44,582 nucleotides of DNA, from contig JAGLXM010000028.1 of assembly GCA_023132915.1 (NCBI GenBank), positions 1 through 44,582 of the forward strand, written 5' to 3'. A program made the position numbers and the translations under genes. The notes beneath the pieces are model-generated. The model was given only the letters and a program-made list of their open reading frames with translations. It was not told where the DNA came from and made no database searches. This document shows, in pieces, positions 1 to 44,582 of this stretch (its first letter is position 1; each line of letters opens with the position of its first letter). Source of the stretch: Candidatus Bipolaricaulota bacterium. Lineage in GTDB: Bacteria; Bipolaricaulota; Bipolaricaulia; UBA7950; UBA9294.

Positions 1-111
1 GCTTCGAGTACCGTGTTCGGACGCGATGTGGCCAAGGATCCCAAGCGGACGCTAACCGCCACATTGGCGACTGTGTACATGGTTTTGGGATTCATCCTGT
101 CAGTCCTGTAG
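1..111 (+). CDS. C-terminal end of a membrane protein (partial)
   Basis: Frame 1 is open from the window edge to a TAG at 109-111, giving 36 residues. They comprise a polar stretch (GRDVAKDPKRTLTATLAT) and then a hydrophobic segment ending in MVLGFILSVL, which looks like a terminal transmembrane helix. It lies 26 bp upstream of an OppD-type ATPase on the same strand, where an ABC permease would be expected. However, the tail does not resemble the usual OppC ending, so I do not assign a family. The start lies outside the window. Confidence 0.6.
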   Translation, partial: ASSTVFGRDVAKDPKRTLTATLATVYMVLGFILSVL

Positions 112-137
112 AACTGCGGTAAGGAGGGAAGATAGCG

Positions 138-1121
138 GTGCCGTTAATTGAGGTAAGAGATCTCAAGACGTATTTCTACACCGAGGACGGTGTGGTACGG
201 GCTGTGGACGGGGTTGACTTTACCATCGAACCGGAGAAGACGCTGGGGGTAGTCGGCGAGAGCGGGTGCGGAAAGACCGTGGCTGCGCTGTCGGTTATGG
301 GGCTCATCCAAATACCGCCCGGAAAGATTGAGACCGGCGAGATACTATACCACCGTGATGGAAAAGTCACAGAACTGACTGGGCTCAATCCTAAAGGAAG
401 GGAATACCGCTCGATTCGCGGAAACGAGATCGCTATGATATTCCAGGAGCCGATGACCTCTTTAAATCCGGTGTATACGATTGGGAACCAGATTATGGAA
501 GCGATCATCCTCCACCAGCACTTAAAAAAGAAAGAGGCGCGCAAGAAGGCGATCGAGATGCTACACGCAGTGGGGATTCCTGTTCCAGAGCAGCGTGTCG
601 ATGAGTACCCACATCAGCTCTCCGGCGGGATGCGCCAGCGCGCGATGATCGCCATGGCGCTCTCCTGTAACCCGTCGCTTCTGATCGCCGACGAGCCGAC
701 CACAGCCCTCGACGTGACGATCGAGGCGCAGGTTCTTGACCTGATGAACGGTCTGCGCGAGAACTTTAACACCGCAATCCAGTTTATCACTCATGACCTT
801 GGGGTGATTGCACAGATGGCCGACGACGTGGTCATCATGTATCTGGGGAAGATCGTCGAAAGCGCGACGGCCAGCGAGATCTTCCATAACACCAAGCACC
901 CGTACACCCAGGGGCTGATGAACTCAATCCCATCGCTCGCGACGACGAAGAAGGAACGCCTCATTCCCATCAAGGGAGTTGTTCCTGATCCGTTTGAGGT
1001 TCCAGAAGGGTGCGGGTTTGAGCCGCGGTGTCCGCAGGCGATGGAAATCTGCAAGACAAAGATCCCGCCGCTTAAAGAAGTGGCTTCTTGCCACTTGGCT
1101 GCTTGTTGGCTGTACGAATGA
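138..1121 (+). CDS. Oligopeptide/dipeptide ABC transporter ATP-binding protein, OppD/DppD type
   Basis: One of a pair of cytoplasmic ATPases that would power import of peptides, or of another substrate handled by this transporter class. Visible motifs are Walker A GESGCGKT (about residues 40-47), a Q-loop in [11 protein letters not shown], signature LSGGMRQR, Walker [13 protein letters not shown] and the H-loop THD. The C-terminal oligopeptide-transporter (oligo_HPY) extension carries the cysteine-containing CGFEPRCP and ends in a CHLAACW-like tail. At 327 aa it is full length. It starts with GTG at 138, with AAGGAGG at 121-127 ten bases upstream. The OppF-type partner follows 17 bp downstream, so the two are probably co-transcribed. 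Cognate permeases would lie upstream of the window. The substrate cannot be told from the ATPase alone. Confidence 0.93.
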
Positions 1122-1138
1122 CAAAGAGGTGATAGAGT

Positions 1139-2179
1139 TTGTCTTCTGACAACATCCTACTCGACGTTAAGAACCTAAAGAAGTACTTTCCCGTGCGAAA
1201 AGGGGTCCTGAGGCGTGTGGTGGCCCACGTCAAGGCGGTCGATGATATCGACATGTACATCAAGGAGGGGGAGACCCTCGGTTTGGTGGGTGAGAGCGGC
1301 TGTGGGAAGACGACGACCGGCCGTACGATCCTTCGTTTGATCGAACCGACCGCGGGGGAGGTTCGCTTTCGTAGTAAGAAACTTGCTGGCCAGGGCGAAG
1401 AGTATAAAGAGGTGGATGTTGCCACCGCTTCTCGCAAGACGCTCAAGGCGCTCCGTCGAGATATGCAGGTCATCTTCCAGGATCCTTACTCATCTTTGAA
1501 CCCTCGTATGACCGTGGGGGCGATTGTGGGAGAGCCGTTGCTTGTGCACAGAGTGGCCAAGGGGAGAGAACGGGAGAACCGTGTTCGCGAGCTCCTTGCC
1601 TCAGTTGGGCTGAAACCGGATCACATGAAGCGTTATCCACACGAGTTTTCAGGTGGTCAGCGGCAGAGGATCGGAGTGGCACGCGCCCTTGCCCTCGACC
1701 CCCAACTGATTATAGCTGACGAACCGGTCTCCGCGCTTGATGTCTCCATTCAGGCGCAGGTGTTAAACATGCTTGAAGATCTGCAGGAAGAGTTTGGCCT
1801 GACGTACTTATTTATTGCCCATGACCTCTCCGTGGTTAAGCACATAAGCGACCGGGTAGCGGTGATGTACCTGGGGAAGATTGTGGAGTTGTGCAAGACC
1901 GAGAAGCTCTTCACAAACCCGAAGCACCCATACACCGAGGCGTTGATGTCCGCAGTTCCGGTTCCGGACCCTGATTACAATGTGGAACGGATTCTCCTCG
2001 AGGGAGATGTCCCCAGCCCGGTAAATCCACCCTCCGGTTGCTACTTCCATCCGCGCTGTCGTTACGCGAAAGATACCTGCAAAACGGAGGCCCCGGTCTA
2101 TCGCGATCTGGGTAATGAGCACTTTGTCTGTTGTCATTTCGCTGACTCGCTGAGCCTGCGGCCGGTCCGGACAGGATGA
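1139..2179 (+). CDS. Oligopeptide/dipeptide ABC transporter ATP-binding protein, OppF/DppF type
   Basis: This is the second ATPase of the peptide importer (346 aa). Motifs are Walker [11 protein letters not shown]-loop [13 protein letters not shown], signature FSGGQRQR, Walker [13 protein letters not shown] and H-loop AHD, followed by the oligo_HPY tail ([11 protein letters not shown]). The N-terminal KYFPVRKG followed by a basic loop and VKAVDD is typical of OppF/DppF, where the ATPase begins with a longer first strand. It starts with TTG at 1139 after AGAGGTGA. Its stop overlaps the next gene (rdgB) by four bases in an ATGA junction. The unrelated nucleotide-pool enzyme is therefore probably translationally coupled to the transporter operon. 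Confidence 0.93.
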
Positions 2180-2769
2180 TCCTCCTTCTCCTCGGGACAA
2201 AAAACGAGGGGAAGTTAAGCGAGTTGCGGGAGCTCCTGGCCGATCTCGAGGGTGTAGAGTTTCTCACCTTTCATGCCCGCCCTTTCAAATCGGTGGAGGA
2301 GATCGGATTGACCTTTGATGCGAATGCCAGGCTCAAGGCGCGGACGATCGGCGCAGAGACAGGACTTCCCGTTCTTGCTGAGGACGCAGGGTTGGAGGTT
2401 GATGCTCTAGGGGGAGAGCCCGGTGTTCACTCCGCTCGTTTCGCCGGCGTCCCAGTTGACTACGAGCGAAATAACACCCTCCTCCTCGAACGCCTTGCCG
2501 GGGTGCGCGACCGGAAGGCTCGCTTCATAGCGGTGGCTGTGCTGTGCTTTCCTGACGGGCGAGAGTTTGTCAGTGAGGGCATCCTCACAGGGAGGATTGC
2601 TCGTAAGCTCGAAGGAGAAGGGGGGTTTGGCTACGACCCATTGTTTATCCCCGATGGCTTCTCGCGTACTCTCGCCGAGATGACGCTTGTTGATAAGAAC
2701 CGGATCAGCCACCGGCGGCGGGCGATCGAGGGGATCAAACAGGTTCTAAGAGAGCTTGCTCACGACTGA
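2176..2769 (+). CDS. rdgB: XTP/dITP pyrophosphatase (RdgB/HAM1 family)
   Basis: A house-cleaning enzyme that hydrolyses non-canonical purine nucleoside triphosphates (dITP, XTP) to the monophosphate and pyrophosphate, keeping deaminated bases out of DNA. The family pattern is clear: N-terminal [14 protein letters not shown] (substrate-binding T/S-x-N-x-x-K), [25 protein letters not shown] in the middle, [12 protein letters not shown] near residue 150, and a C-terminal [10 protein letters not shown] motif. At 197 aa it is normal length. It starts at the ATGA overlapping the upstream ATPase gene. Its 3' end overlaps the converging dnaJ stop by ten bases, with no room for a terminator between the two operons. 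Confidence 0.96.
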
Positions 2770-3872
2770 TCCTCTGTTTCTGGAAAGGTCTTCTGAAGCT
2801 CGAGGAGGGCGTTGCGTTGTGCCGCAGAGAGCCGTGTGGGGACAACCACCACTACCTCGACGAAGTGATCTCCTTTCCTGCCGTTTAGATTCGGCATCCC
2901 TTTACCCCGCATTCGGATGACCGTACCAGGCTGAGTCCCGGCAGGGATACTGACCGTTTCCTTCCCCCACAGGGTATCGACCTTCACTTTTGTCCCCAGG
3001 GCCGCGTGGGGATAGTTGATTCTTACTTTGGAGTGAATGTCTTGCCCCTCGCGCTGGAACTTGGGGTGGGGAATCACCTCGATGATGATGTACAGGTCGC
3101 CTGCCGGACCGCCGCTCGGTCCAGCGTTTCCCTGTCCTTTCAGTCTCAGGCGAGAGCCGTTGTCCACCCCCGCAGGGACGTTAATCGAGATCTTGCTCTT
3201 CTCCTTCACCCGGCCGGTGCCCCGGCAGCGGTGGCATGGCTGCTCGATTATCTCACCTTCGCCGTTACATTCAGGGCAGGTACGGATGTTTACAAAACTC
3301 CCCAAGAGGCTTTGTTGCCGGTACTCCACCTGTCCTCTCCCTCTACAGGTTGGGCAGGCGCGCTTGGATGTTCCCGGTTCCATCCCGGATCCCTGACAGC
3401 GGTGGCAGGAGATGAGACGAGGGGCGGTGATCTTCATCCTCGTTCCAGAGGCAGCGTCCTCCAGCGTAATGCGCAGCTTGTACTCGATGTCCTCTCCTTG
3501 CAGCACGCGTTGCTGGCGCGTGACAGTACGAGGGGCTCCCTGGCGAAAGAAGAGGTCAAAGAGGTCGTCGACCGCGCCAAAACCGAAATCGGAGTAGGCT
3601 TGGCGTGCCCGGCGAAAGTCGGTTGAGCTGAAGTCGAATCCCTGCGTTGGGCCAGCGTGGCCGTAGCGGTCGTATTGCGCCCGCTTATCCGGATCGGAGA
3701 GGACTTCGTAGGCTTCCGCTACTCGCTTAAACTCCTCCTCGGCCTTCTTGCGCTCTTTTGGGTTCTTGTCAGGGTGAAACTGTTTCGCCTTCTGGCGGAA
3801 GGCCTTCTTGATCTCCTCCTCGCTTGTGTCGCGGGCTACTCCGAGCACCTCATAGTAGTCTCGCTTGGCCAC
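2760..3872 (-). CDS. dnaJ: Chaperone protein DnaJ (Hsp40)
   Basis: Cytosolic co-chaperone that delivers unfolded clients to DnaK and stimulates its ATPase. The J-domain (about residues 4-70) contains HPD at 33-35. The linker is short and poor in glycine compared with the usual G/F region. Four zinc-binding CxxCxGxG repeats lie near residues 156-163, 173-180, 199-206 and 213-220, followed by the client-binding C-terminal domains. At 370 aa it is normal for type I DnaJ. It begins with GTG at 3872, preceded by a GAAGGGGG-type ribosome site, 15 bp after the dnaK stop. It is the last gene of the hrcA-grpE-dnaK-dnaJ operon and overlaps the end of rdgB tail to tail. Confidence 0.97.
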
Positions 3873-3887
3873 GCCGCCCCCTTCTTC

Positions 3888-5729
3888 TTATTTATCGTCG
3901 TACTCGGCGTCGATGTAGTCGCCATTCCCCTCGTCATCGTCACCTTTAGACGCATCACTAGGCTCTTCTTTTTGCGAAGCCGCTTGCTTATAGGCCTCCT
4001 CTGCAAGCTGCTGCGAACTCTTAGAAAGGGACTCCATCGCTTGGCGGATCTCCTCCATGTTCGCGTTCTGGGACAGCTTCTCCTTCAGCCGACGGAGGTG
4101 ATCCTCGATCTCGCCTCGTTTATCCTGAGTGACCTTCTCTCCCAGGTCTAAGAGAGTCTTCTCCACCGAATAGACGAGCTGATCTGCCTGATTTCGCACC
4201 TCGATCTCTTCTGCTTTTTTCTTGTCCTCCTCGCTGTGCTCCTCAGCCTCGCGCCGCATCCGCTCAATCTCGCTCTCATCGAGGCGGGAGGAATCCTTGA
4301 TCGTGATCGAAGCGCTCTTTGCGGTTGCCTTGTCCTTGGCAGTAACGTGAAGGATCCCATCGGCGTCGATATTGAACGTAACATCGATCTGTGGAATCCC
4401 GCGCGGAGCAGGGGGGAGACCAGTCAACTGAAACTTCCCTAGCGACTTGTTGTCTGCGGCCATCTTTCGCTCCCCCTGGAGGACGTGGATCTCTACACTC
4501 GGCTGATTGTCCGCTGCTGTGGTGAACGTTTTCGTTTTCTCAGTAGGAATGGTCGTGTTTCGTTCGATCAGGGGCGTAGCGATTTCACCGAGGGTTTCAA
4601 TGGCGAGGGTGAGTGGAGTGACGTCAAGGAGGACGATTTCGTCCACCTCACCGGCGAGGACCCCGCCCTGGATCGCTGCACCGGCGGCGACGACCTCATC
4701 GGGGTTGATCTCCCGATTGATCTTCCCCGGGATCCGCGAACTGATGAGCTCCTGCACCTTGGGGATGCGCGTTGATCCCCCGACCAAGATCACTTGATCG
4801 ATGTCATCAGCGCTTTTTCCTGCCTCGTGCAGGGTCGCTTCGACGACGTTGATCGTTCGATTTAGGTAATCTTCAATCATCTGTTCAAACTTAGCCCGGG
4901 TCAGCTTCTTCTCTAGGTGTTTGGGCCCGGTCGCATCAGCGGTGATGTAGGGGAGGTTGATCGTCGTCTCCTTGCGACTGGAGAGTTCCATCTTTGCGGC
5001 CTCGGCCGCGTCCTTCAGCCGTTGCATCGCACTCGGGTCGCTCGTGAGGTCGATCCCGGTATCCTTACGGAACTCTTCCACCAGCCAATCGGTGATCCGG
5101 CGGTCGAAGTCGTCCCCGCCGAGCCGGGTGTCGCCATCGGTGGCGACAACCTCGAATACGCCTTCGCCGATCTCCAGGATTGATACATCGAACGTCCCTC
5201 CACCAAGGTCAAAGACGAGGATCGTCTGTTCCTCAATCTTGTCGAGGCCGTAGGCAAGGGCGGCAGCGGTTGGCTCGTTGATGATACGCATCACTTCCAA
5301 CCCGGCGATCTTCCCTGCGTCCTTGGTTGCTTGGCGCTGCGAGTCATTGAAGTAAGCGGGAACAGTGATCACTGCCTTTTTAACCTTGCCTCCCAGGTGC
5401 TCCTCGGCATCCTTCTTCAGCTTCTGTATGATCATCGCCGAGATCTGCTCCGGGGTGTATTCTTCGACTTTCCCGTCAAGTTCGATCTTCACCCGGTGGT
5501 CGGTTCCCATTTCCCGTTTGATCGAGGCGACCGTGTGTTTCGGGTTCGTGATCGCTTGGCGCTTTGCCAGTCGGCCGACCAGCCGTTCCCCCGTGTCTGT
5601 GAAGGCGACCACCGAGGCGGTTACCCTCTCTCCTTCCGTGTTTGTGATCACCTCCGGTGCCCCACCCTCCAGGACGGCGACACAGGAATTCGTCGTTCCT
5701 AAATCCATTCCGATGATCTTCTCTCTCAT
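3888..5729 (-). CDS. dnaK: Chaperone protein DnaK (Hsp70)
   Basis: The major ATP-dependent folding chaperone. The ATPase domain begins with [15 protein letters not shown] and includes the phosphate-2 motif [14 protein letters not shown] and the adenosine-binding [12 protein letters not shown] conserved interdomain linker ([14 protein letters not shown] region) joins the substrate-binding domain. The acidic tail ends in YIDAEYDDK, similar to many bacterial DnaK tails. At 613 aa it is typical. The ATG at 5729 overlaps the grpE stop by four bases (ATGA), so translation is probably coupled. It would be co-regulated by HrcA through the CIRCE element upstream of hrcA. Confidence 0.98.
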
Positions 5730-6298
5730 GTCTTTTCCTCCTCCGTTTCAGTCTTTCCTTTACTCACTTTGACCTTACTTGGCCGCAGGACGCGTCCATT
5801 GCATATGTATCCTCGCTCGAACTCCTCGAGGATTTCGTTTCGCTCTTTGTCGCTTTCAACACTCAGCAAGGCCTCATGCTTGGCTGGATCGAAGAGATTT
5901 CCAACCGCCTCGATGGGAGAGACCCCTTTTTGCTTAAGGATCTCATCGAACTGGGCGAAGATCTGCTCTATCCCTTCGATGAATGACTGAGCATCATTGT
6001 TCCCTGAGAAGCTGGTGAATGCGCGCTGCAGGTTGTCGTACAGCGGAAGGAAATAAAGGATCTCTCGATCAGAAATTCGCTCTTCCAGATTGGCCATCTC
6101 GTGCAGCACCCTCTTCTTGTAGTTCTCGAACTCTGCCTGTAATCGCTTGAGTCGATCGACGTAGGAACGGATCTCCTCTTCCTTCTCGAGCAAAAGACCG
6201 TCTTTAGTGGGGAGCTTTTGTCCCTCGGCTTCGACCCCTTGCATTTTCTCTTTCACTTCTTCTGTCACATCCCTTGTTTCCTTTTTTTCATCCACCAT
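5726..6298 (-). CDS. grpE: Nucleotide exchange factor GrpE
   Basis: Releases ADP from DnaK and so resets the chaperone cycle. The 190 aa protein has an acidic, coiled-coil N-terminal half ([23 protein letters not shown]-type heptads). The conserved [11 protein letters not shown]-type segment appears here as [12 protein letters not shown], and the C-terminal beta domain contains [12 protein letters not shown] and [17 protein letters not shown]. It overlaps the end of hrcA by 11 bases and the start of dnaK by four, so the three genes form one tightly packed message. Confidence 0.96.
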
Positions 6299-7346
6299 CT
6301 TGCCCCCTCAAGCCTGCCTTGCAGGAGCCGACAAGGAGTGCCTCCAAGCGGTTTGCAATGTAGCTTGTCGTTGAAAGCGCCTTGCCATAGTCCATCCATA
6401 GGGGAGCGATCACACCGAGTATCCCGGAATGCGGACGGTAGTCGGAGCTTACCACGCTGTACTCCTCTAGGCCAGGGAGCGGACAGCTGCTAACTGCGGC
6501 CATTACTCCTTCTCTGTCCCCACGGATTGTTCGGATTGCCTCGGTAAATGCGCGCTCGTCTTGCACGGCGTTGATCAATTTGACGAAACGCTTCATCGCG
6601 TGAGCAGGGGCCACCTCCTGTAAGCTATCAGCGAGGTTCAGAATTCCCTCGAAGTAGAGGCGCTGACGGTTCCGTCGCTCCAGGATGTGGCGTAAGACTA
6701 ATAATGCCTGACGCACCGGTGGCTCATACCACCCTTCCGGTCCGTCTTCAAGCGTCAGTTCTCGCACCGCGTCGAGGCTTACCCCACACAGGTTGTCGTT
6801 GATTAACTGCGTCACCCGGTCGATCTCTTCCTCGGGGAGATCCTTTTCGAGCGGGATCAGCCTGTGTTCGATGACGCCGATATCAGAGACAATTATCAGA
6901 AGGACCATTCTTGGCTCCATCCTTATCAGGACTACTCGGTCGAGGCGTGTCTCCTCCAAGCGAGGTGGAATGACGAACCCTGCGTAGCCGGTGATGTTCC
7001 CCAACAAGAAAGCCGTCTGGCGCATCGTCTCTCCCACTTCCAGGCAGCGCACCCCGTAAGCCTCCACCACTTCTAGGCGTTCCTTCTTTGTCAGTTCGGA
7101 GAGGTCGAGGAGCCAGTCGACGAAGAAGCGATATCCCTTCTTAGTCGGGATCCGTCCGGAGGAGGCGTACGGTTTCTCGATGTATCCGGCTGCTTCTAGA
7201 TCATTCATGTCGTTGCGTACGGTGGCGGAACTGACAAGTAACCCGTAATCATCGAGGATCATCCTCGAGGAGACGGGCTCGCGCCGCCGGATATAGCGGT
7301 CGACGATCTCTTTCAAGATAAGCCTTTGTCTTTCTGGAAGGGTCAT
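6288..7346 (-). CDS. hrcA: Heat-inducible transcription repressor HrcA
   Basis: Repressor that binds CIRCE operators and shuts off chaperone genes when GroEL keeps it folded. The N-terminal winged helix (LPERQRLILKEIVDRYI, then SSATVRNDMNDLEAAGYI and SGRIPTKKGYRFFVD) is characteristic. The family's central domain and C-terminal GVIAPLWMDYGKAL follow. A longer reading from a GTG at 7361 is possible. That codon lies inside the CIRCE element, which spans 7355-7381, so I place the start at ATG 7346, giving 352 aa. The ribosome site there is weak (AAGAG). It is first in the hrcA-grpE-dnaK-dnaJ operon and should autoregulate. Confidence 0.95.
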   Translation of the reverse strand: MTLPERQRLILKEIVDRYIRRREPVSSRMILDDYGLLVSSATVRNDMNDLEAAGYIEKPYASSGRIPTKKGYRFFVDWLLDLSELTKKERLEVVEAYGVRCLEVGETMRQTAFLLGNITGYAGFVIPPRLEETRLDRVVLIRMEPRMVLLIIVSDIGVIEHRLIPLEKDLPEEEIDRVTQLINDNLCGVSLDAVRELTLEDGPEGWYEPPVRQALLVLRHILERRNRQRLYFEGILNLADSLQEVAPAHAMKRFVKLINAVQDERAFTEAIRTIRGDREGVMAAVSSCPLPGLEEYSVVSSDYRPHSGILGVIAPLWMDYGKALSTTSYIANRLEALLVGSCKAGLRGQDGG

Positions 7347-7354
7347 TCTGGCTC

Positions 7355-7381
7355 TTAGCACTCTCCAATGGTGTTTGCTAA
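7355..7381 (-). promoter_or_regulatory. CIRCE operator (HrcA binding site)
   Basis: On the plus strand the sequence reads TTAGCACTC, nine bases, then GTTTGCTAA. The established CIRCE consensus is TTAGCACTC-N9-GAGTGCTAA. The first arm is perfect and the second matches at seven of nine positions. It lies directly downstream of the hrcA promoter -10 box and just upstream of the ATG at 7346, so bound HrcA would block transcription of its own operon. Confidence 0.9.
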
Positions 7382-7410
7382 ATGATAGCCCCTCCGACCT
7401 TTGTTGTCAA
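7382..7410 (-). promoter_or_regulatory. Sigma-70 promoter of the hrcA operon
   Basis: Read on the minus strand: TTGACA (7410-7405), a 17-base spacer and TATCAT (7387-7382). The predicted transcript start falls near 7375, inside CIRCE. The -35 box is consensus and the -10 box has five of six matches. Confidence 0.85.
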
Positions 7411-7427
7411 TATGGGGTAAGTTCCTC

Positions 7428-7456
7428 TTGACAAGCTTAGAGGTTATCTATATGAT
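7428..7456 (+). promoter_or_regulatory. Sigma-70 promoter for the binding-protein gene and its leader
   Basis: TTGACA at 7428-7433, exactly 17 bases, then TATGAT at 7451-7456. This is near-perfect consensus and faces away from the hrcA promoter, whose -35 box is only 17 bp distant. Predicted transcription start is about 7463, leaving a leader of about 260 nt before the coding sequence at 7723. Confidence 0.85.
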
Positions 7457-7465
7457 GGGCTTAAG

Positions 7466-7558
7466 ATGATAGAGGCGAAGAGGCATGTACATAGTGGGTT
7501 GATGAACGGCTTCTTCCGCTTTTATTGGACTATTGCTGGCTTTCCTGCGCTCACCTAG
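7466..7558 (+). CDS. Putative aromatic-rich leader peptide upstream of the binding-protein gene
   Basis: A 30-codon ORF from ATG 7466 to TAG 7556, with an in-frame ATG at 7502 giving an 18-codon version, MNGFFRFYWTIAGFPALT. The run TTC TTC CGC TTT TAT TGG (7511-7528) encodes FFRFYW. The stop is followed at once by TAA, so it ends in tandem stops, and these lie inside a perfect ACCTAG-TAA-CTAGGT hairpin. The 7466 start would sit almost at the predicted transcript 5' end, leaving the message near leaderless. The 7502 start has no clear ribosome site but overlaps the stop of a 5-codon ORF beginning at 7485. The composition recalls known phenylalanine attenuator peptides such as the E. coli pheST leader. 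No homology evidence is available, and the ORF could be chance. Confidence 0.5.
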   Translation: MIEAKRHVHSGLMNGFFRFYWTIAGFPALT

Positions 7559-7625
7559 TAACTAGGTAGTAGTAGAGGGAGAGCCAGAAGACGACTACAG
7601 GCAATGCCTGTGGTCTTTATTTTTA
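7536..7625 (+). terminator. Structured leader with terminator-like hairpin (attenuator candidate)
   Basis: CTGGCTTTCC (7536-7545) can pair with GGAGAGCCAG (7578-7587), ten pairs with one G-U, enclosing ACCTAG-TAA-CTAGGT (7553-7567). Directly after comes a second hairpin with arms ACAGGC (7597-7602) and GCCTGT (7606-7611), extendable by flanking pairs. It is followed by the T-rich TCTTTATTTTTA (7614-7625). It lies between the promoter and the gene at 7723, so read-through would have to be controlled. I could not identify a clear antiterminator pairing by eye. T-box and lysine-riboswitch cores are not recognisable. Confidence 0.6.
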
Positions 7626-7722
7626 GGCGGCCTTATCCACTGGGTCGAGAAAGGAGGTGAGCGTTTCGAAGAGACTGCTAGAGACTGTATAGGTAGGCAC
7701 ATAAATATTCAGGGAGGTTAAC

Positions 7723-8937
7723 ATGCGACGAGTTTCAGTTTGTCTGTTGGTAGTTGGGCTAGTTTTGGGATTGGCGATCACCGCCACCGCAGCGGAGACG
7801 ATTAAGATTGGTGCCTTGATGTCGCTGACCGGAGCTCTAGGCCCATACGGCCCTTCGATTGTCAATGGCGCTCAGATGGCCGTTGATCAGATCAACGCCG
7901 CGGGCGGAGTATTAGACAAACAGTTGGAGTTGGTGATACGGGATACAGCTACCTCGCCCGATGTCGGACGCGATGCCGCCAGCAAGCTGGTGGAGCTCGA
8001 TAGAGTCCCGGCGATCGTGGGAGCCCTCTCCAGTGGTGTCACCCTGGCGGCGTCCAGTGTGACCATCCCTGCTGAGGTGGTCTTGATTTCACCCGCCTCA
8101 ACCGCCCCTTCGATCCCGGCATTGGACGACAACGACTACGTGTTTAGGACGGTTGTATCAGACGAGGTGCAAGGGGTGGTTCTGGGCCGACTTGCCATGC
8201 TCCTCAACTACAAGAAGGTTTCTATCACATACGTCAATAATGATTACGGCAAAGGCCTGGCCGATACGTTCAAAAACACTTTTGAAGCCTTAGGTGGCCA
8301 AGTATTGGCAATGGTCGCCTATGAGGAGAATAAGCCCTCCTACCGCGGTGAGGTGGATAATCTCATGGCGGGGGACCCGGAAGCGATCGTCATGGTCAGC
8401 TATCCGGTGGATGGGAACAAACAGATCGTGGAAGCGATTGAGGCTGGTTACCAGGGCGATTTCCTCATGACCGACGGGATGAAGGGCGAGGGAGTTGCCC
8501 CCGGCCCGGCATGCGCATCCGCAGAAGCCCCTGGTCCTATTGAAGGGTCATACGGCACGGTGGCGGCCGCTGGTTTCAAAGCTGATCAGTTCGAAGCCGA
8601 CTTTGATGCAGGGGGGTATGGACCAAGTACAATTCCTTACCACGACAAAGCATACGATGCGGTGATGCTGATCGCTCTAGCCATGATCAGGGCGGGAGAA
8701 GCGACAGGGCCAGCGATCCGTGACAACTTGCGGGCTGTTGCCAATAGCCCTGGGGAGGAAGTCTTCTATGGGGAGTGGGGCAAAGCTGTTTCACTCCTGA
8801 ACCAAGGAAAGGAGATCAACTACCAAGGCGCTGCTGGATTGGTCGACTTCAAGGATACCGGGGATGTATCAGGGGCTATCTTGATTTGGAAGATCGAGGG
8901 ATGCCAGGTTGTATCCGTCATGGAGGCCCCTGGATAG
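7723..8937 (+). CDS. LIV-type amino-acid ABC transporter, periplasmic/extracellular binding protein
   Basis: Captures an amino acid and hands it to the LivHMGF-type membrane complex. A signal peptide is evident: basic MRR, hydrophobic core LLVVGLVLGLAI and small residues ending TATAAE. There is no lipobox cysteine at the cleavage site. The mature protein starts IKIGALMSLTGALGPYGPSIVNGAQMAVDQIN, the hallmark of the type I (Peripla_BP_6, LivJ/LivK-like) fold. At 404 aa it is normal length. ATG 7723 follows GGGAGG at 7711-7716. Its permease and ATPase genes lie downstream on the opposite strand, converging on it, so the transporter is expressed from two separate promoters. The ligand is not determined. 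LIV-type proteins bind branched-chain and sometimes aromatic amino acids, and the Phe/Tyr/Trp-rich leader hints at the latter. Confidence 0.92.
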   Translation: MRRVSVCLLVVGLVLGLAITATAAETIKIGALMSLTGALGPYGPSIVNGAQMAVDQINAAGGVLDKQLELVIRDTATSPDVGRDAASKLVELDRVPAIVGALSSGVTLAASSVTIPAEVVLISPASTAPSIPALDDNDYVFRTVVSDEVQGVVLGRLAMLLNYKKVSITYVNNDYGKGLADTFKNTFEALGGQVLAMVAYEENKPSYRGEVDNLMAGDPEAIVMVSYPVDGNKQIVEAIEAGYQGDFLMTDGMKGEGVAPGPACASAEAPGPIEGSYGTVAAAGFKADQFEADFDAGGYGPSTIPYHDKAYDAVMLIALAMIRAGEATGPAIRDNLRAVANSPGEEVFYGEWGKAVSLLNQGKEINYQGAAGLVDFKDTGDVSGAILIWKIEGCQVVSVMEAPG

Positions 8938-8992
8938 TAAAGTAAGAACAAGTGTAAGACTACACGAAGGGAATACCTTCATCTTTCCTCTT

Positions 8993-9030
8993 GCCGGGGG
9001 TGGTCTTGTCAGGCCGCCCCCGCTTTTTTT
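8993..9030 (+). terminator. Rho-independent terminator after the binding-protein gene
   Basis: Arm CGGGGGTGGTC (8995-9005), loop TTGTCA, arm GGCCGCCCCCG (9012-9022). This makes eleven pairs with two G-U, followed by seven T at 9024-9030. It ends the plus-strand message before the converging livM gene. It has no T-run in the other direction. Confidence 0.9.
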
Positions 9031-9037
9031 ACGACCT

Positions 9038-10060
9038 TCACTTGAAGATTTTTGAGGCCCGCTTCTCTCGCTGCAATAGCCCCTGAGGACGGCAAAGCAG
9101 GATAACCTCCAGCAGTATCGCAATGATGATGATGCGAAGTGAGGCCGCCTGGGTAGCGGAGAAGGGGAAGTAACCGGTCAAAAAGTCGGTCCCCGCCCAG
9201 ATCCCCCATACGACAAAGCTACCGAGGATGGCGCCTTTGTTGTTTCCACTCCCTCCCAGGACCAACATTACCCAGACAAGAAAGGTCCCGTAGAGGGGTT
9301 TGAACGAGGCGGGAGAGATAAACCTGGCGTAGTGGGCGTAGAGGCTCCCGCCGATTCCCATGATCATCGCGCCTAGCACGAGGGCTTGTATCTTGAAGGA
9401 AAAGGTGTTCTTGCCCGACATCGCAGCGGCATCCTCGTCCTCGCGGATGGCCTTTACCGCGCGTCCCCAAGGGGAGCGCACGAGACGCTGCATGATGAGA
9501 TAGAGGATAAAGAGGATGCCCAGAACTAAAAGGAGATAAAACCAATTATACGACTTGAAGATCAGATCGTGCACCCATGGTGATAAGTCAGGATGTCCTC
9601 CCAGGAATCTGGCTACTCCTCTGTGGATTGGATCATAGAACGGGGAAGGGATCTGCTGAAGTCCCCACACACCGTTGGTGAGCCAAGACTCGTTCTTTAG
9701 CACCAATCGGATCGTCTCAGCTATCCCGATCGTGGCGATCGCGAGGTAATCCGCCCTGAGACGCAGAGTAGGAATACCGACCAGCAGAGCAACAACTCCG
9801 CAGACGACGGCCGCCGCCAGCAGCCCAACGAGGAAGGGGAGCTCAAACCCCCCGAAGATGCGACCGTCCCATGCGCCAGGCGGCGGGCCAGAGACCAGGG
9901 CCGCTGTATATGCGCCCACCGCGTAGAATCCAGCGATCCCGATGTTGAATAGGCCGGTATACCCCCACTGGATGTTTAAGCCCAGGGAAAGGATTCCGTA
10001 GGTGCCAGCTGTAATAGCGAAGAAGACGATGTAGTTTATTATTCCGACAATCGTGTCCAT
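9038..10060 (-). CDS. livM: LIV-type amino-acid ABC transporter permease LivM
   Basis: Inner-membrane permease of the LIV family (340 aa, normal length). It has about nine to ten hydrophobic segments. Family signatures include YGILSLGLNIQWGYTGLFNIG near the N-terminus, the region GIPTLRLRADYLAIATIGIAE, and the ATPase-contact (EAA-like) loop SPWGRAVKAIREDEDAAAMSGKN near residues 220-240. The ATG at 10060 shares one base with the livH stop (TAATG), so translation is probably coupled. It is the last gene of livG-livF-livH-livM on the minus strand and converges on the binding-protein gene. Confidence 0.95.
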   Translation of the reverse strand: MDTIVGIINYIVFFAITAGTYGILSLGLNIQWGYTGLFNIGIAGFYAVGAYTAALVSGPPPGAWDGRIFGGFELPFLVGLLAAAVVCGVVALLVGIPTLRLRADYLAIATIGIAETIRLVLKNESWLTNGVWGLQQIPSPFYDPIHRGVARFLGGHPDLSPWVHDLIFKSYNWFYLLLVLGILFILYLIMQRLVRSPWGRAVKAIREDEDAAAMSGKNTFSFKIQALVLGAMIMGIGGSLYAHYARFISPASFKPLYGTFLVWVMLVLGGSGNNKGAILGSFVVWGIWAGTDFLTGYFPFSATQAASLRIIIIAILLEVILLCRPQGLLQREKRASKIFK

Positions 10061-10983
10061 TATCGCCTCTTCCCTAGCAGTCCGGTTGGCTTGATCAGCA
10101 ACATGATGATCATGATGATGAAGGCCACAGCCGGTTTATACCCGGTGGATATGAACGCGGTTGAGACCTCTTCGGAAAGGCCTATGATCATCCCTCCAAG
10201 GATCGCCCCGTAAGGGTTGCCGAGTCCACCCAGGACGACGGAGGCAAAGATAGACAGGAGCATCTGCCACCCTAACTCCGGGGTGATGAACTTGTTCTCA
10301 ATCCCGGCGAGGATCCCTGCCGTCGCTGCTAAGGCAGCGCCAATCACCCATGTCCAAAGGATCACCCGTTCCGTATTGATACCCGTTACTCGGGCAAGCG
10401 CCATATTATCCGCAGTAGCACGCATCGCCTTACCCATCTTGGTGTGTTGCAAAAAGTAGTGGACCAATCCGACCGATACTATAGCGGCGATAATGATAAA
10501 CACCTGGTCGGGCTTGATCCTAACGCCTACCCCAGGGATCACGATAGCCAGTTGTATCTTCTCTATGTAGTAGTGCGGCTGCGGCCCCCAGAAGAATTGA
10601 AGGACGTTCCGTAGGCCCAATGCGACTCCAATTGAAGACATCATCAGAATGATCGAGCTAGTGTGCCGCAACCGTTTAAAGAGGAACCGGTCGATCAGGA
10701 CTACCGTCAAGGCAGTCAGCCCCATAGCTAGAATAAAGGAGAGGATGAAACCGAATCCGAAGGAGAGTGGACCAAGAGGAGTACTGGGAATTCCCAGTCC
10801 AGCGGTTAGAGTAAATAGTCCAAGGGCGATGTATGCGCCAAGGGCCATGAAGTCACCATGAGCGAAGTTGGCGAAACCCAGGATGCTGTAGGTGAGGGAG
10901 ACGCCAATCCCTCCCAGGGAAAGGATACTCCCTGAGATGACACCGTATATAAGCAACTGTGGAATTCTTGATAGTATCTGCAT
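10060..10983 (-). CDS. livH: LIV-type amino-acid ABC transporter permease LivH
   Basis: Partner permease (307 aa). Family features are the N-terminal LLIYGVISGSILSLGGIGVSLTY, then ILGFANFAHGDFMALGAY, which is highly typical of LivH. The coupling loop TKMGKAMRATADNMALARVTGIN and the C-terminal GGLGNPYGAILGGMIIGLSE are also present. About eight transmembrane helices are visible. The livF stop lies 9 bp upstream of its start and the livM start overlaps its stop, so the genes form one transcription unit. Confidence 0.95.
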   Translation of the reverse strand: MQILSRIPQLLIYGVISGSILSLGGIGVSLTYSILGFANFAHGDFMALGAYIALGLFTLTAGLGIPSTPLGPLSFGFGFILSFILAMGLTALTVVLIDRFLFKRLRHTSSIILMMSSIGVALGLRNVLQFFWGPQPHYYIEKIQLAIVIPGVGVRIKPDQVFIIIAAIVSVGLVHYFLQHTKMGKAMRATADNMALARVTGINTERVILWTWVIGAALAATAGILAGIENKFITPELGWQMLLSIFASVVLGGLGNPYGAILGGMIIGLSEEVSTAFISTGYKPAVAFIIMIIMLLIKPTGLLGKRR

Positions 10984-10992
10984 TTGTTTCCT

Positions 10993-11697
10993 CTACCCGC
11001 CCAGGTAGAGCTGCCCGATCTCCTCGTTGGCCAACAGGTTCTCACCTGTATCTTCGAAGCGGTTCTGTCCACTGGCCAGAACGTACCCCCGGTCAGCCAG
11101 CTTCAAGGATTCCTTGGCGTTCTGTTCCACAATGAGGATCGAAACGCCGGTCTCGTTGATCGCGGTGATTCTTTCAAAGATCATCTCCGCCAACTTCGGC
11201 GCCAAAGCAGCGGAGGGTTCGTCTAACATGAGCAACTCCGGGTCGAGCATCAGTGCCCGGCCCATCGCTACCATCTGCCGTTCACCTCCTGACATTTTTC
11301 CTACCCGCTGCCGCCGCCGTTTTTTCAGAAAGGGGAAGAGCTCATAGACATCCTCCAGGCGGGCGCTGAAGTCATCGGTAAGGATGAAGGCGCCCATCTC
11401 CAGGTTCTCATGGACGGTGAGTGAGGGGAAGACGTTCTCCACTTGGGGAACATAGGCCATCCCCAAGCGGACTATTCGATCAGGTGCCAGTCCAGTGATA
11501 CTGTTTCCCTTAAAGGTGACACTTCCCTTTGTGGGTTTGAGCAACCCGAAGATTGTTTTCAACAGGGTCGACTTTCCGGCCCCGTTTGGACCAATGATCG
11601 AGATGATCTCTTTCTCCTCTATGCGGAAGGAGACGTCGTGAAGGACCTCCATATCTCCGTAGCCACTATGGATCCCATCACCCGTCAATAGCGACAT
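10993..11697 (-). CDS. livF: LIV-type amino-acid ABC transporter ATP-binding protein LivF
   Basis: ATPase subunit with Walker A GPNGAGKST, Q-loop VPQ in MAYVPQVENVFPSLT, signature MSGGERQM, Walker B LLMLDEPSAALAP and switch EQN in place of the H-loop HD, as is normal for LivF. I choose ATG 11697 (234 aa) over a TTG at 11709 because GGAGG lies five bases upstream of the ATG. It overlaps the end of livG by 20 bases. A diverged, truncated paralogue is present at 37928-38575. Confidence 0.94.
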   Translation of the reverse strand: MSLLTGDGIHSGYGDMEVLHDVSFRIEEKEIISIIGPNGAGKSTLLKTIFGLLKPTKGSVTFKGNSITGLAPDRIVRLGMAYVPQVENVFPSLTVHENLEMGAFILTDDFSARLEDVYELFPFLKKRRRQRVGKMSGGERQMVAMGRALMLDPELLMLDEPSAALAPKLAEMIFERITAINETGVSILIVEQNAKESLKLADRGYVLASGQNRFEDTGENLLANEEIGQLYLGG

Positions 11698-12451
11698 ACT
11701 GTCCTCCAAGGTAAGCGTCGAGCACCTGTTGGTCTTGCTGGACCTCTTCGGGAGTTCCCTCCATCAATTTGCGCCCTTCGCTCATCACAATCACCGGGGT
11801 GCAGAGTCTCATGATAAAGTCCATATCGTGTTCGACAACGAGGAAGGTCGTCCCCGTCTCCCCACACAACCGTTCGATAGAGCTGGCAAGGCGTTTCAGG
11901 AGGGTGCGGTTTACTCCCGCACCGGGTTCATCTAGCATGACCAGTCGGGACTCGACCATCATGGTTCGAGCCAGCTCCAGGAGCTTCTTCTGGCCGCCGG
12001 AGAGACTACCTGCATACTCATCTTTTAGATGGGAAAGCTGCAAGAAGTCCAGGACTTCAAATGCCTTATCACAGATCGTACGCTCCTGCCGATGCACCCT
12101 CCGTGGCCGAAAGAATGGGTTCCAAATCCTTTCACCGATCTGTCCGGGGGGCACGAGCATCAGGTTCTCCATCACCGTCATCTCCTTCAACTCGCGGGGG
12201 ATCTGAAAGGTTCTACAAATCCTTTTTTGGAAGATGCGATGGGGTGGCAGACCCGTAATGTCCTCTTCCGCAAGGTGAACCTCGCCGCTATCGGGTTTGA
12301 GAAAACCGGTGAGGAGATTGAATACAGTGGTCTTGCCCGCGCCGTTCGGCCCGATCAGCCCGGTGATCGTACCTTGCTTTACCGTGAACGAACAACCGTC
12401 CACAGCGTGCAGCCCACCAAACTGCTTGGCAAGGTTTTCGACAACAAGCAC
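11678..12451 (-). CDS. livG: LIV-type amino-acid ABC transporter ATP-binding protein LivG
   Basis: ATPase subunit with Walker A GPNGAGKTT, the LivG-typical TGFLKPDSGEV, signature LSGGQKKL, Walker B LVMLDEPGAGVN and H-loop EHDMDF. An ORF from 12487 exists, but the strong AAGGAGG at 12457-12463 would then be inside the coding region. That site lies five bases before a GTG at 12451, which begins the conserved VLVVENLAKQFGG, so I take GTG 12451 (257 aa) as the start. It is the first structural gene of livGFHM and sits just downstream of a terminator-like attenuator and a leader ORF. Confidence 0.93.
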   Translation of the reverse strand: MLVVENLAKQFGGLHAVDGCSFTVKQGTITGLIGPNGAGKTTVFNLLTGFLKPDSGEVHLAEEDITGLPPHRIFQKRICRTFQIPRELKEMTVMENLMLVPPGQIGERIWNPFFRPRRVHRQERTICDKAFEVLDFLQLSHLKDEYAGSLSGGQKKLLELARTMMVESRLVMLDEPGAGVNRTLLKRLASSIERLCGETGTTFLVVEHDMDFIMRLCTPVIVMSEGRKLMEGTPEEVQQDQQVLDAYLGGQYVAIDG

Positions 12452-12470
12452 CTTTCCCTCCTTACAAGGC

Positions 12471-12510
12471 AAAGAAAAAAACCGCAAGCCTTTCGGCTTT
12501 CGGTTTGCGG
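12471..12510 (-). terminator. Rho-independent terminator in the livG leader (attenuator candidate)
   Basis: On the minus strand CCGCAAACC (12510-12502) pairs with GGCTTGCGG (12490-12482) around an 11-base loop, with an alternative inner GCC-GAAA-GGC hairpin. It is followed by seven T, one C and three T (12481-12471). It lies only 20 bases before the livG start, between promoter and gene, so unregulated termination here would silence the operon. Confidence 0.8.
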
Positions 12511-12512
12511 GT

Positions 12513-12539
12513 CTAGTAGCGCCTATCAGACGCTACTAG
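12513..12539 (-). promoter_or_regulatory. Perfect hairpin overlapping the leader-peptide stop codons
   Basis: CTAGTAGCG and CGCTACTAG form a perfect nine-base-pair stem around a nine-base loop, immediately before the terminator hairpin. The tandem TAG-TAG stop codons of the leader ORF lie in the 5' arm as read on the minus strand. A ribosome terminating there would melt the stem, a geometry expected of translation-sensitive attenuation. Confidence 0.65.
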
Positions 12540-12616
12540 TTCGCCCAATGAATCATAAAATAGCAATTAAAAGTATCGCTAGCCGTTCGCACCTCCAGGA
12601 TAGAAGCCTGTCGCAT
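12536..12616 (-). CDS. Putative leader peptide upstream of livG
   Basis: A 26-codon ORF with a strong ribosome site (AGGAGG, 12626-12621, then AAAG and ATG at 12616). The C-terminal part reads FNCYFMIHWAN and is followed by tandem stops TAG TAG. The predicted transcript start (about 12628) leaves a 5' UTR of only about 12 bases. It is followed by a perfect hairpin and a terminator before livG, the classic order of an attenuator. The aromatic-rich end and tandem stops resemble the leader ORF of the binding-protein gene at 7466-7558. It is too short for a similarity argument; the call rests on position, ribosome site and architecture. Confidence 0.6.
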   Translation of the reverse strand: MRQASILEVRTASDTFNCYFMIHWAN

Positions 12617-12634
12617 CTTTCCTCCTATAAACGC

Positions 12635-12663
12635 ATCCTAACAGAATCGTCTGAAGCTGTCAA
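12635..12663 (-). promoter_or_regulatory. Sigma-70 promoter of the livGFHM operon
   Basis: Read on the minus strand: TTGACA (12663-12658), 17 bases, TAGGAT (12640-12635). The spacing is optimal and the -35 consensus. Predicted start is about 12628, just upstream of the leader-peptide ribosome site. Confidence 0.8.
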
Positions 12664-12787
12664 GGACCAAGCCACCTAAAGCAGCACAAAGGAGGAATGT
12701 TGAAGTGGGCCCTCAAGAGACATGGGTTTGTCTCCTCGATCAGATCGCCCGCCCTGGCGAAGGTCTTTAAGGAAAGTGGAACCTTAA

Positions 12788-13021
12788 TTGTCTCTGGCGC
12801 TTGAGTTTGTGGAACCAAGGAAACTCACCACGATCATGGTTACCTACAACATGGAGCAGGCGATCGCTCTGGGAAACCGGTTGGTGATGATGCATAAGGG
12901 CAAGGTAATCTACGAGCTTTCCGGAGAGGAGAAGTGGAACGCGGACGTCTCTGAACTGATCGATCTCTTCTCGCAGAGGTATATCACAGACGACGAGCTC
13001 CTGTTAGAACGGATTCCCTAA
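12788..13021 (+). pseudogene. C-terminal remnant of an ABC transporter ATPase
   Basis: The 77-residue reading frame (KLTTIMVTYNMEQAIALGNR, then LVMMHKGKVIYELSGEEK and SELIDLF) matches the end of an ABC ATPase. It resembles the uncharacterised COG1101 type with MVTHNM and GNRLxMMxxG motifs. Walker A, signature and Walker B are absent, and no upstream frame supplies them, so the gene is 5'-truncated. The position normally occupied by the H-loop histidine is tyrosine (VTYN). A 35-codon ORF at 12697-12804 with GGAGGA before its ATG precedes it in another frame but shows no ATPase motifs. The fragment ends four bases into the converging secA stop. It is probably a decaying remnant. Confidence 0.6.
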
Positions 13022-15585
13022 GCATTCCGGCCGCAGCACTTTTTGTACTTCTTCCCCGATCCACAGGGACAGGGATCGTTGCGGCCGGGCTTTTTAACAG
13101 CCACGACAGGCTTTCGCTTCGGTTTTGTCGCTGTTGTGCTTACCGATCCCGCAGGTGCGTGGACGTAGCTCACCTCTTGGGCGGGGGTTGGCTGGGATGC
13201 CCCTCCCGGAGCAGCGAGACGTGGATTGATGATAGAGCGGACAATCTTTTGCGCCGCGCGGGCGAGCATCTCCTGAAAGAGCGCGAACGACTCACGCTTG
13301 AAGGCGATAAGCGGGTCAGTTCCCCCGTAGGCGGTCCATCCGATCCCCTCCTTTAGGTCATCGAGGGTGTAAAGGTGGGAAAGCCAGGCCTCATCGACGG
13401 TAGTGAGAATGAGATACCGTGCGATTAGGGGGAAACGCGCGCCGAGCTGCTCCTTCTGCCGGGAGAGGGCGCGATGGAGGCAATCGACCACTTCGCTACG
13501 GAGCTCATCAGGTCCCTTCCCCTCCAGGGTCTGTGGCGAGACGGGGAGGGCGGCTGAGAGTTCGTGGGTCAACCCCTTTAAGTTCCATTCTTCCTTGGGT
13601 CGGGAGGCATTGGCGTAGTCGGCGATAAGCCCCTCAGCGTACTCCTCGAGCAACTCGCCTAGATAGTCATCGAGGCCATCCATAGGAAGGGAATCCGCTT
13701 CATCGCGTGGCGGTAAGAGGAACCGATCGCGCAGGGAGTAGATTGCCTCGCGCTGCTTGGCAAGGACGAGGTCATATTCAAGGAGACGCTTTCGGATCTC
13801 GAAGTTGCGCCCTTCTACACGCTTCTGTGCGCGACGAATAGCACTGGTGAGGAGGTCGTGTTCGATCGCCTGCCCCTCCTCCATTCCCAATCGATCCATT
13901 ACGGAGGCGATCCGGTCTCCACCGAAGATACGTAAGAGGTCGTCTTCGAGTGAGAGGTCAAACTGGGAGGAGCCGGGATCCCCTTGACGCCCCGAGCGGC
14001 CGAGGAGCTGGTTGTCGATCCGGCGGGATTCGTGGCGCTGACCGCCCATGACATGCAGGCCGCCGAGTTCGGCGACTCCATCACCGAGCTTGATATCAGT
14101 CCCACGGCCGGCCATGTTGGTGGCAACGGTAATCGCCCCAGGCTTGCCGGCTTCCTTGATGATCTCCGCCTCCTGCTCGTGGTACTTGGCGTTTAACACA
14201 TGGTGCGGAAGGTCGCGCTCCTTGAGCAAGGCTGAGAGCCGCTCTGATTTCTCGATCGAGTTAGTCCCGATCAGGACCGGTCTTCCTATCTTGTGAAGCC
14301 TTTCCACTTCCTCGGCCATCGCCTCGAACTTCGCCTTGCGGGTGCGGAAGATCACGTCGGGTTTTGCCTCGCGGATGAGCGGTCGGTTGGTTGGGATGAC
14401 GAGTACCGGCAGGGCATAGATTTGCTTGAACTCCTCCTCCTCGGTCTTTGCAGTGCCGGTCATCCCACAGATTCTCTTATAGAGCTGGAAGTAGTGCTGT
14501 AGTGTGATCTGGGCGAAGGTCTGCGACTCGCGCTGTACCATCATTCCCTCTTTCGCCTCAAGCGCCTGATGGAGGCCGTCGGAGTAGCGACGATCGGGCA
14601 TCAGCCGCCCGGTGAACTCGTCAACGATCATCACCCGGCCGTCCTTAACAATGTAGTCACGCTCTTTCTTAAATAAGTGCAGCGCGCGTAGCGCCGTCTC
14701 CAGATGGTGGAGGGTATCGGTGTTCTCCGGTGCAAATAGGTTCTCAAGAGACAGAGACTCCTCGCCCTTGTGGATCCCTGTGTCGGTGAGAGTGAGCCGG
14801 CGTGTCTCCTCATCGATCTCGAAATCTTCATCCTTCTTGAATCGGCGGACAAGCGATGCGAACTTGCGGTAGCGGTCGATTGACTGGGCGGTGGAGCCGG
14901 AGATGATGAGCGGGGTGCGTGCCTCGTCGATCAAGATGTTATCGATCTCGTCAACTATCGCATAGTCGAGAGGTCCCTGGACTTTTTGGTCGGTGGAGAG
15001 AACCATGTTATCACGCAGGTAGTCAAACCCGAACTGGTTGTTCGTTCCATAGGTGATATTGGCAGCGTAGGCGGATTTACGCTCCTCGATCTCTATCCCC
15101 TCCTGAAGGAGGCCGACAGACAGGCCGAGGAACTCGTAGATCGGGCCCATCCACTCCCGGTCGCGGCGGGCGAGGTAATCATTCACGGTTACCACGTGCA
15201 CCTTCCCCATCAGTGCATTCAGGTAGGCGGGGAGGGTGGCAACGAGGGTCTTCCCCTCCCCGGTCTGCATCTCCGCGATCTTCTGTTCATCGAGGGCGAT
15301 TGCCCCTATGATCTGTACGTCGAATGGTCGCATCTGTACAGTGCGCGCAGCGACCTCGCGCACCACAGCAAATGCCTCATTTCGGATTTTGTCCTTTGTC
15401 TCTCCTGCCCTAAGACGTTTTCGAAATTCTTCTGTTTTGGCTTGGAGCGCCACGTCGGAAAGACGTTCCATCTCTTTTGCTAATGTGTTTATCGCCCGCA
15501 GGTAAGAACGGAAGTGCTTAAGCTGCTGGGTGTTTGTCTGCCCCAAGACGTAGTCGAGGCTTCGTTTGATGACTTCAATTGCCAT
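13018..15585 (-). CDS. secA: Protein translocase subunit SecA
   Basis: Motor ATPase that pushes preproteins through SecYEG. Key parts are Walker A MQTGEGKT at residues 106-113, DEIDNILIDEARTPLIISG (DEAD-box-like motif II), the preprotein-crosslinking domain, and the second nucleotide-binding domain with TNMAGRGTDIKLG and QLLGRSGRQGDPGSSQF. The C-terminus ends in a zinc-binding SEC-C motif, CPCGSGKKYKKCCG. At 855 aa it is full length. It starts at ATG 15585, with only a poor ribosome site visible. It follows the O-antigen-ligase-like gene by 52 bp on the same strand. Confidence 0.98.
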   Translation of the reverse strand: MAIEVIKRSLDYVLGQTNTQQLKHFRSYLRAINTLAKEMERLSDVALQAKTEEFRKRLRAGETKDKIRNEAFAVVREVAARTVQMRPFDVQIIGAIALDEQKIAEMQTGEGKTLVATLPAYLNALMGKVHVVTVNDYLARRDREWMGPIYEFLGLSVGLLQEGIEIEERKSAYAANITYGTNNQFGFDYLRDNMVLSTDQKVQGPLDYAIVDEIDNILIDEARTPLIISGSTAQSIDRYRKFASLVRRFKKDEDFEIDEETRRLTLTDTGIHKGEESLSLENLFAPENTDTLHHLETALRALHLFKKERDYIVKDGRVMIVDEFTGRLMPDRRYSDGLHQALEAKEGMMVQRESQTFAQITLQHYFQLYKRICGMTGTAKTEEEEFKQIYALPVLVIPTNRPLIREAKPDVIFRTRKAKFEAMAEEVERLHKIGRPVLIGTNSIEKSERLSALLKERDLPHHVLNAKYHEQEAEIIKEAGKPGAITVATNMAGRGTDIKLGDGVAELGGLHVMGGQRHESRRIDNQLLGRSGRQGDPGSSQFDLSLEDDLLRIFGGDRIASVMDRLGMEEGQAIEHDLLTSAIRRAQKRVEGRNFEIRKRLLEYDLVLAKQREAIYSLRDRFLLPPRDEADSLPMDGLDDYLGELLEEYAEGLIADYANASRPKEEWNLKGLTHELSAALPVSPQTLEGKGPDELRSEVVDCLHRALSRQKEQLGARFPLIARYLILTTVDEAWLSHLYTLDDLKEGIGWTAYGGTDPLIAFKRESFALFQEMLARAAQKIVRSIINPRLAAPGGASQPTPAQEVSYVHAPAGSVSTTATKPKRKPVVAVKKPGRNDPCPCGSGKKYKKCCGRNA

Positions 15586-15637
15586 AAGAAATCACACTTT
15601 CAGTATAGGAGGGGCGGGAAGCGCTTTCAAGGAAGGT

Positions 15638-17758
15638 TCAAGAGGAAGGCAACTTGGTGAGACTGGCCTCCACGGCCTCCTTCTCCTGGGTGAAAACCTC
15701 GATCTCGCTTTGCAGGCGGCCGTACTCCTCGTACGGGAGAGAGGTGGCTGAGGAGAGCCTCTTCTCCGCACTGGTAAGTTTCCCATCGATCAATTCAAGG
15801 GCCTTTTCATAGTTCTTGCGCGCGTTGACTGGCATTCCCCTCATCCGGTACAGATCGCCAAGGGCGATGTAGGACCGCTCGAAGGTGGGATGTTCCTGGA
15901 TAAGTGTTTCCAGCATGTTCGCGGCGCGGTTGTAGTCCCCTTCTTGGATGGTGATTATCGCTTCCAGGTACTTATCCAGGTACTCAGCCTGGATTTGAAG
16001 GGTGGGATGGGGATGGGTAGCCAGTAGCAGCTCTAAGTCCTGCCGTGCCGTCTTCAAGTCCCCCAGGTTCGCGGCTAGGCTTGCCAGGTTGAGATAGAGG
16101 TTTTCTACAACGAAACGGGTGCGGCACAGCTCCAGATTAACCCTTGCCTCTTCGTAGCGACCCTGTTTAATCTTCGCCATGGCAAGGTGATAGTAGGCTT
16201 GGCGAGGGCAGAAGTCGAGACGGATGCTTCGTTCGAGGGTCGCTTCGGCGAGGCGGAACTGTCCCATCTGAAGCTGCTTGATCCCCTGGCCAAGGAGAAG
16301 GTCAGCGGAGAAGTCGCGGGCAGCTATTACGGAGACAAGCAGGCAAAAAGCGATGAGCACTGTGACGAAGACTTTGAGCGGCCATTTCTTGAGGCTAACG
16401 TGCACCTCTGCTGCCTCGCCGTAGGCGCGCGAGGAGGCAAGGCCAAGCACAAGGACAAGAACGAGGCAGGAGGCAGGGAGGTGAGCGGGGAAGCTGACTA
16501 GGGCGTGCACGAGGAACGCAACGACTCCACAGGAGAGGAGGAGCAGATCGAAGCGGTCTCCTTCATTTAAGTTACGGCGAAGCCTGATCCAAAAACAGAT
16601 GGGAGCTGTGATCAGCAGGGCGAGAAGAGCGAGGATCCCGAGTGAGCCGAGCTCCGCCGTCACCTGCACATACTCGTTATGCGCCTGTGCCGCGCGGGCG
16701 ATGTGAAAGTTGTAGCCTGCTCCCTGGGGAGACGCGAGAAACTTCGCCTTGTACGGAATGAAGTTAAGCTTGTAGTTACCGAGCCCCACCCCGACGACGG
16801 GGTGATCCTTGAACATCTCCCAGCCGACCCACCAGTCCCATGAACGAACCTTACCTGAGTTTCGCGCCCAGAACCGGGCGATCCAAGAACTCCCATCCGC
16901 TGAAAGTCCGACGACCGAATTGAGCGGCCCGGACGGGGCCTCGACGAGAAAGGTGAAAAGAAGAAGGAAAAGAAAAGCGATAAGCCATCCGCGGTTTTGG
17001 CGGATCGGATCAATCGGCCGGAAGATGGCCCACCCAATGAGAAACGCGCCCGCGGCGACGATCAGTGCGACAACCACTCCCATTTGGTTAACGAGCATTG
17101 CCGTCCCAAAGTTGAAGGATATAAGCCCGATAGCAAGGGCACGTAGGAGCCGAGAACGGAGCCGAACGAGCAGAATGACGGAGGGAAAAAGGAGATAGGC
17201 GGTGAATCCACCCAAATAGTTGCGGTTCCCCATCGTGGATATCATCTCTCCAAGACCATGCCCACCGCCTGCCCCGCGCATCACTCCCAGGTACTGCAAA
17301 AGGCCGTAGAGCGAGGCCAAAAAGGACGATAGAAGAAGACAGTAGAGGATCAGGGCAACGTCGCGCTTCTCCTTTACGAGGTTTGTTACTACAAGGTAAA
17401 ACAGGAAGAAGAACGTAAGGAGCGTGAGGCTTTGGATCACCACGCGGCCATTTACGGCATGGATGAGGGAGAGGAGGGAGACAAGGACCAATCCGAGGGC
17501 GGGGAAGGTTATCCAGGGAAGGCGAATTCGCCACTCCCCTTTTAGCCAGGTGGAGCCTCCCCAGAGGATAAGAAGGATCGAGATCCCGATGAGAGCGAAA
17601 ATCGACTTATCGTAGCCGTACTCTGTGCTCCCTGGCCAGATAAAAAGCGGCAAGGCGAAGACGAACAGGGCGATTAAGTAAACCATCACGCGTTCAAACA
17701 GGATCTTAGAACGCTGGGTCTGAGATGTCTTCTTCCTCTTTGCAGACTTTTTCGCCAT
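15638..17758 (-). CDS. O-antigen ligase/polymerase-like membrane protein with C-terminal TPR repeats
   Basis: A large polytopic protein of the Wzy/WaaL (O-antigen ligase) superfamily, which joins or polymerises cell-surface glycans at the outer face of the inner membrane. About twelve hydrophobic segments fill residues 25-450. The periplasmic loop region contains WARNSGKVRSWDWWVGWEMF, VVGVGLGNYKLNF and AQAHNEYVQ, the histidine/arginine pattern seen in ligases. From about residue 490 come three or more tetratricopeptide-like repeats (QAYYHLAMAKIKQGRYEEAR, NLASLAANLGDLKTARQDL, SYIALGDLYRMRGMPVNARK). A short coiled coil ends the protein. ATG 17758 is preferred to the TTG at 17767. It lies 12 bp after the upstream flavoprotein gene. 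The glycan substrate is unknown. Confidence 0.8.
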   Translation of the reverse strand: MAKKSAKRKKTSQTQRSKILFERVMVYLIALFVFALPLFIWPGSTEYGYDKSIFALIGISILLILWGGSTWLKGEWRIRLPWITFPALGLVLVSLLSLIHAVNGRVVIQSLTLLTFFFLFYLVVTNLVKEKRDVALILYCLLLSSFLASLYGLLQYLGVMRGAGGGHGLGEMISTMGNRNYLGGFTAYLLFPSVILLVRLRSRLLRALAIGLISFNFGTAMLVNQMGVVVALIVAAGAFLIGWAIFRPIDPIRQNRGWLIAFLFLLLFTFLVEAPSGPLNSVVGLSADGSSWIARFWARNSGKVRSWDWWVGWEMFKDHPVVGVGLGNYKLNFIPYKAKFLASPQGAGYNFHIARAAQAHNEYVQVTAELGSLGILALLALLITAPICFWIRLRRNLNEGDRFDLLLLSCGVVAFLVHALVSFPAHLPASCLVLVLVLGLASSRAYGEAAEVHVSLKKWPLKVFVTVLIAFCLLVSVIAARDFSADLLLGQGIKQLQMGQFRLAEATLERSIRLDFCPRQAYYHLAMAKIKQGRYEEARVNLELCRTRFVVENLYLNLASLAANLGDLKTARQDLELLLATHPHPTLQIQAEYLDKYLEAIITIQEGDYNRAANMLETLIQEHPTFERSYIALGDLYRMRGMPVNARKNYEKALELIDGKLTSAEKRLSSATSLPYEEYGRLQSEIEVFTQEKEAVEASLTKLPSS

Positions 17759-17770
17759 GATCTTCAAACA

Positions 17771-18988
17771 TTATAGGGTTACATGGTCGCGTGGGGCAAA
17801 GGCGAGCCGTGCCAGTTCCTCGATTTTTCCCCAGCCGCCAAGGGCAGTGATGAGGGCAAGGAACCTTGGCCACAACTTCTGGTGGGGGAGGAAGGAGTGT
17901 ACGAGCCGGCTTGGGTAATCGATGTCCCCCTTCTTGGCGATCAGACTGAGAATCGATGGCTCGTCGATGGCGGCGAAGATCGCATCGATTTCGCTGTTTG
18001 AGAGAGCGGAGAGCGCGCGGCGAGCGGCGAGGCCAAAACGGAACTCACGGCCGATTTCCCGTTGCCAGCGACGCTCATACTCGGTGAGTGTCTTGCGATT
18101 TGGTTTTCCAGCCAGGGCGGCATAACCTGCGATCTCACCAGCGATTCGGGCACACATCCCGCCGGTGTAGATCCCTCCTCCAGAGGTTGGCTTCACCTGT
18201 CCTGCAGCGTCTCCAACGAGGAGCACTCCATCTCCCACCGTTGTTTCGACCGTGCCAATCGGGATTACTCCCCTGATCCGCTCGACCACCTCTCCGGGGA
18301 AGCGCCGCTCCATAAACCGGCTAAGAAGGGCATTTGTGTCGGTTCCCAAGGGAGCAGCGAGGCCGACGCGCAGGCATCTCTCCTCAGCAGGGACTGCCCA
18401 GACGAAGAATCCGGGAGCGACATCACTTCCAAAGAAGACCTCTATGCCGTCCGGAGTAAGGTGGTCTTCTGTAACCACCACTTGACTTGCCACGAGGAGC
18501 TGAGTTGGATGTGGTAGGGAAAACCACGAAGCAATGGCGCTTTGTGGACCATCGGCCCCGATGATTACAGCGGTTTTTAACTCCTCCTTATTTCCTTGAT
18601 GTTTTGTCCAAACGCGGCCGGTCGTTGCAGCGACGGCTCGTGTATGGGTTCTCACCTCAGCGCCGGCGGAGGCTGCCAACTCGATCAGCTCGCGGTTGAG
18701 CCTCCCACGGTCAAGCACGACCGCCTTGACCGTCTCCGCACGGATATTGAGGGTCCTCCCCCCTGGGGCGTGAAGGGTTCCGCCGCGGATCTCCCGCAGG
18801 ACGCTTGTGGTCGAGGCACCTAGCAAGTCGAGGGTGCGGGGACTGACAAGACCGGTGCATCGGGCCGGTTCTCCGGAGCCGTCCCCTTGTTCGATCAGGA
18901 GCACACGTGCCCCAACCGCGGTGGCGTGACGCGCTGCCACTGCACCGGTCGGACCCCCACCTACCACCACCACATCGTAATTCCTCAT
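17771..18988 (-). CDS. Geranylgeranyl reductase family FAD-dependent oxidoreductase
   Basis: Flavoprotein of the geranylgeranyl-reductase group, which saturates isoprenoid chains on chlorophyll precursors, quinones or archaeal-type lipids. The N-terminal dinucleotide fold VVVVGGGPTGAVAARHA binds FAD. A second FAD motif, GDGVLLVGDAAGQVKPTSGGGIYTGG (split here by its family landmarks GDAAG and GGGIY), lies near residues 255-280. At 405 aa it is normal. Its genomic setting, between a surface-glycan membrane protein and an S41 protease, does not reveal the substrate. A role in reducing a menaquinone or polyprenyl carrier side chain is possible but only inferred. Confidence 0.8.
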   Translation of the reverse strand: MRNYDVVVVGGGPTGAVAARHATAVGARVLLIEQGDGSGEPARCTGLVSPRTLDLLGASTTSVLREIRGGTLHAPGGRTLNIRAETVKAVVLDRGRLNRELIELAASAGAEVRTHTRAVAATTGRVWTKHQGNKEELKTAVIIGADGPQSAIASWFSLPHPTQLLVASQVVVTEDHLTPDGIEVFFGSDVAPGFFVWAVPAEERCLRVGLAAPLGTDTNALLSRFMERRFPGEVVERIRGVIPIGTVETTVGDGVLLVGDAAGQVKPTSGGGIYTGGMCARIAGEIAGYAALAGKPNRKTLTEYERRWQREIGREFRFGLAARRALSALSNSEIDAIFAAIDEPSILSLIAKKGDIDYPSRLVHSFLPHQKLWPRFLALITALGGWGKIEELARLAFAPRDHVTL

Positions 18989-19092
18989 AGCAACAGCCTA
19001 GATCCCTTCTCGCTTCGGGTTGCGAGTCACAATATCATCGGCCAAGGCGCGTGGGGTCGTTTCCCAGCCGCCTGTACCGGTAAAGGAGAACC

Positions 19093-20274
19093 TCAAGTGT
19101 CGTTCCTGTCGTTGAGGGGGATTGGCATCAACACTCCGAGGTGGGTGTCGATCCAGGCGATCGCTACCTCAATTGGGTCCTCGTCTTCAGCCACCGCGAT
19201 ATCCGGGGGGAGGCCGATGCCATGCACGGCGTGTCCCAACGGGGTGAAATACTCTGCGATAGTCAACTTGAGTGCAGAGCCATCGGGAAACTCTCGCAGG
19301 ATCTGCATGACCCCTTTCCCGAACGACTGCTCCCCGATCAAAATACCCATGTTGTTATCGCGGATGGCGCCGGCGACAATTTCAGCTGCGCTTGCAGTTC
19401 CCCCGTTGATCAGAACCGCAAGTGGCAAGTTGGGCACAAGGTTTCCCGTCGACCAGTGCTCCTGAGGGCCACTGATCCGTCCTTTGCTAGTGAAGATGAG
19501 CCCGCTGTCGATGAATCGACTTGCAACGCGGACTGCTCCCTTTGTGAGCCCCCCTCCGTTGTTCCGCACGTCGAGGATCAGTCCGTCGAGGCCATCGAGG
19601 TCAAACCCCAGTAAGGCAGTGTCGAGTTCCAGGGTGACATCCTCGCTAAAGCGCGAGATGCGAATGTAACCGATCCTATCGGCTGCGACTAGCTTGCTTG
19701 TGACCGACACAAGCGGAATCGTGCCACGAACTATTGAGATTTCCTCTTCATTGCCGTCCTTGTGTCGCACAAGTAGGACGACAGTCGTTCCCACTTCCCC
19801 TCGAATTTTGACCAATACCTCAGTAAGGGTTATCTCCACAGTCGGCTCGCCGTCGATCTTAAGGATTTGATCACCGGCTAGTACCCCTGCCCGCTCAGCT
19901 GGGGTCTCCGCAAGTGGGGCAATGACCGTTAGGACACCATCTTTAATTGTGATCTCAATTCCAACTCCGCTGAACTCGGACTGCAGACTGGTTTCAAAGC
20001 GTTCGTGGTCCTCAGGATCAAGGAACTCGCTGTGCGGGTCGTTTAGTTGCTTCACCATTCCCTTCATCGCGCCGTACAGGGCCTCCTGGTCGTCGATCCG
20101 TTCTGGCCAGTAGAAGCAGCTTTTGATGTATTGATAGATCTGGGATAGGGGCAAGAAGAGCTCGGTATTCGTCTGCTGTGCCCCTCCGACCCCTAAGACG
20201 AGCACCAGAATGATCGTTGAAAACAATACCGTCAAGGCCTTCCTCACGACCGATCGGTTTTTCAAACGTCTCAC
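19093..20274 (-). CDS. Carboxyl-terminal processing peptidase, S41 family
   Basis: Secreted or membrane-anchored serine protease that trims C-termini of envelope proteins. Residues 1-34 form a basic stretch then a hydrophobic anchor (LTVLFSTIILVLVLGVGG). A PDZ domain covers about 100-185 (FSGVGIEITIKDGVLTVIAPL, AGVLAGDQILKIDG). The catalytic domain contains DGLILDVRNNGGG and the dyad, with serine at about 295 in NGGTASAAE and lysine at about 320 in QSFGKGVMQ. At 393 aa it is full length. It is transcribed in the same direction as its neighbours, with 104 bp to the next gene. Confidence 0.93.
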   Translation of the reverse strand: MRRLKNRSVVRKALTVLFSTIILVLVLGVGGAQQTNTELFLPLSQIYQYIKSCFYWPERIDDQEALYGAMKGMVKQLNDPHSEFLDPEDHERFETSLQSEFSGVGIEITIKDGVLTVIAPLAETPAERAGVLAGDQILKIDGEPTVEITLTEVLVKIRGEVGTTVVLLVRHKDGNEEEISIVRGTIPLVSVTSKLVAADRIGYIRISRFSEDVTLELDTALLGFDLDGLDGLILDVRNNGGGLTKGAVRVASRFIDSGLIFTSKGRISGPQEHWSTGNLVPNLPLAVLINGGTASAAEIVAGAIRDNNMGILIGEQSFGKGVMQILREFPDGSALKLTIAEYFTPLGHAVHGIGLPPDIAVAEDEDPIEVAIAWIDTHLGVLMPIPLNDRNDT

Positions 20275-20324
20275 CCCCGCTTATTTCGATTGTACCCCGT
20301 TAAGCAACGCGGAGAAAGGAGCGG

Positions 20325-21548
20325 TTAAGAAGATGACAGGCCGAGGTAGCTTTGTTGGGTTTCAGTTAGGGTGTCGATCCGTACGCCCAGTGCCTTAAGC
20401 TTCATCCGTGCGACCTGCCGATCGATCTGCGGTGGGACTGCGTACAGAGTTGGCGAAAATGGGGCGTTCTCCACGATGTGTCGGAGGGTCAATGCCTGCA
20501 GAGCGAAGGAGATGTCCATGATCTCCACAGGGTGCCCATCGCCAAGGACAAGGTTGACCAGCCGCCCCTCCCCGAGGAGGTAAAGTCGATGCCCGTTTTT
20601 AAGGGTAAATTCACGGATTCCCTCGCGCACGTCCCGCTGGGAGGCGGCAAGTTTGGCTAGGGCATGTTTGTCGATCTCCACGTCAAAGTGGCCAGCGTTG
20701 GCGAGCAAGAGACCGTCCTTTGCGTTCTTGAGAGCCTCTGCGGTGACGACATCGCTGCACCCGGTTGAGGTGATAAGTAGGTCGGCCTGGCCGATCGCCT
20801 CGGCGAGCGGCGCGACGGCGAACCCATCCATCACTGCTTCCACAGCTCGCACCGGGTCGACCTCGGAGACGGTTACCCTTGCTCCCAGGCCACACGCTCG
20901 CATAGCGATCCCACGGCCGCACCAGCCGTATCCAGCGACAAGGACAGTTTTTCCCGCCACCAGGAGGTTGGTGGAACGCATAATCCCGTCCCATACCGAC
21001 TGACCGGTCCCATAGCGATTGTCAAACAGATACTTCATCTTAGCGTCATTCACTGCGAACATGGGAAAGCGTAGCCTCCCGGCACGGGCGAGAACGCGTA
21101 GTCGGTTGACACCGGTTGTTGTCTCCTCGCACCCGCCGATCACCTCTCCCTCTATCTCCTTGTGTAGGAGCCCTACGAGGTCTCCTCCATCGTCGAGGAT
21201 GAGGTCCGGCATCCCGGCGAGCACCTCGCGCAGGTGATTAAAGTACTCTGCTTCGTTTACTCCATGACGGGCGTGAACTGATATTCCCGCCTCCTCGGCC
21301 AGTGCGGCAGCTACATCATCCTGGGTGGAGAGCGGATTACTTCCTGTGACGAAGACCTGTGCTCCTCCGTCGCGTAGAAGGATTGCCAGACAGGCCGTCT
21401 TCGCCTCCAGATGGATGCTTATCCCGATTCTGTTCCCGGAAAATGGCTCATCCTGGATGAACTCCTCGCGAAGATTCGCAAGAAGTGGCATCCAGGAGCG
21501 GGCCCACTCGATCTTCGTTTTACCGCAATGTACCAACTCCTGTTCCAC
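20325..21548 (-). CDS. ahcY: Adenosylhomocysteinase
   Basis: Hydrolyses S-adenosyl-L-homocysteine to adenosine and homocysteine, relieving product inhibition of methyltransferases. NAD is bound by VLVAGYGWCGRGIAMRA. Other family landmarks are GGDLVGLLH, ETTTGVNRLR, NDAKMKYLFDNRYGTGQS and NAGHFDVEI. At 407 aa it is the short form lacking the C-terminal KPDxYRY tail of longer enzymes, as in many thermophile and archaeal homologues. The start is GTG 21548, with AGGAGG nearby upstream. A 122 bp gap separates it from the aldehyde oxidoreductase gene upstream, so it may be read from the same long message or have its own promoter. Confidence 0.95.
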   Translation of the reverse strand: MEQELVHCGKTKIEWARSWMPLLANLREEFIQDEPFSGNRIGISIHLEAKTACLAILLRDGGAQVFVTGSNPLSTQDDVAAALAEEAGISVHARHGVNEAEYFNHLREVLAGMPDLILDDGGDLVGLLHKEIEGEVIGGCEETTTGVNRLRVLARAGRLRFPMFAVNDAKMKYLFDNRYGTGQSVWDGIMRSTNLLVAGKTVLVAGYGWCGRGIAMRACGLGARVTVSEVDPVRAVEAVMDGFAVAPLAEAIGQADLLITSTGCSDVVTAEALKNAKDGLLLANAGHFDVEIDKHALAKLAASQRDVREGIREFTLKNGHRLYLLGEGRLVNLVLGDGHPVEIMDISFALQALTLRHIVENAPFSPTLYAVPPQIDRQVARMKLKALGVRIDTLTETQQSYLGLSSS

Positions 21549-21670
21549 GTTTACCTCCTATTCACCCTTCCATCCCAGGCCGCAGGCGAGAACATACGTC
21601 CTTGCCCCTTCCCTTACCCCAACCACGCTATGTCGTAGTATAACCGCCTCCCCTGCCGCATCTAAACAGG

Positions 21671-23533
21671 CTACGTATATGAGCGAGTCGCGTACTCGAG
21701 CAAGCCGAGTCCCTCCAGGCAGTCAAGGGTGGGCCTCCCGTCCGCATCCCACTTCCTGAGCCTGTAGTACTCCTCCAAGTAGGGATCAAAGGGGGTTGGA
21801 GACTGACCCGCCCTGAACCCTTTCTCGGCGGGGACAGTCATCTTAGGGGGGAGCGTGTCGGTATGGCGTCCGTGACCATCACGTAGGTTGACCAGCCTTT
21901 GCAGGTTAAATATCCTCTCCCCGCTTTTCATGACATCCTTGATGCTCCAATCCCAGCCCGTAGCCAGATTGAACAACTCCAGAAGAGCAGTGAGGCTTAA
22001 TCCACCGCCGTCGACCATGAACGTGCAGATCACAAGAGAATTCATCCATGCACTTAAGTCTTGCAACTTGACAGCCAACTCCGATTTGTGCTCCTGAGAG
22101 AAGAACTCCGTCCATCCCTTTACTATCCCCAACTCAGGGATGAGAAGTCCCATCTCTACATCTTCGGTCACCCCACGCATATGACATGCCCCACGGGTAC
22201 TGGTGGCGTAGTTGACAGCGAGACTGAAGCAGGAACGTGCATCGTGCGCAGGGAAGTCCAACCCCTTGACGTGTACCACCAGCGGCTCGGCTTTAGGGCA
22301 AATCCGCTTAGCAGCAGAGAGGGCCCCGTCGGCAAAGCCCTCTCCAAGGAACCCTGAGCGGTTCCCCAACTGGTCGATCATCTCGACCATCGCTTGCTCA
22401 TTACCCCATGTCAGGTCAATCCCTGTCTGCTCCTTTGTCAGCCAGCCTCTACCGTAGCACTCCATGGCTAGTCCCACACACGCCCCAGCGGAGATCGTAT
22501 CGATCCCCAAGCGGTTACAAAGGTCGTTTGCCTTTGCCACTGCTCCTAGATCGTCAATCAGTAGATTGGTCCCTAACATCCCCAGAGTCTCATATTCAGG
22601 GCCGGGGCCGGACAGCGAATAAGTCCCGCTCTCCAGCCGGATATTACGGTGACAGCCTACCGGACAATTGGCACACGGTAGAGCGCGTGCGTGGAGGGTT
22701 TCTGTGTAATTTGGTGCCCCCAACCTCTTGGCCCCCTCCGGCCAGGTGTCCTGTGTCCAATACTTGATCGGCATGTCGCCGAACCCCTCCGCGGTGATGC
22801 ACAGTTCCGGCGTTCCGTGCTTCCGCAGGCCCTCTTTCGATGCCTCGTAGATCTGTTGAGATCGCCTCTTTGATTCCCGCAACAGACCGGCCTCGTCGTG
22901 AACCGAGGCCTTCTTTCTCCCCTTAACCGCGATAGCTTTCAATCGCTTCGAGCCCATCACCGCTCCGATACCACACCGGCCAGCGAAACTATGCGCGGCG
23001 GCGGCGAGACAGGCAAACCGCACCAACTTCTCACCCGCAGGGCCGATCGTCACCACGGATAGCTCCTTGTCTCCACCGCGTACCCCATCCACCGTCTCGT
23101 AGGAATCGAGCCCCCACAGAGAGCTGGCATCCTTAATCTCTACGCGATCCTCATCGATGATGAGGTAAACAGGAGTCTCCGCCTTTCCGGTGATGATAAG
23201 TGCGTCATATCCGGCCCGCTTTAGCGCCGGCCCCCAGTTGGCACTGGCGGCAGAATCCGCGTAGGTGCCAGTGAGAGGAGACTTGGTAGCCACCGTCCAT
23301 TTTGCATTGCCAGGATTATTCCCTGCTTGATAGGGACCCAATGCGAACACAAGCAGATTTTCAGGATCAAACGCGTCGGTGCCATCGTCCATCTCCTCCA
23401 GGATCACCTTCGCCGCAAACCCGGCTCCGCCAATGTAAAGCTTCCATACCTCGATCGGCACCTCCTCCACCCTTATCACCTCAGAGGAAAGGTCAACCCT
23501 CAATACCTTGTTCCAGTATCCTTTAGACATCAT
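21671..23533 (-). CDS. Tungsten-type aldehyde:ferredoxin oxidoreductase
   Basis: Cytoplasmic oxidoreductase of the AOR family, oxidising aldehydes to carboxylic acids with ferredoxin as electron acceptor and a bis-pterin tungsten cofactor. The opening YWNKVLRVDLSS and ALGPYQAGNNPGNAKWTVATKSPLTG are typical. The pterin-binding GRCGIGAVMGSKRLKAIAVKG and the [4Fe-4S] ligands C288, C291, C295 and C340 (CANCPVGC, then NDLCNRLGID) are all present. At 620 aa it is normal. The start is one of two tandem ATG codons (23533 or 23530) after an AGGGGG-type site. It follows the hydroxyproline-type dehydrogenase genes by 66 bp on the same strand, so it may oxidise the semialdehyde made by that pathway. Its substrate is otherwise unknown. 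Confidence 0.93.
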   Translation of the reverse strand: MMSKGYWNKVLRVDLSSEVIRVEEVPIEVWKLYIGGAGFAAKVILEEMDDGTDAFDPENLLVFALGPYQAGNNPGNAKWTVATKSPLTGTYADSAASANWGPALKRAGYDALIITGKAETPVYLIIDEDRVEIKDASSLWGLDSYETVDGVRGGDKELSVVTIGPAGEKLVRFACLAAAAHSFAGRCGIGAVMGSKRLKAIAVKGRKKASVHDEAGLLRESKRRSQQIYEASKEGLRKHGTPELCITAEGFGDMPIKYWTQDTWPEGAKRLGAPNYTETLHARALPCANCPVGCHRNIRLESGTYSLSGPGPEYETLGMLGTNLLIDDLGAVAKANDLCNRLGIDTISAGACVGLAMECYGRGWLTKEQTGIDLTWGNEQAMVEMIDQLGNRSGFLGEGFADGALSAAKRICPKAEPLVVHVKGLDFPAHDARSCFSLAVNYATSTRGACHMRGVTEDVEMGLLIPELGIVKGWTEFFSQEHKSELAVKLQDLSAWMNSLVICTFMVDGGGLSLTALLELFNLATGWDWSIKDVMKSGERIFNLQRLVNLRDGHGRHTDTLPPKMTVPAEKGFRAGQSPTPFDPYLEEYYRLRKWDADGRPTLDCLEGLGLLEYATRSYT

Positions 23534-23599
23534 CACCCCCTGTTCTCTCTAGATATAAGCCAATCCTAAACCCATAAATGATCCCCTTGTCTCCGCTGT

Positions 23600-24772
23600 T
23601 CACTGGTCGAAGCGATCCAGCCGTAGCGGCTCTGTCGTGATCGATGTCGGTTCTCCTAGGATCATCTCCGATGTTACCTTGCCCGTTATTGGGGCAAGAC
23701 CGATCCCATCGCCTTCGTGCCCGGCTGCGATGTAGAGGCCTGGAACCGTCGGAACAGGGGAGACGATCGGGAGGTGATCAGGGGTGTAGGGACGAAGACC
23801 GGCATAGGATCGGATGACATGGATATCGCGGATCCTGGGGAAGAAGCGAAGTGCCCTTCGCGCCATCAGCTCCAGGACGTGGTGGTTGCAACAACGATCG
23901 AATCCTACAAATTCACGGCTCGACCCGATGAGAAAGTTCCCGTGTTCTGTTGGTTCAAAGACCATAGCGATCCCATAGCGGTCCATCTCCGCTTCCACAT
24001 TCCGTCCCTCGGTTCCCCCGAACTTGGTGAGCAGATACCCGAACTCCTGTACCTTACGCCGGGCCGGGCGAGGGGATCGCTCGGCAACGAGGATATGCCC
24101 TTTACGCGGCTCGATGCGGACATTGACTCCCACGCTGGCAGCGATAGCGGGCGTCCATACCCCGGCGGCAAGGACGACTTTGTTGGCGCTCATCGTGCCG
24201 CGTGTCGTCTCTACGCCGCACACGGTACCAACGGAATCCCGCAGAATCTCAGTGGCTTCAGTGAATGGGTGTACCATTGCCCCTGCGCGGCGGGCGGTAT
24301 CGACAAGGCCGTAGACAAAGGCCATCGGGTTAAGCGACGCGTCAGAGGCACACTCGACAAGGCCGACCACATCGCGCGCCAGCAAGGGTTCATCCTCGAA
24401 CACCTCCTTACCCGCGAGGTAGCGCATCGGCAAACCAGCTTCCTTCTGCCGGGCAAACCAATCTCGCGCCACTTGTTCCTGGTTCTCATCTTCGACCACG
24501 AGAACGCTCCCCCGCTGTGTATACTCGATGTCGTAATCTAGGCTCTCCGTCAGTTCAGTAAGTAGTTGCTGGCTCTTCAGTGTAACTTGACTATCGTAGC
24601 CCGGCATCTTGTCAATAGCGAGGATGTTTCCATCACACGCGCTCGAGGTCCCCGACGCTACGTCACCTCGCTCGACAAGTGAGACCTTGACTCCCTCTCG
24701 GCTCAAGTAGTAGGTGACCGCTGATCCAATGACCCCACCGCCGATGACGATGACATCGGCTGCACTAGTCAT
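23600..24772 (-). CDS. DAO-family FAD dehydrogenase, beta subunit of a proline/hydroxyproline dehydrogenase complex
   Basis: FAD enzyme of the D-amino-acid-oxidase/glycine-oxidase fold (390 aa). It has the N-terminal VIVIGGGVIGSAVTYYLSREG FAD motif and the C-terminal GLRPYTPDHLPIVSPVPTVPG followed by AAGHEGDGIGLAP, which is typical of amino-acid dehydrogenase catalytic subunits. Its gene overlaps the BFD-domain gene by eight bases. It ends a five-gene set whose order (FAD alpha, 4Fe-4S, BFD, DAO beta) resembles the dye-linked L-proline dehydrogenase cluster described in Thermococcales and shares components with bacterial D-hydroxyproline dehydrogenases. With an epimerase and a DapA-family lyase upstream, cis-4-hydroxy-D-proline is the likeliest substrate. 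L-proline or another amino acid cannot be excluded. Confidence 0.85.
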   Translation of the reverse strand: MTSAADVIVIGGGVIGSAVTYYLSREGVKVSLVERGDVASGTSSACDGNILAIDKMPGYDSQVTLKSQQLLTELTESLDYDIEYTQRGSVLVVEDENQEQVARDWFARQKEAGLPMRYLAGKEVFEDEPLLARDVVGLVECASDASLNPMAFVYGLVDTARRAGAMVHPFTEATEILRDSVGTVCGVETTRGTMSANKVVLAAGVWTPAIAASVGVNVRIEPRKGHILVAERSPRPARRKVQEFGYLLTKFGGTEGRNVEAEMDRYGIAMVFEPTEHGNFLIGSSREFVGFDRCCNHHVLELMARRALRFFPRIRDIHVIRSYAGLRPYTPDHLPIVSPVPTVPGLYIAAGHEGDGIGLAPITGKVTSEMILGEPTSITTEPLRLDRFDQ

Positions 24773-25037
24773 GAGATCCCTCCGCCAGAAGGCCGAACGT
24801 GACTGGCTGCACCGGTGTTCGCACCGTTGCCGGTTCGAACACGCTTACCGGCTTTCCCAGTTCTTGCGCCAGAATCCGCATCACAATCTTCTCGCACGTT
24901 CGCCCTTGACACAATCCCATCCCGGCCCGCGTCCGCCGTTTCACACCGGTGACATCTACGGCTCCTTCCCGAATGGCCTGCTTTATCTCTCCCACCGTCA
25001 CTTCCTCACAACGGCAGACGATCGTATCGTCATCCAC
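24765..25037 (-). CDS. BFD-like [2Fe-2S] small subunit
   Basis: A 90-residue protein with a bacterioferritin-associated-ferredoxin-like [2Fe-2S] domain. The cysteines sit at positions 8, 10, 43 and 48 (CRC, then CQGRTC). In amino-acid dehydrogenase complexes this domain relays electrons between the flavin subunits. It starts 5 bp after the 4Fe-4S gene and overlaps the DAO gene. It corresponds in size and order to the small delta subunit of archaeal dye-linked proline dehydrogenases. Confidence 0.88.
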   Translation of the reverse strand: MDDDTIVCRCEEVTVGEIKQAIREGAVDVTGVKRRTRAGMGLCQGRTCEKIVMRILAQELGKPVSVFEPATVRTPVQPVTFGLLAEGSHD

Positions 25038-25042
25038 TCTCG

Positions 25043-25549
25043 CTACCTCCTTGAGCGCAAGATTCCACGAACCTCGGTCGCGTATTTGCGCGGCACAGCC
25101 ACGGTCACAACCGGTGTCTGTTTGTTCCTCTTTGGGTTCTGCACCTTGATCACTGTCCCGGAACAGACAGGCTCTCCCGCACGGTTTACCGCACGAACTT
25201 TCTGCCCCTCCTTGGGCAAGGGGAGGTACTCGTAAGGGAAGGCCACGCTCGCTGCCCCCTGCAAATAGGGTAGGTCAATCAGGAAGATGGCCTGCCCTGG
25301 ACACTGGGGGATGCACAGCCCGCATCCGATGCATTTGTCTTCATCCAGATGGGGAAGGTTCGTTATCGGTTTTCCGATGATGATCGCGTGCTGCGGGCAG
25401 GCCTGTTCACACGGGTTACACGGGATCTCCTCGATGCACTCGATCGCCACGACCGGCCCTTTCTCCAATCGCTCGTGTGACGGGTAGCCGGGAGCGCTGT
25501 GCAGCTCCTGTTGCGAGAGATAACCTCGTGAGTTTACTCTTTGGGACAT
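25043..25549 (-). CDS. Two-[4Fe-4S] ferredoxin-like subunit
   Basis: A 168-residue iron-sulfur protein. The first cluster uses C38, C44, C47 and C51 (CNPCEQACP). The second uses C73, C76, C79 and C83 (CIGCGLCIPQCP). The C-terminal 80 residues form a basic extension without cysteine motifs (VRAVNRAGEPVCSGTVIKV region). Its start overlaps the FAD alpha gene by 16 bases, with GGGGAGG just upstream of the ATG. It is probably the electron-exit subunit, linking the dehydrogenase to ferredoxin or a membrane acceptor. Confidence 0.88.
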   Translation of the reverse strand: MSQRVNSRGYLSQQELHSAPGYPSHERLEKGPVVAIECIEEIPCNPCEQACPQHAIIIGKPITNLPHLDEDKCIGCGLCIPQCPGQAIFLIDLPYLQGAASVAFPYEYLPLPKEGQKVRAVNRAGEPVCSGTVIKVQNPKRNKQTPVVTVAVPRKYATEVRGILRSRR

Positions 25550-26682
25550 TGTGCCTCCCCAATCTCGATAAGCTTCTGTTTAGCATCCTGCAGACGTTGG
25601 CAGAACGGACCGCTTCGCAGGCTAAGAAGGCGCTCCTCGATCGCTTCGATCTCCTTGCTGTCGCCCACGCGTCCCTTACCTAGGGAAGAAGCGGCGCAGA
25701 TTCCTGCTAGCCGCCCCTCTTCCAGAGCGGTGCTCGCCTCCTCTACCCCGGAGAGGTCGCCGGCGAGGTAAATCCCAGGGACGGTCGTATGCATTCTGCT
25801 GTTGTGGATTGGGACCCATCCCCCTAAGCTGGGAGAGTAATCGAACTTACATCCTGCCAACGAGGCCAACCGTGCGTTGGGACGCAGTCCGACGGCGATG
25901 CAGATCGTGTCGACGTCCAACTTCTCTTCGGATTCAGGTACAGTTCTCCATGACGCGTCGACCTTGGCGATCACCGCTTGTTCAACCCGTGATTTTCCCG
26001 AGGCGCGAACGACGGTATGCGAGGTCAGGATCGGGACTCCTGCCCTCCTGATCTTGGCGGCATGTACCCCATACCCTCCGGTTCGTGGGGCGGCTTCGAT
26101 CACGGCAACGATCTCAGCGCCAGCTTGCAGAAGTTGATAACTGACGATAAGGCCGACATTACCCGCTCCCACCATGAGAATCCGCTCCCCTGGGAGGACG
26201 CGCCAGACATTGCTCATCGTCTGCGCGGCACCCGCCCCCATCACACCTGGGAGGGTCCAACCCGGGAAGTTGAGTGCGTTCTCTGCCCCTCCTGTTGCCA
26301 GGACGATTTGTCTCGCTTCGATCGATAGGGGGCGGCTTTGTGATGTAGTTGCTCCTCCAGAGAGAGAAGGTGGAGAATCCCCACCGAACATCTGTGCGAT
26401 CTCCAGGGTGTTATCGTGAATGGCGTAGACCTCAGCACCGATCATCACCTCTACTCCGGATGATTCCGCTTCGTGGAGGAGTGTATCAGCTATCTCTGTC
26501 CCCCGTGTTCCCGCATGGTGCTCGCGCGACCCGAAGAACTTATGGATCTGCTTAATCAGTTGCCCTCCTGGGCGGGGATTCATGTCGAGCGCGACCGTGT
26601 TGCAACCCCGTTTTGCTCCTTTGATGGCAGCTGCGAGGCCGGCCGGGCCGGCTCCGACAATCGATAGATCTACCTTTCTCAT
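25534..26682 (-). CDS. NAD(P)/FAD-binding oxidoreductase, alpha subunit of the dehydrogenase complex
   Basis: Pyridine-nucleotide-disulfide-oxidoreductase-type flavoprotein. It has LSIVGAGPAGLAAAIKGA at the N-terminus, a second dinucleotide motif ILMVGAGNVGLIVSYQLL, and the C-terminal GIYLAGDLSGVEEASTALEEGRLAG. This layout is seen in HcnB- and LhpE-like subunits of amino-acid dehydrogenases. I take ATG 26682 (382 aa), overlapping the Fer2 gene stop in an ATGA and preceded by GAAGAGG. The longer reading from 26748 adds an unconserved arginine-rich leader. Together with the separate Fer2 protein (104 aa), its size approximates the single larger alpha subunit of archaeal proline dehydrogenase. 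Confidence 0.88.
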   Translation of the reverse strand: MRKVDLSIVGAGPAGLAAAIKGAKRGCNTVALDMNPRPGGQLIKQIHKFFGSREHHAGTRGTEIADTLLHEAESSGVEVMIGAEVYAIHDNTLEIAQMFGGDSPPSLSGGATTSQSRPLSIEARQIVLATGGAENALNFPGWTLPGVMGAGAAQTMSNVWRVLPGERILMVGAGNVGLIVSYQLLQAGAEIVAVIEAAPRTGGYGVHAAKIRRAGVPILTSHTVVRASGKSRVEQAVIAKVDASWRTVPESEEKLDVDTICIAVGLRPNARLASLAGCKFDYSPSLGGWVPIHNSRMHTTVPGIYLAGDLSGVEEASTALEEGRLAGICAASSLGKGRVGDSKEIEAIEERLLSLRSGPFCQRLQDAKQKLIEIGEAQCPKE

Positions 26683-26993
26683 CGTTCGCCTCTTCCGGCC
26701 CCGTGTTGTGTCTCCACCGTCATCCCTTCCGCAACCGACGTGATACACGTGCGCACGTTAGGCACACCGTTTACGACCATCACACAGTCTGTGCACTGGC
26801 CGATGCCGCAGAAGACACCCCGCGGCTCATCTCGCTTTGCGGTGTAACGGTGAATCGTGATTCCGGCTGCCGCTATTGCTGCAGCAATCGGTTCTCCCTC
26901 GCGCGCGTAAATCTCCTTACCATCGACATGGATCTTCACCATACGTGCCGGGGAAAGATCACCCAAGATCGGATGGTTCACAACTCGCATCAT
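26679..26993 (-). CDS. [2Fe-2S] Fer2-type subunit of the dehydrogenase complex
   Basis: A 104-residue protein with a Fer2_4 plant-ferredoxin-like fold. After VKIHVDGKEIYAREGEPIAA come the cluster ligands CGIGQCTDC and a distant C in VRTCITSV. Such proteins are the gamma/HcnA-like subunits of hydrogen-cyanide synthase, opine dehydrogenases and LhpF-type D-hydroxyproline dehydrogenases. It lies 28 bp after the epimerase gene and overlaps the alpha subunit gene by four bases. Confidence 0.88.
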   Translation of the reverse strand: MMRVVNHPILGDLSPARMVKIHVDGKEIYAREGEPIAAAIAAAGITIHRYTAKRDEPRGVFCGIGQCTDCVMVVNGVPNVRTCITSVAEGMTVETQHGAGRGER

Positions 26994-27021
26994 TCTCCCC
27001 TATGCTTTACACATTCACTGC

Positions 27022-28035
27022 CTAGCCCTTTCCGAGAAGAAACCCCTGTTTGAGCGGATCGTCCGGGTCAACCACGAATTGATGGATTCCCGTAACGTAT
27101 GCGCTCCCTGTAATCTCCGGAACCACAGCGGGGATATCTCCCACCTTGGTCTCCTCTACTATGCGAGCTCGGAAGACTGTCCCGAGAATGCTTTCGTGGA
27201 CAAACTCCTGACCTAGTTTCCATTCTTTCTTAGCATACAGAGTAGCGAGTTTAGCTGAAGTCCCCGTTCCGCACGGCGATCGGTCGATCGAACCAGGGGG
27301 GATGACTACCGCATTCTTTACGTGTGCATCACGACAAGTGGGCGGACCGTAGAACTCCACGTGTGTCAGCCCCTCGATAAATGGCTTCTCAGGGTGCTTG
27401 ACACGCAACTGAGAGTTTACCGCCTTCCTGATGGACACCCCAGCCCTGACCAGATCACCCGCCCTTTCCGGTATGATGGTGAGCCCTAGGCTTTTCGCCT
27501 CGACAAGCGCATAGAAATTCCCACCATAGGAGATGTCTAGGACGACACGGCCATAACCGGGCACCTCTACTTTGACATCGGTCTTATACAAGAAGGAAGG
27601 GATGTTCCTAAAGGTCACGTTCTTGGCGATGAGATCCCTAACGGCCACCGTGGCTACGACCAAACCGGCCGGCGTGTCGAGCTTGACGGTCGTCACCGGT
27701 TCTTCCACGGGCACGATTCCCGCCTCGACCATCGCTGTGCAGCAGCCGATCGTGTCATGCCCACACATCGGTAGGTATCCACCGACCTCGATGTAGATCA
27801 CCCCTATATCGGCCCCCGGATCACACGGTTCAGTCAGGATGGCTCCTGACATCACCTCGTTTCCCCTGGGCTCGTACATAAGCATCGTCCGCAGGCCATC
27901 CATGTGGGTTTTTAAATGCAACACCTTATCCGACATTGTTTTGCCGGGAATATAAGGAAGGCCACCGATGATCGTGCGCGTAGGCTCGCCTGCTGTGTGT
28001 GTATCTATCGTGCTGATCATTCGGGCAAATCGCAT
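27022..28035 (-). CDS. Proline racemase family epimerase, probably 4-hydroxyproline 2-epimerase
   Basis: Cofactor-independent epimerase using two cysteines to exchange the alpha proton. Both are present, C91 in MCGHDTIG and C255 in DRSPCGTGTSA. That argues for an epimerase or racemase and against the related trans-3-hydroxyproline dehydratases, which lack one of the pair. The N-terminal IDTHTAGEPTR and EPRGNEVMSGAIL are family hallmarks. At 337 aa it is normal. Its place directly upstream of a multi-subunit amino-acid dehydrogenase and downstream of a DapA-family gene fits trans-4-hydroxy-L-proline to cis-4-hydroxy-D-proline conversion. Plain proline racemase remains possible. Confidence 0.88.
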   Translation of the reverse strand: MRFARMISTIDTHTAGEPTRTIIGGLPYIPGKTMSDKVLHLKTHMDGLRTMLMYEPRGNEVMSGAILTEPCDPGADIGVIYIEVGGYLPMCGHDTIGCCTAMVEAGIVPVEEPVTTVKLDTPAGLVVATVAVRDLIAKNVTFRNIPSFLYKTDVKVEVPGYGRVVLDISYGGNFYALVEAKSLGLTIIPERAGDLVRAGVSIRKAVNSQLRVKHPEKPFIEGLTHVEFYGPPTCRDAHVKNAVVIPPGSIDRSPCGTGTSAKLATLYAKKEWKLGQEFVHESILGTVFRARIVEETKVGDIPAVVPEITGSAYVTGIHQFVVDPDDPLKQGFLLGKG

Positions 28036-28113
28036 CTTTCACTCCTCTTTCATAGGTCCGTCCTCAATAACTGGAACTTCATCCTTGCGATCGCCTACCC
28101 CAGTCTCTCCCAA

Positions 28114-28896
28114 TCATTGTCCAACCACCACTTCACCTGCAGTACGTCCCCCATCAACAGCTAGGGAAGCACCGGTGATAAAGGACGCATCATCCGAGAC
28201 AAGAAACAGGACAGATTTTGCCACCTCTTCGGGCGTGGAGATACGGTTCAGTGGATGCTTAGCCGCGAAGATAGGTCGAGCCTTCTCCGCTCCACCGAGA
28301 GCCTCCATCTCGCGCCTGACCATTGGTGTGTCTACGCTGCCTGGACAGATACAATTGACACGAATATTCTGGTGAGCATGGTCCAAGGCCATGGCCTTGG
28401 TGAGGAGGACTACAGCTCCCTTGGAAGCACAATAGGCTGCTGCTCCATTGCCTCCCACAAGCCCCCACACTGAAGCGGTATTGACTATAACCCCACTACC
28501 GTGCTCAATCATGTGAGGGATAGCATACTTACACATCAGATACACACCCTTTGCATTGACATCCATCGTTTGATTCCATTCTTCCTCTGATGTGTCAAGG
28601 ACAATCCGATCCGGATATACTACACCAGCACTGTTGAAGAGGATATCTAACCGGCTGAACTCCTCGACCGTCCTTTGTGCCACCCTCTCACAATCTATAG
28701 CCCGCCGGACATCACACACCAGAAACAGCGCCTCGCCACCGCTCCGTTTGATGGCCGCTGTGGTCTCTTGACCACGCGCTTCATTGCGTGCAGCGATAAC
28801 AACCTTGGCTCCCTCTTGGGAAAAGAGCAATGCCGTTGCACGACCGATACCCGAATTGCCACCAGTGATGATTGCCACTTTGCCCTGAAGTCTCAC
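28114..28896 (-). CDS. Short-chain dehydrogenase/reductase
   Basis: A classical SDR of 260 aa. It has the NAD(P)-binding ITGGNSGIGRA, structural NSAG, catalytic serine in NTASVWG, catalytic YCASK and the C-terminal GASLAVDGG. The residue after the second strand lies in a basic context (AARNEARG), which hints at NADP preference but is not decisive. It sits inside the hydroxyproline-type operon between the epimerase (78 bp) and the DapA-family gene (183 bp). It may reduce or oxidise a hydroxyl/keto or aldehyde intermediate, but the substrate cannot be inferred. Confidence 0.85.
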   Translation of the reverse strand: MRLQGKVAIITGGNSGIGRATALLFSQEGAKVVIAARNEARGQETTAAIKRSGGEALFLVCDVRRAIDCERVAQRTVEEFSRLDILFNSAGVVYPDRIVLDTSEEEWNQTMDVNAKGVYLMCKYAIPHMIEHGSGVIVNTASVWGLVGGNGAAAYCASKGAVVLLTKAMALDHAHQNIRVNCICPGSVDTPMVRREMEALGGAEKARPIFAAKHPLNRISTPEEVAKSVLFLVSDDASFITGASLAVDGGRTAGEVVVGQ

Positions 28897-28939
28897 GGTA
28901 GTTTGCCTCCTTGTTGACTCCTTCCCTAAATCAAGATAA

Positions 28940-29027
28940 ATAGGAAGGAAACGAGCGACTGTACGTTACCGGTTATGCGTAGAGCCCGTCGTCAGGGTGC
29001 AGAAAGAAAAAGGATTTCCTTCCTTAT
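28940..29027. repeat. Imperfect inverted repeat between SDR and DapA-family genes
   Basis: ATAGGAAGGAAA (28940-28951) and TTTCCTTCCTTAT (29015-29027) are inverted copies differing by one base insertion and separated by about 63 bases. They could form a long-loop stem in the intercistronic RNA. No T-run follows either arm. Otherwise I see nothing in this 183-base gap. Confidence 0.3.
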
Positions 29028-29079
29028 TCCAGATATGCATTGCCACATCGAAATCCTATTCCACAAACTCATCCCACCT

Positions 29080-29961
29080 CTAGGAGAGCCTCCCCAGCCG
29101 GATCAATTCCGCCTTGATGCTCGCCCTCACATTATCTGGCACGGCCAGTATTGGTAGAGGAGACGGCCCCACAGACTGTCCAATCAGCTTCAACGCTTCC
29201 TTGGTGCCTCCGGGATCGGAGCTCACCGCTTCGATCAGTGGTAGTATCTTCAACTGCATTTCCCTTGCTTTATCCATGTCCCCCTGCTGGAAATGATCAT
29301 AGATTGCAACGACTTCCTCAGGAATGACGTTTCCGATAGTACACACCGTACCATCTGCTCCCAGGGCCAGTGCAGGGAGGAGTTTGTTTGCCCATCCGAT
29401 CAGGATCGATATTCGATCACCAGCCAAGCGGATTATTTCTGTAATATGGTCGATACCCGCAGAAGAATCCTTGATCCCAGCGATTGCCCCTTGTTCGGCT
29501 AACCTTGCAACGATCTCGGGTGCTATATTGACTCCAGCGTGTTGCTCAGGCCAGCAATATACCATTAGGGGGATGGAGATGTTTTCAGAGATCCTCTTGT
29601 AGTGCTCGTATAAACCTTCCTGGGTGGGCTTAGGGTAGTAAGGAAGGGCAACAGTTGCCGCATCAGCTCCAGCTTCTTCAGCATATCGTGATAGCTCAAT
29701 AGCGGTAGTGGTACTGTTGTCACCTGTGCCTGCCAGTAGTGGCACCTTTCCATCAACTGCCTCCACACCAGCCGATATCAATTCCTTTCTTTCTTGTATT
29801 GAGAGTAAGGTATATTCTCCTGTGCTTCCGGCGATGAATATGCCGCTAACGCCTTTGCCGATGAGATGCCGGATAAATTCCTTCGTCCTTTCAAGATCAA
29901 GTTTCCTGTTTGAATCAAACGCGGTCACAACCGGTGGAATAACGCCCACGAACTTGCTCAT
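29080..29961 (-). CDS. DapA/N-acetylneuraminate lyase family enzyme, candidate pyrroline-4-hydroxy-2-carboxylate deaminase
   Basis: A class I (Schiff-base) aldolase-fold enzyme. It has FIAGSTGEYTLLS (GxxGE pattern), the tyrosine-containing MVYCWPEQHAG and catalytic lysine in AGIKDSS. I start at ATG 29961 (293 aa), which has GAAGGAGG seven bases upstream. The ORF extends 79 codons further, but that part covers the promoter region and is unconserved. In hydroxyproline catabolism a DapA-family enzyme deaminates and hydrolyses 1-pyrroline-4-hydroxy-2-carboxylate to 2-oxoglutarate semialdehyde. The neighbouring epimerase and dehydrogenase make that the best guess. It is the first gene of the operon, divergent from an XRE-cupin regulator. 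Confidence 0.85.
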   Translation of the reverse strand: MSKFVGVIPPVVTAFDSNRKLDLERTKEFIRHLIGKGVSGIFIAGSTGEYTLLSIQERKELISAGVEAVDGKVPLLAGTGDNSTTTAIELSRYAEEAGADAATVALPYYPKPTQEGLYEHYKRISENISIPLMVYCWPEQHAGVNIAPEIVARLAEQGAIAGIKDSSAGIDHITEIIRLAGDRISILIGWANKLLPALALGADGTVCTIGNVIPEEVVAIYDHFQQGDMDKAREMQLKILPLIEAVSSDPGGTKEALKLIGQSVGPSPLPILAVPDNVRASIKAELIRLGRLS

Positions 29962-30030
29962 GAAACTGCCTCCTTCTAGTGACTTCGTGGTGGAATAGTT
30001 TCTTTTACAACATTCCTCTCGGCGAGAATA

Positions 30031-30059
30031 ATTATAGTGAAAAGAAGAACCGTCTGCAA
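30031..30059 (-). promoter_or_regulatory. Promoter of the DapA-family operon
   Basis: Minus strand: TTGCAG (30059-30054), 17 bases, TATAAT (30036-30031). The -10 is perfect and lies within TTTTCACTATAAT, which is repeated in inverted orientation over the -10 of the divergent regulator gene. Predicted start is about 30024. Confidence 0.7.
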
Positions 30060-30137
30060 CTGATGGTTTTGTGAGGAATTTATACGCAGTTTGGCCAACA
30101 ACCCGCCCAGTGTTTGGGAGCATGCGCTTCGAGAAAT

Positions 30138-30165
30138 TTGACATGGCACCCTTTTTCACTATAAT
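30138..30165 (+). promoter_or_regulatory. Promoter of the XRE-cupin regulator gene
   Basis: TTGACA (30138-30143), 16 bases, TATAAT (30160-30165): both boxes are consensus. The predicted transcript start, about 30172, is only a few bases before the ATG at 30176, so the message would be nearly leaderless. The -10 lies inside the TTTTCACTATAAT motif shared with the divergent promoter. Confidence 0.75.
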
Positions 30166-30175
30166 GTGGAGCGAA

Positions 30176-30823
30176 ATGGGTGAAATTGGTAAATTCATTC
30201 GGACGCAGCGAAAGCTTAGGGGATGGACACTCCAGGAACTTGGTGAGCATACTGATCTTTCAGTAAGCTTTCTTTCTCAAGTAGAACGGGGTATTTCTTC
30301 TCTTTCCATCTTGTCGTTGAACGCAATCTGTGAAGCATTGGAGATTCCACTTTCTGATCTTTATACAAGGTACGATAGGACGCAAAATACCCTGTCTGAC
30401 GCTTCCCCCGAGATCCTAAAGGTACATGAACGGCCAGATATCCAGATCTCCTCCGGCAGCATCAAATACCAATTTCTGAGTGGTGAGTTCCCTGAACGTA
30501 CGTTTGAGATACTAATTGGCGAGATACCACCTAATTATCATTACCCTCCGGCAGCGCATGATGGGGAGGAGTTTGGCTACGTACTCGAAGGGGTGTTGAA
30601 TCTTAGCATAGGGGATGAGGTCTATTCACTTGGCTCTGGTGATAGCTATCACTTTCTATCAACAACCCCTCATGGATACCAAACTGAAGTGGAAACTGGG
30701 GCACGCGTTCTTTGGGTGCAGTCTCTCAAGTATTCAGCAATGCCTTTCTCGAGCAGGAGAGGGTTGATTGCGTCCAAAGAAGCAGCAGGTGTCACGCGAA
30801 AGAGAATGGATGAAAGTGGCTAG
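30176..30823 (+). CDS. XRE-family transcriptional regulator with C-terminal cupin domain
   Basis: DNA-binding regulator whose cupin domain usually senses a small molecule. The helix-turn-helix covers about residues 4-60 (IGKFIRTQRKLRGWTLQELG, SVSFLSQVERG). The cupin domain occupies about 110-195 (HDGEEFGYVLEGVLNLSIGD, GDSYHFLSTTPHGYQ). I take ATG 30176 (215 aa). An upstream extension to 30071 is open, but it contains the gene's own promoter. Relatives often control amino-acid or polyamine catabolism and repress themselves. Position between the hydroxyproline-type operon and the peptide-transport operon suggests it regulates both. A 13-base motif shared by both divergent promoters is the likely operator. 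Base composition looks lower in G+C than the flanking minus-strand genes. Confidence 0.85.
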   Translation: MGEIGKFIRTQRKLRGWTLQELGEHTDLSVSFLSQVERGISSLSILSLNAICEALEIPLSDLYTRYDRTQNTLSDASPEILKVHERPDIQISSGSIKYQFLSGEFPERTFEILIGEIPPNYHYPPAAHDGEEFGYVLEGVLNLSIGDEVYSLGSGDSYHFLSTTPHGYQTEVETGARVLWVQSLKYSAMPFSSRRGLIASKEAAGVTRKRMDESG

Positions 30824-30860
30824 GAAGCGTAGTTCGTATTTTATGCCAGGAGGTGGAGGC

Positions 30861-30917
30861 ATGCTATGGATATCGGTGCGGAGAGAATGCAGCATGAAAC
30901 AAGCAGGAACAAATTAG
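30861..30917 (+). CDS. Possible 18-residue peptide before the peptidase gene
   Basis: ATG 30861 has an excellent ribosome site, AGGAGGT at 30848-30854 with six-base spacing. It opens an 18-codon frame (MLWISVRRECSMKQAGTN) ending TAG at 30915. It lies between the regulator and the peptidase-transporter genes, 33 bases before the latter. No terminator hairpin follows. It may be a small regulatory ORF or coincidence. Confidence 0.3.
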   Translation: MLWISVRRECSMKQAGTN

Positions 30918-30950
30918 AATTAGATTAATAACAACAAAACAGGAGATGCT

Positions 30951-32003
30951 ATGAACATGTTCCAGTATGAGTATGAGTTAGGCAAGGCGGCTGATATTCT
31001 GACAAGAGAGCTATTCAAACTTAAACCCGGAGAGACGTTTGTCATCACCGCTGATACAGAGAGTGATCTACGCGTTGTCAACGCCACAGCGAGAGCGGCT
31101 TTTTCTGTTGGAGCGAAGCCGATGGTCATCTTGCTGGCCTCGCCTTTGGGGGTGTCCGAGGCGGCTGATCCGATGCTGCCTGTGGAATCACTCACCGGCG
31201 CGTTGAAGGGAGCGGATGCGTGGGTGGAGTTCAATAACGAGTGGTTGCTGTATTCCACTCCCTACAACATGGCAATGAAGGGGAATGAGAAGCTCCGTTA
31301 TATGAATCTGGTGGGGATGAATCCCGACTTGATGGTCCGCTGCATCGGCCGGGTGAACTATCCGCTGTTGGGCGAGTTTATGGAGAAAGTGCACAGGATG
31401 ACGACGAGCACCAAACACTTCCGATTCACCACCCCGGCCGGGGAAGACCTCGAATTTGACTACAATCTCGATCGCGTGACGACGCTGTCCAAAGGTTACG
31501 CCGACGTGCCCGGTTCACACATGATGGCCGGTCAGATTGCCTGGGCGCCAAAGTTTGATTCGATCAACGGGGTTCTCGTCTTTGACGGCTCAGTCGTGCC
31601 ACCGCTGGGCAAGCTGGAGGAGCCGATCCGCTTGACGGTCGAGAAGGGCGCGATCGTTAAGGTGGAGGGTGGGAATGAAGCCAGAGAGTTCGAGCAGTGG
31701 ATGGACAGCTGGAATCATCCGCAGATGCGCCGGCTGGCACACGCGAGTTGGGCGTGGCATCCCGGCGCGAAGCTGACCGGCGACATTGTGGAAGACGAGC
31801 GCGTCTGGGGGGCGACGGAGTGGGGCATCGGTGCGGTAGGTCCCCTCTTCTCCAAGACGGGAGAGTACATCGCCGCCCCTTCGCATACGGACGGAATCTG
31901 CATGAACACGTCGGCCTGGCTGGACGGTGTACAACTGCTGGACGAAGGGAAAGTGGTCCATCCAGAACTTGTCGAGCTTGCTCGAAAATTGGGCAAGGGT
32001 TGA
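30951..32003 (+). CDS. M29-like metallo-aminopeptidase (aminopeptidase T family)
   Basis: A 350-residue protein of the M29/thermophilic aminopeptidase fold group, which also includes 2,5-dihydroxypyridine 5,6-dioxygenase-like enzymes. Landmarks are LKPGETFVITADTESD at the N-terminus, the central FTTPAGEDLEF, and the C-terminal metal-ligand region with GDIVEDERVWG, GIGAVG and SHTDGICMNTSAWLDG. ATG 30951 follows AGGAG by five bases. Its position immediately before a dipeptide transporter suggests it hydrolyses imported peptides, releasing N-terminal residues. Its 3' half looks richer in G+C than its 5' part and than the transporter genes that follow. A non-peptidase hydrolase or dioxygenase role is a real alternative. 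Confidence 0.75.
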   Translation: MNMFQYEYELGKAADILTRELFKLKPGETFVITADTESDLRVVNATARAAFSVGAKPMVILLASPLGVSEAADPMLPVESLTGALKGADAWVEFNNEWLLYSTPYNMAMKGNEKLRYMNLVGMNPDLMVRCIGRVNYPLLGEFMEKVHRMTTSTKHFRFTTPAGEDLEFDYNLDRVTTLSKGYADVPGSHMMAGQIAWAPKFDSINGVLVFDGSVVPPLGKLEEPIRLTVEKGAIVKVEGGNEAREFEQWMDSWNHPQMRRLAHASWAWHPGAKLTGDIVEDERVWGATEWGIGAVGPLFSKTGEYIAAPSHTDGICMNTSAWLDGVQLLDEGKVVHPELVELARKLGKG

Positions 32004-32238
32004 GAAGAAAACAAGGACCTTTGCAGATCACTGAGACGAAGACACGGTTAGGGAACTCGGACAATCTACCAAGGCCAGATACTAGGCGTGCTGAGTTGGT
32101 AATCGTAGGGACAAGGAGTCAATTGAGTTTGGCCCTAACGCCTACTCCACATCCCAGGGAGGTGATGATCTGACTTATATGGAAAGTGGGAGGACAGCTC
32201 GAACAAGGCATAGACCAAAGAACAAGGAGGAATGAACA

Positions 32239-33849
32239 ATGAGAACAAAGGCAAGATTCTTATGCCTCGCGGTTGTGATAAGCGGGTTGCTGTTCGGTTT
32301 AACCACAACCGGATTAGCACAGGATAAGTCCATTTTAAGAATCGGATTCTCTTGGACAACGTTTATTGATCCGGCAGTTGCATCGGACTACTCAAGCTCC
32401 TCAGCAGTCATCAACTTGTATGACACATTGGTCTACCCTACGCCTGAGGGTGACGTTGTACCACATGCAGCTGAAAGTTGGGAAGTATCCAGTGATAACC
32501 TTACGTACACCTTCAAGTTAAGGAAAGGCATCAAGTTTCATGACGGCAGCGAGCTGACAGCCGAAGACGTTAAATTTACGATGGACAGGCTTCTAGAGAT
32601 TGGTGAAGGATACGCGTATCTCTACCGAGGCAAAGTCGACAGCGCTAAGGTGGTTGACAAGTATACGGTTCAGCTAGTCCTGAAGCAGCCCTATGGCCCT
32701 TTCCTCTCTTCGCTGATCAGATTCTACCTCATGAACGAGGACGTGGTCATGGCCAACACTAAACCTGGTCCCTATGGTGATTTTGGAGACTATGGGAAGG
32801 AATACCTGCTCAGCCACGATGCGGGATCAGGGGCCTACATGGTGAAGGAGTTTCCGTTCGAGGAATATCTGCTAATGGAGAGGTTCCCCGAGTACTGGGG
32901 AGAGGTTGCTCCAAACGCGGCTGATGAGGTCAAGTTCTTGCGCTCTCCAGATCCTGTTACAATTGTGACAATGATGTCCAGAAGGGAGCTTGAGATAACG
33001 GATGCCTGGCAGCCCGAAGAGTCCTACCAAACGATGGCCAGGATAGAGGGAGTTGACATCGCACAGTGGGAGAATGGTGCCGTCTATTACCTCATGCTTA
33101 ACAACAAGAGGCCGCCGACCGATGACATTCACTTCAGGAAGGCCCTCTCCTGGGTGTTGGACTATGGACAGATCATCACCAGCATCTTCCCCGGGACAAC
33201 GCAGGCACACGGGCCTGTCGCACATGCAACTGGCGGCTATAAGGAAGGCCTTTTCCAGTACACCCAAGACCTCGATAAGGCAAGAGAGGAACTCCAGAAG
33301 TCCAAGTACTACGACCAGCTCGATGAGATGACAGTTGTCTTTGCCATCAATGTCGACGTCCCGGCCTTGGAAAAAGTGGGACTCTTGTTCCAAGCAAATG
33401 CGGACGAAATCGGCATCAACGTTGAACTGGTCAAGATGCCCTGGGGCAAGATCGTCGAAGTTGTTGCAGATCCGGACGAGAATCCTCATGTTATGCCAAT
33501 CAACGTTGCCCCACATTATCCTGAAGCGGGATCGATGATCGAATCCAAGTATCACTCGAAGACCGCCGGTACGTGGGAACAAGCTGAGTGGGTTGATAGC
33601 CACGTACTCGACCAGTTGATCGACGATGCGTTGGCAACAGTGGATATAGGGGAAAGATACAGGAAATATGGGCTGATTCAGGAAATCGCAGTGGAACTTG
33701 CTCCTACAATTTTCCTGTTTGAGCTGTTCGAGAAACACGCCTATCAAGCGGCATACGTCGATTGGCCGCAGCTTGAAAAGCCCGTTCCTGTCATGGGATA
33801 CAATAACGATTGTCGCTTCATCGAAGTATTTCCCGATCGAATACCGTAG
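32239..33849 (+). CDS. Dipeptide/oligopeptide ABC transporter substrate-binding protein (SBP_bac_5)
   Basis: Extracytoplasmic binding protein of 536 aa. The signal peptide is MRTKARFLCLAVVISGLLFG with cleavage likely after GLAQ. The mature part shows the family pattern YTFKLRKGIKFHDGSELTAEDVKFTMDR (landmarks LRKGIKFHDG and AEDV), LNNKRPPTDDIHFRKALSWVLDY and, near the end, RYRKYGLIQEIAVELAPTIFL. There is no lipobox. ATG 32239 follows AAGGAGGAA. The 235-base gap upstream holds no recognisable gene. It is the first gene of binding protein-dppB-dppC-dppD-dppF. Confidence 0.92.
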   Translation: MRTKARFLCLAVVISGLLFGLTTTGLAQDKSILRIGFSWTTFIDPAVASDYSSSSAVINLYDTLVYPTPEGDVVPHAAESWEVSSDNLTYTFKLRKGIKFHDGSELTAEDVKFTMDRLLEIGEGYAYLYRGKVDSAKVVDKYTVQLVLKQPYGPFLSSLIRFYLMNEDVVMANTKPGPYGDFGDYGKEYLLSHDAGSGAYMVKEFPFEEYLLMERFPEYWGEVAPNAADEVKFLRSPDPVTIVTMMSRRELEITDAWQPEESYQTMARIEGVDIAQWENGAVYYLMLNNKRPPTDDIHFRKALSWVLDYGQIITSIFPGTTQAHGPVAHATGGYKEGLFQYTQDLDKAREELQKSKYYDQLDEMTVVFAINVDVPALEKVGLLFQANADEIGINVELVKMPWGKIVEVVADPDENPHVMPINVAPHYPEAGSMIESKYHSKTAGTWEQAEWVDSHVLDQLIDDALATVDIGERYRKYGLIQEIAVELAPTIFLFELFEKHAYQAAYVDWPQLEKPVPVMGYNNDCRFIEVFPDRIP

Positions 33850-33896
33850 TGGTACCAATGTGAAGGAAGTTGAGGGCAATCCGGGAAAACTCTACT

Positions 33897-33928
33897 GGGG
33901 CGGGAAAGGGGGTACACGCTCCCGCCCC
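33897..33928 (+). other. Intercistronic hairpin between binding-protein and permease genes
   Basis: GGGGCGGGA (33897-33905) pairs perfectly with TCCCGCCCC (33920-33928) around a 14-base loop, with no T-run after it. Such stems after a binding-protein cistron commonly protect the upstream message and lower permease expression relative to the binding protein. Confidence 0.7.
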
Positions 33929-33949
33929 TCTGTAATCAAAGGGTGATTC

Positions 33950-34981
33950 ATGGCGTTCTCAACCTATCTTGTGCGACGATTGGCACAGTCACTCGTGATC
34001 TTGGTGGGACTCTCGATCCTTATCTTCTTGATTGCGCGAGTGATGCCGGGTGATCCTGCTCGACTGGCGCTAGGACCGCGCGCTCCTAAGGATGTTGTTC
34101 AGAGGTGGCGGGAATGGATGCATTTGGATGAACCACTCTATGTTCAGTACTACTACTGGCTCGTAGACACTTTTCACGGCAGCTTCGGCCAATCGCTGTA
34201 CACCCGCCGCGACGTTGCCATCGATGTGAAAACATTCCTTCCGGCCACGATGGAGCTCGTCCTGTTTTCTGGTCTGATCATGGGCGTTTTTGGTGTATTG
34301 CTTGGCGCCATCTCGGCCCGATATCATGACACGTGGATTGATAACGCCCTTCGTGTCGGAACCTATGTAGGGGTAGCCACCCCGGCCTTTGTATTTGCGA
34401 TATTCTTTCTCTTGCTCTTCGGATATCTATTTCAGATCCTTCCCACATTGGGACGGCTTGAAAGCACGATAACACCTCCTCCTGTGATGACGGGCATGAT
34501 TACGATTGACAGTCTCATTACTGGGAACTTCGTTGCTTTTCTTGATGCATTGAAACACCTTTTGATGCCCGCGATAGCGTTGGCTTTGGGTCCCTTGGCG
34601 CAGGAGATTCGCATTACGAGGTCGGGCATGACCGATAATATGTTGAAGCCCTATATTGCGGTTGAGAAGGCTCAAGGCATCCCTGACAGAGTGATCAATT
34701 TCAAGTATCTTCTTAAGCCGTCGCTTATACCAACGGTCTCAATTATGGGGCTGGATTTCGCGGCTTTGCTCGGCAATGCGTTTCTTGTTGAAGGTATCTT
34801 CGGCTGGCCGGGGCTATCTCGATACGGAATTCAGGCAATGATACAAAAGGATCTCAATGCCATTACTGCAGTTGTGTTAGTGATTGGCGTCATCTTCATA
34901 ACGGTTAACATCATCGTCGACATTGTCGTTGCCTATCTCGACCCTCGAATTCGCTTGCGGGGAAGGAGTGGGATGTCTTGA
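33950..34981 (+). CDS. dppB: Dipeptide ABC transporter permease, DppB type
   Basis: Inner-membrane permease of 343 aa with about six to seven helices. The opening YLVRRLAQSLVILVGLSILIF and RVMPGDPARLALGP are classic DppB/OppB. The coupling loop near residues 215-245 (EIRITRSGMTDNMLKPYIAVEKAQGIP) contacts the ATPase, and VEGIFGWPGLSRYGIQAM follows. It is followed by dppC with a four-base overlap. The substrate is probably short peptides. Confidence 0.93.
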   Translation: MAFSTYLVRRLAQSLVILVGLSILIFLIARVMPGDPARLALGPRAPKDVVQRWREWMHLDEPLYVQYYYWLVDTFHGSFGQSLYTRRDVAIDVKTFLPATMELVLFSGLIMGVFGVLLGAISARYHDTWIDNALRVGTYVGVATPAFVFAIFFLLLFGYLFQILPTLGRLESTITPPPVMTGMITIDSLITGNFVAFLDALKHLLMPAIALALGPLAQEIRITRSGMTDNMLKPYIAVEKAQGIPDRVINFKYLLKPSLIPTVSIMGLDFAALLGNAFLVEGIFGWPGLSRYGIQAMIQKDLNAITAVVLVIGVIFITVNIIVDIVVAYLDPRIRLRGRSGMS

Positions 34982-35871
34982 GCATCGAAGGGAGTGAATA
35001 CAGAGGCTTCCTTGCAAGAAGACGAGAAAGAATTGGAAAAGGGTGGCACAAATTTTCGCGGAATCCTCTTTCCATTGTGGGCTTGACTGCGGTGCTTTTG
35101 ATTATCTTCCTTGCCGTATTTGCTCCCTATGTTGCTCCGTATCCCAAGCATGCCGGCAAATTTGTGAACTTCGCGGAGGCCAGTCAACCGCCGAGTTGGA
35201 AGTATCCTTTCGGAACAGACGTAGTTGGCAGGGACGTTTTAAGTCGAATACTGTTCGGGTATAGGTTTTCATTGGTGATGGCTGTGATTGTTTTGGCCCT
35301 TGTCGTACCTCCAGGAGTTGTTCTGGGTTTGATTGCTGGATACTTGAAAGGAAAGTGGATCGATACGATAATCATGCGCATTACTGACATTTTCCTTTCG
35401 ATTCCGCCTTTGGTGCTGGCACTTGCCATCGCCTCTATCTTGACTCCAAATCTATTCAATTCTATGATTGCTGTCTCGTTGATGTGGTGGCCTTGGTACT
35501 GCCGGCTGGTCTATGGCATCACGTCCTCCTTGCGGAATGAATTCTTTGTGCAAGCGGCCGATGTAATCGGAGCAGGAAAAGGTCATATCCTTGTGCGTGA
35601 GATTCTTCCCAATTGCATTTCCCCAATCTTTACTAAGATGAGCTTGGACGTGGGTTGGGTCATCTTGCTCGGTGCCTCTTTGAGCTTTGTGGGTCTCGGT
35701 GCTCAGCCCCCCAAGCCTGGGTTAGGTACGATGGTCGCCGATGGAATGAAGTACTTGCCAGACCAGTGGTGGACAGCGATCTTCCCAGCCATTGCGATCC
35801 TGATCGTCGTGTTGGCCTTCAATCTCCTTGGAGATGGACTACGGGATTTGCTCACCGCAGAAGAGGTGTAA
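34978..35871 (+). CDS. dppC: Dipeptide ABC transporter permease, DppC type
   Basis: Second permease (297 aa), starting with TTG at 34978 within the dppB stop (TTGA overlap). It has NPLSIVGLTAVLLIIFLAVFAPYVAPY, FGTDVVGRDVLSRILFGYRFSL, and the coupling loop RNEFFVQAADVIGAGKGHILVREILPN. The C-terminal LSFVGLGAQPPKPGLGTMVADG and ending FNLLGDGLRDLL are typical. The dppD start is 6 bp downstream. Confidence 0.93.
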   Translation: MSIEGSEYRGFLARRRERIGKGWHKFSRNPLSIVGLTAVLLIIFLAVFAPYVAPYPKHAGKFVNFAEASQPPSWKYPFGTDVVGRDVLSRILFGYRFSLVMAVIVLALVVPPGVVLGLIAGYLKGKWIDTIIMRITDIFLSIPPLVLALAIASILTPNLFNSMIAVSLMWWPWYCRLVYGITSSLRNEFFVQAADVIGAGKGHILVREILPNCISPIFTKMSLDVGWVILLGASLSFVGLGAQPPKPGLGTMVADGMKYLPDQWWTAIFPAIAILIVVLAFNLLGDGLRDLLTAEEV

Positions 35872-35877
35872 CCGCTG

Positions 35878-36855
35878 ATGCCCTTTCCCCTTCTCGAAGT
35901 AAGAGATCTACGGATAGACTTCGACATGTATGAGGGAACCTTCAAGGTCCTTGACGGCTTTAGCTTGGTCGTGCAAAAGGGCGAGAAAGTGGGCATTGTA
36001 GGAGAAACTGGATGCGGAAAGTCAATTACGATGCAGGCTGCGTTAGGAATACTGCCCATGCCTCCTGGGAGAATCTCGAGTGGGGAGATACGTTTTCTAG
36101 GGAAGGATCTCCTAACCGCAAACGCTCGAGACCTTAAGGAGATCAGGAGCAGGATATCGCTCATCCCCCAAGATCCGTCTGCATCTCTTAATCCTGTTTT
36201 CAAGGTTGGAACTCAACTTATGGATGTCATCAAGTATTCCGCGAGTTCAAGAGGACAGACCGGAAATGCGAAAGAGAGGAGGCGTCTTGCCCTAAATGCC
36301 CTCAAAGAAGTTGGGCTGCCTGATCCTGAGCGGAATATGAACAGCTATCCCATTCAGTTAAGTGGGGGAATGCAGCAGCGAATCTTGATCGCAATGGCTC
36401 TGGTTACCGAGCCGGAACTCCTCATTGCAGACGAACCGAGTACAGCGTTGGATGTCACGATTCAGGACCAAATCTTGCGTCTAATGAAGGAAATCGTTGA
36501 CAAAAGACAGTTGACGATTGTCATTATAACCCATAATCTAGGAGTCGTCAGAGAATTGACAGATAGGACCTACGTGATGTATGCGGGGCAGCTAGCAGAG
36601 GTTGCTCGTACGAAGCACCTCTTCTCCCAAAGCAAGCATCCATATACTCAAGGATTGATTAAGTCGGTACCCAAGTTAACAGGTGAGGGCATATCGTCTG
36701 GCATTGAGGGTATGATCCCTGACTACAGCAATCCACCCAATGGGTGTAGATTCAGGCCAAGATGTGAGTACGCGATGGCAATCTGTGAAGAGAAGCCCCC
36801 GGATTTTGTGGTCGAAGAGGAGCACAAAGTCGCTTGTTTTCTTTACCGAAAATGA
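35878..36855 (+). CDS. dppD: Dipeptide ABC transporter ATP-binding protein, DppD type
   Basis: ATPase of 325 aa: Walker A GETGCGKS, Q-loop IPQDPSASLNP, signature LSGGMQQR, Walker B LLIADEPSTALD, H-loop THNLG (histidine present, the following residue Asn instead of Asp). The oligo_HPY tail contains CRFRPRCEYAM. It parallels the OppD-type gene at 138-1121 but is clearly a distinct paralogue. Its stop overlaps the dppF ATG (ATGA). Confidence 0.93.
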   Translation: MPFPLLEVRDLRIDFDMYEGTFKVLDGFSLVVQKGEKVGIVGETGCGKSITMQAALGILPMPPGRISSGEIRFLGKDLLTANARDLKEIRSRISLIPQDPSASLNPVFKVGTQLMDVIKYSASSRGQTGNAKERRRLALNALKEVGLPDPERNMNSYPIQLSGGMQQRILIAMALVTEPELLIADEPSTALDVTIQDQILRLMKEIVDKRQLTIVIITHNLGVVRELTDRTYVMYAGQLAEVARTKHLFSQSKHPYTQGLIKSVPKLTGEGISSGIEGMIPDYSNPPNGCRFRPRCEYAMAICEEKPPDFVVEEEHKVACFLYRK

Positions 36856-37874
36856 AAGACCTAGGCGAGGTCATGCTTGTCTTAGAAGATGTGAGGAAGT
36901 ACTTCCCTCTTCCAAGAAGGATATTTAAGAGGAAGGGCGGCTATATCAAAGCGGTAGACGGAGTAACTTTCTCTGTTCACCGAGAAGACATCCTCGGTCT
37001 TGTGGGTGAATCCGGTTCGGGGAAGTCCACCCTAGGCTACACATTGGTGCGGATATACAGGCCCACAGCTGGAAAAATCTCATTCTTGGGCAAAGACATT
37101 GGTAAAATAGATAGGGGGGAACTGAAGGGATTCAAAAAGAATATGCAAATTGTCTTTCAGGATCCCGGCTCTTCGCTGAACCCAAGGAGGACCGTCGAGC
37201 AGACCCTCGAGCTCCCGTTGAGAGTACATAACATAGATGGGGGAAAGGAGAGGAGACGCAGAATAAGAGAATTGCTTTCTGTAGTTGGGTTGCCTGGTGT
37301 TTACATGCAGAAGTATCCGTCTGCATTGAGCGGCGGACAAAAACAGAGAGTGGCAATTGCACGTGCTTTAGCAACTGAGCCGTCTTTTCTCGTCTTGGAT
37401 GAGCCGACCTCCGCGTTGGACGTATCAGTGCAAGGGAAGATCATCTCTCTGTTGCTAGCTCTTCATGACGAGTTCAGTCTTTCGTATCTGTTCATCACCC
37501 ACGATCTGAGTTTGATGCGAAATGTGGCTACAAGTGTCGCGATCATGTACCTTGGTAAGATCTGCGAAATCGCCCCGACAGCTAAGTTCTTTGCAGAACC
37601 TCTTCATCCCTATACCCAGATGTTGCTTTCTTCTATCCCAGTGGTGACAGACGAAGAGGAAACACTGAAGCCCCCAAAAGTGACATCGACGGGGGAAGTG
37701 CCTAGTCCCGTAAATATTCCTTCTGGCTGTAGCTTTCACCCACGCTGCGCAAAGGAAATGGATGTCTGTTCTAAGGTTGATCCGGAGATGGTAGAGGTAA
37801 GGGAAGGGCACGCTGTCAGGTGCCACTTGTATTCAGAAGCCGAGATCACAGCTCTCTCAAGTCAAGGAACGTAG
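36852..37874 (+). CDS. dppF: Dipeptide ABC transporter ATP-binding protein, DppF type
   Basis: Second ATPase. It has KYFPLPRR, then IKAVDGVTFSV; Walker A GESGSGKST, Q-loop VFQDPGSSLNPR, signature LSGGQKQR, Walker B LVLDEPTSALD and H-loop THDLS. The cysteine tail GCSFHPRCAKEMDVC is present. ATG 36852 overlaps the dppD stop (340 aa). A TTG at 36834 and an ATG at 36873 are alternatives. It ends the peptide-transport operon; I see no convincing terminator in the 53 bases before the converging livF fragment. Confidence 0.92.
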   Translation: MKDLGEVMLVLEDVRKYFPLPRRIFKRKGGYIKAVDGVTFSVHREDILGLVGESGSGKSTLGYTLVRIYRPTAGKISFLGKDIGKIDRGELKGFKKNMQIVFQDPGSSLNPRRTVEQTLELPLRVHNIDGGKERRRRIRELLSVVGLPGVYMQKYPSALSGGQKQRVAIARALATEPSFLVLDEPTSALDVSVQGKIISLLLALHDEFSLSYLFITHDLSLMRNVATSVAIMYLGKICEIAPTAKFFAEPLHPYTQMLLSSIPVVTDEEETLKPPKVTSTGEVPSPVNIPSGCSFHPRCAKEMDVCSKVDPEMVEVREGHAVRCHLYSEAEITALSSQGT

Positions 37875-37927
37875 CCCCAATTTTCCTATCATCCTGACTC
37901 TTATTTAGACAGAAGATGTTTCATGGA

Positions 37928-38575
37928 TTATCCCCCTAGATAGGCCTTTCGTATTTGGTCATTGCTCAGAATCTGATCGGCGGAGTCTTCGAATTCGTTT
38001 TGTCCCATGGCTAATACGTAACCTTTGTCAGATATACTTAGGAATCGTTGCGCATCTTGTTCCACAATAATGATTGCTGTTCCTTGTGATTCGTGCATGG
38101 CTTTGATCTGGTCAAATACCGCATCCGCGGCGCTTGGGGCAAGCCCGGCTGAGGGTTCATCAAGCAATATGAGGCGGGGCTCTGTCATGAGGGCTCTACC
38201 CATAGCCAGCATTTGTCGCTGCCCGCCACTGAGCGTCCGACCCCTTTTGTTCCTCTTCTCTCTTAGTACTGGAAACATGCTGTATGCCTTCTCTATTCGC
38301 TCTCTAACGTGTTTGCCGTCGATGTAGTATCCCCCCATTTCTAGATTCTCTTGTATTGTGAGAGATGGGAAAATACCCTCTAGTTGCAGAACGTAGGCCA
38401 TGCCCCGTTTTACTTTCTTGTCTGGAGCCAGTTTAGAGACATCTTCTTCTTCGAGGATGATGGTGCCACTTGAGGGTATCAGGTATCCCATTATAGTCTT
38501 GAGCAACGTAGATTTGCCAGCTCCATTTGGCCCAATGATGGTGATCGTTTCATCTACATCAGCGTACAGGGTAAT
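37928..38575 (-). pseudogene. 5'-truncated livF-like ATPase fragment
   Basis: This minus-strand frame encodes a LivF-type ATPase. It has Walker A GPNGAGKST, Q-loop in MAYVLQLEGIFPSLT, signature LSGGQRQM, Walker B LILLDEPSAGLAP, switch EQD and the family ending RKAYLGG. The open frame stops at TAA 38578-38576, so the first roughly 20 residues, including the first strand and adenine-stacking aromatic, are missing. No ATG, GTG or TTG precedes Walker A; the first usual start (TTG, 38506) would remove Walker A. The break lies about 20 bases from the start of the divergent HAD gene. No other liv gene is adjacent. It is probably a remnant, related to but diverged from livF at 10993-11697. Confidence 0.75.
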
Positions 38576-38595
38576 TTATTAAAAGATGTAATGTG

Positions 38596-39294
38596 ATGAA
38601 CTTTAAGAAGTGTAGGGTTTTGAGCTTCGATTGCTACGGAACACTCATCGATTGGGAAAGCGGCATCTTAGCAGCACTGAGACCGGTCCTTTCGACCCAT
38701 ACTATCGATTTGAGTAACGATCAAATACTTGAACTCTACGCTGAAATGGAGGCGAAAGCAGAAGGAGGTGAATATGTTAAATATAGAGAGATTCTCAAAC
38801 AAGTGATGAATCAAATAGGAAAAACACTGGGGTTTATGCCTACCTCATCCGAATTAGATTGTCTCGCCAAGTCGCTCAAGAGCTGGAAACCCTTCCCTGA
38901 CACGGTTGAGGCACTGCAAGCCCTAAAGCAAAGTTTTAGACTTGCCGTTATTTCTAATATAGATGACGACCTCTTCGCGCTGTCCGTAAAGCACCTAAAA
39001 GTAGAATTCGACAGGGTAATAACAGCGGAGCAGGCAAAAGCCTATAAACCTTCGTTACATACTTTCAAATTGGCTGTTGAAAAAATTGGTGTTGCCCCTG
39101 AAACGATCCTGCACATCGCTCAAAGCATTTACCACGATATACGTCCAGCGAAGACTATGGGGTTATTTACCGTGTGGGTTAATAGGAGGACAGGCAAGGA
39201 AGGCTCCGGAGCAACCCCGCCAGCAAGCGCTTATCCTGACCTAGAAGTGCCGGATTTGAAAACGTTGGTTTCCATTATAGGTAGAGGCCAATAG
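38596..39294 (+). CDS. HAD-superfamily hydrolase, type II haloacid dehalogenase-like
   Basis: Phosphatase- or dehalogenase-type hydrolase (232 aa). Motif I is FDCYGTLID (nucleophile Asp in DxYGT), motif II AVISNIDD, motif III lysine in AKAYKPS, and motif IV appears as HIAQSIYHDIRPAK with the acidic residue in HDI. The combination of DCYGT and AQSxYHD is typical of the haloacid dehalogenase type II subgroup. The start is GTG 38593 or ATG 38596. It is AT-richer than the genes downstream and lies right against the broken livF fragment. The substrate is unknown. Confidence 0.85.
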   Translation: MNFKKCRVLSFDCYGTLIDWESGILAALRPVLSTHTIDLSNDQILELYAEMEAKAEGGEYVKYREILKQVMNQIGKTLGFMPTSSELDCLAKSLKSWKPFPDTVEALQALKQSFRLAVISNIDDDLFALSVKHLKVEFDRVITAEQAKAYKPSLHTFKLAVEKIGVAPETILHIAQSIYHDIRPAKTMGLFTVWVNRRTGKEGSGATPPASAYPDLEVPDLKTLVSIIGRGQ

Positions 39295-39362
39295 CCACTC
39301 TCTCCTGCTTGTCTCCTTCATTGTGATCTTTACTGACTTTACAAAAGCTAACGAACGGAACG

Positions 39363-41081
39363 TCAACTCCAACTTTGCATAGCAGCCCCCTGATCGGCTG
39401 GCAGCGCCATCTTTGCGTAAAGGGCGAGGAACCCTGTTTTTGTCTTGACCTCTGGAGGCTGCCAACTCCCAAGCCGCCGCCCGATCTCGCCTTCTGAAAG
39501 CCGTACATTCAACCTGCGGGCGGGGATGTCAACTTCAATCATATCACCATCTTCAATTATGGCGAGCACCCCACCTTCCATAGCCTCCGGGGAAATGTGG
39601 CCAATGATCGGCCCATGATTAAAGCCAGAGAAGCGGCCATCCGTGATCAACCCCACTGATCCCTCAAGACCAACCCCACACAAGGCATCTGTGGACAACA
39701 TCACCTCCTTCATTCCAGGGGCACCCTTCACCCCCTCATAGCGTACCACGATGAAGTCTCCCGGTTGGATTCCGCCCTCTATGATGGCTTCCCATGCCTC
39801 CTGATCGCTGTTGAAGACCTTAGCTGGCCCGCTGTGCACAAGCATTTCCGACTTAATCGCGGATGTGCGAACAATGGCCCCACGAGGTGCAATGTTGCCT
39901 TTAAGAACCGCAAGCCCTCCCTCTTTCTTCACTGGGGTATCCAGACTGGCGATGGCCTCGCCATGACTACTGCTTGTCTTCCGCAGGAGATCAGCAAGGG
40001 TTGACCCGTTGGCAGTCAGGGCATGGGGGTCGAGTAGAGGTTCGAGTTCCTTCAGCAAGGACGGGACACCACCGGCTTTGTAGAAGTCGATGATCGTATG
40101 GGGGCCGTTGGGTATCACCGACGAGAGAAGAGGAGTGTTCCTACTGATCTCATCAAATCGCCCCAGTTCGATTTCGATTCCAAGTTCCCGGCCCAGGCTC
40201 ATGATGTGGAGAGGGGCGTTCGTCGATCCTCCAATGGCCGCATTGACTACAATGGCATTTGTGAGAGCTCCCTCTGTAACAACGTCCGAAGGGCGGATGC
40301 CCTGCTTTACCAATTCAACGATCTGTTGACCCGTGGCCCGAGCAGCCCTTTGTTTATCGGCAAAGACCGCCGGGATGGTCGCTGAACCGAAGAGGGCCAT
40401 CCCCATGGCCTCAGTCAAGATCTGCATGGTGTTGGCGGTTCCCATAACAGGACAAGCCCCTGCCCCCGGACAAGAGTGGTTCTCCATCTCGCTCAGTTCC
40501 TGCTCGGAGATGGCATCGACAGGAAGCGCCCCGAACACGGCCTCATTGATATCGGGGGAGACCACGGTGCCCTTGCTCCATTGGCCAGCAAGCATCGGAC
40601 CGCCGGTGACCATGATCGAAGGGAGGTTCACCCTCGCTGCTCCCATCAGCTGGCCGGGAATAATGTTGTCACACGAGGCGAGCAGGACAAGTCCACCAAA
40701 GAGGTGAACCTTAGACATAATCTCAACCGAGGCAGCTAGGGCATCACGGATGGCCAGTTCATACTTCAGGTTCTCCGTCCCGATAGGAATGTTACCACAG
40801 GTAGCGAATACGCCGAACTCGAACGGCACCCCACCAGCCTGCCAGATCCCCGCTTTGACGCACTCGGCCAGTCTTCTTAGGTGCATGTGAGCTGGTGATG
40901 CTTCTGTCCACGCATTTGCCACCCCAATATGGGGCTTGTCGAAGTCCTCATCCATATAGCCGGCCCCCTTGTAGATCTGCCGCCGATGAGCGGCCTCTGG
41001 GCCAGTAAAGAAGCCATCCTTTTTAAACTTCAGCCTCCTGACATACGGATCCCCCTCTTCTCGCCTGTTAATTTCGATCAC
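39363..41081 (-). CDS. IlvD/Edd family dehydratase
   Basis: Iron-sulfur dehydratase (572 aa) of the dihydroxy-acid dehydratase/6-phosphogluconate dehydratase superfamily. Likely cluster cysteines are in [25 protein letters not shown] and [16 protein letters not shown]. The C-terminal domain shows [38 protein letters not shown] and [11 protein letters not shown]. The motif 3 variant ([11 protein letters not shown] rather than SCGGMYTANTM) suggests a specialised paralogue, perhaps for a sugar acid, rather than the valine/isoleucine enzyme. No ilv biosynthesis genes are nearby. It lies 88 bp after the aconitase-X small subunit on the same strand and may be co-transcribed with it. Confidence 0.85.
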
Positions 41082-41169
41082 CTCTCTCCTTCCAAAGTGC
41101 CCTTACTAAACTGGTCGCTTTCGAGTCAGCGCATCATGTGGTAAAACTTTACCACCGCGCCACCCCTCG

Positions 41170-41607
41170 TTACGCCCATTTCCCCTCAGCCGGCCGAACC
41201 TTTATCCTGCCATCGGGCTCGATTACCAGGTAGTCTCCTTCGCTTATCGAATCGAAGTCCTCCTGCGATAGAACGACAACCGGCACGGTCTTATGGTATA
41301 GTTCATCGGCAACGATGGCCCCCAGTGCCAGGATAGAATCCACCCTGGCGGTGATGATGGCTGCTGGGGCTGTCCCCGCCCTGATGCCCTCCATTAGGAC
41401 AGCGCTGCTAGTGCTTGACCCTTTCCCTCGGGGAAAAACGAAGATCTTTCCGGTGACGATCGCCCCCGATCGCTCGTGCCGCCGGTCGATAACCTCACCG
41501 GTGCGAGGGCTCAAGCCACCCCAAAAACTTAATGGCTGCGTGGACACGACCGCCCTCCCTTCCGCCGAACCGGCGACTAGGGGCTTGCCGATCAAGGTCC
41601 TTTCCAT
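41170..41607 (-). CDS. Aconitase X swivel-domain (small) subunit, DUF126 family
   Basis: A 145-residue protein matching the small subunit of aconitase-X enzymes. It has GKPLVAGSAEGRAVVSTQPLSFWGG, then HERSGAIVTGKIFVFPRGKGSSTSSAVLME (landmark FPRGKGSS), and PVVVLSQEDFDSISEGD. ATG 41607 is preferred because GGGAGG lies five bases before it. The alternative GTG-type start at 41625 adds six unconserved residues. It overlaps the large-subunit gene by 16 bases, so the two are made together. Confidence 0.9.
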   Translation of the reverse strand: MERTLIGKPLVAGSAEGRAVVSTQPLSFWGGLSPRTGEVIDRRHERSGAIVTGKIFVFPRGKGSSTSSAVLMEGIRAGTAPAAIITARVDSILALGAIVADELYHKTVPVVVLSQEDFDSISEGDYLVIEPDGRIKVRPAEGKWA

Positions 41608-42872
41608 ACCGTCCTCCCCCAACACACAGCCCCTTCGATTGCGGACCGTACACAGTCTCTCATGCTGCCAAATGCGACCTGAACCCCGAGCTCACCAGGG
41701 GCGTAGTACGCACACTTCCCCGAATTGGTCATCATCACCTCGGCGTCAGAGGAGATTATCGGTGAATGAAGCACACAGGTGTCAAGGACGATCTCGATCC
41801 CAAAATCCAGCAGCGTATTCATGAAGTTACCCCTCTGCAGTAGGGCATAGGAGGTCTGGCTGGTGAGGACGATTATCCTGAGGCCAGGGTGTAGAGAACG
41901 GCCCCCTTCGGCCTCTATGGCCTGTGCAAGCTGCTGAAACTCTGCATAGGAGAAATGCGGACAGCCTAGCACGATCGCATCTAATTTGACCCCCTCATCT
42001 GCCGTAGACAGCTCTGACCAGGCCCTCCTCAAATCGGAGAGCCCTACATCGATCACCGACTCCGGGGTGTTCCCCTGGAAGGCCTCTTTTAGAGTATTGG
42101 CCTCGGGGGTCACCCCGAGGGCATGAAACAGCGCCACGGCACCGGAGGAGGCAGCAGCGGCACCGAGTGCCTTGAGTTGATCGCCTGTCGCATCGACAGG
42201 GAGCCCTTCTATCACAGGAACCTTTTCTTGAACAAGCCCTCCCATGAAATGCCCCAGCGCAACGTAGAGCGTATCGTCCCTTAAAAGCTGCGGCGCAATA
42301 TCAGCCAGGCGAAGGAGAATCTGCCCCTTACGATTCCTCTTCAGATGAAGGCCGGATTTGGGGACCCTCCCGGTTATGGCAGCGCAGATGTCCATGTAGT
42401 CACCATATCGATTCGTCCGTGCCCCAAGGACGGAATTTGCATATACAATGGCATTGGATTCGCCCCAGGCGATCTGCTGACCGAACCTGGGGGTGAGATA
42501 GCCTTGATAAGGTGCGCACGTCCATGTTGGGACACATCCCATCTCAGTATAGGCGCTGGCGATCCTGTTAGCCTTGTTCGCAAATTCACTAGAGATCCTC
42601 TGCCGTCTCCAATTCTGAAGATCAAGGGGGATCATGTTCAGGGTCGTGGGAACTGAGACCCTGGCACCGCGCGCCACAAGGGTCTCGGCAAATTCCAGCC
42701 CAGAGTCACACATCAAGGCGCAGCCATCGATATGGGCCTGGGTCACATCCATCAGCTCCGGGGCACCATAGACCTCAGCCATCCTTATCAGGATTGACAT
42801 TGCCAGTCTGGCTGCGCCTCCGTATTGGCCGCTTAACTTTCGTCTGTCTTTTACAGTCAACGATATAGACAT
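41592..42872 (-). CDS. Aconitase X catalytic (large) subunit, DUF521 family; probable cis-3-hydroxyproline dehydratase
   Basis: The 426-residue catalytic subunit has the family N-terminus KLSGQYGGAARLAMSILIRMAEVYGA, AHIDGCALMCDSGLEFAE, VPTTLNMIPLD, CVPTWTCAPYQGYLTPRFGQ and the C-terminal TNSGKCAYYAPGELG. Known bacterial aconitase-X enzymes dehydrate cis-3-hydroxy-L-proline to 1-pyrroline-2-carboxylate. Archaeal ones act on mevalonate 5-phosphate. A divergent ornithine-cyclodeaminase homologue, the usual partner that reduces pyrroline-2-carboxylate to proline, starts 112 bp away, which favours the hydroxyproline role. ATG 42872 fits the family N-terminus, although its ribosome site is poor. 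Confidence 0.88.
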   Translation of the reverse strand: MSISLTVKDRRKLSGQYGGAARLAMSILIRMAEVYGAPELMDVTQAHIDGCALMCDSGLEFAETLVARGARVSVPTTLNMIPLDLQNWRRQRISSEFANKANRIASAYTEMGCVPTWTCAPYQGYLTPRFGQQIAWGESNAIVYANSVLGARTNRYGDYMDICAAITGRVPKSGLHLKRNRKGQILLRLADIAPQLLRDDTLYVALGHFMGGLVQEKVPVIEGLPVDATGDQLKALGAAAASSGAVALFHALGVTPEANTLKEAFQGNTPESVIDVGLSDLRRAWSELSTADEGVKLDAIVLGCPHFSYAEFQQLAQAIEAEGGRSLHPGLRIIVLTSQTSYALLQRGNFMNTLLDFGIEIVLDTCVLHSPIISSDAEVMMTNSGKCAYYAPGELGVQVAFGSMRDCVRSAIEGAVCWGRTVWKGP

Positions 42873-42984
42873 ATCCAGTGATTATGTCGCATCCGGTTCG
42901 CTCGGTCCATCTCAAATAGAGAAAACGGTGATTGATAACCTTTCCCTTTACAAAGATCTCTATTATAGTAAGCGGGGGGAAATC

Positions 42985-43967
42985 ATGAAGATCCTTATAT
43001 TATCGGGCGATGATGTGCGCCGAGCGCTTCCGATGCAGCAGGCAATCGGGGCGATGAAGAGGGCCTTTACCCAGCTTTCCCGTGGGCAGGCCGACGTGCC
43101 GCTGAGAGAGGCGCTTCGGGTGCCTCGTCACAGGGGCGTGACCCTGTTCATGCCAGCCTACTTGGCCTCCGATGATCAAATGGCTGTGAAAATAGCGTCC
43201 GTGTTTGAGGATAACCCGGCCAAGGGTCTGCCACTGATTCACTCGCTGGTCGTGATGGTGGATACCTCTACAGGAGAGCCGTGCGCCGTGATGGATGGGG
43301 CATACCTCACTGCCCTGCGCACGGGCCGGCTTCGGGCCTCGCCACGGACCTGTTGGCACGCGAGGATGCCCAGACAGTGGCCATCTTCGGGGCGGGTGCA
43401 CAGGGGCGCACCCAGCTTGAGGCAGTCTGTGCCGTACGCCAAATCCAGGGGGCCTGGGTGTACGATACGGTACCAGACAGGGCCACCGCCTTTGTAACCG
43501 AGATGAGCGAGAGGCTCTCCCTACCGGTAAGAGTGGCCGACACGCCGGCCGATGCCGTGCGGCAGGCCGATGTCATCAGCACGGCCACTTCCTCCTCCAG
43601 TCCCATCTTCGATGCCGCCGATATCCAACCCGGGGTGCATATAAACGCTGTAGGGGCATTCACCCCTCAAATGCAGGAGATCCCCACGGAGACGATCCTA
43701 CGGGCAAAAGTGGTGGTCGATCACCGAGAGACAGGCCTGGCAGAGGCGGGTGACCTTCTGATCCCGATTCAGCAAGGCTTAATGTCCGAGTCGCACATCT
43801 ACGGGGAGCTAGGAGAGATCACCGCTGGGCTAAAGCCAGCCCGAACATCTCCGGAGGAGATCACAGTCTTCGAATCGGTGGGTTTAGCAGTGCAGGACGT
43901 GGCAGCGGCAGGCGTGGCGCTTGAGAGAGCACGGCGGCAGAGACTGGGAACCGAAGTGGTATTTTAA
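42985..43967 (+). pseudogene. Ornithine cyclodeaminase/mu-crystallin family gene with a frameshift (candidate pyrroline-2-carboxylate reductase)
   Basis: The N-terminal part starts at ATG 42985 after GGGGGGAA. It reads LPMQQAIGAMKRAFTQLSRG, then VPLREALRVPRHRGVTLFMPAY, MAVKIASVFEDNPAKGLP and MDGAYLTALRTG. The rest lies in another frame: ASGLATDLLAREDAQTVAIFGAGAQGRTQLEAV (NAD motif GAGAQG), then ADVISTATSSSSPIF, VVVDHRETGLAEAGDLL and ESVGLAVQDVAAA. The two halves join at ACGGGCCGGC (43321-43330), where one base appears to be missing, since the family expects TGAASGLATD. There is no slippery heptamer, so this is a recent inactivating mutation or a sequence error rather than programmed shifting. 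If intact, the enzyme would make proline from pyrroline-2-carboxylate. Confidence 0.85.
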
Positions 43968-44000
43968 TATAGCTAGGTAGTATAATATAATCCAACCTGA

Positions 44001-44020
44001 GCTGGTCTTGCAAAACCAGC
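44001..44020. repeat. Small hairpin between the reductase and patatin genes
   Basis: GCTGGT (44001-44006) and ACCAGC (44015-44020) form a six-pair stem with an eight-base loop. No T-run follows on either strand, so a terminator role is weak. Nothing else is recognisable in this 115-base gap. Confidence 0.3.
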
Positions 44021-44082
44021 ATGGCAGATTTCATTCCCTCAAGACGGTAATGGCCCTTGCTCTTCTCTGGATCTGCGGATGC

Positions 44083-44582
44083 TTATTCCGAGCTGAGGTG
44101 CCTGAGGATCGTGGGGAGAGCGCGTCGGGCTGCTTCCTCCCCTGCTTTGATCCCATTTTTCACATCACTGTAGCAAGGAGGGGTGGGGGAGAAGTCCGGA
44201 CGAATTAGGACATCTGGTGGATGGGCCTGCAAGGATAACTCGCTGATGCGTCTTTGGAAGACGGTCGACATCTGAAACAGAACGGTAAAGACACTCGGGT
44301 AGAATCGGCGCGTTTCGTTCTCGCCAGGCTTGGATCTCTCCATCCTATTGATGATCCCCAGGATTCGCTCGCGGTAGTCGGGAACCGGGATTCCAGAGAG
44401 GCGTACCTCCTCAGGGTGCACAAGGACATCAACGGCGATTACCATCTCAGCACCGAGTTGACGGGTGACATCGACTGGAACCGGATTTGAGACCCCACCG
44501 TCAATCAAAAGGTGCCCATCAATCCAGACGGGCGTGAATAGACCAGGCACAGAGAGACTCGCTCGGATCGCCTGCGCGAGGG
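44083..44582 (-). CDS. Patatin-like phospholipase (C-terminal part, runs off the window)
   Basis: The frame continues beyond position 44582. The visible 166 residues start AQAIRASLSVPGLFTPVWID and include LLIDGGVSNPVPVDVTRQLGAEM, whose DGG holds the catalytic aspartate of patatin-like (RssA/YchK type) lipid acyl hydrolases. The remaining tail (RISELSLQAHPPDVLIRPDF) is typical of bacterial patatins of about 250-320 aa. The nucleophile motif GxSxG would lie outside the window. Confidence 0.88.
   Translation of the reverse strand, partial: LAQAIRASLSVPGLFTPVWIDGHLLIDGGVSNPVPVDVTRQLGAEMVIAVDVLVHPEEVRLSGIPVPDYRERILGIINRMERSKPGENETRRFYPSVFTVLFQMSTVFQRRISELSLQAHPPDVLIRPDFSPTPPCYSDVKNGIKAGEEAARRALPTILRHLSSE

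Follow-up and report, generated by a model that had tools for sequence, protein, structure and literature searches.

Pathway-matched codons in near-leaderless leader ORFs suggest a ribosome-mediated amino-acid attenuator in Bipolaricaulota

The leader in front of a LIV-type substrate-binding protein gene of an uncultured Bipolaricaulota bacterium, together with its relatives in front of other amino-acid genes, very probably acts as a ribosome-mediated transcription attenuator responding to amino acids. This reading is based on sequence comparison: the codon content of the leader ORFs tracks the downstream pathway, and the position and frame of these codons are fixed. The window, meaning the whole analysed stretch of 44,582 nucleotides, belongs to a metagenome-assembled genome with 91% completeness and 7% contamination, and the genomes compared with it are of this type as well. 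Transcription start, termination and read-through are predictions from sequence. A sequence-only reading of positions 7428-7722 had described an attenuation layout with a consensus promoter, a short ORF encoding FFRFYW, hairpins and a terminator ahead of the binding-protein gene, and this layout was recovered in 29 loci.

The binding-protein transcription unit begins with the promoter TTGACA-17-TATGAT (7428..7456, plus strand), which matches the sigma-70 consensus at 11 of 12 positions. The -35 element TTGACA covers 7428-7433 and the -10 element TATGAT 7451-7456, with a spacer of 17 nt; spacing and position were alike in orthologous loci. Two promoter-like sites were found in 7300-7800 versus 0.5 expected. 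The frame encoding FFRFYW, MIEAKRHVHSGLMNGFFRFYWTIAGFPALT, runs over 30 codons from ATG 7466 to the stop codon TAG 7556 (7466..7558, plus strand). Its start is most likely ATG 7466, about 3 nt past the expected transcription start, and ATG 7502 is an internal in-frame ATG. ATG 7466 follows the -10 element by 9 nt, matching the homologues, and the ORF would be nearly leaderless. Based on inferred transcription starts, the same applies to 37 of the 49 non-livG leaders with a good promoter, in which the ATG is located 9-10 nt past the -10 element.

Three hairpins follow on the plus strand. In hairpin A (about 7468..7526), the part of the ORF next to the start codon pairs with the region of the FFRFY codons. 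The upstream half of the ORF is part of this RNA structure and the FFRFYW codons lie within and just past its 3' arm. Hairpin B (7536..7587) carries the stop codon inside its 5' arm, and 5 nt separate its 3' foot from the intrinsic terminator T, which consists of GACTACAGGC-AAT-GCCTGTGGTC and a U tract (7593..7624, stem 7593-7615). Hairpins A and B were identified by folding and covariation, and T by folding and a terminator search that returned one site versus 0.4 expected. The minimum free energy of the leader was -67.6, compared with -48.2 ± 3.8 in shuffles (z = -5.1), and none of 200 shuffles was as low. Tandem stop codons inside a hairpin had also been described. The placement of the stop codon in the 5' arm of B was retained, but tandem stops were not general among the leaders.

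Several further elements were noted around the leader. Downstream of T, AAAGGAGGTGA (7650..7660, plus strand) is almost fully complementary to the 16S tail and has no start codon close to it. It is located about 60 nt ahead of the binding-protein start and recurs after the terminator in most loci of f1, the family of the window. In a paralogue group (L027, L121, L122 and L123), a post-terminator SD was followed by a second mini-ORF starting with MMY. GGAGGTG was present inside the leader ORF, as Lys/Leu-Glu-Val codons, in family f4 (L029-L037) and in the livG leaders (L222-L233). TRAP-like (G/U)AG repeats were seen by eye at 7556-7586 but were not kept in homologues, and the complementarity of an SD-like element to hairpin B (AGGUGAGCG with CGCUCACCU) was perfect in the window but absent from most homologues; both candidates were rejected. 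On the minus strand at 7355-7410, a divergent promoter (TTGACA-17-TATCAT) and a degenerate CIRCE-like repeat, TTAGCACTC..GTTTGCTAA, belong to hrcA.

The upstream regions of binding-protein orthologues and paralogues were read in relatives. The ORF, hairpin B and terminator T were all kept in 29 of 29 readable loci, comprising 22 of family f1 and seven of family f4. A recognisable leader copy was lacking in the f6 homologues L038 and L039. In L032 (G074, family f4), the whole leader between the -35 element and the SD is missing, representing a natural deletion or an assembly collapse at the hairpins. Leader identity between subgroups was only about 35-65%, and the structure was nonetheless kept. 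A single MAFFT alignment of 20 sequences left A and B unresolved, so subgroup alignments were used. With nine sequences, 92.8% of the cells were paired and double, compensating changes occurred in 18 of 48 pairs. None of 500 shuffles scored as high and slid structures were 41-49% paired. This comparison of homologous loci, which the earlier reading had suggested as a check, supported the helices. In the homologue group, 8 of the 15 pairs in the helix of hairpin A showed double changes, and the duplex of the 5' arm of this hairpin (A5) with the control region had a mean z of -3.1 in binding-protein leaders. Hairpin B had a mean energy z of -3.6 over 69 leaders. The terminator sequence GACTRCRG..CYGYGGTC was present in 17 of 36 relatives, and the reversed control pattern in none.

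A covariance model from nine binding-protein leaders was run over 100 genomes. It matched the binding-protein leaders and many other places in the same family, with up to six matches per genome. The genes downstream encoded homoserine dehydrogenase (hom) and aspartokinase; type I chorismate mutase and prephenate dehydratase (aroH-pheA); PF04392 (trpX-type) binding proteins with permeases; PLP enzymes of Cys/Met metabolism (cystathionine-synthase-type); glutamine synthetase followed by livGF; and a hypothetical protein followed by an HTH-like protein. A terminator pattern scan added further trpX leaders, and the backwards pattern returned none. The leader peptides of hom carried Thr (...GYTTTTCISVSL, ...GGTTTTFVSASP), where the start codons of L171, L178 and L183 were our choice. 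Those of aroH-pheA carried Phe/Tyr/Trp (...SFYWYYYFKTGFPLRT, ...SSFFWFITGFPVRV), that of trpX was ...SSRWYWFSVGISAFA and that of the Cys/Met enzyme ...SFMMMC. Permutation gave p ≤ 2e-5 for Thr in hom leaders, aromatic residues in aroH-pheA and trpX leaders and Leu/Ile/Val in LIV-type leaders, and p = 0.027 for Met in cystathionine-synthase-type leaders (n = 2 loci); these p-values overstate independence, as the leaders share descent. The hom gene of the window genome had no evident leader and its assembly yielded no type I chorismate mutase, so the match between codons and pathway rests on the relatives.

Other loci with such leaders were recorded alongside. Leaders with Thr runs (L169, L173, L177, L176, L184, L185 and L190) precede a protein of 110-160 aa and an HTH-like protein (VTLDEVARFLGLSKRAVR...). 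Two tested proteins of this unit had no Pfam match, and the unit is possibly threonine-responsive. In L192, L204 and L209, a second strong inverted repeat, CCCGCCCG..CGGGCGGG with GGACGATC/GATCGTCC, is located between the terminator and trpX and had no match in Rfam. In G017 (contig C37), the leaders L180 and L187 are located ahead of a glutamine synthetase-livGF unit and of a class III aminotransferase, near two binding-protein copies.

The geometry of the control codons was counted in leaders with a clear hairpin B after removal of duplicates. In the ORF frame, control residues occupied 83% of the positions 6-17 nt before the foot of B. They accounted for 88% of codons at 6-11 nt, 79% at 12-17 nt and about 15-20% further upstream of the 5' foot. 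The LIV-type control set is broad, so the narrow classes (Thr, Met and aromatic) provide the cleaner test. Here, 100 of 120 residues at 6-17 nt were control residues in frame versus 7 and 2 of 120 in the other frames (83% versus 6% and 2%), and 10 of 300 (3%) were control residues 30-59 nt upstream. In the window, F7520, Y7523 and W7526 are at upstream distances of 16, 13 and 10 nt from the foot of B. The stop codon of most leaders was positioned between 5 nt before and about 21 nt inside the 5' arm of B. The footprint of a ribosome with a control codon in its A site ends about at the foot of B. Together with the placement of the stop codon, this suggests that B remains folded while a ribosome is stalled and is opened by a ribosome that terminates. 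The gap between B and T was 0-5 nt in 97% of leaders versus 74% in shuffles, a spacing that is partly built into the hits of the RNA model but not into the livG and f4 leaders.

The sequence-only reading had assigned aromatic control to the transporter. For the binding-protein gene of the window this is plausible, since its leader resembles the aroH-pheA and trpX leaders and Phe, Tyr and Trp occupy the critical 10-16 nt. Among the orthologous leaders it was the exception, being closest to these two groups (70-79% of aligned bases) and not to the leader of the sister genome G002. The assignment did not extend to the transporter in general. Orthologous leaders kept an open frame with hydrophobic control codons, but their peptides were mixed (HLVYWITLF, FLVYFIIMLL, SLWFAYYIWL, FGMMM and GYWFLMM), and orthologous and livGFHM leaders carried Leu/Ile/Val/Met together with aromatics. 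Such mixed codons are as expected for a hydrophobic-amino-acid transporter. Past T, the window is nearly identical to G002, but the leader of G002 differs. Identity with the G002 locus (L044) breaks between 7417 and 7587; both flanks are homologous and the leader at 7418-7586 is not clearly so. At this junction, G002 carries a 2.6 kb operon for a polar-amino-acid-type ABC transporter. A leader exchange, in either direction, is likely, judging from these alignments.

The binding protein (7723..8937, plus strand) matched Peripla_BP_6 with 3.2e-48. Its structure model (pLDDT 90.5) had 3td9 and 4gnr as the best solved matches and resembles LivK/LivJ-type proteins, a likeness that does not decide the ligand. 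The fold and the liv permease and ATPase partners place it among the LIV/HAAT substrate-binding proteins, while it fell far short of the curated LivJ/K model, with 105 bits against 477. According to domain matches, a livG-livF-livH-livM-like transporter operon (9038..12451, minus strand) is convergent to the binding-protein gene. Peripla_BP_6, two BPD_transp_2 permeases and LivG/LivF-like ATPases are shared with hydrophobic amino-acid ABC importers. Unlike the norm for these importers, binding protein and livGFHM form separate convergent units with one leader each. The livGFHM promoter is TTGACA-17-TAGGAT (12635..12663, minus strand). A second leader ORF, MRQASILEVRTASDTFNCYFMIHWAN, with the SD AGGAGG precedes livG (12536..12616, minus strand) and had a counterpart in nine genomes of the family. 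It is followed by a hairpin B (12544-12508) and a terminator (12507-12479; together 12479..12544, minus strand; minimum free energy -53.5, z -3.7). These livG leaders with an SD were found by protein search and not by the RNA model.

The earlier reading could not identify an antiterminator by eye, and a systematic search agreed with it. Duplex energies were set against those of shuffles for 72 leaders, and enrichment was limited to A, B and T themselves. The control region, A5, B5 and B3 showed mean z values of -0.32 to +0.25 against T5 or T3, and a sliding scan of T3 against all upstream windows found nothing, with no mean z below -0.4. The window leader had no candidate helix of at least five strong pairs. 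Single-locus candidates were present in L014 (UCUGUGG with T5 CUACAGG), in some hom leaders and in family f4, where B5 GCUCC can pair with T5 GGAGC in 7 of 7 leaders but pairs better with its own B3. With T5 and T3 matched to each upstream segment, by locus and with loci pooled, no usual base-paired antiterminator was found by sequence complementarity across these 72 leaders. When folding was constrained by ribosome position, T formed at every position in thermodynamic models, and the switch step is unexplained by standard folding. Classical trp-type attenuation in which such pairing was overlooked, as a pseudoknot, a few-base contact or a locus-specific helix, would accommodate the single-locus candidates; against the negative result of the search, we consider it rather unlikely.

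Three other explanations compete with ribosome-mediated attenuation. Adjacent hairpins are common at terminators (PMC8355165), and B adjoins T, which would suit a tandem-hairpin terminator in which a ribosome at the stop codon lowers termination and raises expression when amino acids are plentiful. This logic is backwards for the biosynthetic hom and aroH-pheA genes bearing the same element, and the explanation is improbable. Nascent-peptide arrest, in which a hydrophobic leader peptide stalls the ribosome upon an amino acid or the membrane state, had been kept as an option by the sequence-only reading and is now disfavoured to the point of being very improbable. The C-terminal half is hydrophobic in LIV-type leaders and the peptides have 21-36 residues, but only composition and position are conserved, the C-termini differ between loci, and the Thr, Met and aromatic versions follow the pathway. 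A conserved arrest sequence of the TnaC/SecM type was not found in the peptides. Equally little weight is given to a translation-independent RNA element, such as a riboswitch or a protein-binding leader, in which the ORF would arise incidentally from pairing with the strand that holds the start codon. In its favour, the conserved stems are strong and some of the run of codons falls within the 3' arm of hairpin A. Against it, every gene class has frame-specific control codons at a set distance from B, and the joint probability of finding the frame open by chance in 12 divergent leaders is about 10^-7.5. Searches of Rfam, including T-box and other leader families, gave no match at the gathering score and none meaningful at E ≤ 5.

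The comparison of leaders indicates that the near-leaderless ORF is translated and that its Phe, Tyr and Trp codons let a waiting ribosome just touch the 5' foot of B, whose 5' arm contains the stop codon and which adjoins T. Under the favoured attenuation, a shortage of aromatic (hydrophobic) aminoacyl-tRNA would stall the ribosome before B, B would stay folded, T would fail and the gene would be transcribed. With plentiful aminoacyl-tRNA, the ribosome would reach the stop codon and open B, so that T could form and terminate. Because no base-paired antiterminator was found, we tentatively propose that B in its folded state, located 0-5 nt ahead of the T 5' arm, might sterically impede closure of the T stem at the exit channel of RNA polymerase. 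The opposite effect, a contribution of adjacent hairpins to termination, has been argued for (PMC8355165). Hairpin A would probably limit re-initiation on the leaderless ORF or pace RNA polymerase over it.

Ribosome-mediated attenuators of the trp, his, pheA, thr and ilv type combine a leader ORF with control codons, a stop codon in structured RNA and a terminator. The present leaders share the ORF with codons for the regulated amino acid, the stop codon in structured RNA and the intrinsic terminator before the gene. Unlike these systems, the terminator arms are without an upstream complement, B adjoins T without overlap, the ORF is leaderless and one scaffold serves several pathways; the mutually exclusive antiterminator sharing a terminator strand was not found in 72 leaders. 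Among described systems, Corynebacterium ilvBNC comes closest and has the near-leaderless uORF in common with the present leaders. Transcription of ilvBNC/ilvB-II starts one nucleotide from the uORF start codon, and ilvB-II has a uORF rich in the regulated amino acids, hairpins, a terminator and an antiterminator that pairs with part of the terminator (3' shoulder with an upstream loop), with the motif present once per genome (PMC11857589, PMC10272879). In contrast, no pairing of T3 with an upstream loop was found here, the phylum is different and up to six matches occurred per genome. Candidate leader peptides of actinobacteria have terminators and lack some classical components, and the abstract of that study describes no B-T scaffold shared across pathways (PMC1262725). 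A literature search of incomplete coverage found no paper on attenuators in Bipolaricaulota.

As a tentative view, the leaders may form a modular family of leaderless-ORF attenuators that is specific to the phylum. Codon exchange would adapt one A-B-T scaffold to Thr, Met, aromatic, Trp and hydrophobic amino acids, and a ribosome-gated hairpin would stop termination sterically, without base competition. If B blocks T without shared bases, this would be a mode of ribosome-gated antitermination distinct from the textbook mutually exclusive hairpins. In uncultured Bipolaricaulota, the leader codons would report the controlling amino acid, by which transporter substrates and unassigned genes may be assigned.
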